DNA from: SAR202 cluster bacterium bin22
GTDB taxonomy: Bacteria; Chloroflexota; Dehalococcoidia; Lucifugimonadales; UBA3495
Reading direction: 5' to 3'
NCBI GenBank assembly: GCA_002238505.1
Contig: MPMM01000024.1
Coordinates: forward strand, 1 to 42,454
DNA length: 42,454 nt
A program made the position numbers and the translations under genes. Positions 1 through 42,454 of the stretch are shown piece after piece; the first letter of the stretch is position 1; every line of letters begins with the position of its first letter. The notes beneath the pieces were generated by a model, which ran no database searches, was not told the DNA's origin, and was given only the letters and a program-made list of their open reading frames with translations.

Positions 1-44
1 GTGCTAGACGTTGCCTGGTCCTTTTCCTCCCAATATAAATTAAT

Positions 45-64
45 CCCGCCCAAATTCGGGCGGG
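45..64 (-). terminator. GC hairpin, probable intrinsic terminator
   Basis: A 7-bp perfect GC stem (CCCGCCC at 45-51, GGGCGGG at 58-64) closes a six-base loop. Read on the minus strand, the stem is followed by an AT-rich tract (ATTAATTTATATT), which is the form of an intrinsic terminator. It lies upstream of the transposase remnant and may end transcripts from a leftward gene that is now lost. The structure is seen directly; the function is inferred. Confidence 0.45.
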
Positions 65-156
65 GTTCGTGCTTGACCATTTGAGGGCGAACTTTCGCCC
101 ATACCATACTATTGATTGCATGTCAAACTTTCTTGCCCCCAGAACGAAACGCGGCC

Positions 157-975
157 ATGGAGAATGTGACATTGACCCCCAAGGAACAGACGTGACTTCA
201 GGTATCGAACAGCTTACTGGCGGAGCCCTTGACGTTGGAGCAGGCAGCCACATTGATGGGTGTCAGCGAACGGCATACCAAACGAATCCTGGCGGCTTAC
301 GGGTAGGAGGAAGCCGTCGCCGTCGCCCTGGCCCACGGTCATCGGGGTCGCAGGGCGCCCAACGCAACTTCGGAGCGTATTGCGGCTGACGCGGTCCACT
401 TGGCTTGGACCAAGAATGAAGGCGCCAACCACACTCATCTCAGCGAACTGTTGAGCGAGCGGGAGGGTATCGAAATTGGCAGGACTACCCTGCGGCGTAT
501 CCTGGTCAGGGCAGGACTGAGCAGTTCACGGAGCCGGCGGCCGCCCAAACACTGGGTACGACGCCAGCGCATGCCTATGGCGGGGATGCTGATCCAGCTG
601 GACGGTAGCCATCACCCGTGGGTGGGGGAGCAAACGCCGCCGTTCACGCTGTTGACCGCGGTGGACGACGCCACCGGCACGGTGGCAGGCGCTCTCTCTT
701 GCCAACAGGAGGACGCCCTCGGCTACTTCCTCCTGTTGGAATCCTTGATAGAGCGCTGCGGCGAACCCGTCGCCCTCTACACCGACCGGTACGGAGTATT
801 CAGACACACTCCCGGCTCCGGTCTTCCGGAAATGCCCACTCAGTTCAGCCGAGCCATGGAGGAACTGGGGATTCAGATGGTCTTCGCGCTGTCGCCCCAG
901 AGAAAGGGTCGTGTGGAGCGCGCGGCGGGGACCTTTCAGGACCGGCTGGTGACTGAACTCCGACTGGCCCGGGCC
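157..975 (+). pseudogene. ISNCY-type transposase remnant, two in-frame stops and 3' end lost
   Basis: Conceptual translation from ATG 157 gives an N-terminal helix-turn-helix (TLEQAATLMGVSERHTKRIL) followed by a DDE integrase core. The acidic triad is visible as LDGSHHPW (Asp), LYTDRYG (Asp) and GRVERAAGTF (Glu). This arrangement matches ISNCY/IS1202-type transposases, which usually run somewhat past 400 residues. Two in-frame stops (TGA 193-195, TAG 304-306) break the N-terminal part. Near 970-978 the transposase sequence ends abruptly and continues in frame into HsdM sequence. It is therefore inactive. The intact-looking core from 400 onward shares its frame with the next entry. Confidence 0.8.
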
Positions 976-1563
976 AGCAACAAGCAACTAAACTTCCTGC
1001 AGCACGTGCGGACCCTGCTCAATAACCAGGGGCGGGCGGCCATAGTGGTTCCGGATAACGTCCTGTTCGAGGACGGCGCCGGCGAGAGGGTGCGCCGTAA
1101 GCTGTTAGCGGAGTGTGACGTTCACACCCTGCTGCGTTTGCCCACTGGCATTTTCTACGCCCAAGGTGTCAAGGCAAACGTCCTCTTTTTCGACCGGAAG
1201 CCCGCCAGCGAGACTCCCTGGACCAGGGAACTCTGGATTTACGACCTGCGTACAAACCAGCACTTTACTAGAGTAGCTAGACCAATGACCCGCGCCCACC
1301 TGGATGATTTCGTCGCCTGCTACAACGCCGAGAACCGTCTGCAACGCGCGGAAACCGAATTGTTCCAGCGCTTCAGCTACGACGACCTGGTAAAGCGGGA
1401 CAAGGCCAACCTGGACATATTCTGGCTCCGCGACGAAAGCATGGAAGACTCGGCCAATCTGCCCCCACCCGATGTAATCGCCGAGGAAATCCTGGAGGAC
1501 CTGAGTTCGGCTCTGGAGCAGTTGGAGGAGATTGCCGGGGACTTAGCGAGGGAGGGCACCTAA
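400..1563 (+). CDS. Chimeric reading frame: transposase core fused to HsdM C-terminal half
   Basis: A 387-residue open frame with a TTG first codon. Residues 1 to about 191 are the DDE core of an ISNCY-type transposase (Asp68, Asp129, Glu173). Residues from about 193 onward match the C-terminal half of a type I restriction-modification methyltransferase subunit: KQLNFLQHVRTLL, then AIVVPDNVLFEDGAGERVRRKLL, then LPTGIFYAQGVKANVLFFDRK, and a closing NLDIFWLRDESMEDSANLP segment. The SAM-binding and NPPY/F catalytic motifs of HsdM lie upstream of the retained part and are missing, so methylation is not possible. No HsdS or full HsdR follows. The join looks like an illegitimate deletion that happened to keep frame. 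Expression is doubtful because the true transposase start lies behind two stops. It is best read as a fossil of a lost R-M locus. Confidence 0.7.
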   Translation: MAWTKNEGANHTHLSELLSEREGIEIGRTTLRRILVRAGLSSSRSRRPPKHWVRRQRMPMAGMLIQLDGSHHPWVGEQTPPFTLLTAVDDATGTVAGALSCQQEDALGYFLLLESLIERCGEPVALYTDRYGVFRHTPGSGLPEMPTQFSRAMEELGIQMVFALSPQRKGRVERAAGTFQDRLVTELRLARASNKQLNFLQHVRTLLNNQGRAAIVVPDNVLFEDGAGERVRRKLLAECDVHTLLRLPTGIFYAQGVKANVLFFDRKPASETPWTRELWIYDLRTNQHFTRVARPMTRAHLDDFVACYNAENRLQRAETELFQRFSYDDLVKRDKANLDIFWLRDESMEDSANLPPPDVIAEEILEDLSSALEQLEEIAGDLAREGT

Positions 1564-1865
1564 GCCTTGGTTTATCGTACGTTACCCTGAGAGGTTGATA
1601 AGTATTCCAATCTAGCGGCTAATTGCACCCCTATTCTATCTTCAATACTCCTCCCAAGTTCCAGACTCTCCCACTTTTTCAACAAGCCTTACCTCGAAAC
1701 GGAATAGTCGATAATAGCCGGAAAGGGACAACAGTTTAGCGGGCGAGTTTTCACTACTGGTGCGACGCGGGTGACTTGTTTGGAGATTTCTTAACCACCG
1801 ACGGAATATGCTTGTAGCTCATGGAATCGGTGTCTCCGGCCAACGGTTGACGAGAGTATTTGCCA
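1564..1865. other. Intergenic, no gene seen
   Basis: About 300 bases between the HsdM-like fragment and the converging patatin gene. It is AT-richer than the flanks, has no convincing reading frame on either strand, and I see no strong hairpin. Confidence 0.5.
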
Positions 1866-2987
1866 TCACGCCGCTCGTTGAGGCCGACCGCTAAAGATAA
1901 AGCGCTCGAAGGGCAACCTGTCTGGGGGCGGATCTTCTGTTCGGTAATACGACCTAATCGAAAGGTCGCACATTACGTAGCCCCAATTAATCAGCTTAGA
2001 TTTCTCAGCAATGTTGAAGGCATTCAACCGGGTCCTGATGGAGCCAAAATGATCCCTCCATTCCGGCCTTACCACGAAGGGGCTCGGAATGGGGTAGTTT
2101 TGGATGTTGGTGTTCCCGTACCACAGTGCTCCCTTTTTCAAGCCGTTTTCAAAGTCCTCTACGAGTTGATGTCGCCTTATCGCCCTGGTCTGCTCCACCG
2201 CGGCTGCCATTGGACGCATAACCCGGTGATTGAACTGCCTGGCGAATCCTCTGCTCTTAGTTGGGCTCAAAGGGGAACTTCCGTCAGACACGAGCATTGT
2301 GGTGCAGTCCCGTATGGCATGCACTCCGAGATTATCGTAAGCTCCACCATCGGTTAATGACATCCGTCCCTTCAAATCATCTCTATGGAACAAATCGGCA
2401 TATCGGGTCTTCATAAATGCGTTAGGGTCCAAATCTAGCCTAACGGCTGGGAAAAATGGCGGGCAGGCGGACGAAGCCGCGATGGCTTTAGCGAGTGTGA
2501 GGTCGGGAATCTCAATGTCGCCAAGGCGCCAAGTGTGAAGACCAGCCTTCGACAGGGTGCAATTACGCCCCGTTTCAAGGTGGGCCGTGTTGAAAATGAA
2601 CTGGGGTTCGTCGGGCAGGTCACGCAATACGGCATCGCCGACGAGATGCCTGCGGTAGCTTTGCTCCAGTTTCCTGGTGCCACTGACCAACCCCATTATG
2701 AAAGCCGCCCGGTCAATATTAATACTGCAGAATTGCCAGGCCGGCTCGACGATTTCTTGATGGAAATTGACCGCGACTCCTTTTTGAAAGTTCAGCTTGT
2801 GCCACTGAACAGCCAGCAGTCCGGCCAAAATGGATCCCCCAGAGACGGATGAAAAAATCCCGATCTCGGGAAGCATGGCTAGTTCATTGAGGCGCCAGAC
2901 TGCACCTAGGTGGAACAACGTCGCTCGGAAGCAGCCCCCGGAAAGGGCAAGTCCTGCTGCACCGGATTCATTCATTTGTCTAGTCAA
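1866..2987 (-). CDS. Patatin-like phospholipase (candidate effector)
   Basis: A 373-residue protein of the patatin/cPLA2-like lipase fold. An oxyanion-hole motif is seen at residues 16-21 (SGGCFR). The nucleophile elbow is SVSGGS with Ser49, a form common in bacterial members that replace the first Gly of GxSxG. The catalytic Asp is in DGG at residues 213-215. Family members hydrolyse acyl esters of membrane phospholipids. In CBASS, patatin proteins such as CapV are membrane-degrading effectors. The open frame starts at TTG 2987, but ATG 2975 (residue 5) is a likely alternative. It lies 233 bp downstream of the E2-E1-JAB gene on the same strand and is probably its functional partner. No signal peptide or transmembrane segment is evident, so it is likely cytosolic until activated. 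The catalytic dyad is complete; the effector role is inferred. Confidence 0.85.
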   Translation of the reverse strand: MTRQMNESGAAGLALSGGCFRATLFHLGAVWRLNELAMLPEIGIFSSVSGGSILAGLLAVQWHKLNFQKGVAVNFHQEIVEPAWQFCSINIDRAAFIMGLVSGTRKLEQSYRRHLVGDAVLRDLPDEPQFIFNTAHLETGRNCTLSKAGLHTWRLGDIEIPDLTLAKAIAASSACPPFFPAVRLDLDPNAFMKTRYADLFHRDDLKGRMSLTDGGAYDNLGVHAIRDCTTMLVSDGSSPLSPTKSRGFARQFNHRVMRPMAAAVEQTRAIRRHQLVEDFENGLKKGALWYGNTNIQNYPIPSPFVVRPEWRDHFGSIRTRLNAFNIAEKSKLINWGYVMCDLSIRSYYRTEDPPPDRLPFERFIFSGRPQRAA

Positions 2988-3220
2988 AGTGGGAGTCCAT
3001 AAATACTGCGAGGATTGGTTCTGGACCCGTGCTGGGGGACTCGCTATGGAATACCTGGTACCGTTACTATTCGCGGTGACGCATTTTCGTTTCTATACCG
3101 TGCAGCTACTACTGTACACACATGGTTCTTGAGTACAATTTGCGGAGCAAGCCATCGCAGATGTCTTAATGTCCCGACTTAGTCGGCTTACCGGTAGCTG
3201 GAAGCGTGTAATTGGCTGCT

Positions 3221-5437
3221 TCATAGATAAACACCGAGCTCCCTCCCTTCTCCAATGATGCACATTAGCCCCGTCTCGCCAGTCTCCTCCAAACCGGACC
3301 GTATCCAATTCAACAGCCTCTGATCATTGGCACTGGGTTTCACACTGTTCCCATCAGGATGGGAATGCCATTCGCCAATGTAGTCCAAGTTCGAGCCAGT
3401 TATATTCGCTATCCGCTCAACCTCCTCAGACAACCCTTTGGTTCCGCGGATGTAGCTTGTCTTGAGTTCTTCACTATCCGAGGGCGACGGCAACGCATCG
3501 ACTACGTACAGTATCTTACGGGTTCGGTCGCGAGATCCGATGAGGACCCCTCCTGTCTCATTGGGTAAGCGGCTTTCGCGCATTTGAGCCAATCTGTCCA
3601 ACAGCTCAGAATCATAGATTACCGTCCAATCTTCTCTGGTGATTTTGACCGGCGCTGCCGGCTCTAAATCCATCACGAGCAAATAGTTGTCATTTTCGTC
3701 CAATAACCACGTGCGGACCAGAGCTCTATCATTTTCGGCAAGCCGCTGCACGGCTCGGCTTCCCATACCACTATGCATCACGACATCGTTCTGGGAGATT
3801 TCCGCCGACAGGTCGCGGCAGGTCTGTCCTGTTCTGTTTCGACTCGGATTGTCTAGTAAGGACCCCAAGCTATTGTCTTTCACCAAGGCCCGGTAAAATT
3901 GCATTTCCAGCGAATCCAGTTGTATTTCGCGGCCGGCGTCTTCAGCTAGTACAGTCAATGCGCTGCCTGACGGGTTCAGAAACAAAGACACCCTGCGAGC
4001 TTCGCTTCGGATGTCATGCACCAAATGCCTGGATACCGGTATAGACGCAGCCATATCCAGTATCAGGTCTGAATCCCGGTACTCAGCTTCCAATTCCCCC
4101 GATTTTTCTCCGGGCATCAGAACATTCGCAACGATTGACCGGACCGGGGGCTCTTCGGGCATAATTGAGGAAAGCTCGGCTGCAAGAGCATCTGCTTTAT
4201 GCCAACCCAAATACGACGCACTCAGACTATGGCGAGCCAGATTATGGGGATGCAGCACATCCTCATCTACTATCGTGAACTTACCATACCCTGAGCGGGT
4301 GAGATTGGTTAAGACCGGAGATCCGATTGCCCCTGCTCCGATTGCCACCACCTGCGGCTCAGGAATTACTTCGCTCAGTCCGTTCGAACGCCTTGCCATT
4401 TGCCTGGTGAGGACTTCCCTAACGTTCAATACCGTGAGCCTCGTTTGAGGGTTTCCGGCATTGTTCACCGTGCCACGCCATTGAATTCCCAGACGGGCCC
4501 CTATTATCCCGACGCTCTCCTCCGCTCGGAAAGCTCTTATCTCTACGTATTCAACGGGACCTCCATATCGCCGTCTTTTGGGAAGTCGGATCACAATTAA
4601 TAGCTGGGTGGAGAGGACTCCTGCTAATTGGGGTGAACTGAGACGTCTTTCCCAGCGTTGGAAGATCTCTTGCAATTGCTGGATAACATTTACCCTGCCT
4701 GAAGAAAGGAGCCCATCCAATTCTCCTAATGTCCGCGGCGTAGAATGTATAAGTCCATGCGTCATTGGCCTGGACTGCATGACCACTACCGTGTATTGAT
4801 CTGCTACGCCAGTCTTGGGCAAACCCGTTAATTCACTGAGCAACAGAGTATATTCACCATCCAAACGATCAACACGCACGCTTTGAGCCCAGCTATACGC
4901 CAACCGCGGCAAGCTGAGGAGTGAACTTGGGACCACTAAGTCTGAATACGACCCAAGCAGCAGCGGTTCCAAGGGCTGGTCCGGTTGATGCAACGTACCG
5001 TGGGCAGTCCCTTCGAGCCACCAAACGATACGTCCCAGGAACCTTGCCCCAGTCCAATCGAATTTGACCTCGTGCCACGGTTGGTCGTAAAGGCATAGAC
5101 TTCGGTACTCTCCCGCGTTTTGCAGATTCGTATGGGGGGCGTACGGGAAATCTGGTCTTGGAGAGAAAACGCCGGGGGGGACGTGGTCATCAGACAAAAA
5201 CCGTATCGCGATTTCTTCCTTGGCCCTGATATCGTGAACTGGACGCTGTGGCACTGAAACGGTCACTTCGATTTCCAGCCATTCCACCCTACGGTCGGAC
5301 GATTGCCAGCAGCCGGACAACTGCGCACCCTTAATGTGTGCAGCACCCAGATAGTCGGCAAACTCTTTGGCTCTTGGAATAAGGAGAGCGTCGGCTTCAA
5401 CTTTTTCCAACGCTCTACCAGCATCGGATGTTCCCAT
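3221..5437 (-). CDS. Single-chain E2-E1-JAB ubiquitin-type conjugation/deconjugation protein
   Basis: A 738-residue three-domain protein. Residues about 1-180 resemble the bacterial E2-like domain of Cap2-type proteins, with candidate catalytic Cys115 in SLCLYDQPW and a following WWLEGTAHGTLH segment. Residues about 355-575 are a ThiF/E1 adenylation domain: GAGAIG at 367-372, Asp391/393, NLAR 399-402, Lys414, Asp461, and candidate E1 Cys540 in GQTCRDLS. Residues about 610-738 are a JAB/MPN peptidase with a complete JAMM set (Glu627, His691-x-His693, Ser702, Asp705). Type II CBASS normally splits these as Cap2 (E2-E1) and Cap3 (JAB). Here they are fused, so one chain could attach and remove a modifier. 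It starts at ATG 5437, 14 bp after the metallo-beta-lactamase gene, and is surely co-transcribed. No ubiquitin-like gene or CD-NTase is nearby. Domain calls are confident; the substrate is unknown. Confidence 0.92.
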   Translation of the reverse strand: MGTSDAGRALEKVEADALLIPRAKEFADYLGAAHIKGAQLSGCWQSSDRRVEWLEIEVTVSVPQRPVHDIRAKEEIAIRFLSDDHVPPGVFSPRPDFPYAPHTNLQNAGEYRSLCLYDQPWHEVKFDWTGARFLGRIVWWLEGTAHGTLHQPDQPLEPLLLGSYSDLVVPSSLLSLPRLAYSWAQSVRVDRLDGEYTLLLSELTGLPKTGVADQYTVVVMQSRPMTHGLIHSTPRTLGELDGLLSSGRVNVIQQLQEIFQRWERRLSSPQLAGVLSTQLLIVIRLPKRRRYGGPVEYVEIRAFRAEESVGIIGARLGIQWRGTVNNAGNPQTRLTVLNVREVLTRQMARRSNGLSEVIPEPQVVAIGAGAIGSPVLTNLTRSGYGKFTIVDEDVLHPHNLARHSLSASYLGWHKADALAAELSSIMPEEPPVRSIVANVLMPGEKSGELEAEYRDSDLILDMAASIPVSRHLVHDIRSEARRVSLFLNPSGSALTVLAEDAGREIQLDSLEMQFYRALVKDNSLGSLLDNPSRNRTGQTCRDLSAEISQNDVVMHSGMGSRAVQRLAENDRALVRTWLLDENDNYLLVMDLEPAAPVKITREDWTVIYDSELLDRLAQMRESRLPNETGGVLIGSRDRTRKILYVVDALPSPSDSEELKTSYIRGTKGLSEEVERIANITGSNLDYIGEWHSHPDGNSVKPSANDQRLLNWIRSGLEETGETGLMCIIGEGRELGVYL

Positions 5438-5451
5438 TAGACGACCGCCCC

Positions 5452-6582
5452 TTATCCTGCCCTTTCGCTCCTTCTTTCGGTCATGCGCCGACTCCCCTCA
5501 GGGGTTGTTGAACTGCCGGCAACCACGGTGGCACCTAGACCCAAGCCCCGCACTTCCACCTTCATGGGTTTTGGAGCCTCCTTGGTCGGGTGTTCCATAG
5601 TGACCTTGAACTGTCCCTTTTTCGCTTTGGATACCTTTCGATAATACTCGGCAGCCTGGACATGGGGCGGTTGAGTTTCGTCCCCCTCTGGGACCACGTT
5701 GCTAGGTGACACCAGGATAGCCCCTTCTCGACTGTAATGTGCGTACAGGCGGGCCACCTTCTCCGTAGGCTCGGTTATGTCTTCCCCTTTGTCAGGAGCC
5801 AAGGACTTGTAGCTGCAATGATGTGGAACCTTTATCAGATCCCATTCCAGTCGATCAGCGTTGCCTGCCTTTTCGGTTACTTTGACTATGTCTTCCAGCA
5901 CATCATAGGGTGCGTCGGCAGTCAGCCAAACCTTTACGTTCTTGGTCCCGTCCTTCAGCGTCAGGTGGAACACTGAGGACTCGGAGTTGCGATCAACTTC
6001 GTTATTGCCTTCATTTTGGTAGGAAAAAGGAGAGTGGACAAATATCTCTGCGCCGGCACTATCCATATTGAACCCAGGCATACAATTCCCGGCGGTCACG
6101 ATCAAGTGCCGCCGCTTGTCCGGGTCTATACCCGCATCCTTCAGCCACTTGTCGAGGGCCTTGGGCTCGGAAATTACCCGGATGCCCTTCCCTTCCTTCA
6201 AGCGATAGCGCGCTTCAGCCTGAACGATCCGGCCTTCTTCCGACTGCTCCCAGCGGCTCTCCAGTATGGCGGCCGCGGGGACCCACATCTCCTTCATTTG
6301 GATTCGTCCTTCGCCTTGGTATTTCTTCGCGTGCTCCAAATAAAAGAACTCGGAGGCGCCGGCGAAATGGTCCGTATCCAGGTGACTGAAGGAAACCACG
6401 TCGAAGTAATCGCGCCCAGACTCGGCCAGTCTATTTCTGAGCTCCTCCGCCAGGTCTACCCGTTTGTCTCCGTCGCCCTGATTTTTGGGCGAAGCGAAGT
6501 CAAACAACAGTTGACTTCCATCGTCTGCAGTTAGCAGACAGGTGTCGGCATTACCGACCGGGAAAAAGGTTATATCGCTCAT
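5452..6582 (-). CDS. ComEC-like metallo-beta-lactamase-fold hydrolase with C-terminal Gly tail
   Basis: A 376-residue metallo-beta-lactamase-fold protein. The metal motif is SHLDTDH (His67, Asp69, Asp71, His72), the HxDxDH form typical of ComEC-type members. LTADAPYD (Asp223) and KVPHHCS (His254-His255) complete the site. ComEC relatives cleave phosphodiesters in nucleic acids, so a nuclease or nucleotide hydrolase role is plausible but not shown. Residues from about 345 form a low-complexity, probably flexible tail ending in Arg-Ala-Gly-COOH. Ubiquitin-like modifiers and type II CBASS CD-NTases are joined to targets through such an exposed C-terminal Gly, which makes this protein a candidate substrate of the neighbouring E2-E1-JAB protein. 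First gene of the operon; ATG 6582 has a strong upstream GAGGAG. Metallo-beta-lactamase genes beside bacterial E1/E2/JAB genes have been described, from memory. Confidence 0.88.
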   Translation of the reverse strand: MSDITFFPVGNADTCLLTADDGSQLLFDFASPKNQGDGDKRVDLAEELRNRLAESGRDYFDVVSFSHLDTDHFAGASEFFYLEHAKKYQGEGRIQMKEMWVPAAAILESRWEQSEEGRIVQAEARYRLKEGKGIRVISEPKALDKWLKDAGIDPDKRRHLIVTAGNCMPGFNMDSAGAEIFVHSPFSYQNEGNNEVDRNSESSVFHLTLKDGTKNVKVWLTADAPYDVLEDIVKVTEKAGNADRLEWDLIKVPHHCSYKSLAPDKGEDITEPTEKVARLYAHYSREGAILVSPSNVVPEGDETQPPHVQAAEYYRKVSKAKKGQFKVTMEHPTKEAPKPMKVEVRGLGLGATVVAGSSTTPEGSRRMTERRSERAG

Positions 6583-6654
6583 AATTCCATCTCCTCAATT
6601 GGACGGCTCTGTCTACTAATGATTAGTGACCGGCATCGTCAAAGTCTTATATCC

Positions 6655-6683
6655 ATTATAGCAAATGTTGTAAGGACTTACAA
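6655..6683 (-). promoter_or_regulatory. Promoter of the MBL/E2-E1-JAB operon
   Basis: On the minus strand TTGTAA (6683-6678) is followed, after exactly 17 bases, by a perfect TATAAT (6660-6655), then about 70 bases of leader to the ATG at 6582. Spacing and -10 box are canonical for a housekeeping sigma factor. The -35 is embedded in the palindrome listed next. Confidence 0.7.
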
Positions 6684-6685
6684 CA
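6666..6685. promoter_or_regulatory. Palindromic operator for the Crp-family regulator
   Basis: A perfect inverted repeat with 9-base arms, TGTTGTAAG and CTTACAACA, separated by two bases. The length and symmetry suit a Crp/Fnr dimer. It lies in the divergent intergenic region and covers the -35 box and part of the spacer of the leftward operon promoter. A related half-site (TTTACAA) sits at 6704-6710 towards the regulator gene. Binding by the adjacent regulator is inferred from position. Confidence 0.65.
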
Positions 6686-6755
6686 AAAGTAGTCAGAACT
6701 ACATTTACAAAGCGACAGTGAACGCTATACTTAACGACAGCACCGGGGAGGTGAG

Positions 6756-7523
6756 ATGGCCATGCCTGTTGAGATTGCTGGATTTGCTCAAGTTCTCGCT
6801 CGCTGTGTGGATTTCGATACCGTTGAACCGCCGGAGTTGGAAGTTGTCCTTGCTGAAGCCAACGAGGTGCTCGAAATGGAGTTCGCTGAACCATCGGTGA
6901 ATTCGACACTAATCAGGTCTGGGTCTCAGTTCACGCACCTGCTGTTCGTTCAACACGGTACCGTCGTTCCATTACAGTATCCTTACTCAGAATTGGAAGC
7001 TCCATTCCTGATTGGCGACCATGAGTTCCTAATGGAGGCAGAACGATGGGTCGCCAGCTATTCGGCGATTACCGAAAGCTTCGTCGTGTGGATTCCAGTT
7101 TCAATAATGCAGCTAGTGGTCGAGCACATCCCAACTGTACGTAGCAGAATGCACCAATTGGTAATGCGTCGCCTGGCACGTTTCTATTGGACATCGTTAG
7201 CTACTAGTGGCACTGCCTCGTCCCGTGTGGCCGCGGCGCTTGTTTCTAGGCTTGCACTTTCGAGCACCGACTCCGGCCAAGAGCGCGAAATTCCCATTAG
7301 GCAGAAGGACCTGACGCGCCTAACTGCGATGTCCCGGTCCGCTGTCGCAGACGGGTTGACTGCATTGGCGAATGAACGGGTAATTCGCTTAGGCACTTCC
7401 GGTACATCAAGATTTGCAGGCATTGTGATGATTCCAGATGTAGACCTTTTGAAAGACCATGCGTTTGAGGTGGTTAAAGGCAAGGAAATCCGCTCTTTGC
7501 TTTCTCAGTCTGATGAGGAATGA
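6756..7523 (+). CDS. Crp/Fnr-family transcriptional regulator
   Basis: A 255-residue protein with an N-terminal cyclic-nucleotide-binding-type beta barrel (about residues 45-125: LIRSGSQFTHLLFVQHGTVV, then LIGDHEFLMEAERWVASYSA), a long dimer helix, and a C-terminal winged helix (about 180-212: IRQKDLTRLTAMSRSAVADG). The Arg-x-Ala phosphate-binding signature of cAMP-binding members is not evident, so the ligand is probably something else. ATG 6756 follows GGGGAGG closely; ATG 6762 is equally possible and has more usual spacing. It is transcribed divergently from the MBL/E2-E1-JAB/patatin set across a 173-bp gap holding a perfect palindrome, so it probably controls that set and itself. A nucleotide- or redox-responsive regulator for the module is a plausible inference. 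Confidence 0.85.
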   Translation: MAMPVEIAGFAQVLARCVDFDTVEPPELEVVLAEANEVLEMEFAEPSVNSTLIRSGSQFTHLLFVQHGTVVPLQYPYSELEAPFLIGDHEFLMEAERWVASYSAITESFVVWIPVSIMQLVVEHIPTVRSRMHQLVMRRLARFYWTSLATSGTASSRVAAALVSRLALSSTDSGQEREIPIRQKDLTRLTAMSRSAVADGLTALANERVIRLGTSGTSRFAGIVMIPDVDLLKDHAFEVVKGKEIRSLLSQSDEE

Positions 7524-7847
7524 AAATTTTGCATCTGACTGTGTTGGTAGCCTACCCGGACAAAGTTAGCCCAAGCACATAATGGTTGCCGCGTCCAGAA
7601 ACACAGCCCCTTCAGCTGATTGGGGAAGAACTCTCTTCCTCTTTACATGCAGACTCATTGAGTTGCTTGCAGGCACATCTTGCCACCACCTTCTGCAAGA
7701 ATACCCTGTCCTGCCCGTAATATGCGACCATCGCATTGACACTGGATTTAGCGGGCCCTGCTTTCGGCCACGGTGTCGGCACCATGACGAAGCTATATTT
7801 GCCGCCCGCGGGCCGCACTTTTGGAAGAGCATGCTGGTTAACCCCAT
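7524..7847. other. Intergenic, no gene supported
   Basis: Short open frames exist on both strands, but none shows a recognisable motif, a good ribosome-binding site or plausible codon use. The right edge grades into the repeat shared with 36.5-36.8 kb. Confidence 0.45.
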
Positions 7848-8120
7848 GCCGGCTGGAAACAGCCCTGTTTTCAGCCATGTCTGGAAATTCTAACCCTTTG
7901 TAGCTGAGCGGGTGGCTGGAAAACCCGGTTGATTAAACCCCGGCAGGAAACTATACTTCAGGTATTCCAGCCAGGGAGTGGTTGAACAGGATGACGCTGT
8001 ACGGTTATGCTCGGGTGTCAGTGAGGGAGCCCGAGGACAAGAACCTTGATCTGCAGGTGGAACGGCTGGTCCGCGCCGGCTGCGCCATGGGCAACATTCG
8101 AGCTGAGGAGGCCAGCGGAG
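7848..8120 (+). repeat. Recombinase upstream region repeated in inverted orientation near 36.5-36.8 kb
   Basis: The stretch from about 7848 through the start of the recombinase gene is visibly homologous, with scattered differences, to the reverse complement of about 36510-36785. Shared blocks include GGTGGCTGGAAAACCC, CTATACTTCAGGTATT and GAACC(T/G)CGATCT-like coding bases. Inside it, TGGCTGGAA (7913-7921) and TTCCAGCCA (7965-7973) form a 9-base inverted repeat just ahead of the gene, a plausible recombinase binding or regulatory site. Confidence 0.65.
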
Positions 8121-8572
8121 CCAAGAACGACCGCGGCGGTCTCCTAGAGTTGCTGGACCTGGTGGTCGCGGGAGACACCCTGGTGGTCACCCATATTGAC
8201 CGGCTATCCAGGGGGCTGACCTACGGGCTTCAGGTAATTGAAGACCTGCACCTGAGGGGAGTGGAGTTCCGGTCTCTTGCCGAAGATTTTGACACGTCGA
8301 CTGCCAATGGCAAACTGCAATTGACTATGGTCCTGGCCTTCTCGGAGTGGTGGCGAAACTCAATCAGGGAGCGGTCCATTGCCGGGCAGCAAAAGGCGAG
8401 GGAAGAGGGCCGGTTTCCTGGCAGACCCACGGTCCTTACTGAACGGCAGAAGGAGTATGTCAGGCAGGAACTGGCCAAGGGTGTAAGCCAGCGGGAGCTG
8501 GCCAGGATACTGGAAGTGAGCAGGTGGAAGATCCAGCAGGTAGCCGAAGCAGCGTCTGGGCCAGCAATCTGA
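7991..8572 (+). CDS. Serine recombinase (resolvase/invertase family)
   Basis: About 193 residues from ATG 7991; a TTG at 7982 would add three residues. The N-terminal catalytic domain starts MTLYGYARVS with the nucleophile Ser10, followed by a DTLVVTHIDRLSRG block carrying conserved Arg residues, and a long E-helix region (SIRERSIAGQQKAREEGRFPGRP). The C-terminal Hin-like helix-turn-helix is GVSQRELARILEVSRWKIQQV. Size and layout match small resolvases/invertases that act on short sites by a Ser-DNA intermediate. The reading frame is intact, unlike the related relics at 24.4, 36.5 and 38.1 kb. The upstream inverted repeat may be its site. The element it belongs to is not delimited. Confidence 0.9.
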   Translation: MTLYGYARVSVREPEDKNLDLQVERLVRAGCAMGNIRAEEASGAKNDRGGLLELLDLVVAGDTLVVTHIDRLSRGLTYGLQVIEDLHLRGVEFRSLAEDFDTSTANGKLQLTMVLAFSEWWRNSIRERSIAGQQKAREEGRFPGRPTVLTERQKEYVRQELAKGVSQRELARILEVSRWKIQQVAEAASGPAI

Positions 8573-8596
8573 TAGGAAGGACATAAGGCAAAGCTG

Positions 8597-9030
8597 CTGT
8601 TGAACTACACCACAAAGGTAAACTCCCAGAAGGCGGTGACCGAGGTCATGGCCATGCTGGTGACCAAGGAGCCGAGGAGATGTCACTCGTCTACGACGGT
8701 AACCAGCAAACCTGTAGGCTTGGGTGATTTGTTTCGAGCCCTCACCTGGGGTGGGTCGCTTTTGCTCTTCCCTGCAACACTGACGCGGTGTTCCTCACGC
8801 TTACCGAGCAGAGGATCATGGTGACGTCGCCAGAGTCCCGCCGCCGGCAGGGAATACGGACCTCCTGGCGGATCCTCAATGACAGGGTAGAGGACCATAC
8901 GGCGCTGCTTGAGACGGGCATGGTCACAATGGGTGAAATATTCCTGCCCTATATGCTCTCCGGTGGACAAATTCTTTACCAGGCTCTGGTAGCCGGTGAG
9001 TTCAAGGCGCTGAATCCGCCACCGGACTGA
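8597..9030 (+). pseudogene. Decayed companion gene of the recombinase, frameshifted
   Basis: Downstream of the recombinase two pieces in different frames look like one former protein. The first begins KLLLNYTTKVNSQKAVTEVMAMLV (about 8590-8665). The second, from about 8764, reads LPCNTDAVFLTLTEQ and then TSWRILNDRVEDHTALLETG, FLPYMLSGGQILYQAL, ending at TGA 9028-9030. The order and spacing resemble a family of about 150-residue hypothetical proteins seen with mobile or phage genes, but I cannot name a function. At least one frameshift separates the pieces, so it is not functional. Confidence 0.5.
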
Positions 9031-9467
9031 GAGAGGTGTTCGCAAGCCAGCTCTGCTCACGACTGGTGTTGATTAAAGAGCGGCCGATGCCGCGCCAAGG
9101 CCGGATTAGCGGTTCGTTTGAGGAAACCGGCATTAAACGCCCTGTTGAGCCAGAACGAAACAGGGTTCCCCTCAGGTACGGTGATTCCTCCGTTTTACAC
9201 CGCATCCCCGAGACCCCAAAAGCAAGCCAAACCGGAACCCGAAAGTGGTAGCGCCGGCTTTGCCGAGAGACTCTGCTCTTCCTTCCGAGCAAGAGTCTTG
9301 CAGGATGTACGGCTTGTATTCCCTAGGGGGCCAATCCGATAATAGGGTTCGGATTGTGCAAATCTCCGCTAGTGCGGGAGCTCACATCGTCTGAGTTCGA
9401 AAATCTGAGCACGAGGAGCTATCCTTCACGGGAAGACGCAGGCCACCTTCCCTAACAGGCCGGACCA
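9031..9467. other. Leader region of the glycan operon with a hairpin
   Basis: About 430 bases without a convincing gene. A hairpin with arms AGACTCTGCTC (9268-9278) and GAGCAAGAGTCT (9287-9298), one bulged base and an 8-base loop stands about 170 bases upstream of the first glycan gene. A further weak GC hairpin lies at about 9366-9382 (CTCCGC/GCGGGAG). It may be a terminator, an attenuator or the boundary of the mobile segment. No known riboswitch consensus was recognised. Confidence 0.4.
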
Positions 9468-10778
9468 ATGAAAATCCTGAAAGTAATTCACGGCTATCCC
9501 ATGCGTTACAACGCCGGCTCGGAGGTGTACACCCAGGGCCTGGCCCAAGCGCTGGCCCAACGCCACGAGGTTCACGTCTTCACCAGGCAGGAAAACGCCT
9601 TTCTTCCCGAGTATGCGGTGCAGCAAGAGACCGACCCGTCAGACCCTCGGATCAGGCTCCATATTATCAACATGGCCCGTGCACGGGACGGGTACCGGCA
9701 CCCGGCGGTGGACCAGGCCTTCGCCACGCTGCTGGACCAGGTGCGACCCGATGTGGTTCATATCGGGCACCTGAATCATCTCTCCACCTCCCTGGTACTA
9801 ACTGCCCGTAGCCGCCGCATCCCAGTCGCATTCACCCTGCATGATTACTGGCTTATGTGCCCCCGGGGGCAGTTCATCCAGATGTACCCCAGGGACCCCT
9901 CGGACACCTGGGCGGTCTGTGACGGCCAGGACGACCGTAAGTGCGCGGTGCGCTGCTACGCCCGCTACTTTGGCGGTGGAGCCGGTGAGTACGAACCGGA
10001 CGCGGCCTACTGGACGGGCTGGGTCGGCAGGCGAATGGCCCACGTCAGAGAGGTATGTGACGCGGTGGATGTTTTCATCGCTCCGGCCAGGTATCTTTTG
10101 AGCCGGTTCCGAGACGAGTTCGGAATCCCCGAGGGCAAGCTGGTTTACCTGGACTATGGATTCCATCTCGAACGGCTGGGCGGCAGGAGAAGGGCCGATG
10201 GAGAGCCTTTCACCTTCGGGTACATCGGCACCCATATTCCGGCCAAGGGAGTGGACCACCTGATTACTGCCTTTGGGGCCCTGAAGGGAGAGCCTCGGCT
10301 GCGCATCTGGGGCCGGGACCGGGGCGTAGAGACAGCTGGGCTCAAGGCGCTGGCCCAGGAACTTCCCCGCGACGCCGGTCAACGCGTGGAATGGATGGGC
10401 GAATACCGGAACCCGGAAATCGTTGCGGAGGTTTTCGACCGCTGCGACGCGATTGTGGTCCCGTCGATCTGGGCGGAAAACTCGCCCCTGGTGATTCACG
10501 AGGCGTTGCAGGCCCGTGCCCCGGTGATCACCGCGGACTACGGCGGGATGGCCGAGTACGTCCGGCACGAGGAGAACGGGTTACTTTTCACCCACCGCGA
10601 TCCGGAATCGCTGGCCGGGCAGATGCAGCGGCTGGCCGATGACCCGTCGTTGGCAAAGAAACTGGGAGGCAGGGGATACCTGCAATCAGCGGACGGGAAC
10701 GTACCCGATATGTTGCAGCATTCCCTGGCAATTGAGAGCATATACGCCAGCCTGCTCCACGGAGGAAACCACCAATGA
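9468..10778 (+). CDS. Glycosyltransferase family 4
   Basis: A 436-residue GT-B enzyme. The N-terminal Rossmann half opens MKILKVIHGYPMRYNAGSEV, a usual GT4 start with the glycine-rich acceptor loop, and continues with HEVHVFTR and DVVHIGHLNH. The C-terminal half holds the donor site: FTFGYIGTHIPAKGVDHLI, RVEWMGEY, and the E-x7-E-type region ENSPLVIHEALQARAPVITADYGGMAEYV followed by ENGLLF. These enzymes transfer a sugar from a nucleotide sugar with retention. No transmembrane segment, so cytosolic or membrane-peripheral. First gene of a four-gene plus-strand operon whose members overlap by four bases. Donor sugars could come from the convergent dehydrogenase/epimerase pair. Substrate unknown. 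Confidence 0.9.
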   Translation: MKILKVIHGYPMRYNAGSEVYTQGLAQALAQRHEVHVFTRQENAFLPEYAVQQETDPSDPRIRLHIINMARARDGYRHPAVDQAFATLLDQVRPDVVHIGHLNHLSTSLVLTARSRRIPVAFTLHDYWLMCPRGQFIQMYPRDPSDTWAVCDGQDDRKCAVRCYARYFGGGAGEYEPDAAYWTGWVGRRMAHVREVCDAVDVFIAPARYLLSRFRDEFGIPEGKLVYLDYGFHLERLGGRRRADGEPFTFGYIGTHIPAKGVDHLITAFGALKGEPRLRIWGRDRGVETAGLKALAQELPRDAGQRVEWMGEYRNPEIVAEVFDRCDAIVVPSIWAENSPLVIHEALQARAPVITADYGGMAEYVRHEENGLLFTHRDPESLAGQMQRLADDPSLAKKLGGRGYLQSADGNVPDMLQHSLAIESIYASLLHGGNHQ

Positions 10779-11863
10779 CCACGAATCGACACCGGCTATT
10801 GCCCGCTTTTTCCCCGTCGGCCCTTGCTCCAGGGGAGAGACCGGGCCCTTGGCGCATTACATTCGACACCAACCCGGACGACTGTAACCTGCACTGCATC
10901 ATGTGCGAGGACCATTCGCCCTACAGCGATACCCAGAGCGACCGCAGGAGGTCTGGCAAACCCCGGCGCCGAATGGACATTGACCTGATCCGGCGCATAC
11001 TGGCCGACTCCCAGGGCACTCCACTGCGCGAAATAATACCCTCAACCATGGGGGAGCCGCTCCTGTACCGCCACTTCGATGACATCCTGGACCTCTGCGC
11101 CGAGTACGGAGTGATGCTCAACCTGACCACCAACGGCACCTTCCCGCAGCGGGGGGCGCGGGCCTGGGCGGAGCGCATTGTGCCGGTGGCCACCGACGTG
11201 AAGATTTCCTGGAATGGCGCAAGCAAAGGTACGCAAGAGGCCGTAATGCTGGGTTCCAACTGGGAGACGGTGCTGGAAAACGTGCGGACCTTCATAGCCG
11301 TGCGGGACGAACACGCCCGGCAGGGCGGCAACCGTTGCCGGGTAACTTTCCAACTGACTTTCATGGAGGTCAACTATCTGGAACTGCCCGGCGTGGTGCG
11401 GCTGGCCGCGGAAATGGGAGTTAACCGGGTGAAGGGCCATCACCTGTGGGTGCATTTTCGGGAGCTGGCCGGGCAGTCGATGCGGCGGGAACCCGACGCC
11501 ATCCGCCGTTGGAACGATACGGTGGATGCGGCCCAGGCAGTTTCCGACCGCCACCGCCTGCCGGACGGAACCAGGGTCATTCTGGAGAACATTTTCAAAC
11601 TGGACCCGGACGATGCCGGCGAGATATCCCCGGGAGCGGAATGTCCCTTTTTAGGCCAGGAGGCATGGGTCGCTGCCGACGGCAGGTTCAACCCCTGCTG
11701 CGCACCGGATGCCCTGCGCCGCACGCTGGGCGACTTCGGAAACGTGAACCAGGAAAGTCTTTACCATATCTGGCAGGGCGACGCTTACCAGGAACTGCGC
11801 ACCAACTATATGCAGCAACCCCTGTGCCAGGGCTGCAATATGCGAAGGCCGGAGGATATATGA
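10775..11863 (+). CDS. Radical SAM protein with SPASM-like C-terminus
   Basis: A 362-residue radical SAM enzyme. The [4Fe-4S]-SAM cluster motif is CNLHCIMC (Cys37, Cys41, Cys44), preceded by RITFDTNPDD. A TMGEPLLYRHFDDIL block fits the GE motif, and NLTTNGTF and DVKISWNGA fit the barrel strands. The C-terminal part has a SPASM-like cysteine pattern: CPFLGQEAWVAADGRFNPCC, then CQGCNM near the end, which would hold auxiliary clusters. Such proteins often modify peptides or sugars and accompany natural-product or glycan clusters. The start ATG overlaps the glycosyltransferase stop (ATGA), and its own TGA overlaps the next ATG. Exact reaction unknown. Confidence 0.88.
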   Translation: MTTNRHRLLPAFSPSALAPGERPGPWRITFDTNPDDCNLHCIMCEDHSPYSDTQSDRRRSGKPRRRMDIDLIRRILADSQGTPLREIIPSTMGEPLLYRHFDDILDLCAEYGVMLNLTTNGTFPQRGARAWAERIVPVATDVKISWNGASKGTQEAVMLGSNWETVLENVRTFIAVRDEHARQGGNRCRVTFQLTFMEVNYLELPGVVRLAAEMGVNRVKGHHLWVHFRELAGQSMRREPDAIRRWNDTVDAAQAVSDRHRLPDGTRVILENIFKLDPDDAGEISPGAECPFLGQEAWVAADGRFNPCCAPDALRRTLGDFGNVNQESLYHIWQGDAYQELRTNYMQQPLCQGCNMRRPEDI

Positions 11864-14400
11864 CCCAAAGGCAATGGAAAGCCGATCTGGAGCGGGATGG
11901 GTTTGTTCATTTGCCCCAGGTCCTTGGCGCGGAGGAGGTCGACCGGCTTGCCACCCTCGCCTTGCAGTCCGTTTCCGACTATGCAACTTCTGAGGATCTG
12001 ATCAGGACAGAGGGCGGCACTCCGCTGAAATTGCTGTACCCGCTGAGCAAGTACCAGGACTTCCTATCAGTGCTGGGCCGGAAGGAATTGGGCGAAATTG
12101 TGGACTCGCTCCTGCCCCGGACCGATTCGGTCCTCACGTGGGAAGATGTGCTTATCAAGATGCCCTTCGTGGGCGCCGAGGTTGGCCCCCATCAGGATAT
12201 CGGGCTGGACCCGGTTAGATACAGCGTCCACAGCCTGGGAATCTCCCTGCACCACGATGGCGATAATCCCGTGTATTTTCTGCCCGGAAGCCATCGCCTC
12301 GGCCCGTTGACCGCCACTGCGGTCAGCGCCATCGGGCGGGAATGCGAAGATCGGTTCCGGCCTGTAGTCACTCGACCCGGGGACATCGTAGTCCACAATG
12401 TCCACGTCCTTCACTATTCAGACCCGAACCTGTCGCAGCACCCCCGGGCGACGTGGTATCTGGAATTCAGGAGTATGCTGGAACTTCTGGAAAAGGGGCC
12501 CTGGACCCCTGACTGGGTCCATCGGCGCCGGGCAATTTGGGTGCAGGCCAGGGCCTCAGCCGGGGTCGACACCAGCCAGGACGAACCTGATGAGGTAAAG
12601 GATCACCTTGAGGGACTGAGGGGAGACATTTCCGCCTTCCGAGTCCCCCACACAACCGACACGGTCCAATACGACAGGACCAGCCCGTATAACCACTTTG
12701 CTTTCGGGACCGAGGACTGGAGGGGCAGCCGGCCGGCCCCCGAGGGGACCCACCATTTGAAAGCTGATGACAGCCCACTGTACCGTGCCAGATTCCAGGA
12801 GGTGCTGAAATTCCATGCCCCGGGCTTGGCCCCGGTGCAGGACCTCTCCGCCGGATATCACATCACGCCAGACGGCCAGCCGGCCTACCAGTCGCGTTAC
12901 CTTCGTACCTTTGGGTTCTACGAAGACCTCGCCGCGGTTCATTCCAGGACAGGCTGGTTTCACATTCTTCCTGACGGGCGGGCCCTGTACCCGGAGCGGT
13001 ACGCCTGGTGCGGCAACTTCCAGGAGGACCGCTGCCCGGTCAGGCTTCCCGACGGCAGGTATTTCCACCTGACGGCTCAGGGGGTTCCCGCCTATGGGGA
13101 ACGCTATCGTTACGCGGGGGACTACCGGGACGGCATCGCCGTTGTGCAGCGGGAGGATGGCAAACACACTCACGTCGACCGCTCCGGCAACCTGGTCCAT
13201 GGGCGCTGGTTCCTGGACCTGGACGTATTTCACAAGAACCGGGCTCGCGCCTGCGACGCCCAGGGCTGGCACCATGTAGGTATGGAGGGTGAACCGCTCT
13301 ATGCCGAGCGGTTCAGGAACGTGGAGCCGTTCTACAACGGGCAAGCCCGGGTGGAGAGATTCGACGGCTCCCTGTTGGTGATTGATGAGTCGGGTGGCGT
13401 CCTTCTGGAGCTGAGGAAGCCGCAACGGTCGCAGTTGGAGGAGCTCTCCGCCCAGATGGTCGGCCTGTGGAAGACTGGGACGATCCACGCCGCCGTGAAA
13501 CTGGGCGTGTTCGAGGCCCTGCCGGCCTCCGCTCCGGACATTGAAGCAAAGCTTCAGCTGGGCAAGGGTCTGGGGGTTCGGTTGCTGCGGGGCCTCACCG
13601 AGTTGGGGTTGGCCAAACCCGACGGGGATGGATTGTACCACCCTACCGTCCAAGGTTCCTGTCTCAGCCGGTCTCACCCAACCTCACTGGCCGACGCCGC
13701 GCTGCACTGGGGCGGCGAGGTTTACTCCGCCTGGAACGACGCCACCAGGTCATTGAAGACCGGACAATCCGGATTCACCCACTCTTACGGGAGTAACCTG
13801 TTCGACTGGCTGCGGGATAGGCCGGAGCGGCTTCAAAGCTACCAGGCAGCTATGGCGGCCTACGCCCGGCACGACTACCAATACCTGGCAGAAACGGTGG
13901 ATTTCAGCGTGCACGATGCCATTCTGGACGTGGGTGGCGGTGCCGGAGAACTGGCCTTCACCCTGCTCCGCGCTCACCCAAGGCTTACAGTTACGGTGAT
14001 GGACCTGCCCGAGGTGATCGAGGGGATCGTAGCGCCGGCCGATGTCGCGGCCGGCTGCCGGCTTGTTGCCGGAGATTTTTTCTGCCAGTGGCCGATCACC
14101 GCCGACGCCGTGGTGCTGGCCAGGGTGCTCCACGATTGGCCGGATGCGGATGCGGAGCGGATTCTGAAACGGGCAAGGCAAGCCTTGTCCCCAGGGGGCA
14201 CGCTCTACCTGGTTGAGATGGTCCTGGACGAGTCTTCCGGCAACGGCGGCCTGCTGGACCTGCATATGCTGGTAATGCTCCAGGGCATGGAACGTACCAG
14301 GGGACAATTCAGGGACTTGCTGGCAGCAGCCGGATTTGTCCTGCTCGACGTGTCGGAAACCGGTTCAGTGAGTTCCATAATCCGGGCCAGGGCGGTTTGA
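11860..14400 (+). CDS. Three-part fusion: PhyH-type dioxygenase, WG repeats, O-methyltransferase
   Basis: An 846-residue protein starting at ATG 11860, chosen because GGAGG lies just upstream and it overlaps the previous stop; the open frame extends further 5' but that part is another gene's shadow. Residues about 5-205 are a phytanoyl-CoA dioxygenase-like Fe(II)/2-oxoglutarate domain (His111-x-Asp113, distal His185, Arg196). Residues about 320-515 hold a run of WG-like repeats of roughly 35-40 residues with recurring PDGR/LYPERY and RYAGDYRDGIAVV patterns. Residues about 525-846 are a class I methyltransferase of the plant-type O-methyltransferase family (DVGGGAGE at 690-697, VLHDWPDADAERIL at 757-770) with an N-terminal dimerisation winged helix. 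It could hydroxylate and then methylate one substrate. Translationally coupled to both neighbours. Product unknown. Confidence 0.88.
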   Translation: MTQRQWKADLERDGFVHLPQVLGAEEVDRLATLALQSVSDYATSEDLIRTEGGTPLKLLYPLSKYQDFLSVLGRKELGEIVDSLLPRTDSVLTWEDVLIKMPFVGAEVGPHQDIGLDPVRYSVHSLGISLHHDGDNPVYFLPGSHRLGPLTATAVSAIGRECEDRFRPVVTRPGDIVVHNVHVLHYSDPNLSQHPRATWYLEFRSMLELLEKGPWTPDWVHRRRAIWVQARASAGVDTSQDEPDEVKDHLEGLRGDISAFRVPHTTDTVQYDRTSPYNHFAFGTEDWRGSRPAPEGTHHLKADDSPLYRARFQEVLKFHAPGLAPVQDLSAGYHITPDGQPAYQSRYLRTFGFYEDLAAVHSRTGWFHILPDGRALYPERYAWCGNFQEDRCPVRLPDGRYFHLTAQGVPAYGERYRYAGDYRDGIAVVQREDGKHTHVDRSGNLVHGRWFLDLDVFHKNRARACDAQGWHHVGMEGEPLYAERFRNVEPFYNGQARVERFDGSLLVIDESGGVLLELRKPQRSQLEELSAQMVGLWKTGTIHAAVKLGVFEALPASAPDIEAKLQLGKGLGVRLLRGLTELGLAKPDGDGLYHPTVQGSCLSRSHPTSLADAALHWGGEVYSAWNDATRSLKTGQSGFTHSYGSNLFDWLRDRPERLQSYQAAMAAYARHDYQYLAETVDFSVHDAILDVGGGAGELAFTLLRAHPRLTVTVMDLPEVIEGIVAPADVAAGCRLVAGDFFCQWPITADAVVLARVLHDWPDADAERILKRARQALSPGGTLYLVEMVLDESSGNGGLLDLHMLVMLQGMERTRGQFRDLLAAAGFVLLDVSETGSVSSIIRARAV

Positions 14401-15065
14401 CCCTCCCCAAACCGGCGGCTTCCCTAGTGGAACGGTTGGCCCTGGCGCCGCATCAGTCCGATGTGGCAATCATACTGAGGCACGCCGAACGGGAGGAGAT
14501 TCCCGCCGGAACATTTGGAGAAGAGGTGCCCCTGAATACCCGGGGGGTCACCACTGCGGAAAAGCTGGGCTCGGTTCTGGCGCGGAGGGGGCCGGTCAGT
14601 ATTAGTTCCAGCCCGGTCTGGCGGTGCGTACAAACTGCAGGAGCGATCCTGCGGGGCGGGAGCCAAACCAAAGGCACGACCTTGGACTGGCGGCTGGGAG
14701 CCCCTGGCCCCTTTGTCGTGAACGCTGAAGCAAGCGGCGAGCTGTTCCTCCAGGTCGGCATTCTGGACATAGTGCGCCGGCAACTCACGGGAACGGCCCC
14801 CCCTCCCGGCATGAGAGACACCGCGGAAGGCATTGAGTTGCTGCTGGGGCTGATCGCCAACGACCTGGGCCAACTGGGCCGGCTGGGCATCCATGTCACC
14901 CATGACTCCATTCTGGCGGTGCTGGTCGCCTGGCTGTACGGCGTGCCAATCGAGGCGACTATTTGGCCGGACTACCTGGACGGGCTGCTCCTCTGGCAGT
15001 CAGAAGAACGCCTGAACTTATCCTGGCGCGGATTACCCCAGGCTACGTACCCAATCGGCTGTTAG
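14397..15065 (+). CDS. Histidine phosphatase family protein
   Basis: A 222-residue member of the phosphoglycerate-mutase-like superfamily. The catalytic RHAE motif is in IILRHAERE (Arg28, His29), the second Arg in SSPVWRCVQTA (Arg76) and the second catalytic His in VTHDS (His169). The TTG start overlaps the previous TGA by four bases (TTGA), mirroring the ATGA overlaps earlier in the operon, which supports this unusual start. Such enzymes dephosphorylate small metabolites or sugars; here it may trim a pathway intermediate. The 3' end overlaps the convergent epimerase gene by 33 bases. Confidence 0.85.
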   Translation: MTLPKPAASLVERLALAPHQSDVAIILRHAEREEIPAGTFGEEVPLNTRGVTTAEKLGSVLARRGPVSISSSPVWRCVQTAGAILRGGSQTKGTTLDWRLGAPGPFVVNAEASGELFLQVGILDIVRRQLTGTAPPPGMRDTAEGIELLLGLIANDLGQLGRLGIHVTHDSILAVLVAWLYGVPIEATIWPDYLDGLLLWQSEERLNLSWRGLPQATYPIGC

Positions 15066-16004
15066 GGCGATGGCTTCCGTAGGGGACACCTTGGGTGTGT
15101 GGCCGAGAGTCTTCCGGGCCTTTTCGGTGCTGAACGCCTCCCGCTGCCCTTCCTCCCCGGGACGATACCCGACGTATTCCATGGGAACTGAGGAGCCGAC
15201 TGCCTCGCAGCACAGGCTGGCCAGGTCATCGATGGTGCGTTCCTCTCCGTAGCCAACGTAAAACTTCTGCCCGACCACCAGGTCGCCTGGGGCCTGAATC
15301 GCCCGAACCCAGGCCCGCACCACGTCGTCAATAAGGGTAACGTCCCGGGTCTGCTTCCCGCCCTCTACGATGATCGGTTTGCCGTGGAGCGCGTTCCACA
15401 GCCACTTGAAGATGAAGACCTCTCGACGCATATCCGGGCCAATGACTACCCCGGTGGACATGACTATCGATGGAACGCCATAGGACCGGTACCAGGCCCA
15501 TACGGCTAGTTCGGCCGCCGCCTTGGAGAAGCCGTAGGGATTGTGGGGAGTCAGGGGGTGGTCTTCGTCCATTGGCAGGTAAAGGGCCCTGCCGACCTCA
15601 TTGCCTGAGCCGGCAAAGATCAGCCTGGACACGCATCCCGCCCGCCGGACCGCCTCCAGCAGGGAGATAGTGCCTTCGATGTTTTGCATCACGGTATAGC
15701 GGGGCGATTCGAAAGCCATGGGCGTATCCGGCTGGGCTGCCAGGTGGGCCACAACCGAGTGCCCCTCAATATCTCCGGGTTGGATGTCCTGGATGCTTTT
15801 CCACAGGTAACGGAATTTGGGGTGGGAAAGTTCCCTGACCAGCAATGCGGCATGACTGGGCGGGACCACATCCAGCCCGGTTACCCTGTAGCCCAGGGCC
15901 AACAACGACCTGGTCAATGCGGAGCCGCCGAAACCCGCCGCTCCGGTAATGAGAACATTTTCTTCAGGCGCCAACTCTCCCCCTGTTATGATATTATTCG
16001 GCAT
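15033..16004 (-). CDS. NAD-dependent nucleotide-sugar epimerase/dehydratase (extended SDR)
   Basis: A 323-residue extended SDR from ATG 16004; the open frame runs 39 codons further 5', but that part overlaps the upstream gene and has no SDR character. The NAD-binding motif is GAAGFGG (21-27). The catalytic Tyr-x3-Lys is in HNPYGFSKAAAEL, preceded by FAGSGNEVG, and VVAHLAAQPDTP fits the family. Close relatives include UDP-glucose 4-epimerase and UDP-glucuronate epimerase or decarboxylase. It overlaps the upstream dehydrogenase by 11 bases, so UDP-glucuronate is a likely input. Convergent with the glycan operon. Confidence 0.87.
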   Translation of the reverse strand: MPNNIITGGELAPEENVLITGAAGFGGSALTRSLLALGYRVTGLDVVPPSHAALLVRELSHPKFRYLWKSIQDIQPGDIEGHSVVAHLAAQPDTPMAFESPRYTVMQNIEGTISLLEAVRRAGCVSRLIFAGSGNEVGRALYLPMDEDHPLTPHNPYGFSKAAAELAVWAWYRSYGVPSIVMSTGVVIGPDMRREVFIFKWLWNALHGKPIIVEGGKQTRDVTLIDDVVRAWVRAIQAPGDLVVGQKFYVGYGEERTIDDLASLCCEAVGSSVPMEYVGYRPGEEGQREAFSTEKARKTLGHTPKVSPTEAIALTADWVRSLG

Positions 16005-17337
16005 CGCCCGGCTGGGCGCGGCGTGTAGTTGCCACGCGGCTACCGGAGTTTCTGCCGACACCCACGTATTCAAACCCCAGATTGCCCATTTCCAACGGGT
16101 CCAGCGCGTTTCTGCCGTCAAAAAGAAACCGCGGCGGCAGCATGTGTCCGGCCAGGACTGACCAGTCAGCTTTGACGATTTCGGCCCACTCGGTCAGTAG
16201 AACCAGCGCCTGGGCCTGGTCCGCAGCCTCATTCGCACTGTTGACCAGCCGGACGGAAGCCGGCATCGCTGATCGTGCCGGCTCCATCGCCTGCGGGTCG
16301 AAGGCCTGCACCTCGGCTCCCTCGTCCACCAGCGCCTGAACCAGGTCCAGCGACGGAGCGTCCCGCAGGTCGTCGGTACCGGGCTTAAATGCCAGGCCCA
16401 ATACACCGACTCGTCGGCCGGCGATGACCCCGTCGAAGCGCTCCCGCAGCGCGTGCAGCGGCAGGAGCCGCTGCCGGTTGTTGACGTTGATCACTGCCCT
16501 CAGCAGGTCCACCCTGACGCCGCTGGTCAGGGCCAGGTGGTCCAATGCCTTAACATCCTTGGGAAAGCAGGATCCCCCGTAGCCAACGCCTGCCCAAATA
16601 CGGTCTCCCGTCCTTTCGTCCAATGCCAACCCCTCGCTGACGGCGTCTATCGAGGCGCCGACCCGGTCGCACAGGGATGCCATCTCGTTGATAAAGGAAA
16701 TCCTCATGGCGAGGTAGGCGTTGCTGGCGTACTTGATCATCTCGGCGCTGGTAATGTCGGTGACCAGCCACGGCGCGGCGATGCCGGCGTAGAGGTGCCG
16801 AACCAGTTCAATGGACTGAATGTCCCCTTCTTCGACCCCGACAACGATGCGGCCCGGGGATTCCCAGTCCGCAATAGCTCGGCCCTCCCGCAGGAACTCG
16901 GGGTTCGACACGTACCGCATGCCAAGCGTGCCCAAAAGCCCGCCCTGTATCTTCAGGCCCATCCCCGGCGGGACTGTGCTCTTCATTACCACCAAGAGGC
17001 CTGGGGCGCCATGAAGTCCGACCCACTCCAGCGCAGACCAAACCTGGCTCAGGTCGGCATCCCCGCCGGCTGAGGGCGGAGTGCCGGTGGCTATGAGCAC
17101 CATCTCTCCCAGGAGTTCGGAAACCTCGTCCAAGTGCAGAAACCGCAGCTGTCCCTTCAGCAGACCGGCGATTACCCGCGCATCCAGCCCTGGCTCATAA
17201 AAGGGCGCCTCACCGGAGGAAAGTCGGGCGATTCGCTGCCGGTCCAGGTCCACGCCGAGCACGTCGTGCCCCTCCGCAGCCAGCCCAGCCGCGGCAACCG
17301 CTCCGACGCACCCCAGTCCAATTACGGTTAATTTCAT
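15994..17337 (-). CDS. ugd: UDP-glucose 6-dehydrogenase-type nucleotide-sugar dehydrogenase
   Basis: A 447-residue enzyme from ATG 17337, chosen because MKLTVIGLGCVG places the GxGxxG motif (7-12) at the normal distance; 44 further upstream codons have no family character. The catalytic Cys257 is in GGSCFPKDVKAL. MKSTVPPG, NPEFLREG and YASNAYLAMRISFINE are typical of UDP-glucose dehydrogenases, and the C-terminal FKPGTDDLRDAPS supports this over GDP-mannose dehydrogenase. It oxidises UDP-glucose to UDP-glucuronate with two NAD+. First gene of the two-gene minus-strand unit with the epimerase. The exact sugar is inferred from family. Confidence 0.88.
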   Translation of the reverse strand: MKLTVIGLGCVGAVAAAGLAAEGHDVLGVDLDRQRIARLSSGEAPFYEPGLDARVIAGLLKGQLRFLHLDEVSELLGEMVLIATGTPPSAGGDADLSQVWSALEWVGLHGAPGLLVVMKSTVPPGMGLKIQGGLLGTLGMRYVSNPEFLREGRAIADWESPGRIVVGVEEGDIQSIELVRHLYAGIAAPWLVTDITSAEMIKYASNAYLAMRISFINEMASLCDRVGASIDAVSEGLALDERTGDRIWAGVGYGGSCFPKDVKALDHLALTSGVRVDLLRAVINVNNRQRLLPLHALRERFDGVIAGRRVGVLGLAFKPGTDDLRDAPSLDLVQALVDEGAEVQAFDPQAMEPARSAMPASVRLVNSANEAADQAQALVLLTEWAEIVKADWSVLAGHMLPPRFLFDGRNALDPLEMGNLGFEYVGVGRNSGSRVATTRRAQPGDAE

Positions 17338-18029
17338 CGACGTACTATATTCTGCCTGAACCGCCCCGACCATGGCATGGACGATCATGAATACTCTGCA
17401 TCGGGCTGAATACAAAGGAGGCTTATATCTGCGGTCAAGCTCTCCTGAACCTGATATGGGTAGATCCAAGCCTTCAAGGCAATCTTGTTATTAACGATAC
17501 ATTCTAGGAAGGAGAGGTTCCCCCTCAACATCGGGTCCGATCCTGGACACCGCACCTCAGGCAGTGCTATTGCTGCGCCATTCTCTTTAAGGACACCCTG
17601 CCCCTTCAAGAATCTCTCCCCGACGGTCCCCGCAGTTTCTACTCGCCCGAGACCTCGTCGGCGAGACTATTCACTGCTACGTTTACGGGTACGTCCCTCA
17701 TTGGGACGTACCCAGCCAGCTTGGACCTCGGGGGCTGGCAACTGGCGTTGTTGCCGAATATACCTGCTTGATCCAGGACTACGCGAATAGGCTGATTCGA
17801 TAGCTCTACACCGTATCGGATACGGAACAGAGTGATGGACGCCCCAGATTGCAGGGGGCGCCAGCCGCCGTCATACATCCGCCGGAAAATTGAGCCGTTT
17901 CTCCACAGGACATGTCTCAACTTTCTCCTCGGTTAGACCAGGTCGGCACGGCCTGGGCGGCCCTGTTGGGAAGGCGCTTTTCCACAGATGGGCGAGCAAG
18001 GTTTCAGCAGGGCGGGTCCTGCCGGCCCG
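17338..18029. other. Gene-poor stretch with one perfect hairpin
   Basis: Nearly 700 bases without a convincing gene. The only clear structure is the 11-bp hairpin listed separately. Several short open frames lack motifs and ribosome-binding sites. Confidence 0.45.
17687..17713. repeat. Perfect 11-bp hairpin
   Basis: GGGTACGTCCC (17687-17697) and GGGACGTACCC (17703-17713) are exact reverse complements around a five-base loop TCATT. There is no U-run on either side, so it is not a classical terminator. It could be an imperfectly preserved IS200/IS605-type end, a protein-binding site or an RNA structure. It separates the glycan cluster from the mobile-element graveyard. Confidence 0.6.
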
Positions 18030-18239
18030 CTAGTTTCCGGCTTCTAGTTGCTGCAGGCCCCGGGCATAGCCCTGGCGATACCCCCGGGTGTAACCGCGGC
18101 CCCAGGAGTCCAGGGAGCCGTCGGCCATGGCGAAGTCCGCCTCGGGAAAGCCGGATACGGCGTCCAGGTGTCCGTCCCTCTCACCTGTGACAAACCCTTC
18201 GGTGTATGCCTGCCTCGCACTGACCGGCCCAGACTGCAT
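18030..18239 (-). CDS. Small Gly/Tyr-rich hypothetical protein
   Basis: A 69-residue protein from ATG 18239 with a purine-rich GGAGGGTTGAGGA just upstream, a good ribosome-binding site. The sequence has regularly spaced Gly and aromatic residues, EGFVTGERDG near the start and WGRGYTRGYRQGYARG near the end, the latter a short G-Y-x-x/R repeat. No known domain was recognised and no signal peptide is visible. The composition looks coding rather than random. Function unknown. Confidence 0.5.
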   Translation of the reverse strand: MQSGPVSARQAYTEGFVTGERDGHLDAVSGFPEADFAMADGSLDSWGRGYTRGYRQGYARGLQQLEAGN

Positions 18240-18490
18240 TCCTCAACCCTCCAACCTTCCCTTGTGCCAGGTGCCCCATACCGCCGCCCGACTTCGCCAT
18301 TCATATTCAAACGTCACTATAATGCCACCAAATTGGCTGGAACGTCACCCCAAGGTCGCCGCATGGCGGGTAAAACTCGTAGTGGCAGATTCCGGCAAGC
18401 ACGCCAGGGAATTGAGTGAGGGAGAGACATGACTGCGGACAGTCGAAGCGGGTCAGGGCGCAGCCCTTTCCCTGTTAAGTTGCGACGGCA

Positions 18491-18780
18491 TATGGAAGGC
18501 TGGGACGGCTTCAAACACCCAGCCCCTCCCTACTGGCTTCACTGGGCTGTCCGGCACTGGCAATACCCACGCCTTGTACGCCCTGGGTCACCGCCTGGTG
18601 GAAGCCGGACACTGCTTCCTCTTCGCCCTGGCCTACCGCCTGGTGCAGAGCCTGCCCCTGTGAAGGCAGGGGAGCTCCTGGCCGCCAAGCGTGACCTGGA
18701 CCTGCCCCGCCGGCTGCGCAAGCTGGACAGCTTCGATTTCCTCCTCCTGAACTCCCTTGACTACACGAGTCTCCATTCTC
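18491..18780 (+). pseudogene. IS21-type IstB ATPase fragment, frameshifted
   Basis: In one frame 18541-18650 reads TGLSGTGNTHALYALGHRLVEAG, a degenerate IstB P-loop in which the Walker Lys is replaced by Asn. After a shift, LLAAKRDLDLPRRLRKLDSFDFLLLNSLDY follows in the next frame (about 18673-18765), including the degraded Walker B. The shift is explained by about 23 extra bases at 18649-18671 that contain a small inverted repeat (CCTGCC/GGCAGG). The C-terminal half is missing. IstB is the helper ATPase for IS21 transposition; this copy is dead. Confidence 0.65.
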
Positions 18781-18897
18781 CCCGCACCTCCCTAGCCTGG
18801 TATAGACCTGGTCATTACAGGGTCGTGATAGCCGCACCACGTCTCGGTAACCTTGCTGCAGGAGTGCAGGTTTTGGTCGATATGAGCGGCTGTTACC

Positions 18898-19830
18898 TCA
18901 GGTGATTGTCGCTTGTCTCTTCCCGTGGTAGTACCTGGCCAAAGCGCCCCGGCCCGAGCTTGACCCTCGGGTGTACCACGCCGCCATTTTCGAGCCCTTC
19001 CACCGGCCCGCGGTCATCAATGCTGGAAGCTTTGCGCCGGTTTTCGTCGGGACCTGGGCCCTGCCCACCCGGCCGCTGCGGCCAGTGAACCCCTCGCCCA
19101 GGCCTGCGGCCCTTGCCGCGGCGTTCACCCTCCGACCGATCTGGCTCTCCGAGAGCCCGAACACAGGTGTTGACGGGTCCACCACCGCGAATCCCTCTGG
19201 CATGATGGCCATCAGGGCCACGGAGGCCTCCGTGCCGATGTACAGGGCCGCGCCATCGGCCTCCAGGTCCGTCTTGGACTGGCGCACGTGGAGCCGACCC
19301 GACCCGTCATCCTGGACCTCCACGTCGCCCCACCGGAGGGCCGAGGCCTCTGATCGGCGGAGAAGTCCATACCGGAGAACGGAGAGTAGGGCGACGTCAA
19401 CCTGGCCCCGACGCCGGGTATTTCGGGCATTTCCCGCCCTGACAGCGCGGCCCTGGTGTCTCCGGGGCTGCATCGCCGTGGCCTTCACCGCGTCCAGGGC
19501 CTTCGGCGGTAAGGGGCTGCGTCTGCTTCTGGGGCTTGCCGTGGACCCGCGTGATGCCCTTCATAATCTACCGGACGGCCTCGTGTCGGTGGGATCGGCG
19601 TGGCCGTGGGCCTTGTGGAGGGCGGCCAGGGCCGCCTTGTTGAGCCGGATGGTGGTCACACCGACAGGTGCCGGTCCTCGGCGAGGTGAGAGAGGTAGAC
19701 GGCGATCAGTGGATTTGAGGCCGGCACGGCCAGGACGCCCCGGACCCGCGTCCACGACCGGAAGGCGCGCCACGTGGAGGCGTATATCTTTCGGGTGTTA
19801 TCGGAAACGCTGTGGTTGAGGGACGCCTGG
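18898..19830 (-). pseudogene. Tyrosine recombinase/integrase, frameshifted, degraded catalytic site
   Basis: Minus-strand pieces in successive frames rebuild one integrase. The first is an N-terminal SAM-like core-binding domain (NTRKIYASTWRAFRSWTRVRGV, then AVYLSHLAEDRHLSV), then TIRLNKAALAALHKAHGHADPTDT in a second frame. The C-terminal catalytic domain (18898-19488) carries LLRRSEASALRWGDV with the first Arg, then FTGRSGRVGRAQ where the usual HxxR has become RxxR, GRWKG, and the nucleophile in AAWYTRG. At least two frameshifts and the His loss make it inactive. It was probably the integrase of a former integrative element. Confidence 0.75.
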
Positions 19831-20104
19831 ATCCTGAAGTGAAGCGCAAGACTAGCATGTTCTTCTTTGCAGATTCACTGCTATCTCAGTGCTGACGGTA
19901 GATGCACCTTCCGGGTTAAGATAGAGCATGAACTCAGAATGTTCGTTCCTTTGTGTCTGTTAATGGTGGTTACCCGCTGTCTTCTTCGTCCAAGAGCTCA
20001 GCCTGGAATATAGGCCACAGGCAATCCAATGGTTCTTGAACGAAATTCGGCCGGGATCTGCCGTCGGGCTCTGATGGTAAAGTAAATAAATCCCGATTGC
20101 GAGG

Positions 20105-23100
20105 TTGATCATAGTGGTGGCTGACGCGATTGTTCCTTTGGTTTTATCTGTGGCAACCAGCATAGTCAAAGATGTCGGAACGGCCGGGCTACGCAGATAC
20201 CTTGCTCAAAGGCAAGACCTGGTGGGCAATGCCATTCAAGGGACGAGTGCTCTATTCCCTGATTTAGAAGGTACGAGACCGGCCCTCTTCCAGTGGACAT
20301 CGAGCGAGGCGTTCATTGCCTTTATTGATAGTGTTTACAACGGTGACCGTTTTGCCGACGCAGAGTTCGTTAGTTCATTTATCAATGACGGCGGTTTTTA
20401 CTTGCCCATTGGTGCTGAATGCGAAGAGGTTTCCCAAGAGATTGTTATTGCTTTTCTTCGGGAGTTGTCAGCAACTCTATATCGAAGTGATGAGGGTATC
20501 CCAACACTAGCGAATCGTATTGAAGTACTACACGAAGAGACAAGGGGTGAGTTCGCTAGACAATTTGGTGATGTTTCCGCTGACCTCAAGGCTGACATTG
20601 CTGACATTCCGCGAATGGTTGCCCAAGCAATGGCTCTGGCTGCCCCCAACTTGCCTGAAATGCCCCAGGATGCGGAGCACACCGAGCTCTCAAAGGAAAT
20701 AGATTTTGCGGCAGAGCTAATAAATCGAGGCTTAATTGGCGCGGCGCGCAGGGAACTGGAACGGATAGAGAGCCAAGTCGAATCAATCCCAGATCAATTA
20801 AAGTTTCGGATTATCACGAACCTGGGAGCTTGTGCACTTGCCGAAGAGGACAATACTTGCGCTCGCGCATTATTTGAACAAGCCCATAGTATTTTACCAG
20901 GGAACCAGAAAGGACTCGCGAATGCCGCTTTAGCGGCGCAACTTGCGAATGACGCCGAGGCTGCTATTTCATTGGCAGAAAAAGCTCGCGAACTTAGTCC
21001 GCAAGATTCCCAGGCGACATCGGTACTGATTGAAGCATATTGGGGTATTGGTAGCGAAGATCAACTGGAGGAGCTAGTTGCTTCGGAGGATTGGATAAGG
21101 CAGGACTATCAGTGCCTCTTGGCCCTAGCGAGTGTACGAATGAGCCAGTGCCGTTGGCAAGAGGCTGTTACGTTGTGTCGATTGGCAATTGACAACGATT
21201 CCAAGGATGCCTATGCCCACTTGGCCTTAAGTCAAACTTTCCTCAAGTACGCTCAAGCTCAAAGCCAATTACTCGGCTTCACGAAAGAAGCAGCGGAACT
21301 TTTGGATGAGGCGGATGCGGAGGCTACGTACGCATTGACTTGCCTGTCGGAAACACAAATTAACACTCAAATCCTGCGTGGTCGAGTGATTCGAGCCTGC
21401 GCCAGAGTCCTGCTGGGCAAAACCGGTGATGCTATTCAGGATTTTGATGCGGTGTTAATGGTTGATCCAACCCATGCCGATGCCGCCTTTAACAAGGGTC
21501 TTCTTCTTCTTCAAGAGGGAAAGCCTGCCGAAGCTCGTCAATTATTCGAGAGGATCCAAGACCCAGATCGAAGAGAGGACGCGGAGGCGCCCCTTGCCGA
21601 AGCATGCCTCGTGAGCGGAGATGCGTCAGCTGCAGTCAGATTACTTAGAGGCAAGTCAACTATAGATTGCCCCTGTTGGGATGACATCCACCGAGCTGAA
21701 ATCTTGTGTCAAGCAGAGGCGAAATTAGGGGAAGAGGATTCTCTGGAATACCTCCTTAAAGAAGCGTTGCTCCACCATCCGAGCAATTCCTTGCTGCTCA
21801 CACTAGACTCGACTTGGCGCACTGTTCACGATGATGTAGAGGGCGCTGAGAAGTCCATCCTCTTGGCCCTCGAATGCAGTGGTGACGAAGACCATTTGCG
21901 CATTCTTATCCGCGTAGCCGCGCACTTTCAGGCAACGGGCAAGTTCTCCGAAGCCGCTGACTGGTGGGGCGAAATTGTTGGAGGGTCTGCTTCCCAGCCA
22001 GTCGCGATTCCCTATCTGGCCTGCCTGGTGAACAGCAAGCAGCTTCGCGAGGCACTCGAATGGGCAAGAAAAATTCAAGAGAATCAATCGTACCCACCTC
22101 GGATGGTTTACGAAGTGGAGGCACAGATTCTTCAATATATCGGTGATGTTCGTGCTGCTGTTCGCGCATACCAATTGCTCTGTGGCCATGAAGACTCTAC
22201 TCCTGTTGATCAGGTCATGCTGGCGCTTGCCCAGCTTCAGTCCGGTGACCTTGATGCAGCCTCGGTCACAGTTCTCAACATAGACTCTTCAGATTTGGGT
22301 CGCGACCCGCGCAGTCTCCTCAACCTAGCTAAAGCTAAACTCCTGCTTGGAGTGGAGGGTTACCTTCAAGACGGTTATGTGGCCCGTCGTTGTGGTATGG
22401 ACGACCCGCAGACCCATCTCGGTTTCTTCTTGCTGTTTCAAAGTCGTGGTGATGATTGGAAGGAACCTGAGACTATAGGTCCTGGTTGCGCCGTGCTACT
22501 TAAGGGGGAAAGCACAGAGCAATGGTGGCATATATTGGAGTGGGGTGAAGAGTCTCAAGATCGGCGTGAGTTGACCACGGACCATGAACTCGCACTTAAA
22601 CTTAGAGAAAGGAAGGTCGGAGACGTTATCATGCTTCGGCATGGGCTTGAAGATCTTTCCTACGAAGTAGTGGCAATTCAGAGCAAGTTCGCACGTGCCT
22701 TCCAAGAGATTAGTGAGGACTTTTCAACCCGCTTCCCCGACAACACGGGGTTCTTCCGCATGAAAGTGGCGGGGGACGATCTTTCAAAACTCTTCGAAAC
22801 GGTGGAACAACGCAATAAGTTCTGTACGGAAATGGAGCGGCTGTACGCCGAGGGGACGCTGCCGTTCGGCACCTTTGCATCCCAGGTAGGTATGTCTGCA
22901 CTTGAAGCGTGGAAGGCAATTACTCTAAGCAAGTCCACCCGTATTCGGTTTAGCAGTGGCAATGAGCAAGACGCTAGCGAAGCGCTCACTCACCTGCAAC
23001 AGGCAGACGGCCTAGTCTTGGATGCGGTTGCGCTCCTTACAGTTCACCATCTCGGTCTTGGTGATCATCTACGGAATCGCTATTTGCGTGTTGCAGTGCC

Positions 23101-23914
23101 TCAGCAAGTGATAGACGACATTCAACAGTTACTTTTTCAATATAGGGTAAATGGCCCTGAGTCAAGCTACCTGGGTATGGACAGCCAGGGCCGACACAGA
23201 ATGACCGAGATGCCTCTTGAACACTGGTTGGAGCGTCGCGACTATGTTCAATCGGTTCTGCATTTGGCTCAGTCGTTTGAACGCATTGCAGGGTATCGTC
23301 TGCTCGATTATGAGAACCGCGATGAGCTTTTCGATGTTTTGACGGCAGCAGGTGTAGGTGCCGCATATGCTGGTGACGAACATTCGGCAGCCAACTTGGC
23401 TCTAGTGTGCGACGATCTGGTTTTAGCCAACTACAGTCGTACTCTTGGGGTCAGTGTAGTGAACACTCAGGTCGTTCTAACTGATTTATATCGTTCCCAG
23501 AAAATCGACCGCGGCCTTTATTCCTCCTATGTTGAGGAACTTGCTGGTCTGAATTACTGGTTTATCCGGGTAGCTCCGGAAGACCTTGTCCAGCGCCTTG
23601 AAACGAATGGTTATATGACCACAGCTGGAATCCATGCGATGCTCAACACGCTGGCTGGGCCGGATTGTACTCAAAGTTCCGCCGTATCTGTAGGGGCCAA
23701 GGTAATTATTGAATTGGCGGCGATAGCTCCCCTTGCCCAGGTGGAGCTGGTGCTGTCGGCGGTGATGGCCGCACTACGTCGAGGACGGGCTCTTATACCT
23801 GTCCTGCTGGAATTAAGAAAGTCTATTAGTGAGGCGCCTACTCTCTCTCCTTACACTCGTAATTGCCTTCTCCAAACAATAGACCTGACACATCGGCTTT
23901 CGAGGTTAATGTAG
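20105..23914 (+). CDS. Large TPR protein with GreAB-C-like and PIN-like C-terminal domains
   Basis: A 1,269-residue protein. The open frame starts at TTG 20105; GTG 20114 sits about ten bases after GAGG and is a better start. Residues 1 to about 190 form a helical domain I cannot name. Residues about 195-780 are a long superhelix of TPR-like repeats (RALFEQAHSILPGNQKGLAN, DAAFNKGLLLLQEGKPAEAR). Residues about 800-890 resemble the GreA/GreB C-terminal fold (KVGDVIMLRHGLEDLSYEVV, FSTRFPDNTGFFRMKV). Residues about 965-1135 look like a PIN nuclease domain, with Asp in LVLDAVALL, an acidic ENRDELFD and CDDLVLANY. TPR proteins that carry a PIN domain fit an RNA-cleaving conflict system; activity is inferred. 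The gene is AT-richer than the glycan cluster. A hairpin follows the stop. Confidence 0.75.
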   Translation: MIIVVADAIVPLVLSVATSIVKDVGTAGLRRYLAQRQDLVGNAIQGTSALFPDLEGTRPALFQWTSSEAFIAFIDSVYNGDRFADAEFVSSFINDGGFYLPIGAECEEVSQEIVIAFLRELSATLYRSDEGIPTLANRIEVLHEETRGEFARQFGDVSADLKADIADIPRMVAQAMALAAPNLPEMPQDAEHTELSKEIDFAAELINRGLIGAARRELERIESQVESIPDQLKFRIITNLGACALAEEDNTCARALFEQAHSILPGNQKGLANAALAAQLANDAEAAISLAEKARELSPQDSQATSVLIEAYWGIGSEDQLEELVASEDWIRQDYQCLLALASVRMSQCRWQEAVTLCRLAIDNDSKDAYAHLALSQTFLKYAQAQSQLLGFTKEAAELLDEADAEATYALTCLSETQINTQILRGRVIRACARVLLGKTGDAIQDFDAVLMVDPTHADAAFNKGLLLLQEGKPAEARQLFERIQDPDRREDAEAPLAEACLVSGDASAAVRLLRGKSTIDCPCWDDIHRAEILCQAEAKLGEEDSLEYLLKEALLHHPSNSLLLTLDSTWRTVHDDVEGAEKSILLALECSGDEDHLRILIRVAAHFQATGKFSEAADWWGEIVGGSASQPVAIPYLACLVNSKQLREALEWARKIQENQSYPPRMVYEVEAQILQYIGDVRAAVRAYQLLCGHEDSTPVDQVMLALAQLQSGDLDAASVTVLNIDSSDLGRDPRSLLNLAKAKLLLGVEGYLQDGYVARRCGMDDPQTHLGFFLLFQSRGDDWKEPETIGPGCAVLLKGESTEQWWHILEWGEESQDRRELTTDHELALKLRERKVGDVIMLRHGLEDLSYEVVAIQSKFARAFQEISEDFSTRFPDNTGFFRMKVAGDDLSKLFETVEQRNKFCTEMERLYAEGTLPFGTFASQVGMSALEAWKAITLSKSTRIRFSSGNEQDASEALTHLQQADGLVLDAVALLTVHHLGLGDHLRNRYLRVAVPQQVIDDIQQLLFQYRVNGPESSYLGMDSQGRHRMTEMPLEHWLERRDYVQSVLHLAQSFERIAGYRLLDYENRDELFDVLTAAGVGAAYAGDEHSAANLALVCDDLVLANYSRTLGVSVVNTQVVLTDLYRSQKIDRGLYSSYVEELAGLNYWFIRVAPEDLVQRLETNGYMTTAGIHAMLNTLAGPDCTQSSAVSVGAKVIIELAAIAPLAQVELVLSAVMAALRRGRALIPVLLELRKSISEAPTLSPYTRNCLLQTIDLTHRLSRLM

Positions 23915-23915
23915 G

Positions 23916-23951
23916 CACCGCTCTGCCGAAGTAGCCTCTTTTGGCAGGGTG
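23916..23951 (+). terminator. Hairpin directly after the TPR-PIN stop
   Basis: CTGCCGAA (23923-23930) pairs with TTTGGCAG (23940-23947), with one G-U pair, and outer CACC (23916-23919) pairs with GGTG (23948-23951) across a small bulge. It begins two bases after the stop codon. No U-run follows, so it may be a weak or Rho-assisted terminator. Confidence 0.5.
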
Positions 23952-24257
23952 TGCATGCTGCAAGGCTGCGGCACATAGCCCTACATTACATTGTCAGTCC
24001 GGGGATTGAGGGACTTTATTCGGCAGCAGCCTCGATGGTTGGCTGAGGTGTTCTTGAGCCATCGTTGCCGATTGTCGCGGCTGTCTAGAAGTCTGGCCGG
24101 AAAGCCATCGGCTGTGTTTTGCACTATGCTAATCAGTTGTTTTCCTGCTGTGGTCTCCAGACACCGATGAGTCTGCTCCGGTATCTCATCCGGCCCTTGC
24201 AGCCTAAACCAGGCCACCCTGTTACAGGCTGCAGCAGCGCCACAAAGCCTCTCTCAC

Positions 24258-24407
24258 CTACTGGTTACTTCCTGGTCGCACACCCATGCGGAACTTCTTG
24301 GTTCCGCAGACGGCACAGGGGCTGGTGATTGCGGGTCGGCCGTTCTGCAGCACCACCTCCTGGGCCTCCACGGTGTCGGTCTTCCCACGGCATTTAAAGC
24401 AGTAGCG
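24258..24407 (-). pseudogene. DUF5679-like zinc-ribbon protein, 5' end removed by a recombinase element
   Basis: Minus-strand translation gives RYCFKCRGKTDTVEAQEVVL, then QNGRPAITSPCAVCGTKKFR and a short tail to TAG 24258. Two CxxC pairs and the NGRPA...CGTKKF pattern match the small DUF5679 zinc-ribbon family. Only the first few residues are missing. No ATG, GTG or TTG lies in frame before an upstream stop, because at about 24407 the sequence passes directly into the 36-base end repeat of the serine recombinase element. The element therefore appears to have landed at, or deleted, the start of this gene. Confidence 0.7.
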
Positions 24408-24442
24408 GGTCGATTCCGGTAGGGGGCAGGATCGTACGCTAA
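24407..24442 (-). repeat. 36-base recombinase-element end, copy 1
   Basis: These 36 bases are identical to 38068-38103. Both copies include the stop codon of a serine recombinase gene and its following bases, and in both the homology stops at the same outer base. This marks the 3' end of a repeated mobile element. The outer bases (GGGTCGATTCC) look like a tRNA T-arm but no tRNA is present. Confidence 0.75.
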
Positions 24443-25030
24443 GGGGAAAGACGGCGGTTGAGAGTACGATACACGGTTAGTCTTGAGACTGAGAAGATCT
24501 CAGCGGTCTCGCTGATGGAATACTAGCCCGTGGCGTGCATGCAGCAGAGTTCCCGCTGCTGTCTGTCCGTCAGTTTGGGCCCCTTGCCACGCAATTTTCC
24601 CCTGGCTCGGGCGATGGTCATGCCCTTGCGGGTACGCATGAGGCTGAGATCAGCTCCGAACTCGGCGAAGGTGGCGAGGATATTGAAAAACATCTTTCCT
24701 ATGGGATCGCCCGGGTCGTAGGGCGCCCGGCCCAGGGACAGTTTCACACCTCGTTCCCGAAGCTGGTCGGTGATGGCGCGCGCATCCGGGACTGATCTGG
24801 CCAGGCGGTCGAGTTTGGTCCCGATCAGGGTGTCGCCTTCGCGTGCGGCGGCGAGGGCCTGGTTGGGCGCGGGTGGTACCGGTGAGGCCGTGATCGGTGT
24901 AGATGCGATCGTCGGCGACACCAGGCTCCAGGATCGCCTGTTGCTGGGCGGCCGGATCCTGCTGGGCGGTGGAACAGCACGCGTATCCGACCAGTACCGG
25001 GCTGTCGGCCGCATCAGACAGCCGAACGAG
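24439..25030 (-). pseudogene. Serine recombinase (resolvase), frameshift and premature stop
   Basis: The minus strand encodes a resolvase in two frames. The N-terminus VLVGYACCSTAQQDPAAQQQ and DDRIYTDHGLTGTTR is in one frame (about 25010-24890), then NQALAAAREGDTLIGTKLDRLARSVPDA in another, joined by a one-base-type shift. The C-terminal RTRKGMTIARARGKLRGKGPKLTD is followed by an in-frame TAG (24523-24525) and then the helix-turn-helix YSISETAEIFSVSRLTVYRTL ending at TAG 24439-24441. The catalytic Ser position is CCS. Two lesions make it inactive. Its end is repeated at 38.1 kb. Confidence 0.75.
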
Positions 25031-25144
25031 TGTTGTTATGTTGTTGTCCAGCGATTACGCCCCCCGATTTGAAAAGCGAAAAGCCAATTGCAAAAGATCG
25101 AGTAGTGCCTCCGCTTCTCACGAAAGTTGTTGACGATTCTCAGG

Positions 25145-25492
25145 TTAGATCGGAAATGGAGGCGGAGGGAAACTATCCCAATCGTGGTTTTCTACAAGTT
25201 CTCTGGCTGCCTTTGCATCATCAAACCAGACGAAGAATCCACTTCCAGGCTGACCAGGTTTAGAAGACTTGGGGCCGTTTACTACGAGTACGGTCAGTGG
25301 AGGTACTCCCACAGCAATGCAATAGACCGCAACGGGATCAAGATAACGAGCAGCAATCTGACCGATCGGGCGTCTTTCACCAGTTATCCCCAAACGGTTA
25401 AGAAGGTCCCCGTAGGAGATTGTCTCATGGCGTTGTGCTAAATCTGTCAGAATATCCAGTGTTTTGGCTATTAATTCCCTTCTGCTCTCCAT
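25145..25492 (-). CDS. Hypothetical protein downstream of the STAND gene
   Basis: A 115-residue protein with ATG 25492 preceded by GAGGATGACGCC, a good ribosome-binding site. The N-terminal half (ETISYGDLLNRLGI, then IGQIAARYLDPVAVYCIAVG) looks like a winged-helix-type segment, and PPLTVLVVNGPKSSKPGQPG resembles a segment found in small proteins near or fused to HNH/restriction nucleases. No catalytic motif is visible. It lies 141 bp downstream of the large STAND gene on the same strand and may be its co-transcribed partner. Function unknown. Confidence 0.65.
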   Translation of the reverse strand: MESRRELIAKTLDILTDLAQRHETISYGDLLNRLGITGERRPIGQIAARYLDPVAVYCIAVGVPPLTVLVVNGPKSSKPGQPGSGFFVWFDDAKAARELVENHDWDSFPPPPFPI

Positions 25493-25633
25493 GGCGTCAT
25501 CCTCAATAACTTCCCGCGGGCCTGGAGGGGCCAGAAAGTTTCCTCCGTTTATGCAGAGGCCTGTGCCCCAATGCCGCCTTGAATTTGCGGATTAGGTAAG
25601 TGCTGGCAAATCTTTGTTGTCAGACTGCTACCG

Positions 25634-28600
25634 TTAAAAGTCTAGAGACAGGGCATTGCCTCGTGAAGTCACGAGATTTGCAACTTCTCCACCGCCCTCC
25701 CCGTGTGTTATTGAACGAAAAATCTCCCCTGCAAAACCCTTCCCTTCCCCGTAAGGCTCTGTCTCTACTCTGTCGAGCAAGCGGTGGGCTTCTGGTCTTA
25801 GCTCAGGATGACACTTTTCCGCCGCCGAGACTGCGACAGAGTATTGGCTTTCGAAGGCTTGTTTGTCTCCTGCCAAGCCCGCCTGTTGGCGCAGCCGGAA
25901 TAGCGTGGCTCTGCGAGAAGCCTCGACGAGTTCACTTACAAAGGCATCCCAAGCCAGCAGTTGAGTCGGCTTGACAACTTCAGTGCCAAGCTCCGAGGAA
26001 AGCTCTTGAAGGTCTTCCTCACTTGCTGGCCACAATTTGGAAATGCCCAGTTCTAACCCATAAATTGGCAATATGCCACTGTCAACCGTTCCAAACACAA
26101 GATATGTTCTGAAGGCGAATTGTTGCGCCATCGCCTGGGGGAATCGCTCCAAGGATTCCAACAAACCCTCTTCGTTAGCATCGGGTGAGATGATCACTAC
26201 CCACCGGTCTGTAAGTAATTGCGGGGACTTCATGTCCCGGTGCCTGATTCGGTGGATTTCACATGAAGGCAGGAGCGTTCCTAGAGCATTCTCCAGAGCA
26301 TTCCGCTCCTCCTGGTATCCGTCGGAAGTTACCGTAGCCATGGAGTTGCGAGCGGCCTCTATCCAGTATCTGGGTCCGCCCTTACGCGAACTCCCCAATG
26401 GAATTACTCTCTGCTCGCCGCGAGCCAGCAGAATGTCGGCCAAAAGGGTGAGCATTTCATCCAGGTCTTCGTGGAGCGGGTTGCCCTCGTTGGAAAGCGT
26501 CGGAAGATTTCCTTGGCGAGCCTCCGTCAACCGTGCCGAAGCACGCCTGCATCGTATGCCCAGTGCCCGACAATCTCCATCATCTGGAGACTCTGTGGTC
26601 GCTACGTCGCGAAGAACCGCAACCGCTTCGGTCATGGCCTCCATAGCATTATTCCGATCTTCTGCTTCGTCGACGTTGACCGGCATTTTCGGACCAGCAG
26701 CAAGATCGGCCATCAATGAATTCATCCGCCTAGCCGCATTCCTTCGGCGATCCTTGTTGTGGTGCGGATTCAGAATCCAGGATAGGGTATCGTTCCATAG
26801 ATCCAGAAGTTGATTGGATGCATTAGCTAACGCTCGAATTGGCTCGGTCCAATAACGCGAAGCCAGCAGCCCCCTCGCCGCTCGAAAGAAGTTCGCGTTG
26901 TCAGACGTCTGCCTTGGACGGGGCAGATTGTTCCGAGGGATTCTCTTGTGTCCCTCCTCGTAATCGGCGAAAGAATAGCGTTCGCCGTCCGGAGTGAGAA
27001 CTATGGTCTCAGCTATATCCGCTTCCGGAAGGAAGTCGAAAATCAGACGGCACGTCTCTACGCTTCGGTCATGGACCATGGCGCTATTCTCAGGAACCAT
27101 AAGGCTTACGGTTACTACCATTCCGTCTGATTGTTGCGTGGAGTCGATTTCCAAGCAATCCGGCAACTCGTTTGCCAACCGACTCATCCGATGACGGCAA
27201 TCACCGAAGGCATCGTCGTGAGCAGGAACATTTCCCGGGTGTGAGAGTGATCGTAGAGCTGCTGAAAGGCTGGCACGGGCGGAGATCGGCAACTCGCCGA
27301 ACTCCACCGCAAAGTCCTGAGTGGGTACTTTGGCAGCGGCGACTGTGCCTTCAAGGGACTCGAGCCATGAAACGGTGTCGTCCTCACTGCCGCGAAACCC
27401 AATTTCACGGATTTGGCCTGAAGACAGGTTTTGGACGCCACTTTCTCGCAACGACACGGGACGAGGGGGCAAGAGGCCAGCTATCTGGACCAAATATGCG
27501 AAACTAGGACTGATATCTTTGAGACCGTCAAAACTCACCCCGGCAAAGCGATGGGCATAGGTGAGGTTCAGCACTGTCTCGGGATCAAGGTTCTTGGGCC
27601 GCCGTTCTTCTATCACGTCGAGACACATACGGGCGTGCCGGTAGGCGTCGGCCATTCCCAACGCTCCAATGAGCCTTGCTCCTTCCTCTGCGCTGACTTC
27701 CCTCGACTCGAGAATGCCGGATATCGCTTGCGCCGAAGGCATAAGGTCTACTTCGGAACGGGCGTAAAGTTCGATGATTCTAGCTGCGTGGCCGGCTGGA
27801 AGGTGTTCCACCAAGAGCCGAATGGTTGCCGCAGTAGTCGGAGGTGGGAACTGATGCAGATAATCACGGGCAACGGAAGAGCGAAGATCGTGCAAGCCGC
27901 GCCAGTGATTACCGTCGTCCGCGACCAAGATATGCTCCTGGTCCAGTACCGACAGGGCAGGAGCCAGGTCTCGGTTAGGGAGCAGCCTTTCTAGAACTTC
28001 CACGGGAAGGGCAACACCGACAGAGTGGGCCGTTGCCACGAAACGCAGGATTTCGCGTTCCGTGGCTCGGTCTTCTCTGAGCCGTTCTGCCACTTGTTGC
28101 TCGACTACCTGTTTGAGTCGACGGCCCGTCAACAACAATGATAGAAATTCCATCAGCAGGCCTTCCGAAGCACCAAAAGCCTCGGATACATCCAATGTTG
28201 TCTTGACCATCCGGCTGGCCAGTGTGTTAGCGAGTGATTCCGCCAACTCCCTGTCAAGTTTTGGGTCGATGATTGTGGATCTGCCAACAACCAGGTCGAG
28301 ACGGTAGTCCTCTTCCCGGCACGCTCCCATTAGAAGTACGCCCGGCCTATCAACGAACTCGGTCGCGAGAGTTGTCCATCCATCATTGTTGATGCGGCCG
28401 AGGTTATCGGCGCAAATGAGTAAGGGAGAGTGATCGGAGGGTTCTTGGAGCCGAATCCATCTGGAAAGCGATGGAACATCGTCCTGCAGAAGCCGCACCA
28501 AACGATAGGGGCGCACTTGCCCGGCAAGCTCGCGGGAGACGCGCCAAAGGAGGGCCGACTTACCAGCTCCAGAAGGTCCCACCAAGAACACAGAGTGATT

Positions 28601-29551
28601 CTCCTGCAACGCATTTGTAATCGCACGGATTTCTGTGGGACGGGGAAGGTCGAGATCTGCGGCAATATGAGAGGGCAGAACGTCGACGCCTGCTAGGAAG
28701 TCTTCGATACTCAGGGCGGACTGTACAGCGAAATCAACGGGTTCAATTATACCTAGCCTGATTGCTTCGTCGAGGCTTTGCGCATCAACGGTTTCCATGA
28801 TTTGCTTGACGAGCGCGTCCAAGTCTGTCGTGGCGATCCACACGGCAGTATCTGGAGTTGTCGACCGCTGGCGAACGGCGAGTTCTCCGATCTGTTCTAA
28901 CAATCGAGAATAAGCGAGCGAAGCGATGGATGGATGAATATTTAGGATGTGGGCGAGATCCCTGCGACATTTATGGGCCACGTCCCAGTCTACCTGGACA
29001 ACATGGGTACGATTCAGTATTTCGTGGGGGTCATCAAAAGACTCCACAAGTAGCTTCTTCAGTTGGTTAATATCGTCCTGTCCGAGGCACTGGGAAAGCG
29101 GTGAGTCCCAGCCGGTGGGACAGATGCCTCCGCCTAAGGTCGAATTAGTTGCCAGAACGAACTTGCTGAACCCGTCCTCCGAGAGGACATGCTTCCTGCT
29201 GCGCAGCGCTGCTGCTAATTCAGACCGCCCAAAGCGACCGGATGGGGATCGTTCTTTCACCTGGACCAGTCCCCTAGTCCCGTTGGTAAAGTGGACATCG
29301 ATGTCCTCAAATCCTTCAGGGTTCACACGGGTTAGCGGTAACTGAGAAAATCGAGCCTCGATCAGCAGTCTCGCAGTTACGGCAACTTGGAAAGTCACAC
29401 CTGCAACGTTGTTGGCGCCCGAGCGACTCCATTCCTGTTCCAGACTATTAGGTGACACGGCTACTTCTGACCGCGACTCTTTACCTTTTTGTTTGCGCCG
29501 GGACTTTTTTCTGGGATTCAAGTAGAGGTCCACCCTTTTGCCTAAGTTCAT
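25634..29551 (-). CDS. STAND-type NTPase with N-terminal PD-(D/E)XK-like nuclease (Avs-like)
   Basis: A 1,305-residue protein starting at ATG 29551. After a basic N-terminal stretch (RKKSRRKQKGK), residues about 50-180 resemble the DUF4297/Cap4-type nuclease: FEDIDVHFTNGTRGLVQVKE has Asp85 and the Gln97-Val-Lys99 catalytic strand. The P-loop is GPSGAGKS (325-332) and LLICADNLGRIN is the Walker B region. The rest, about 850 residues, is helical and probably a sensor. This nuclease-NTPase-sensor layout is that of Avs (antiviral STAND) proteins, which bind a phage protein, oligomerise and degrade DNA. The target here is unknown. It is divergent to a second STAND gene across about 950 bp. Base composition is lower in GC than the glycan genes. 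Confidence 0.8.
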   Translation of the reverse strand: MNLGKRVDLYLNPRKKSRRKQKGKESRSEVAVSPNSLEQEWSRSGANNVAGVTFQVAVTARLLIEARFSQLPLTRVNPEGFEDIDVHFTNGTRGLVQVKERSPSGRFGRSELAAALRSRKHVLSEDGFSKFVLATNSTLGGGICPTGWDSPLSQCLGQDDINQLKKLLVESFDDPHEILNRTHVVQVDWDVAHKCRRDLAHILNIHPSIASLAYSRLLEQIGELAVRQRSTTPDTAVWIATTDLDALVKQIMETVDAQSLDEAIRLGIIEPVDFAVQSALSIEDFLAGVDVLPSHIAADLDLPRPTEIRAITNALQENHSVFLVGPSGAGKSALLWRVSRELAGQVRPYRLVRLLQDDVPSLSRWIRLQEPSDHSPLLICADNLGRINNDGWTTLATEFVDRPGVLLMGACREEDYRLDLVVGRSTIIDPKLDRELAESLANTLASRMVKTTLDVSEAFGASEGLLMEFLSLLLTGRRLKQVVEQQVAERLREDRATEREILRFVATAHSVGVALPVEVLERLLPNRDLAPALSVLDQEHILVADDGNHWRGLHDLRSSVARDYLHQFPPPTTAATIRLLVEHLPAGHAARIIELYARSEVDLMPSAQAISGILESREVSAEEGARLIGALGMADAYRHARMCLDVIEERRPKNLDPETVLNLTYAHRFAGVSFDGLKDISPSFAYLVQIAGLLPPRPVSLRESGVQNLSSGQIREIGFRGSEDDTVSWLESLEGTVAAAKVPTQDFAVEFGELPISARASLSAALRSLSHPGNVPAHDDAFGDCRHRMSRLANELPDCLEIDSTQQSDGMVVTVSLMVPENSAMVHDRSVETCRLIFDFLPEADIAETIVLTPDGERYSFADYEEGHKRIPRNNLPRPRQTSDNANFFRAARGLLASRYWTEPIRALANASNQLLDLWNDTLSWILNPHHNKDRRRNAARRMNSLMADLAAGPKMPVNVDEAEDRNNAMEAMTEAVAVLRDVATTESPDDGDCRALGIRCRRASARLTEARQGNLPTLSNEGNPLHEDLDEMLTLLADILLARGEQRVIPLGSSRKGGPRYWIEAARNSMATVTSDGYQEERNALENALGTLLPSCEIHRIRHRDMKSPQLLTDRWVVIISPDANEEGLLESLERFPQAMAQQFAFRTYLVFGTVDSGILPIYGLELGISKLWPASEEDLQELSSELGTEVVKPTQLLAWDAFVSELVEASRRATLFRLRQQAGLAGDKQAFESQYSVAVSAAEKCHPELRPEAHRLLDRVETEPYGEGKGFAGEIFRSITHGEGGGEVANLVTSRGNALSLDF

Positions 29552-30498
29552 GACTTAGGCATTAGTGTTGAGCTGGTTAGCTGCGACTGACTTATATCCA
29601 TGGAATAGTTTCACCCAGACCTCAACAGATAGTCAGCTCAGAATGTGCAAGTAAACACCGATGTCGATATGTTCCCGGAGATGACTCCTGCTGTATTAAC
29701 CTGCCTGTAACTTGGCGAAGATGTGGGAAGACTGCTGGCTACTGCCGGAAGTCACGTCATAGCCACAAGAGTTTAGTGTAGTCTGCCGGGTCTCTTAGAA
29801 GTCGGTTAGCGACTCGGCCAGTTTTAAACAGGGCCGGCGGAGTCCGATGTACCGCTTTTCTGCCGCCAATTTAAAACAGAATGGCGTGATAATGGCAATT
29901 ATCCGATAGTTCCGAAGGGGGAGTAAAGCAGGGGTAGATAAGGGAGCTTGACGTATCGTACAGGGCCGCGAAATGGGGCGTTTCACGTAACTGTTATGTG
30001 ACTCTGGTGAAATCTATATCTCCGTCGGTGCCGAGTTGCTCTAGGTCGCCCGAGAAGACTCCTTGGGCTTCACCATACGGCAAACAAACGAGAACAACAG
30101 CCTGGGCAAAATGCAGATTCTACTTTGGTTTCAGTTTAGGAAGACCAGCCTCATTAGATGAATCGTGCCCCGCTAGACGCAGCTCTCCAGCTGAATCCGT
30201 TAAGGGCTCGAAGGTCAAAGATGCCCAACACCGCTTGGCCCCAAGTATAATTAGCGATGGGTGAGATGTTGCCCTCGGAGGGCTTCAACCTGGGGGTTGC
30301 CGGTAAGCTTAGAGAATACCCGGACTGTGCAATGCCTTTGATGAGATGGGCCGGCATGGCCTTGGCGGTCAGGGATCTGGCATGCTTCAGGACTTCTTCG
30401 GGGACCGCGCGGTCCCTGCGGGGTTCTCTGATCCCTGACCGTACCGATATCTCTTTGGATGCCTAACGGCAAACTGCGCAATCGGTGGAAAAGCGACT
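29552..30498. other. Divergent intergenic region between two STAND genes
   Basis: About 950 bases that must hold both promoters. Small open frames are present, for example 30257-30466 plus, but none has a recognisable domain; most of that one is a shadow of the inverted repeats. The nested inverted repeat at 30366-30441 is the main structure. Confidence 0.45.
30366..30441. promoter_or_regulatory. Nested inverted repeats upstream of the rightward STAND gene
   Basis: Outer arms CGGTCAGGGATC (30366-30377) and GATCCCTGACCG (30430-30441) are perfect 12-base complements. Between them lies a separate 16-base perfect palindrome, GGGACCGCGCGGTCCC (30401-30416), almost concentric. The block ends 57 bases before the ATG at 30499, so it falls in the promoter or 5' untranslated region. 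It could be an operator, an attenuating hairpin or the remnant of an insertion. Confidence 0.65.
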
Positions 30499-33400
30499 AT
30501 GACTACACCAAATCTCGACTTCAGGGACATTCGCCAGTGGCGTGGCTCCCAGCACCAAGCCTTTGAGGAACTGTGCTACCAACTGCGCGACCCAACTCCC
30601 GAAGGCGCTGAACTGGTCAAAACCGGAAACCCAGACGGCGGCCTAGAGTGGTACGTCACGTTCCGTAATGGGAGCCAGCGGGGATGGCAGGCCAAGTTTT
30701 CGTTCGACGTCGACAATCTTCTCCAGGGAATGGAAAAGTCGCTAAGGACCGTGGTTGAAAAACGTCCGGATTGTCGCCGGCTGACATTTTGCATCCCGTT
30801 TGATTTGCCGGACGCCGTCGAGGCGGGAAGGCGCAAATCGGCACGCCAAAAATTCGAGGACAGGAAAAGGTCTTGGCGTAATCGGATTCCCGGGGCTGAT
30901 AAAGTCCGTATTGAGCTTTGGTCGGAAGGAGACCTTCTCCAGCGTCTTGTGCAGCACGATGGGCAGAGGGGGATCGCCAGATTCTTCTGGGACAGAGAGG
31001 TATTCTCACCTGAATGGTGTTCCCAGCGCATGGCCGTCACCCGTGATGTGGTGAGAGGGCGCTACCGACGGGATCTGCATGTTGACCTGCCGGTGTCGTT
31101 CGCGTTCGAAGGTCTGGCCCTGTCTGAGAAATACTGGCAGAGATTTCGCGACATTCGCCTTGCGGTAATCAAAGCCGCAGACCGAATCCAGGTAACCCGC
31201 TACAAGGGTCTCGGTGTAACAAAGGAGTTGCGTCTCCTCAAAAGGAAGCTTGCGGGGTGGCAACATGCCACGCCGGAAAGGACGACGCTGCCGAAGCGCC
31301 TGGAGGAGTCCGAACTCCTGGTTCTCACACGTGAGTGCATGGACATTATCAGTGATGCCAGTCCTCCAAGGCCGCACCAGGGACGGGGTAAGAAAACAGA
31401 AAGCCATAGGACTACAGAGCAACGCGTGCTATCTCTCAGCCATTACCTAAGAAGCTTGGGCTACGCGCTGGAACAGTTTGAGATACTGTTGATGAATGAC
31501 GCCTCAAAAGCTGCCTCCAACGGGGCACTGTTAATGAGGGGTTCGGCAGGACAGGGCAAAACCCACCTGTTCTGCGATGTTGGCTCCCGGGTAAACCAGG
31601 CCGGGCAGCCGGCGGTCGTCATTCTTGGCGGCAGCCTGTCCGGTCGCAATGTATGGTCTGAGATCGCCAGGCAAATGGGACTGGCAGATGTCGGCTCGGA
31701 AGAACTCATCTCTGCCATGCAGTCTGCTGCAGAGGCCTCAAATGCGCCGTTCTTGCTGCTGCTGGACGCGCTCAACGAGGCTGCCGACCCGGCGGCCTGG
31801 CAAACTGATTTGCCGCGACTGCTCGCTGAGGTCGCTCAAAATCCCTGGATCTCAGTCGCGGTATCGGTGAGGTCCACATTCCTGCCAATAGTGCTTCCTC
31901 CGGACGGGTTATGCGACGTTACCGAGTTAGAACACCAAGGGTTTGATGGGCGGGATCTGGAGGCCACCGAGCACTTCTTCGATGTTTTTGGATTGGAGCA
32001 ACCCAGGATACCGTTGCTTACGCCTGGGTTCACAAATCCACTTTTCCTCTTGCTCTACTGTGAGAGCTTGGAAGGGATGGGCTTGACTGCGCCGCCATTG
32101 GGGGGAGCGCATCTTAGCGAGACCTTCCGACAATATCTGGAATGGAAGGAGAAAAGGATCGCCCATCGTTTGCGAATGGACCCGATGTTGCGCCCAGTCC
32201 AGGCGGCGATTGGGGACTTCAGCAGAGCGCTGGTCAAAGCGAACAGTGACATACTGCCATACGGGACCGTATCAGGTTTGATCGACTCAGCCGGAAGCGG
32301 TCTTAATCAGTGGCCGTACACGCTATTTGGGCAACTGCTGAGCGAGGACGTGCTGAGTACGGATGTGGCCTGGGACTCTGAAGCCAAAGAAACCAGGCAG
32401 GTGGTCCGCTTCACCTATCAGCAATTCGCCGACTACCAGGTGGTTTCCAACCTCTTGGATCCGTTCGGCAGCGATACTGAATCTCTTCGGCAAGCCCTAT
32501 CTCCTGCCGAATCCCTTCGCCAGACCATCCTGGAAGCTCCACCTAACTGGATTGAGGCTCTAGTGGTCCTGGTGCCCGAACGGTTTGGGGTAGAACTGCA
32601 AGATATCGTTCAATGGGACCTCCCTGAATACAACCGTCATGTCTGGGAACGTGCCCTGGTAACCAGCATTGCGGTGCGGCGGCCGTCAGCAGTAACCGAG
32701 CGAACTCGTGAACTTCTGGCAGAAGTCCAGCGCCAAAACCCTTACCTGCGAGGTTTGGTGCTGGAAACCTGGCTGTCAGTGGTTACACAGCCCGGGCATC
32801 TCCTGAACGCATACGCGTTGCATCGAAAGCTCAAGGAAATGTCCATGCCGGACCGCGACGCTGCCTGGAGCATACCAACATATTACGTCCTTGACGAGGG
32901 TGGGCCCCTGGACAGGCTGATCCGATGGGCGTCCCGAAGCCGGCGTTCGGACTGCCCCCGTGAGGTTGTGGAACTTGCCGCGATCACCCTCTGTTGGACA
33001 TTCACCTCTCCGAACCGGAAATTGCGCGACCAGGCTACAAAAGCCCTTACCCAACTACTTTCGGAGCACCTGTCAGTTCTGCCTAGCCTTATTCCGAGAT
33101 TCGCAGGTGTTAACGATCCTTACGTGATAGAACGTCTAGCAGTGACGTGCCATGGGGCAGTCCTCTGCAGCGGCTCCTCAGAACCACAGACTGTGGTCAA
33201 TGTTGCAGAGGAACTAAGAAAGGCTGTGTTCTCTGATGAGCAACCGCCCAATCTTATTGCTAGAGACGCCGTTCGCGGCGTCTATGAGTGGTGCCTCCAT
33301 AACGGCTGGATCGACGAGGCGAAGTACTCCGAGATTCTCCCCCCATATTCGACCGTTCCACCTCTGGAACCGCCCACCGAAGAGCAGATCAGGCAAGACT

Positions 33401-34776
33401 ATGAAGTTCATTTCCAAGATGTTGGACTAAGGCCCGGGCCTTACTGGCCACTTCTGCGATCAGTATTTAGGATGGGCGACTTCGGCCGTTATATCATTGG
33501 GTCTGCGATGTACCACTTCACGCACCATCCGTTAGGCTCAGCCCTTCCACCTGGAGAGCAACAGGTAATGTTCGATGGGGCGTGGGCGCAGCGGTGGGTT
33601 TTCCAGCGGGTGATCACACTCGGCTGGACCCCAGAGCATTTTGACGACTTCGACCAACATCTGAACTACTGGCTTGCGAGCAGGACCGATCACAAGCCAG
33701 AGCGCTTCGGCAAAAAATACCAGTGGATTGCGTTTCATGAACTGATTACCAGAATTGCCGACAACTTTCCCATGAAGTCTGGGTACGGCGGAGAGCCAGT
33801 AAGCTATGAAGGCCCGTGGCAGTTATCGAGTAGAGAAATCGATCCTACGTTGCCCCCTCCGCTGCGGACTCGGAATATGGACGACGAGGTCGAAGTGATT
33901 CCAACTTTTTCCGAGGGCACCGGTCTGTGGTGGGTTCCGCAAGGTCCACGTTATCACGATGATGACCCGCCGTCCGATGATGGCTGGGGAACCGAAATCC
34001 ACGACGTCCCAGATTTCGAACCGCTAGTCAGACGTAAAGACAGTAATGGGAACAGATGGGTTGTCCTTCATGCCTGGTACAACTGGGTAGACGAAGTGCC
34101 ATCGTCAAGGAGAAGACATTCTCGGCCGAGGGAGTTTTGGAGTCACATCTCCAGTTGGCTAGTCCAACCAGAACAGCATGACCCCGTAGTAGCATATCTT
34201 GAACGGCGTTCCCTCATGAACAGGTGGATGCCGGAAGGTACGAAGCACAACAATGCCACCTACTTTGGTGAATTGCCCTGGGCAGTTTCTCAGGACGACA
34301 CACTCAACAATTGGGAACCCATTCTGTCCGAGAACCATGGGAAGCCTACTGGGCTGGAAGCACTTCCCACTTGGCAAGAGTATCTCTGGGAGGGCAGTGG
34401 ACTGGATTGTTCAATCGAGGATGGTGTTCATGCCTGGTTCCCGGCCACGAGTCTGTTCCAAGCTGGGGGTCTCCTCTGGAAGCCCGGATACAGCGAATGG
34501 AGGGTCCCATCAGGGGAGACAGTGGCCCAGTTCGTCGAAGGCAGACGCCACAGTGTGCTCTTGGTTCGCGAAGATTGGTTGAGGCAGACATTGCGGAAGC
34601 TTGGGCTCACCATAGTCCTTGGCTGGTTGGGTGAAAAGCGGCTATATGAAACCGATGTAAATCACTTTGACTTCAAAGTGATCGGAGGCTGGACAGAAAT
34701 AAACTCTGTCGCGTCTCTCAATGGACGTAAATGGGTGTTCGGACAGCCACGGTTAGAGTTTCGCACTGTTGAATAA
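30499..34776 (+). CDS. STAND-type NTPase with N-terminal Mrr/PD-(D/E)XK-like nuclease (Avs-like)
   Basis: A 1,425-residue protein from ATG 30499. Residues about 15-170 resemble an Mrr-type nuclease: FEELCYQL, then NPDGGLEWYV (Asp46, Glu50) and GWQAKFSF (Gln64, Lys66) form the PD-(D/E)XK core. The P-loop is GSAGQGKT (348-355) and FLLLLDALNEA (Asp423) is a STAND-type Walker B. VSVRSTF (about residue 455) fits the sensor-1 arginine region. About 900 C-terminal residues are a long, mostly helical domain that would be the sensor. Avs proteins with an N-terminal Mrr-like nuclease use this layout. It is divergent to the other STAND gene, so the two form a pair of large immune-type NTPases. Target unknown. 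Confidence 0.82.
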   Translation: MTTPNLDFRDIRQWRGSQHQAFEELCYQLRDPTPEGAELVKTGNPDGGLEWYVTFRNGSQRGWQAKFSFDVDNLLQGMEKSLRTVVEKRPDCRRLTFCIPFDLPDAVEAGRRKSARQKFEDRKRSWRNRIPGADKVRIELWSEGDLLQRLVQHDGQRGIARFFWDREVFSPEWCSQRMAVTRDVVRGRYRRDLHVDLPVSFAFEGLALSEKYWQRFRDIRLAVIKAADRIQVTRYKGLGVTKELRLLKRKLAGWQHATPERTTLPKRLEESELLVLTRECMDIISDASPPRPHQGRGKKTESHRTTEQRVLSLSHYLRSLGYALEQFEILLMNDASKAASNGALLMRGSAGQGKTHLFCDVGSRVNQAGQPAVVILGGSLSGRNVWSEIARQMGLADVGSEELISAMQSAAEASNAPFLLLLDALNEAADPAAWQTDLPRLLAEVAQNPWISVAVSVRSTFLPIVLPPDGLCDVTELEHQGFDGRDLEATEHFFDVFGLEQPRIPLLTPGFTNPLFLLLYCESLEGMGLTAPPLGGAHLSETFRQYLEWKEKRIAHRLRMDPMLRPVQAAIGDFSRALVKANSDILPYGTVSGLIDSAGSGLNQWPYTLFGQLLSEDVLSTDVAWDSEAKETRQVVRFTYQQFADYQVVSNLLDPFGSDTESLRQALSPAESLRQTILEAPPNWIEALVVLVPERFGVELQDIVQWDLPEYNRHVWERALVTSIAVRRPSAVTERTRELLAEVQRQNPYLRGLVLETWLSVVTQPGHLLNAYALHRKLKEMSMPDRDAAWSIPTYYVLDEGGPLDRLIRWASRSRRSDCPREVVELAAITLCWTFTSPNRKLRDQATKALTQLLSEHLSVLPSLIPRFAGVNDPYVIERLAVTCHGAVLCSGSSEPQTVVNVAEELRKAVFSDEQPPNLIARDAVRGVYEWCLHNGWIDEAKYSEILPPYSTVPPLEPPTEEQIRQDYEVHFQDVGLRPGPYWPLLRSVFRMGDFGRYIIGSAMYHFTHHPLGSALPPGEQQVMFDGAWAQRWVFQRVITLGWTPEHFDDFDQHLNYWLASRTDHKPERFGKKYQWIAFHELITRIADNFPMKSGYGGEPVSYEGPWQLSSREIDPTLPPPLRTRNMDDEVEVIPTFSEGTGLWWVPQGPRYHDDDPPSDDGWGTEIHDVPDFEPLVRRKDSNGNRWVVLHAWYNWVDEVPSSRRRHSRPREFWSHISSWLVQPEQHDPVVAYLERRSLMNRWMPEGTKHNNATYFGELPWAVSQDDTLNNWEPILSENHGKPTGLEALPTWQEYLWEGSGLDCSIEDGVHAWFPATSLFQAGGLLWKPGYSEWRVPSGETVAQFVEGRRHSVLLVREDWLRQTLRKLGLTIVLGWLGEKRLYETDVNHFDFKVIGGWTEINSVASLNGRKWVFGQPRLEFRTVE

Positions 34777-34821
34777 TGATTTGGGATTCGGGAAATGTCT
34801 GGCTATTCCTGTTAAATCATT
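34775..34821 (+). terminator. AT-rich inverted repeat at the STAND gene 3' end
   Basis: AATGATTT (34775-34782) and AAATCATT (34814-34821) are perfect 8-base complements with a 31-base loop, spanning the stop codon. TTATTAAC follows. It is weak as a terminator but is the only candidate at this 3' end. Confidence 0.35.
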
Positions 34822-35039
34822 CTTATTAACGAATGGTGGAGCTTGCCTTGCTTCGTGACACCTAATACCTATCCTCCTCAAATACCGAACCGGTGATTCT
34901 GGGTCCGCTCCCTGTCGCGGGGCGCCGGCACCTTGGAGTCCTTCCAGCAGCCAGTCACCTTCACATAGGTAGCCGCTCCAACTGTCCAACAACCCCTTGA
35001 CCCAGTTATCGAACGGTTGTTATTGTTGAACAGGGTTAT

Positions 35040-35120
35040 TGAACACCTGCGCAAAGCTGATGTGAGGGCCTGAATGGGGGTGTTCAAAAACGCCCGTTTT
35101 CTGAACACCTGCGCAGGTGT
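35040..35120. promoter_or_regulatory. Dyads and direct repeats ahead of a serine recombinase (possible res site)
   Basis: Three overlapping structures lie here. TGAACACCTGCGCA occurs at 35040-35053 and again at 35102-35115. A dyad runs from GGTGTTCA (35079-35086) through AAAACG/CGTTTT to TGAACACC (35102-35109), 14 paired bases with one bulge. ACACCTGCGCAGGTGT (35105-35120) is a perfect 16-base palindrome. They end 33 bases before the recombinase ATG. Such clustered subsites are expected of a resolvase res/regulatory region. Confidence 0.6.
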
Positions 35121-35153
35121 CATTCTTCCACTTCCACAATGTTGGAGACCTTC

Positions 35154-35747
35154 ATGAGCACACTTCCCGTGATCTACGGTTACGCCCGGGTCAGCAAGGC
35201 CGACGACGAGTCCAAGAACCTGGACACCCAGCTGCGCATCCTGGCCGAGCACGGCATCCGTGACCACCTGGTATTCACCGACGTGGCCAGCAGCCGCTCC
35301 CTGCAGCGCCCGGGCTGGCAGGCATTGATGGCGGTCATTCAGCCTGGGGACACGGTGGTCGTGGCCTTCCTGGACCGGTTCAGCCGGAACTTCGAGGACG
35401 GTGTGAGAATCCAGGCGGACCTCACCCGACAGGACATCGGCATTGTGGCCATAAGGGAGAACATAGACACCCGGGAGGGAAGCGCGGCGGCAAAGTTCTT
35501 CCGGCGGTCCATGCTGGCCCAGGGGGCCTACCAGGTGGACTCGGCCAGCGAGCGGATCAAAATGGGACTGGAGCGGGCGAGGGCTGAGGGGAGGCGGGTT
35601 GGCCGGCCACCGGCACTCAGTGGCGAACAACTGGAGCAATGCCTGCGTATGTCGGAGGAAGGAGTTGGCTTGAGGCAGATTGCTCGGGTGATGCAGTGCT
35701 CACCCGGCACGGTTAAGAAGGCGCTGGTCGCGGCCCTGGGTAGCTGA
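35154..35747 (+). CDS. Serine recombinase (resolvase family)
   Basis: A 197-residue protein from ATG 35154, which has GGAG seven bases upstream; an ATG at 35139 would add five residues. The catalytic domain opens VIYGYARVSKADD (Ser14), continues VVAFLDRFSRNFEDG with the conserved Arg residues, then a long helix region and RRVGRPPALSGEQ. The C-terminal helix-turn-helix is GVGLRQIARVMQCSPGTVKKAL. It is intact and only distantly similar to the recombinase at 8 kb. Dyad sites stand directly upstream. It may be the resolvase or integrase of a small transposon whose other parts are decayed. Confidence 0.9.
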   Translation: MSTLPVIYGYARVSKADDESKNLDTQLRILAEHGIRDHLVFTDVASSRSLQRPGWQALMAVIQPGDTVVVAFLDRFSRNFEDGVRIQADLTRQDIGIVAIRENIDTREGSAAAKFFRRSMLAQGAYQVDSASERIKMGLERARAEGRRVGRPPALSGEQLEQCLRMSEEGVGLRQIARVMQCSPGTVKKALVAALGS

Positions 35748-35846
35748 TTGACCTCTGGCCCCTCTTGGCGATGCCATTTCGGGGAGGGCTCCAAAGTGGA
35801 CTCCTCCAATATGTAGATATGATGAGGTCGGCTCATATCGGCCGGA

Positions 35847-36077
35847 ATGAGCCACCACCGGCTCGCCGCGGAGCACTCCACCCACCTTTTCGATCTGGTC
35901 ATCGGCAGGCATAAGGTATTCAGCTTCGTCATGAACATCAGCCACTTGGTGAAGGAATGGCTCGGCCTATTCGACGATCCCACTCTTGGCAACCGCGCCC
36001 TGGGCCGCTTAGCCAATGCCAGCTATCAGATCGTCATCGAGAGGGCGAGCTACAGAGATAAGCTGTCCGCTCACTGA
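35847..36077 (+). pseudogene. IS21-type IstB-like C-terminal fragment
   Basis: The frame reads THLFDLVIGRHKVFSFVMNI, then HLVKEWLGLFDDPTLGNRAL and GRLANASYQIVIERASYRDKL to TGA 36075-36077. The order of a surveyed strand, a W-lgLFDDP segment, a RLxxxS-y-i block and a terminal SYR matches the C-terminal third of IstB-like ATPases. The P-loop half is absent, so it is a fragment. It lies 57 bases left of the mini-element. Confidence 0.55.
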
Positions 36078-36134
36078 AAGATACTGGTCGAGCGGGGAGT
36101 GGATTGACCTGGCGGCCATAACCTGATAGAAGAC

Positions 36135-36469
36135 TAGGGCCTGTGGACATTATAGGAGGGAAAGGTGATGGACATTCAAGAGAAAGTTGACGACATAAAA
36201 GGCAGAGGCGCGGCAATGGTGAGCGAAGCGAGGGAATTGGTGAGAGAGGCCCGGCGGTTCGCCCAGGGGTCTCTTCGATACCACGACCACGTTTTCCAGT
36301 GGAACGCCGAGACCGCGGCGGCCCAGGTCACGGCAAAGGTTCGCGAGGCCAGCGATGTTCCGAATGGGATAGAGAATCGGGAGCTGGCCCTATCAGAGGC
36401 CGCGAAACACTTGGAGGAGTGCCGGGAGTGGGCCACCCAACAATAGCAGGTAAATGTCCACAGGCCCTA
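36135..36469. mobile_element. 335-bp mini-element with 17-bp perfect terminal inverted repeats and a cargo gene
   Basis: TAGGGCCTGTGGACATT (36135-36151) is exactly repeated in reverse complement at 36453-36469. The repeats start with TA at both outer ends, consistent with a TA target duplication as made by IS630/Tc1-type transposases. The interior has no transposase, only a 92-residue gene with a strong ribosome-binding site. The unit therefore looks like a MITE-like non-autonomous element that carries a passenger gene. Confidence 0.7.
36168..36446 (+). CDS. Small helical protein carried inside the mini-element
   Basis: A 92-residue protein from ATG 36168, which follows AGGAGGG by seven bases; GTG 36165 would add one residue. 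The sequence is hydrophilic and helix-rich (MDIQEKVDDIKGRGAAMVSE, ELVREARRFAQGSLRY, ALSEAAKHLEECREWATQQ) and probably forms coiled coil. No domain, signal peptide or membrane segment is recognised. It fills almost the whole space between the terminal inverted repeats and reads outward from the left one, so the element may mobilise it. Function unknown. Confidence 0.65.
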   Translation: MDIQEKVDDIKGRGAAMVSEARELVREARRFAQGSLRYHDHVFQWNAETAAAQVTAKVREASDVPNGIENRELALSEAAKHLEECREWATQQ

Positions 36470-36506
36470 ACTCACCCACGCTCAGGGTGGTGTGGTGTTG
36501 ACTGGC

Positions 36507-36788
36507 CTAAAGCTCGTGGAGATTAACACCCAGAGAGCGGCTGACCCACGCCAGCCGCTTCAACTGGAGATCGAGGTTCTTGTCTTCGGGTTCCCTAAGT
36601 GAGACCAGAGCGTAAGCGCAAAGTGTCAGCCCGCACAACTGTTGGCTACAATACCTGAAGTATAGCTTTCTGCCAGGGGTGAATAAACGGGGTTTTCCAG
36701 CCACCTCCTTAGCAACAACAGGTGACAATTTACAGCGATGGCTGTAGACAGGGCTGTGTCCAGCCACCTCATGACTGGCCAACGGCAC
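36507..36788 (-). pseudogene. Truncated serine recombinase N-terminus with its upstream region (copy of 7.85-8.12 kb)
   Basis: The minus strand reads CAYALVSLREPEDKNLDLQL, then KRLAWVSRSLGVNLHEL to a stop. The first part matches the recombinase at 8 kb (YARVSVREPEDKNLDLQVERL). The upstream bases also match, including GGTGGCTGGAAAACC and CTATACTTCAGGTATT. Only about 45 recombinase codons remain, so it is a dead second copy in inverted orientation, about 28 kb away. Confidence 0.7.
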
Positions 36789-36958
36789 TTCATAACACGC
36801 TACCGCATCTGCATGGTCCAGGAACAGGCGTCCACTTGCGGTGTCCCAGCTTTCTCATAGTCTGCGATCCTCTCGTGTAGCGCGTCAGCGGCCACTGCAT
36901 GGAATTCCGGGGGAACGCCGGGAGCAAAATTCGGGATTCATACGAAAGTGATCTATAG

Positions 36959-38056
36959 TTGACGCACCTGGCAAGAACAGTCCCCAATATTTTCACTGCC
37001 CTGCAGCAACAGGTGAATAACGATATGATCTGCCTAGCAGTCGAGCAAATCAAGGGCGCCTTATCCTTTGGCTCCATGGACGAATCCGCCACCAAGCAGG
37101 GAGTGGTTCTCAGACTGCTTAGTGTTGCCGGATGGGATACCTTCGACACCTCGCAGGTAGTGCCCGAATATACCGTCGGGAACAGGCGTGTCGATTACGC
37201 CCTCAGGCCAGGAACCCCTAATGCCGTGTTCATAGAGGTCAAGCGGCCCGGCGAGAACCTGGAGAGACACCAGCAGCAGCTACTGGAGTATTGCTTTCAG
37301 GAAGGCGTAAACCTGGCCGTATTGACTAACGGGAGGACCTGGTGGCTCTATCTGCCCCTGCAGGCGGGCAGTTGGGAACAGAGAAGGTTCCTGACCATCG
37401 ACCTGGATGACCAGGAACCCGGTATCGTGAAGCACCGGTTCCTAGAATATCTTGCTCCGGAAAGGGTGGACAGTGGCCAGGCGGTCAGGGACGCCGAGGC
37501 TCTGGTTGAGTCGCAGCAGCGGACCGAGACCATGGGCAAAACCATCGTTGCCGCCTGGAATCAGATCGTCGAAACGCCCGATGAACTTCTGGTTGACTTG
37601 ATCTCGGAAACCACCGAGCGCATGTGTGGCTTTAAGCCGGAACCGGACCTGGTTGAGCAATTTCTGGCACAGCGCATTCAGAAGTTGTTCGATTCACCTC
37701 CTGAGCAGGAAAGACTTCCTCGCAGAGGCCAGCCCACGACCGCGCCGATTGGCCCAACATCAACCCCAACCCGTCAAGTTCCCGGGGGAATGCGGGAGGG
37801 TCCCCTCCCGATTAGCCTGGACCCACCAAGGCCCGGCGACTTTCTAGAAGCCTTGCTAGAGGCAGGGCATGCCTGGCTGGAGGTGTCGTACAACGATGGG
37901 CAGAAAGAGGTACGTCGCTGGAACGCCCCCCGCATGAGTTCTACATCCAATGTGATCGGCAACCTGAGGAGCAGGGCAGAATTCCGGGCGGGCAAATGGC
38001 AGGCCATGGGCATCGCCAGCCTGAGAGTAACCATTGAACGTCCAAATGACGGATAA
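36959..38056 (+). CDS. HsdR N-terminal-like (PD-(D/E)XK) restriction-type protein
   Basis: A 365-residue protein with a TTG first codon; ATG 37025 (residue 23) is a possible alternative start. Residues about 40-150 form a type I restriction HsdR-N-like nuclease domain: VVPEYTVGNRRVDYAL (Asp79) and AVFIEVKRPGEN (Glu93, Lys95), then GVNLAVLTNGRTWWLYLP. The middle is helical and proline-rich, and the C-terminal part (WLEVSYNDGQKEVRRWNAPR, then GNLRSRAEFRAGKW) is a small beta-rich domain of unknown role. There is no helicase motor, so it is not a full HsdR. Orphan proteins of this kind sit in defence islands and may be standalone nucleases. Its 3' end borders the second 36-base element end. Confidence 0.72.
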   Translation: MTHLARTVPNIFTALQQQVNNDMICLAVEQIKGALSFGSMDESATKQGVVLRLLSVAGWDTFDTSQVVPEYTVGNRRVDYALRPGTPNAVFIEVKRPGENLERHQQQLLEYCFQEGVNLAVLTNGRTWWLYLPLQAGSWEQRRFLTIDLDDQEPGIVKHRFLEYLAPERVDSGQAVRDAEALVESQQRTETMGKTIVAAWNQIVETPDELLVDLISETTERMCGFKPEPDLVEQFLAQRIQKLFDSPPEQERLPRRGQPTTAPIGPTSTPTRQVPGGMREGPLPISLDPPRPGDFLEALLEAGHAWLEVSYNDGQKEVRRWNAPRMSSTSNVIGNLRSRAEFRAGKWQAMGIASLRVTIERPNDG

Positions 38057-38067
38057 GGAACAGAACG

Positions 38068-38103
38068 GGGTCGATTCCGGTAGGGGGCAGGATCGTACGC
38101 TAA
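38068..38103 (-). repeat. 36-base recombinase-element end, copy 2
   Basis: These bases are identical to 24407-24442 and in the same orientation. It starts 12 bases after the stop of the HsdR-N-like gene and covers the stop codon of the recombinase remnant. Together with copy 1 it forms direct repeats around about 13.6 kb that contain both STAND genes. Confidence 0.75.
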
Positions 38104-38290
38104 CGGGATAGGCGGCGGTTAAGACTGCGATTGACGGTTGGCCTGGAGACTGAGAAGATCTCAGCGATCTCGTTGACGGAATACTCGCCCTTGGCGTGCC
38201 GCGCTACTGTCAGTCCGTCAGTTTGGGCTGCTTGCCCCGCAGTTTTCCCTTGTTGCGCGCGATGGCCATGCCCTCGCGGGCGCGCTGAAG
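38100..38290 (-). pseudogene. Serine recombinase C-terminal remnant
   Basis: Minus-strand coding reads RAREGMAIARNKGKLRGKQPKLTD, then after a frameshift AKGEYSVNEIAEIFSVSRPTVNRSL to the stop at 38100-38102. This is the C-terminal end of the same family as 24439-25030, which has TAG where this copy has Glu. The catalytic domain is missing; bases beyond about 38290 do not match. It is a fragment. Confidence 0.7.
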
Positions 38291-38522
38291 TACTCCCAAT
38301 TTTTTAACCTCGTGGCCCGGGCGATCACCTTGACCCGCCGGGCGATCTGGGACTCCCCGGGGGTGAACGCGATTCTTGCCCTTTCTGTTCCCCAGGGGTT
38401 TCACCCTGCTGATGGCCCCGTGGGCCAGCCGTAGCTCGTACCGTCCTTCGGCTGGGTTGCCGGTGCTTGTCTATCATGTTGCTCTCTCCAGCGAGAGCGG
38501 GCTTCTTTGCGGGCAGCCCTGT

Positions 38523-38669
38523 TCAGATTTTCGTCATCGACTTGCAGGACTTAGTGGCAACCTGTTCTGTCGCCGATCTCACGCCGACTTCCCTACCCTT
38601 GCCATGCAGGCTGTCCCCCTTGTTCAGCAGCGCTATCCAGTAACCTGTGTTTGCGAAGATCTCCCTCAT
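38523..38669 (-). pseudogene. Decayed PIN-domain (VapC-like) toxin
   Basis: From ATG 38669 the frame reads MREIFANTGYWIALLNKGDS, then LHGKGREVGVRSATEQVATK and stops after 49 residues. Family members start with an F-A-D-T-x-Y-W strand whose Asp is a metal ligand; here it is Asn (codon AAC). The expected second half with the other acidic residues is absent or in another frame. It lies 43 bases after the antitoxin gene, the usual order. It is a dead toxin. Confidence 0.65.
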
Positions 38670-38712
38670 TCCTGGTCCGCCTTTGGGTGGCCGTACAGGT
38701 AATGCCTGTAGT

Positions 38713-38922
38713 TCATGGCCCCGTCGGTCGGAACCCCGTCCCATTAATTTCGCCTATTTGTTCCCGCAGCCTGTCAATGGTTTCCACGACGCTGTGCTGT
38801 CTTGCTCCTGCAAGCTCCTGCTGCTCGATGGCCAGCGTGACGACTGTCCCTTCCTCTAATTCCAGGGGTTCCAGGGGCGTAAGAGTGCCGTTGACGTATT
38901 TTGCTTTAATTCTCAGAGCCAT
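38713..38922 (-). CDS. AF2212-like (DUF104) antitoxin
   Basis: A 69-residue protein from ATG 38922, with AGGAG seven bases upstream. The N-terminal half (KAKYVNGTLTPLEPLELEEG, then TVVTLAIE) is the hallmark of AF2212/DUF104 antitoxins, a small beta-sheet domain that binds DNA and represses the operon; the C-terminal helix would block a PIN toxin. Its toxin partner downstream is decayed. It is intact and may survive as an orphan. Confidence 0.75.
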   Translation of the reverse strand: MALRIKAKYVNGTLTPLEPLELEEGTVVTLAIEQQELAGARQHSVVETIDRLREQIGEINGTGFRPTGP

Positions 38923-39273
38923 TCCGGTTCTCCTGTGGGGAAGTTTCCTGACTCGGCCTCGGTCCGGGCGGGCCGCAGGGTCGTGTGTCGCCTTTCCTGG
39001 GGAGCGGAGTTGTGGCCGGGAGGGGACTCCTCGGCCATTTTGCCCTTATGGCTGGAGTTTCGCAATTATTTCCGAGTATAACCTGGTCTTGATGGGCCCC
39101 TTGGGGCCTTGTTGGCTGCCTGGAGAGAAGAAATCTCCCCCAAGCAAGCCAACCAAAGGAGGGTAGTTCCTAGACCAGTGAGTGAATGGTAGATCCCGTG
39201 GCGGGAGGTGGCGGCGCCCTTATCTGGCCAGCCAGGTGGGACTTCTGGCGGCGTTTTGGCCTGGGCTTGGGTC
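38923..39273. other. Intergenic, no gene supported
   Basis: About 350 bases between the antitoxin start and the 3' end of the next minus-strand gene. No domain, strong ribosome-binding site or clear hairpin was seen. Confidence 0.45.
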
Positions 39274-40215
39274 TTAGCCTCTGGCTCTTTCTTCCCGGCG
39301 CCGTTGCGCCTTTTCTCGTTCCTCCTGCAGGAATGATTCCAGCCTGCGGTCGCTCAGCTCCTCGATGCGGGCCCACAGGGCCTCCCGGTCCGGCGCCAGG
39401 GCCTCCCACATTGCCTGCAGGTCGGGGATGGGGTTGGTAACCACCACCTCGCAGGCGCACCAGTTGTACTGGTCCAGGCAGTCCAGGTCGCTCTGGAACT
39501 GGTGGCTCCACCCAGGGTCGTTAATTTTTAGGCTTTCGGCCATGCCCACCAGCGACCGGTTCGGGTAGGTTATTCCCAGCATGGAGAGGATGGCCGACCC
39601 GGCGTGCCACAGCTGCCAGTAGGCGTTTCCTCCGGGTATGCTGAATATCTCCCCGGGCCGCGAGTCCCGCAGCTTATAGATGAAGCCGTCCGCTTCCTGG
39701 ACGTGGACGTGCTTTGCGGCCATTCTCAGCTTCTGCAGGGTCACCAGCTCCCACTCGTTGGACGTGTCGCCGTCGTGCTCGTACTTGTGGGCGTCGGCGG
39801 GATTCCGGGCGAAGATCCTGCCCTGCGTCGCCGCCTGGGCCATGGGGTGGTTGTGGGTGCGCCGGTGGGTCACGAAGTAGTCCATTGAGACGATCCAGCC
39901 CGATTCCCCGATCCCGTGGTCGGGATTCCTCCGGTCCTGGTAGCCCGGGTAGTGGCGTTCCTTGACCTTGGCCAGGGCCTCGGCTGCTGCCTTTTTCAGT
40001 TCCTCCTGGTCGGCGCCGTCTTCCAGGATCACCAGGATGTCCAGGTCCGATTGTTCGTCCCACCGGCCCCGGTAACGCGAACCGCTCAGGATCACGGCCT
40101 GGACGGCGAGTTCTTCGACCAGGTCCTGGCATAGGAGGACGGCCCTGGGGTCCGGGTCCAGGTGGACGACCTTGGGCATCTCCTCACCGGCGCGGTGGCG
40201 CTTGACGTAGGCCAT
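39274..40215 (-). CDS. Pol-beta-type nucleotidyltransferase with helical C-terminal domain
   Basis: A 313-residue protein from ATG 40215. Residues about 35-110 are a minimal nucleotidyltransferase: VILSGSRYRGRW (Gly45-Ser46) and SDLDILVIL (Asp57, Asp59), the first two metal ligands; a third acidic ligand is expected near IVSMDYFV. The C-terminal part (about 160-260: VTLQKLRMAAKHVHVQ, then AYWQLWHAGSAILSMLGITY) is helical and may be HEPN-like, but a clear HEPN motif is not proven. Such pairs are known as toxin-antitoxin modules or nucleotide-transfer enzymes. It overlaps the gene upstream by 32 bases. Confidence 0.75.
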   Translation of the reverse strand: MAYVKRHRAGEEMPKVVHLDPDPRAVLLCQDLVEELAVQAVILSGSRYRGRWDEQSDLDILVILEDGADQEELKKAAAEALAKVKERHYPGYQDRRNPDHGIGESGWIVSMDYFVTHRRTHNHPMAQAATQGRIFARNPADAHKYEHDGDTSNEWELVTLQKLRMAAKHVHVQEADGFIYKLRDSRPGEIFSIPGGNAYWQLWHAGSAILSMLGITYPNRSLVGMAESLKINDPGWSHQFQSDLDCLDQYNWCACEVVVTNPIPDLQAMWEALAPDREALWARIEELSDRRLESFLQEEREKAQRRREERARG

Positions 40216-40849
40216 GGTTGCTTTTCATCCCGTTGGTTTTGTCGGGGGTGACTGCCCATTTGTCCTTGAGTCCCTGCTGGAACCCGGGTGGCAGTCGTGG
40301 GTCATTGCCGGCGCCGTTCCAGGGCATCGTCCGGCCCAGGTGGTAGTGCCACAGGTACTCCCGGCTCAGTTTCTCTCCGGCGGGGCTGGCCCGCCCTGGC
40401 TGCAGGGCGCTGCGCTGTTCCAGATAACCCTCGGCGTACAGGACGGCGTCCCCGGGTTCGGGGCTCGCCGGTACACGTGCTTCCTGGTGCTTGTCCTGCA
40501 GGACCTGCGCCGCCCAGCTGTCGAAGCTGGCGTAGGCCGGTGGCTGGCCACCGGTCGCCTGTAGCGCTGCCGCGAGCTCGTCCAGGGTGGTCCTGTAGCT
40601 TTCGGCAGTTCCCTTCCTTTCCAGACGTGGGACCACCGACTGGCCATGCCTCTGCAGCGGCTCCCGCAGGCCTGCCTGGGGCATGAACCCTGCCAGGTAG
40701 TACAGGTGGACCCACCGGATCTCGCCGTGGGCCCGAGCGCCCAGCTCCAGGACCGCAATGATGCGGCCCAGGTGGTAAAAAGCCAGGTCAGCCGGCTGTC
40801 CATCATTACCCATCATTCCAGTTTGATGATGGGTCGTCCAGACTGGCAA
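40184..40849 (-). CDS. Hypothetical protein upstream of the nucleotidyltransferase
   Basis: A 221-residue protein overlapping the nucleotidyltransferase gene by 32 bases, so the two are translationally coupled. Residues 20-50 (LAFYHLGRIIAVLELGARAH) and the YAEGYLEQRSAL motif near residue 140 loosely recall parts of type I-C Csd1/Cas8c, but no other cas gene or CRISPR array is present and the match is weak. The rest (LWHYHLGRTMPWNGAGNDPR) is unassigned. Start choice is uncertain; codon use and coupling support a real gene. Function unknown. Confidence 0.55.
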   Translation of the reverse strand: MPVWTTHHQTGMMGNDGQPADLAFYHLGRIIAVLELGARAHGEIRWVHLYYLAGFMPQAGLREPLQRHGQSVVPRLERKGTAESYRTTLDELAAALQATGGQPPAYASFDSWAAQVLQDKHQEARVPASPEPGDAVLYAEGYLEQRSALQPGRASPAGEKLSREYLWHYHLGRTMPWNGAGNDPRLPPGFQQGLKDKWAVTPDKTNGMKSNHGLRQAPPRR

Positions 40850-40944
40850 GAGGCGTGTGTCAGTGGGAGCCTTTGAAAGGGACGTCCGTCTTGCGTTGCC
40901 AGGTATGGACAGCGCCGGTTGCCGCGACCATAATCCCGGCTGCT

Positions 40945-41208
40945 ATGAGAAATGGCTACCGCAAGCTGGGTTTCGTTGCTCTCCTTCTCCTGGTTTTCAG
41001 CTGGGGCGCCTGGCTGGTCCAGACGGCCTCAACCGACGGGCAGGGTACGGAAGGTGTTCAAGGGCCGGAGCCTCGGATCCAGTCGATAACTGTTTATTCC
41101 CCGGAGGGCCCGGTGGCGGTGAAGGCAGTCAGGATGGAAATGCCGATGGGCCTGGTGGGAGATGCTCCGGAGGTTACTTACGGCGGAGAGTTGCGCCGGC
41201 CCTGGTGA
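40945..41208 (+). CDS. Small exported or membrane-anchored protein
   Basis: An 87-residue protein from ATG 40945. The N-terminus has a basic start and one hydrophobic segment (RKLGFVALLLLVFSWGAWLV), a signal peptide or anchor. The rest (RIQSITVYSPEGPVAVKAVR) is a short hydrophilic, probably beta-rich domain. No lipobox Cys is present. Codon pattern is plausible, but no family is recognised. It is divergent to the minus-strand hypothetical gene. Confidence 0.45.
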   Translation: MRNGYRKLGFVALLLLVFSWGAWLVQTASTDGQGTEGVQGPEPRIQSITVYSPEGPVAVKAVRMEMPMGLVGDAPEVTYGGELRRPW

Positions 41209-41434
41209 CCGGCTTTGCACAAAGAATCCTTTTTAATTGCGATTCATTGTGCCAAGTCCCTGCTCTCATCCTTTCCCTTTGATGCGCCAATGCTTGCCCA
41301 GGGTCAGGCAGACCGCCGTTTGCGGCATATTCTACTTTTGCTTCGGGTTGGCGCTGTTGTAGCAGCTGGCAGGCTGTGTTTTTTGCTGGCTGAATGGAGG
41401 CCTGTTGTCGTAGGGCCCCTGCGGCCTTTAGCGG

Positions 41435-41809
41435 TTAGGTTGACGTCTCCTGCTGGTCCCCGTTCTCATCGTCGTCCAGCCAGCCATAGCGCTCGGCCAG
41501 GCGCTGCCACAGGCGGCGGGTGGCTGCGTCACGCCTCACCTCTTCCAGCAGGTTGACGATGGCTTCATGGTTGGTTTGCAGGCGGCCCTGGATGGCTTGC
41601 AGATTTACCTCCAGGTTGACGTCCTCTTCGCGGCGGCTTCCGCCTAGTTGCGCCGTTCGCCCCTGGAGCAGGGTCACGCTCCTCTGCAGCTTGGCGGTCT
41701 CGGTCCGGACGGCGCTCGTGTCTGACCGGTGGTCGTCCCATCCCCTGAGCAACTGGTCTACATGTGCGATGAATCTCTCCAACTGATCCCCGGGCAGGTG
41801 GCTGAGCAT
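41435..41809 (-). CDS. Coiled-coil hypothetical protein
   Basis: About 124 residues from ATG 41809, which lies 25 bases after the stop of the HEAT-repeat gene; ATG 41875 would overlap that gene and add 22 residues. The sequence is charged and heptad-like (DQLERFIAHVDQLLRG, then VNLEVNLQAIQGRLQTNHEA, NLLEEVRRDAATRRLWQRLA), predicting coiled coil, with an acidic tail (DDDENGDQQETST). No domain recognised. It is co-transcribed with the HEAT gene upstream. Confidence 0.55.
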   Translation of the reverse strand: MLSHLPGDQLERFIAHVDQLLRGWDDHRSDTSAVRTETAKLQRSVTLLQGRTAQLGGSRREEDVNLEVNLQAIQGRLQTNHEAIVNLLEEVRRDAATRRLWQRLAERYGWLDDDENGDQQETST

Positions 41810-41834
41810 TTCCCTGGTCAGGGTAGGGTATGGT

Positions 41835-42454
41835 TTAGCCCTTCTTCTCCTGCCTTGCCAGCCATTCCAGGGCATGTCCTGCTGCCTCCCTGACCCTCTT
41901 GTCGATATCATCGAGTGCAGCGGTCAGGGAGGGGATGGCAGCCCGGTCTCCCCTCAGGCCGAGACTTCGGGCCGCTCCTTCACGCATTTCGCCATCAGGA
42001 TCCCGGAGCGCGGCCATGAGGGCCCCCGTGGCGCTGCCGTCTCCCAGGTAGCCCAGGGCGACGGCAGCCCTCCGGCGCCGGTCCCGGTCCTCGTGGCCCA
42101 GCCATTCCACCATGTTGGGTGCCGTTACGGTGTCACCCAGTTCACCCAGAGCCGCGGCGGCCCTTAGGACCACACTCATGGGGTAGGCTTCTTCCACCGC
42201 CTGCCTGAGGGCCGGCATTGCCCGGGTGATTCCGCTGGCGCCCAGCAGCCCGGCGGCACTCCAGGCTATTCCCTCGGGGTAAGGCCGGTTCACCTGTCGT
42301 ATGAGGGCGTCCTCCGCCTCCCGGCCGCCCAGTTTGAGAAGGGCGCCCGGGGCGCCCCGGTCTCCCCAGCGCTCCATGGCCTGGATCAAGATCGGCACCG
42401 CGCTGGGGTCTCCCAACTCCTCCAGCACCTCGATGGCGTCCAGGCGAAACTTGG
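41835..42454 (-). CDS. HEAT-repeat (PBS-lyase-like) protein, 5' end off the window
   Basis: The frame is open through the right edge, where the minus strand reads KFRLDAIEVLEELGDPSAVP, so the start is outside. At least 206 residues hold tandem HEAT-like repeats of about 31 residues with the AAxALGxLGD pattern (RAAAALGELGDTVTAPNM, then RAAVALGYLGDGSATGALMA, then GAARSLGLRGDRAAIPSL). Such repeats form curved protein-binding scaffolds. No enzymatic motif is visible. It is followed by the coiled-coil gene. Confidence 0.8.
   Translation of the reverse strand, partial: KFRLDAIEVLEELGDPSAVPILIQAMERWGDRGAPGALLKLGGREAEDALIRQVNRPYPEGIAWSAAGLLGASGITRAMPALRQAVEEAYPMSVVLRAAAALGELGDTVTAPNMVEWLGHEDRDRRRRAAVALGYLGDGSATGALMAALRDPDGEMREGAARSLGLRGDRAAIPSLTAALDDIDKRVREAAGHALEWLARQEKKG

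Follow-up and report, generated by a model that had tools for sequence, protein, structure and literature searches.

In type II CBASS, the C-terminal glycine of cGAS becomes linked to Cap2 as a thioester, and the conjugation raises signalling; the C-terminal Gly or Ala of the cyclase is kept only beside Cap2/Cap3 (PMC10097602). Conjugation of the cyclase is reversed by Cap3 (PMC11153139). According to a 2025 review, no system other than Cap2 is known to activate a protein that lacks the beta-grasp fold, and the same review predicts that there are others (PMC12355090). E1, E2 and JAB proteins are also found in the Bil and Bub systems, where the modifier is a beta-grasp ubiquitin-like protein (Ubl). 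In Bil, the JAB enzyme trims BilA, a Gly-ended precursor, and exposes a reactive Gly (PMC11354881). A further arrangement was described as operon type 6a by Iyer in 2006, where, in the part of the text that is available, a triple E2-E1-JAB protein almost always adjoins a metallo-beta-lactamase (MBL) (PMC1779556). NCBIfam holds curated models under the name '6A-MBL', and the family title, from which alone the label is known, calls this an anti-phage system. The name fits operon type 6a, and hence the operon type is known. A search of the literature for '6A-MBL' by name found nothing. Conjugation of the MBL is not described in the accessible literature; the idea of the MBL as the conjugated protein may already be in print.

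Here, we describe an operon of this kind in the window, by which we mean the whole analysed stretch of 42,454 nucleotides (contig MPMM01000024.1 of SAR202 cluster bacterium bin22). The genes are as follows.

5452..6582, minus strand: MBL-fold enzyme of 376 aa, ComEC-like (NCBIfam NF058524 '6A-MBL_enzyme', 378.1 bits against a cut-off of 220)
3221..5437, minus strand: E2-E1-JAB fusion of 738 aa (NCBIfam NF058523 '6A-MBL_cap2_3', 616.5 bits against a cut-off of 320; Pfam Prok-E2_A, ThiF and Prok-JAB)
1866..2987, minus strand: patatin-like phospholipase, the third gene and a candidate membrane effector (Pfam PF01734, 4.8e-16); a gene in third position recurs in relatives
6756..7523, plus strand: divergent Crp-like regulator, 72% identical to a copy beside a CBASS operon

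The MBL and the fusion both score far above the curated '6A-MBL' cut-offs, and judged by these profiles the window operon, with the same two core genes, is a member of 6A-MBL and of an operon type already known. The two genes are separated by 14 bp (the start codon of the fusion lies at 5437), and tight coupling is also seen in 22 of 25 annotated loci, with gaps of -20 to +17 bp.

The fusion protein carries three domains.

4922..5269, minus strand: E2 domain, residues 57-172 (Pfam PF14457), with the catalytic Cys115 at 5093-5095, present in 46 of the 46 fusions aligned there
4013..4384, minus strand: E1 adenylation domain, residues 352-475 (Pfam PF00899), with the catalytic Cys540 at 3818-3820
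3308..3607, minus strand: JAB isopeptidase domain, residues 611-710 (Pfam PF14464), with E627, H691, H693, S702 and D705

The E1 nucleotide-site residues G367, D391, R402 and K414 and the E1 cysteine C540 are found in 47/47 aligned fusions. Among the same 47 fusions the E/H/H/S/D set of the JAB domain is kept wherever it is aligned, some rows being cut short there, with the exception of locus L080. The nearest solved structures to the E1 part are Cap2 entries. The E2-E1 (Cap2) and JAB (Cap3) parts of type II CBASS are thus represented with intact catalytic residues, fused in one protein.

A complete type II CBASS is encoded in the same genome on contig C12 (L101, G000:C12:36000-45000), with a cyclase ending in RGGRFG, Cap2, Cap3 and a TIR-SAVED effector. 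Upstream of it and divergent lies the second copy of the Crp-like regulator (L101 7682-8446). These two copies, next to the MBL operon and the type II CBASS respectively, are the only ones in the genome, and hence one kind of regulator would serve operons with either a cyclase or an MBL beside E2, E1 and JAB. We regard the Crp-like protein as a candidate new controller of immune operons. In other genomes, WYL-domain regulators or pairs of helix-turn-helix and ImmA/IrrE proteins are located upstream of the MBL operon. By annotation these resemble the CapW and CapH+CapP types, which control CBASS and Bub operons (PMC13373217).

Like type II CBASS, the window operon has the E2-E1 order, a JAB domain, an effector gene and an enzyme whose flexible tail carries a conserved C-terminal Gly; within this genome the two also share their kind of regulator. 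However, a ComEC-like MBL takes the place of the cyclase, which in this genome sits in the separate operon on contig C12. Cap2 and Cap3 are separate proteins in type II CBASS, whereas E2-E1 and JAB form one protein here, and MBL homologues of the window type often carry residues after the Gly, unlike the proteins of type II CBASS. Because the cyclase is absent, the operon is not a type II CBASS, though it probably works like one.

The part of the MBL that would correspond to the conjugated end of the cyclase is its C-terminus.

5455..5517, minus strand: disordered C-terminal tail, residues 356-376 (pLDDT under 50, about 30)
5455..5463, minus strand: Arg-Ala-Gly terminus, candidate adenylation/conjugation site (R and G in 17/17 of the core clade)

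The protein ends in ...TERRSERAG*, with AGG GCA GGA TAA as the last codons, and the sequence confirms the Arg-Ala-Gly end 14 bp ahead of the fusion gene that an earlier note on this DNA had pointed out. That note had placed the end of the MBL fold near residue 345. In close agreement, the AlphaFold2 model, built on eight sequences, shows the MBL fold ordered as far as about residue 353, and for residues 356-376 the pLDDT drops to near 30 (<50). Homologues of the MBL were gathered from plasmids, whole genomes and viral contigs and collapsed at 70% identity to 39 non-redundant proteins. Phage records gave no match to the MBL; viral contigs gave none in a first scan and seven by profile scan. Nearly all collected homologues adjoin an E2-E1-JAB gene, the exceptions being contigs or genes that are cut short, for example at locus L074, where the contig ends, and at locus L044, where a transposon follows. 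As the core set we took the 17 closest non-redundant MBLs including the window protein, to which the others are 37-48% identical. The partner gene is seen intact alongside in all but two of them. Throughout the core set, Arg occupies position -2 and Gly position 0 (17/17 each), while position -1 is Ala in 15, Val in one and Gln in one. None of the 25 upstream positions outside the motif exceeds 2.6 bits, and the tail is otherwise variable. The Gly or Ala expected at the end of an enzyme beside Cap2 is therefore found as Gly in every core protein; 15 stop exactly at it and two add three or four residues. Aligning the homologues that lie beside E2-E1-JAB genes, the check that the earlier note had asked for, thus bears out the conservation of the Gly among close relatives.

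A nearly invariant Arg-Ala-Gly in a floppy tail, among relatives this divergent, suggests that the MBL itself is probably joined to other molecules. We consider it quite probable, from the sequence comparisons, that the operon encodes a type II CBASS-like system whose conjugated protein is the ComEC-like MBL in place of the cyclase, with an exchangeable membrane effector. This degree of confidence belongs to the conjugation part, and we would place much less in any particular activity of the MBL. In the proposed pathway the E1 domain would adenylate the C-terminal Gly of the MBL, which would then be passed on as a thioester to Cys540 of E1 and Cys115 of E2. E2 would then attach the MBL through its C-terminus to an amine group, carried by a protein or possibly by a lipid. 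The JAB domain would cut the conjugate and, in homologues with residues after the Gly, would also trim the precursor. In a last step, conjugation may license or localise the MBL, which would control the membrane effector, here the patatin, so that infected cells are killed or arrested. The first four steps are much better supported by the sequences than this last one. The proposal of the earlier note that E1 may activate the Gly and JAB may release it is supported by the homologue comparison. Its reading of the MBL as a self-contained tagged enzyme has to be enlarged by the third operon gene, encoding a patatin or a membrane protein, and by the type II CBASS in the same genome.

The third gene varies between loci. 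A patatin follows the E2-E1-JAB gene in many of them. Elsewhere the third position is taken by membrane proteins with predicted transmembrane segments that belong to several unrelated families. One family comprises L050 8094-8882, L081 7947-8675, L084 7900-8691, L093 about 5740-6534 and L100 about 6470-7209, which share a motif like ENxxYGFRRNLxGxKP; its members in L050, L081 and L084 gave no convincing family in Pfam or PADLOC. Another is formed by proteins of L052 and L096, the one from L052 being weakly like a CBASS 2TM effector (E 0.001). Singleton membrane proteins occur in L035, L049 and L091, and some third genes weakly resemble PDC-M48A/Csx27. The window patatin has no match in PADLOC, and we do not claim it as CapV. 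A patatin paralogue on contig C4 of the same genome has no evident defence operon around it. CBASS operons, too, combine a fixed core with membrane-acting genes that can be exchanged, and by this analogy the killing step is placed in the third gene: exchangeability and gene order suggest that it does the killing. The putative link from the MBL to the patatin is drawn from gene order.

An alternative for this downstream half of the pathway, fully compatible with the conjugation steps, is that the MBL itself kills as a ComEC-like nuclease that conjugation sends to phage or host nucleic acid, the patatin being an accessory. We hold this to be possible, although tentative. In the PDB the MBL model best matches the ComEC MBL domain (9ic4, Z 22.5, rmsd 3.6 over 262 aligned residues), ComEC is also the top relative by sequence profile, and RNA-cutting MBLs (RNase J, RNase Z and CPSF73) make up much of the remaining list of fold matches. 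The predicted metal ligands are also conserved.

6367..6384, minus strand: metal motif HLDTDH (H67, D69, D71 and H72), invariant in 14 aligned homologues
5914..5916, minus strand: D223, predicted metal ligand, invariant in the aligned set
5818..5823, minus strand: H254-H255 of a PHHCS motif, invariant in the aligned set

From the ComEC-type motif, H67, D69, D71, H72, D223 and H254/H255 are the predicted metal ligands. Furthermore, two-gene operons exist that lack a clear effector; operons of the E. coli/Klebsiella type have no obvious third gene. However, the second-best fold match is phosphorylcholine esterase, and hence the fold does not settle the chemistry of the MBL. The exchange of the third gene between patatin and unrelated membrane families likewise speaks for a killing function outside the MBL.

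In the 22 divergent homologues the residue before the Gly is mostly H, A, Y or F, and 18 of them have one to six residues after the Gly that show no evident conservation. The motif thus takes the forms RAG, HG or (F/Y)G in these proteins, where the tails are Gly-rich and it is partly our choice which Gly is taken as that of the motif. The earlier note had claimed a C-terminal Gly. The motif Gly is indeed kept, but the final residue is not always Gly, since one to six further residues follow it in 20/39 homologues. A maximum-likelihood tree groups all 17 core proteins in one clade with full support. RAG is found again in the E. coli/Xanthomonas branch, which is deeply separated from this clade, and other branches have HG or (F/Y)G. 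Extensions of one to six residues are scattered over the tree with the Gly motif retained. Scattered, unconserved extensions behind a constant Gly fit a precursor that is trimmed by JAB.

Two trivial explanations of the motif were considered and rejected. Chance from a Gly-rich tail is out for RxG. It occurs among the last residues of 24/39 non-redundant homologues, and when the tail of each was shuffled, 2000 rounds gave 0.6 on average and never more than 5. The exact-end form R[AVQ]G was observed 16 times in the 39 homologues against a mean of 0.08. These shuffles covered RxG-type motifs, the HG and (F/Y)G variants lying outside them. A ribosome-binding site of the next gene is not the cause either, as the codons for R (AGG, CGC, CGG, CGT and AGA), A and G differ synonymously among the homologues, which indicates selection on the protein and no overlapping ribosome-binding site, and the Gly persists at loci where 68-95 bp separate the two genes.

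Three conserved residues at the end of a disordered tail would look alike if they served the E2-E1-JAB protein for docking or recognition, or marked the MBL for degradation, and were never covalently joined to anything; such a peptide could also tolerate extensions after the Gly. We regard this as unlikely. From branch to branch the residues beside the Gly change (RAG, HG, FG, YG) but the Gly itself stays, the catalytic residues of E1, E2 and JAB are intact, and the conjugation of the cyclase is a demonstrated precedent. Conjugation of some other protein, for instance a beta-grasp Ubl from another locus, with the MBL as an effector whose end is conserved for other reasons, has the related Bil and Bub systems in its favour (PMC11354881, PMC13373217), but is very improbable. 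The MBL and E2-E1-JAB genes lie within about 20 bp of each other in 22/25 loci, too close for a Ubl gene to fit in between, the available part of Iyer 2006 lists the triple protein and the MBL only (PMC1779556), and MBL relatives that lack the partner also lack the tail motif.

The last point comes from a comparison with more distant or second MBLs, 32 in all, among which 30 have a readable end and are without a known Gly-tail partner. The Gly-tail motif was found in 0/30, and three of the 30 end in a plain Gly without the motif. The 30 include four second MBLs that lie within these operons or close to them. Around the distant ones, flanks of about 1.5 kb contained no match to E2-E1-JAB. An MBL ending in DRYAG, exactly at Ala-Gly, was first taken as a control (L102, G045:C22:31000-41000). 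It belongs to an operon of MBL, E2-E1 without JAB and patatin, and lies on a separate branch as a distant variant. An exception to the link between motif and partner is the MBL of a Runella plasmid (L105 4444-5544), which ends in KPWQRG. Genes for a SEC-C protein and a membrane protein come after it; no recognisable E1 is located within about 4.5 kb on either side.

To return to conjugation of the MBL, the tailed protein differs from the modifiers of Bil and Bub in that it has no beta-grasp fold, the model being an MBL fold over residues 1-353. It seems rather likely, on comparative grounds, that a ComEC-like MBL, which is neither of ubiquitin fold nor a cyclase, is conjugated through its Gly, is trimmed by JAB in many relatives and drives an exchangeable membrane effector, and would thus be, besides the cyclase and unrelated to it, another kind of enzyme that bacterial immunity employs as a ubiquitin-style modifier. 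If true, the MBL would be the second activated protein without a beta-grasp fold, and E1/E2/JAB modules could be plugged onto different enzymes via a bare Gly tail. The tail motif would then serve as a sequence test for this conjugation. The text available on type 6a and 6A-MBL does not describe the tail motif, its candidate role or the exchangeable third gene.

A ComEC-like MBL is also part of PADLOC PDC-M48, together with a Csx27-like membrane protein. Some of the operons contain, or lie next to, a second ComEC-like MBL without a Gly tail (L053 7980-9050, L052 8695-9774 and L099 6293-7366), and the one in L053 is a PDC-M48B (E 7e-153). In contrast to the window protein, these second MBLs lack the tail, and the PADLOC models are listed without E2-E1-JAB. 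Further along the window, at 20105-23914, a large TPR protein carries the PIN domain of the TPR-GreAB-C-PIN conflict system (Pfam PF20698) and may be a further defence gene.
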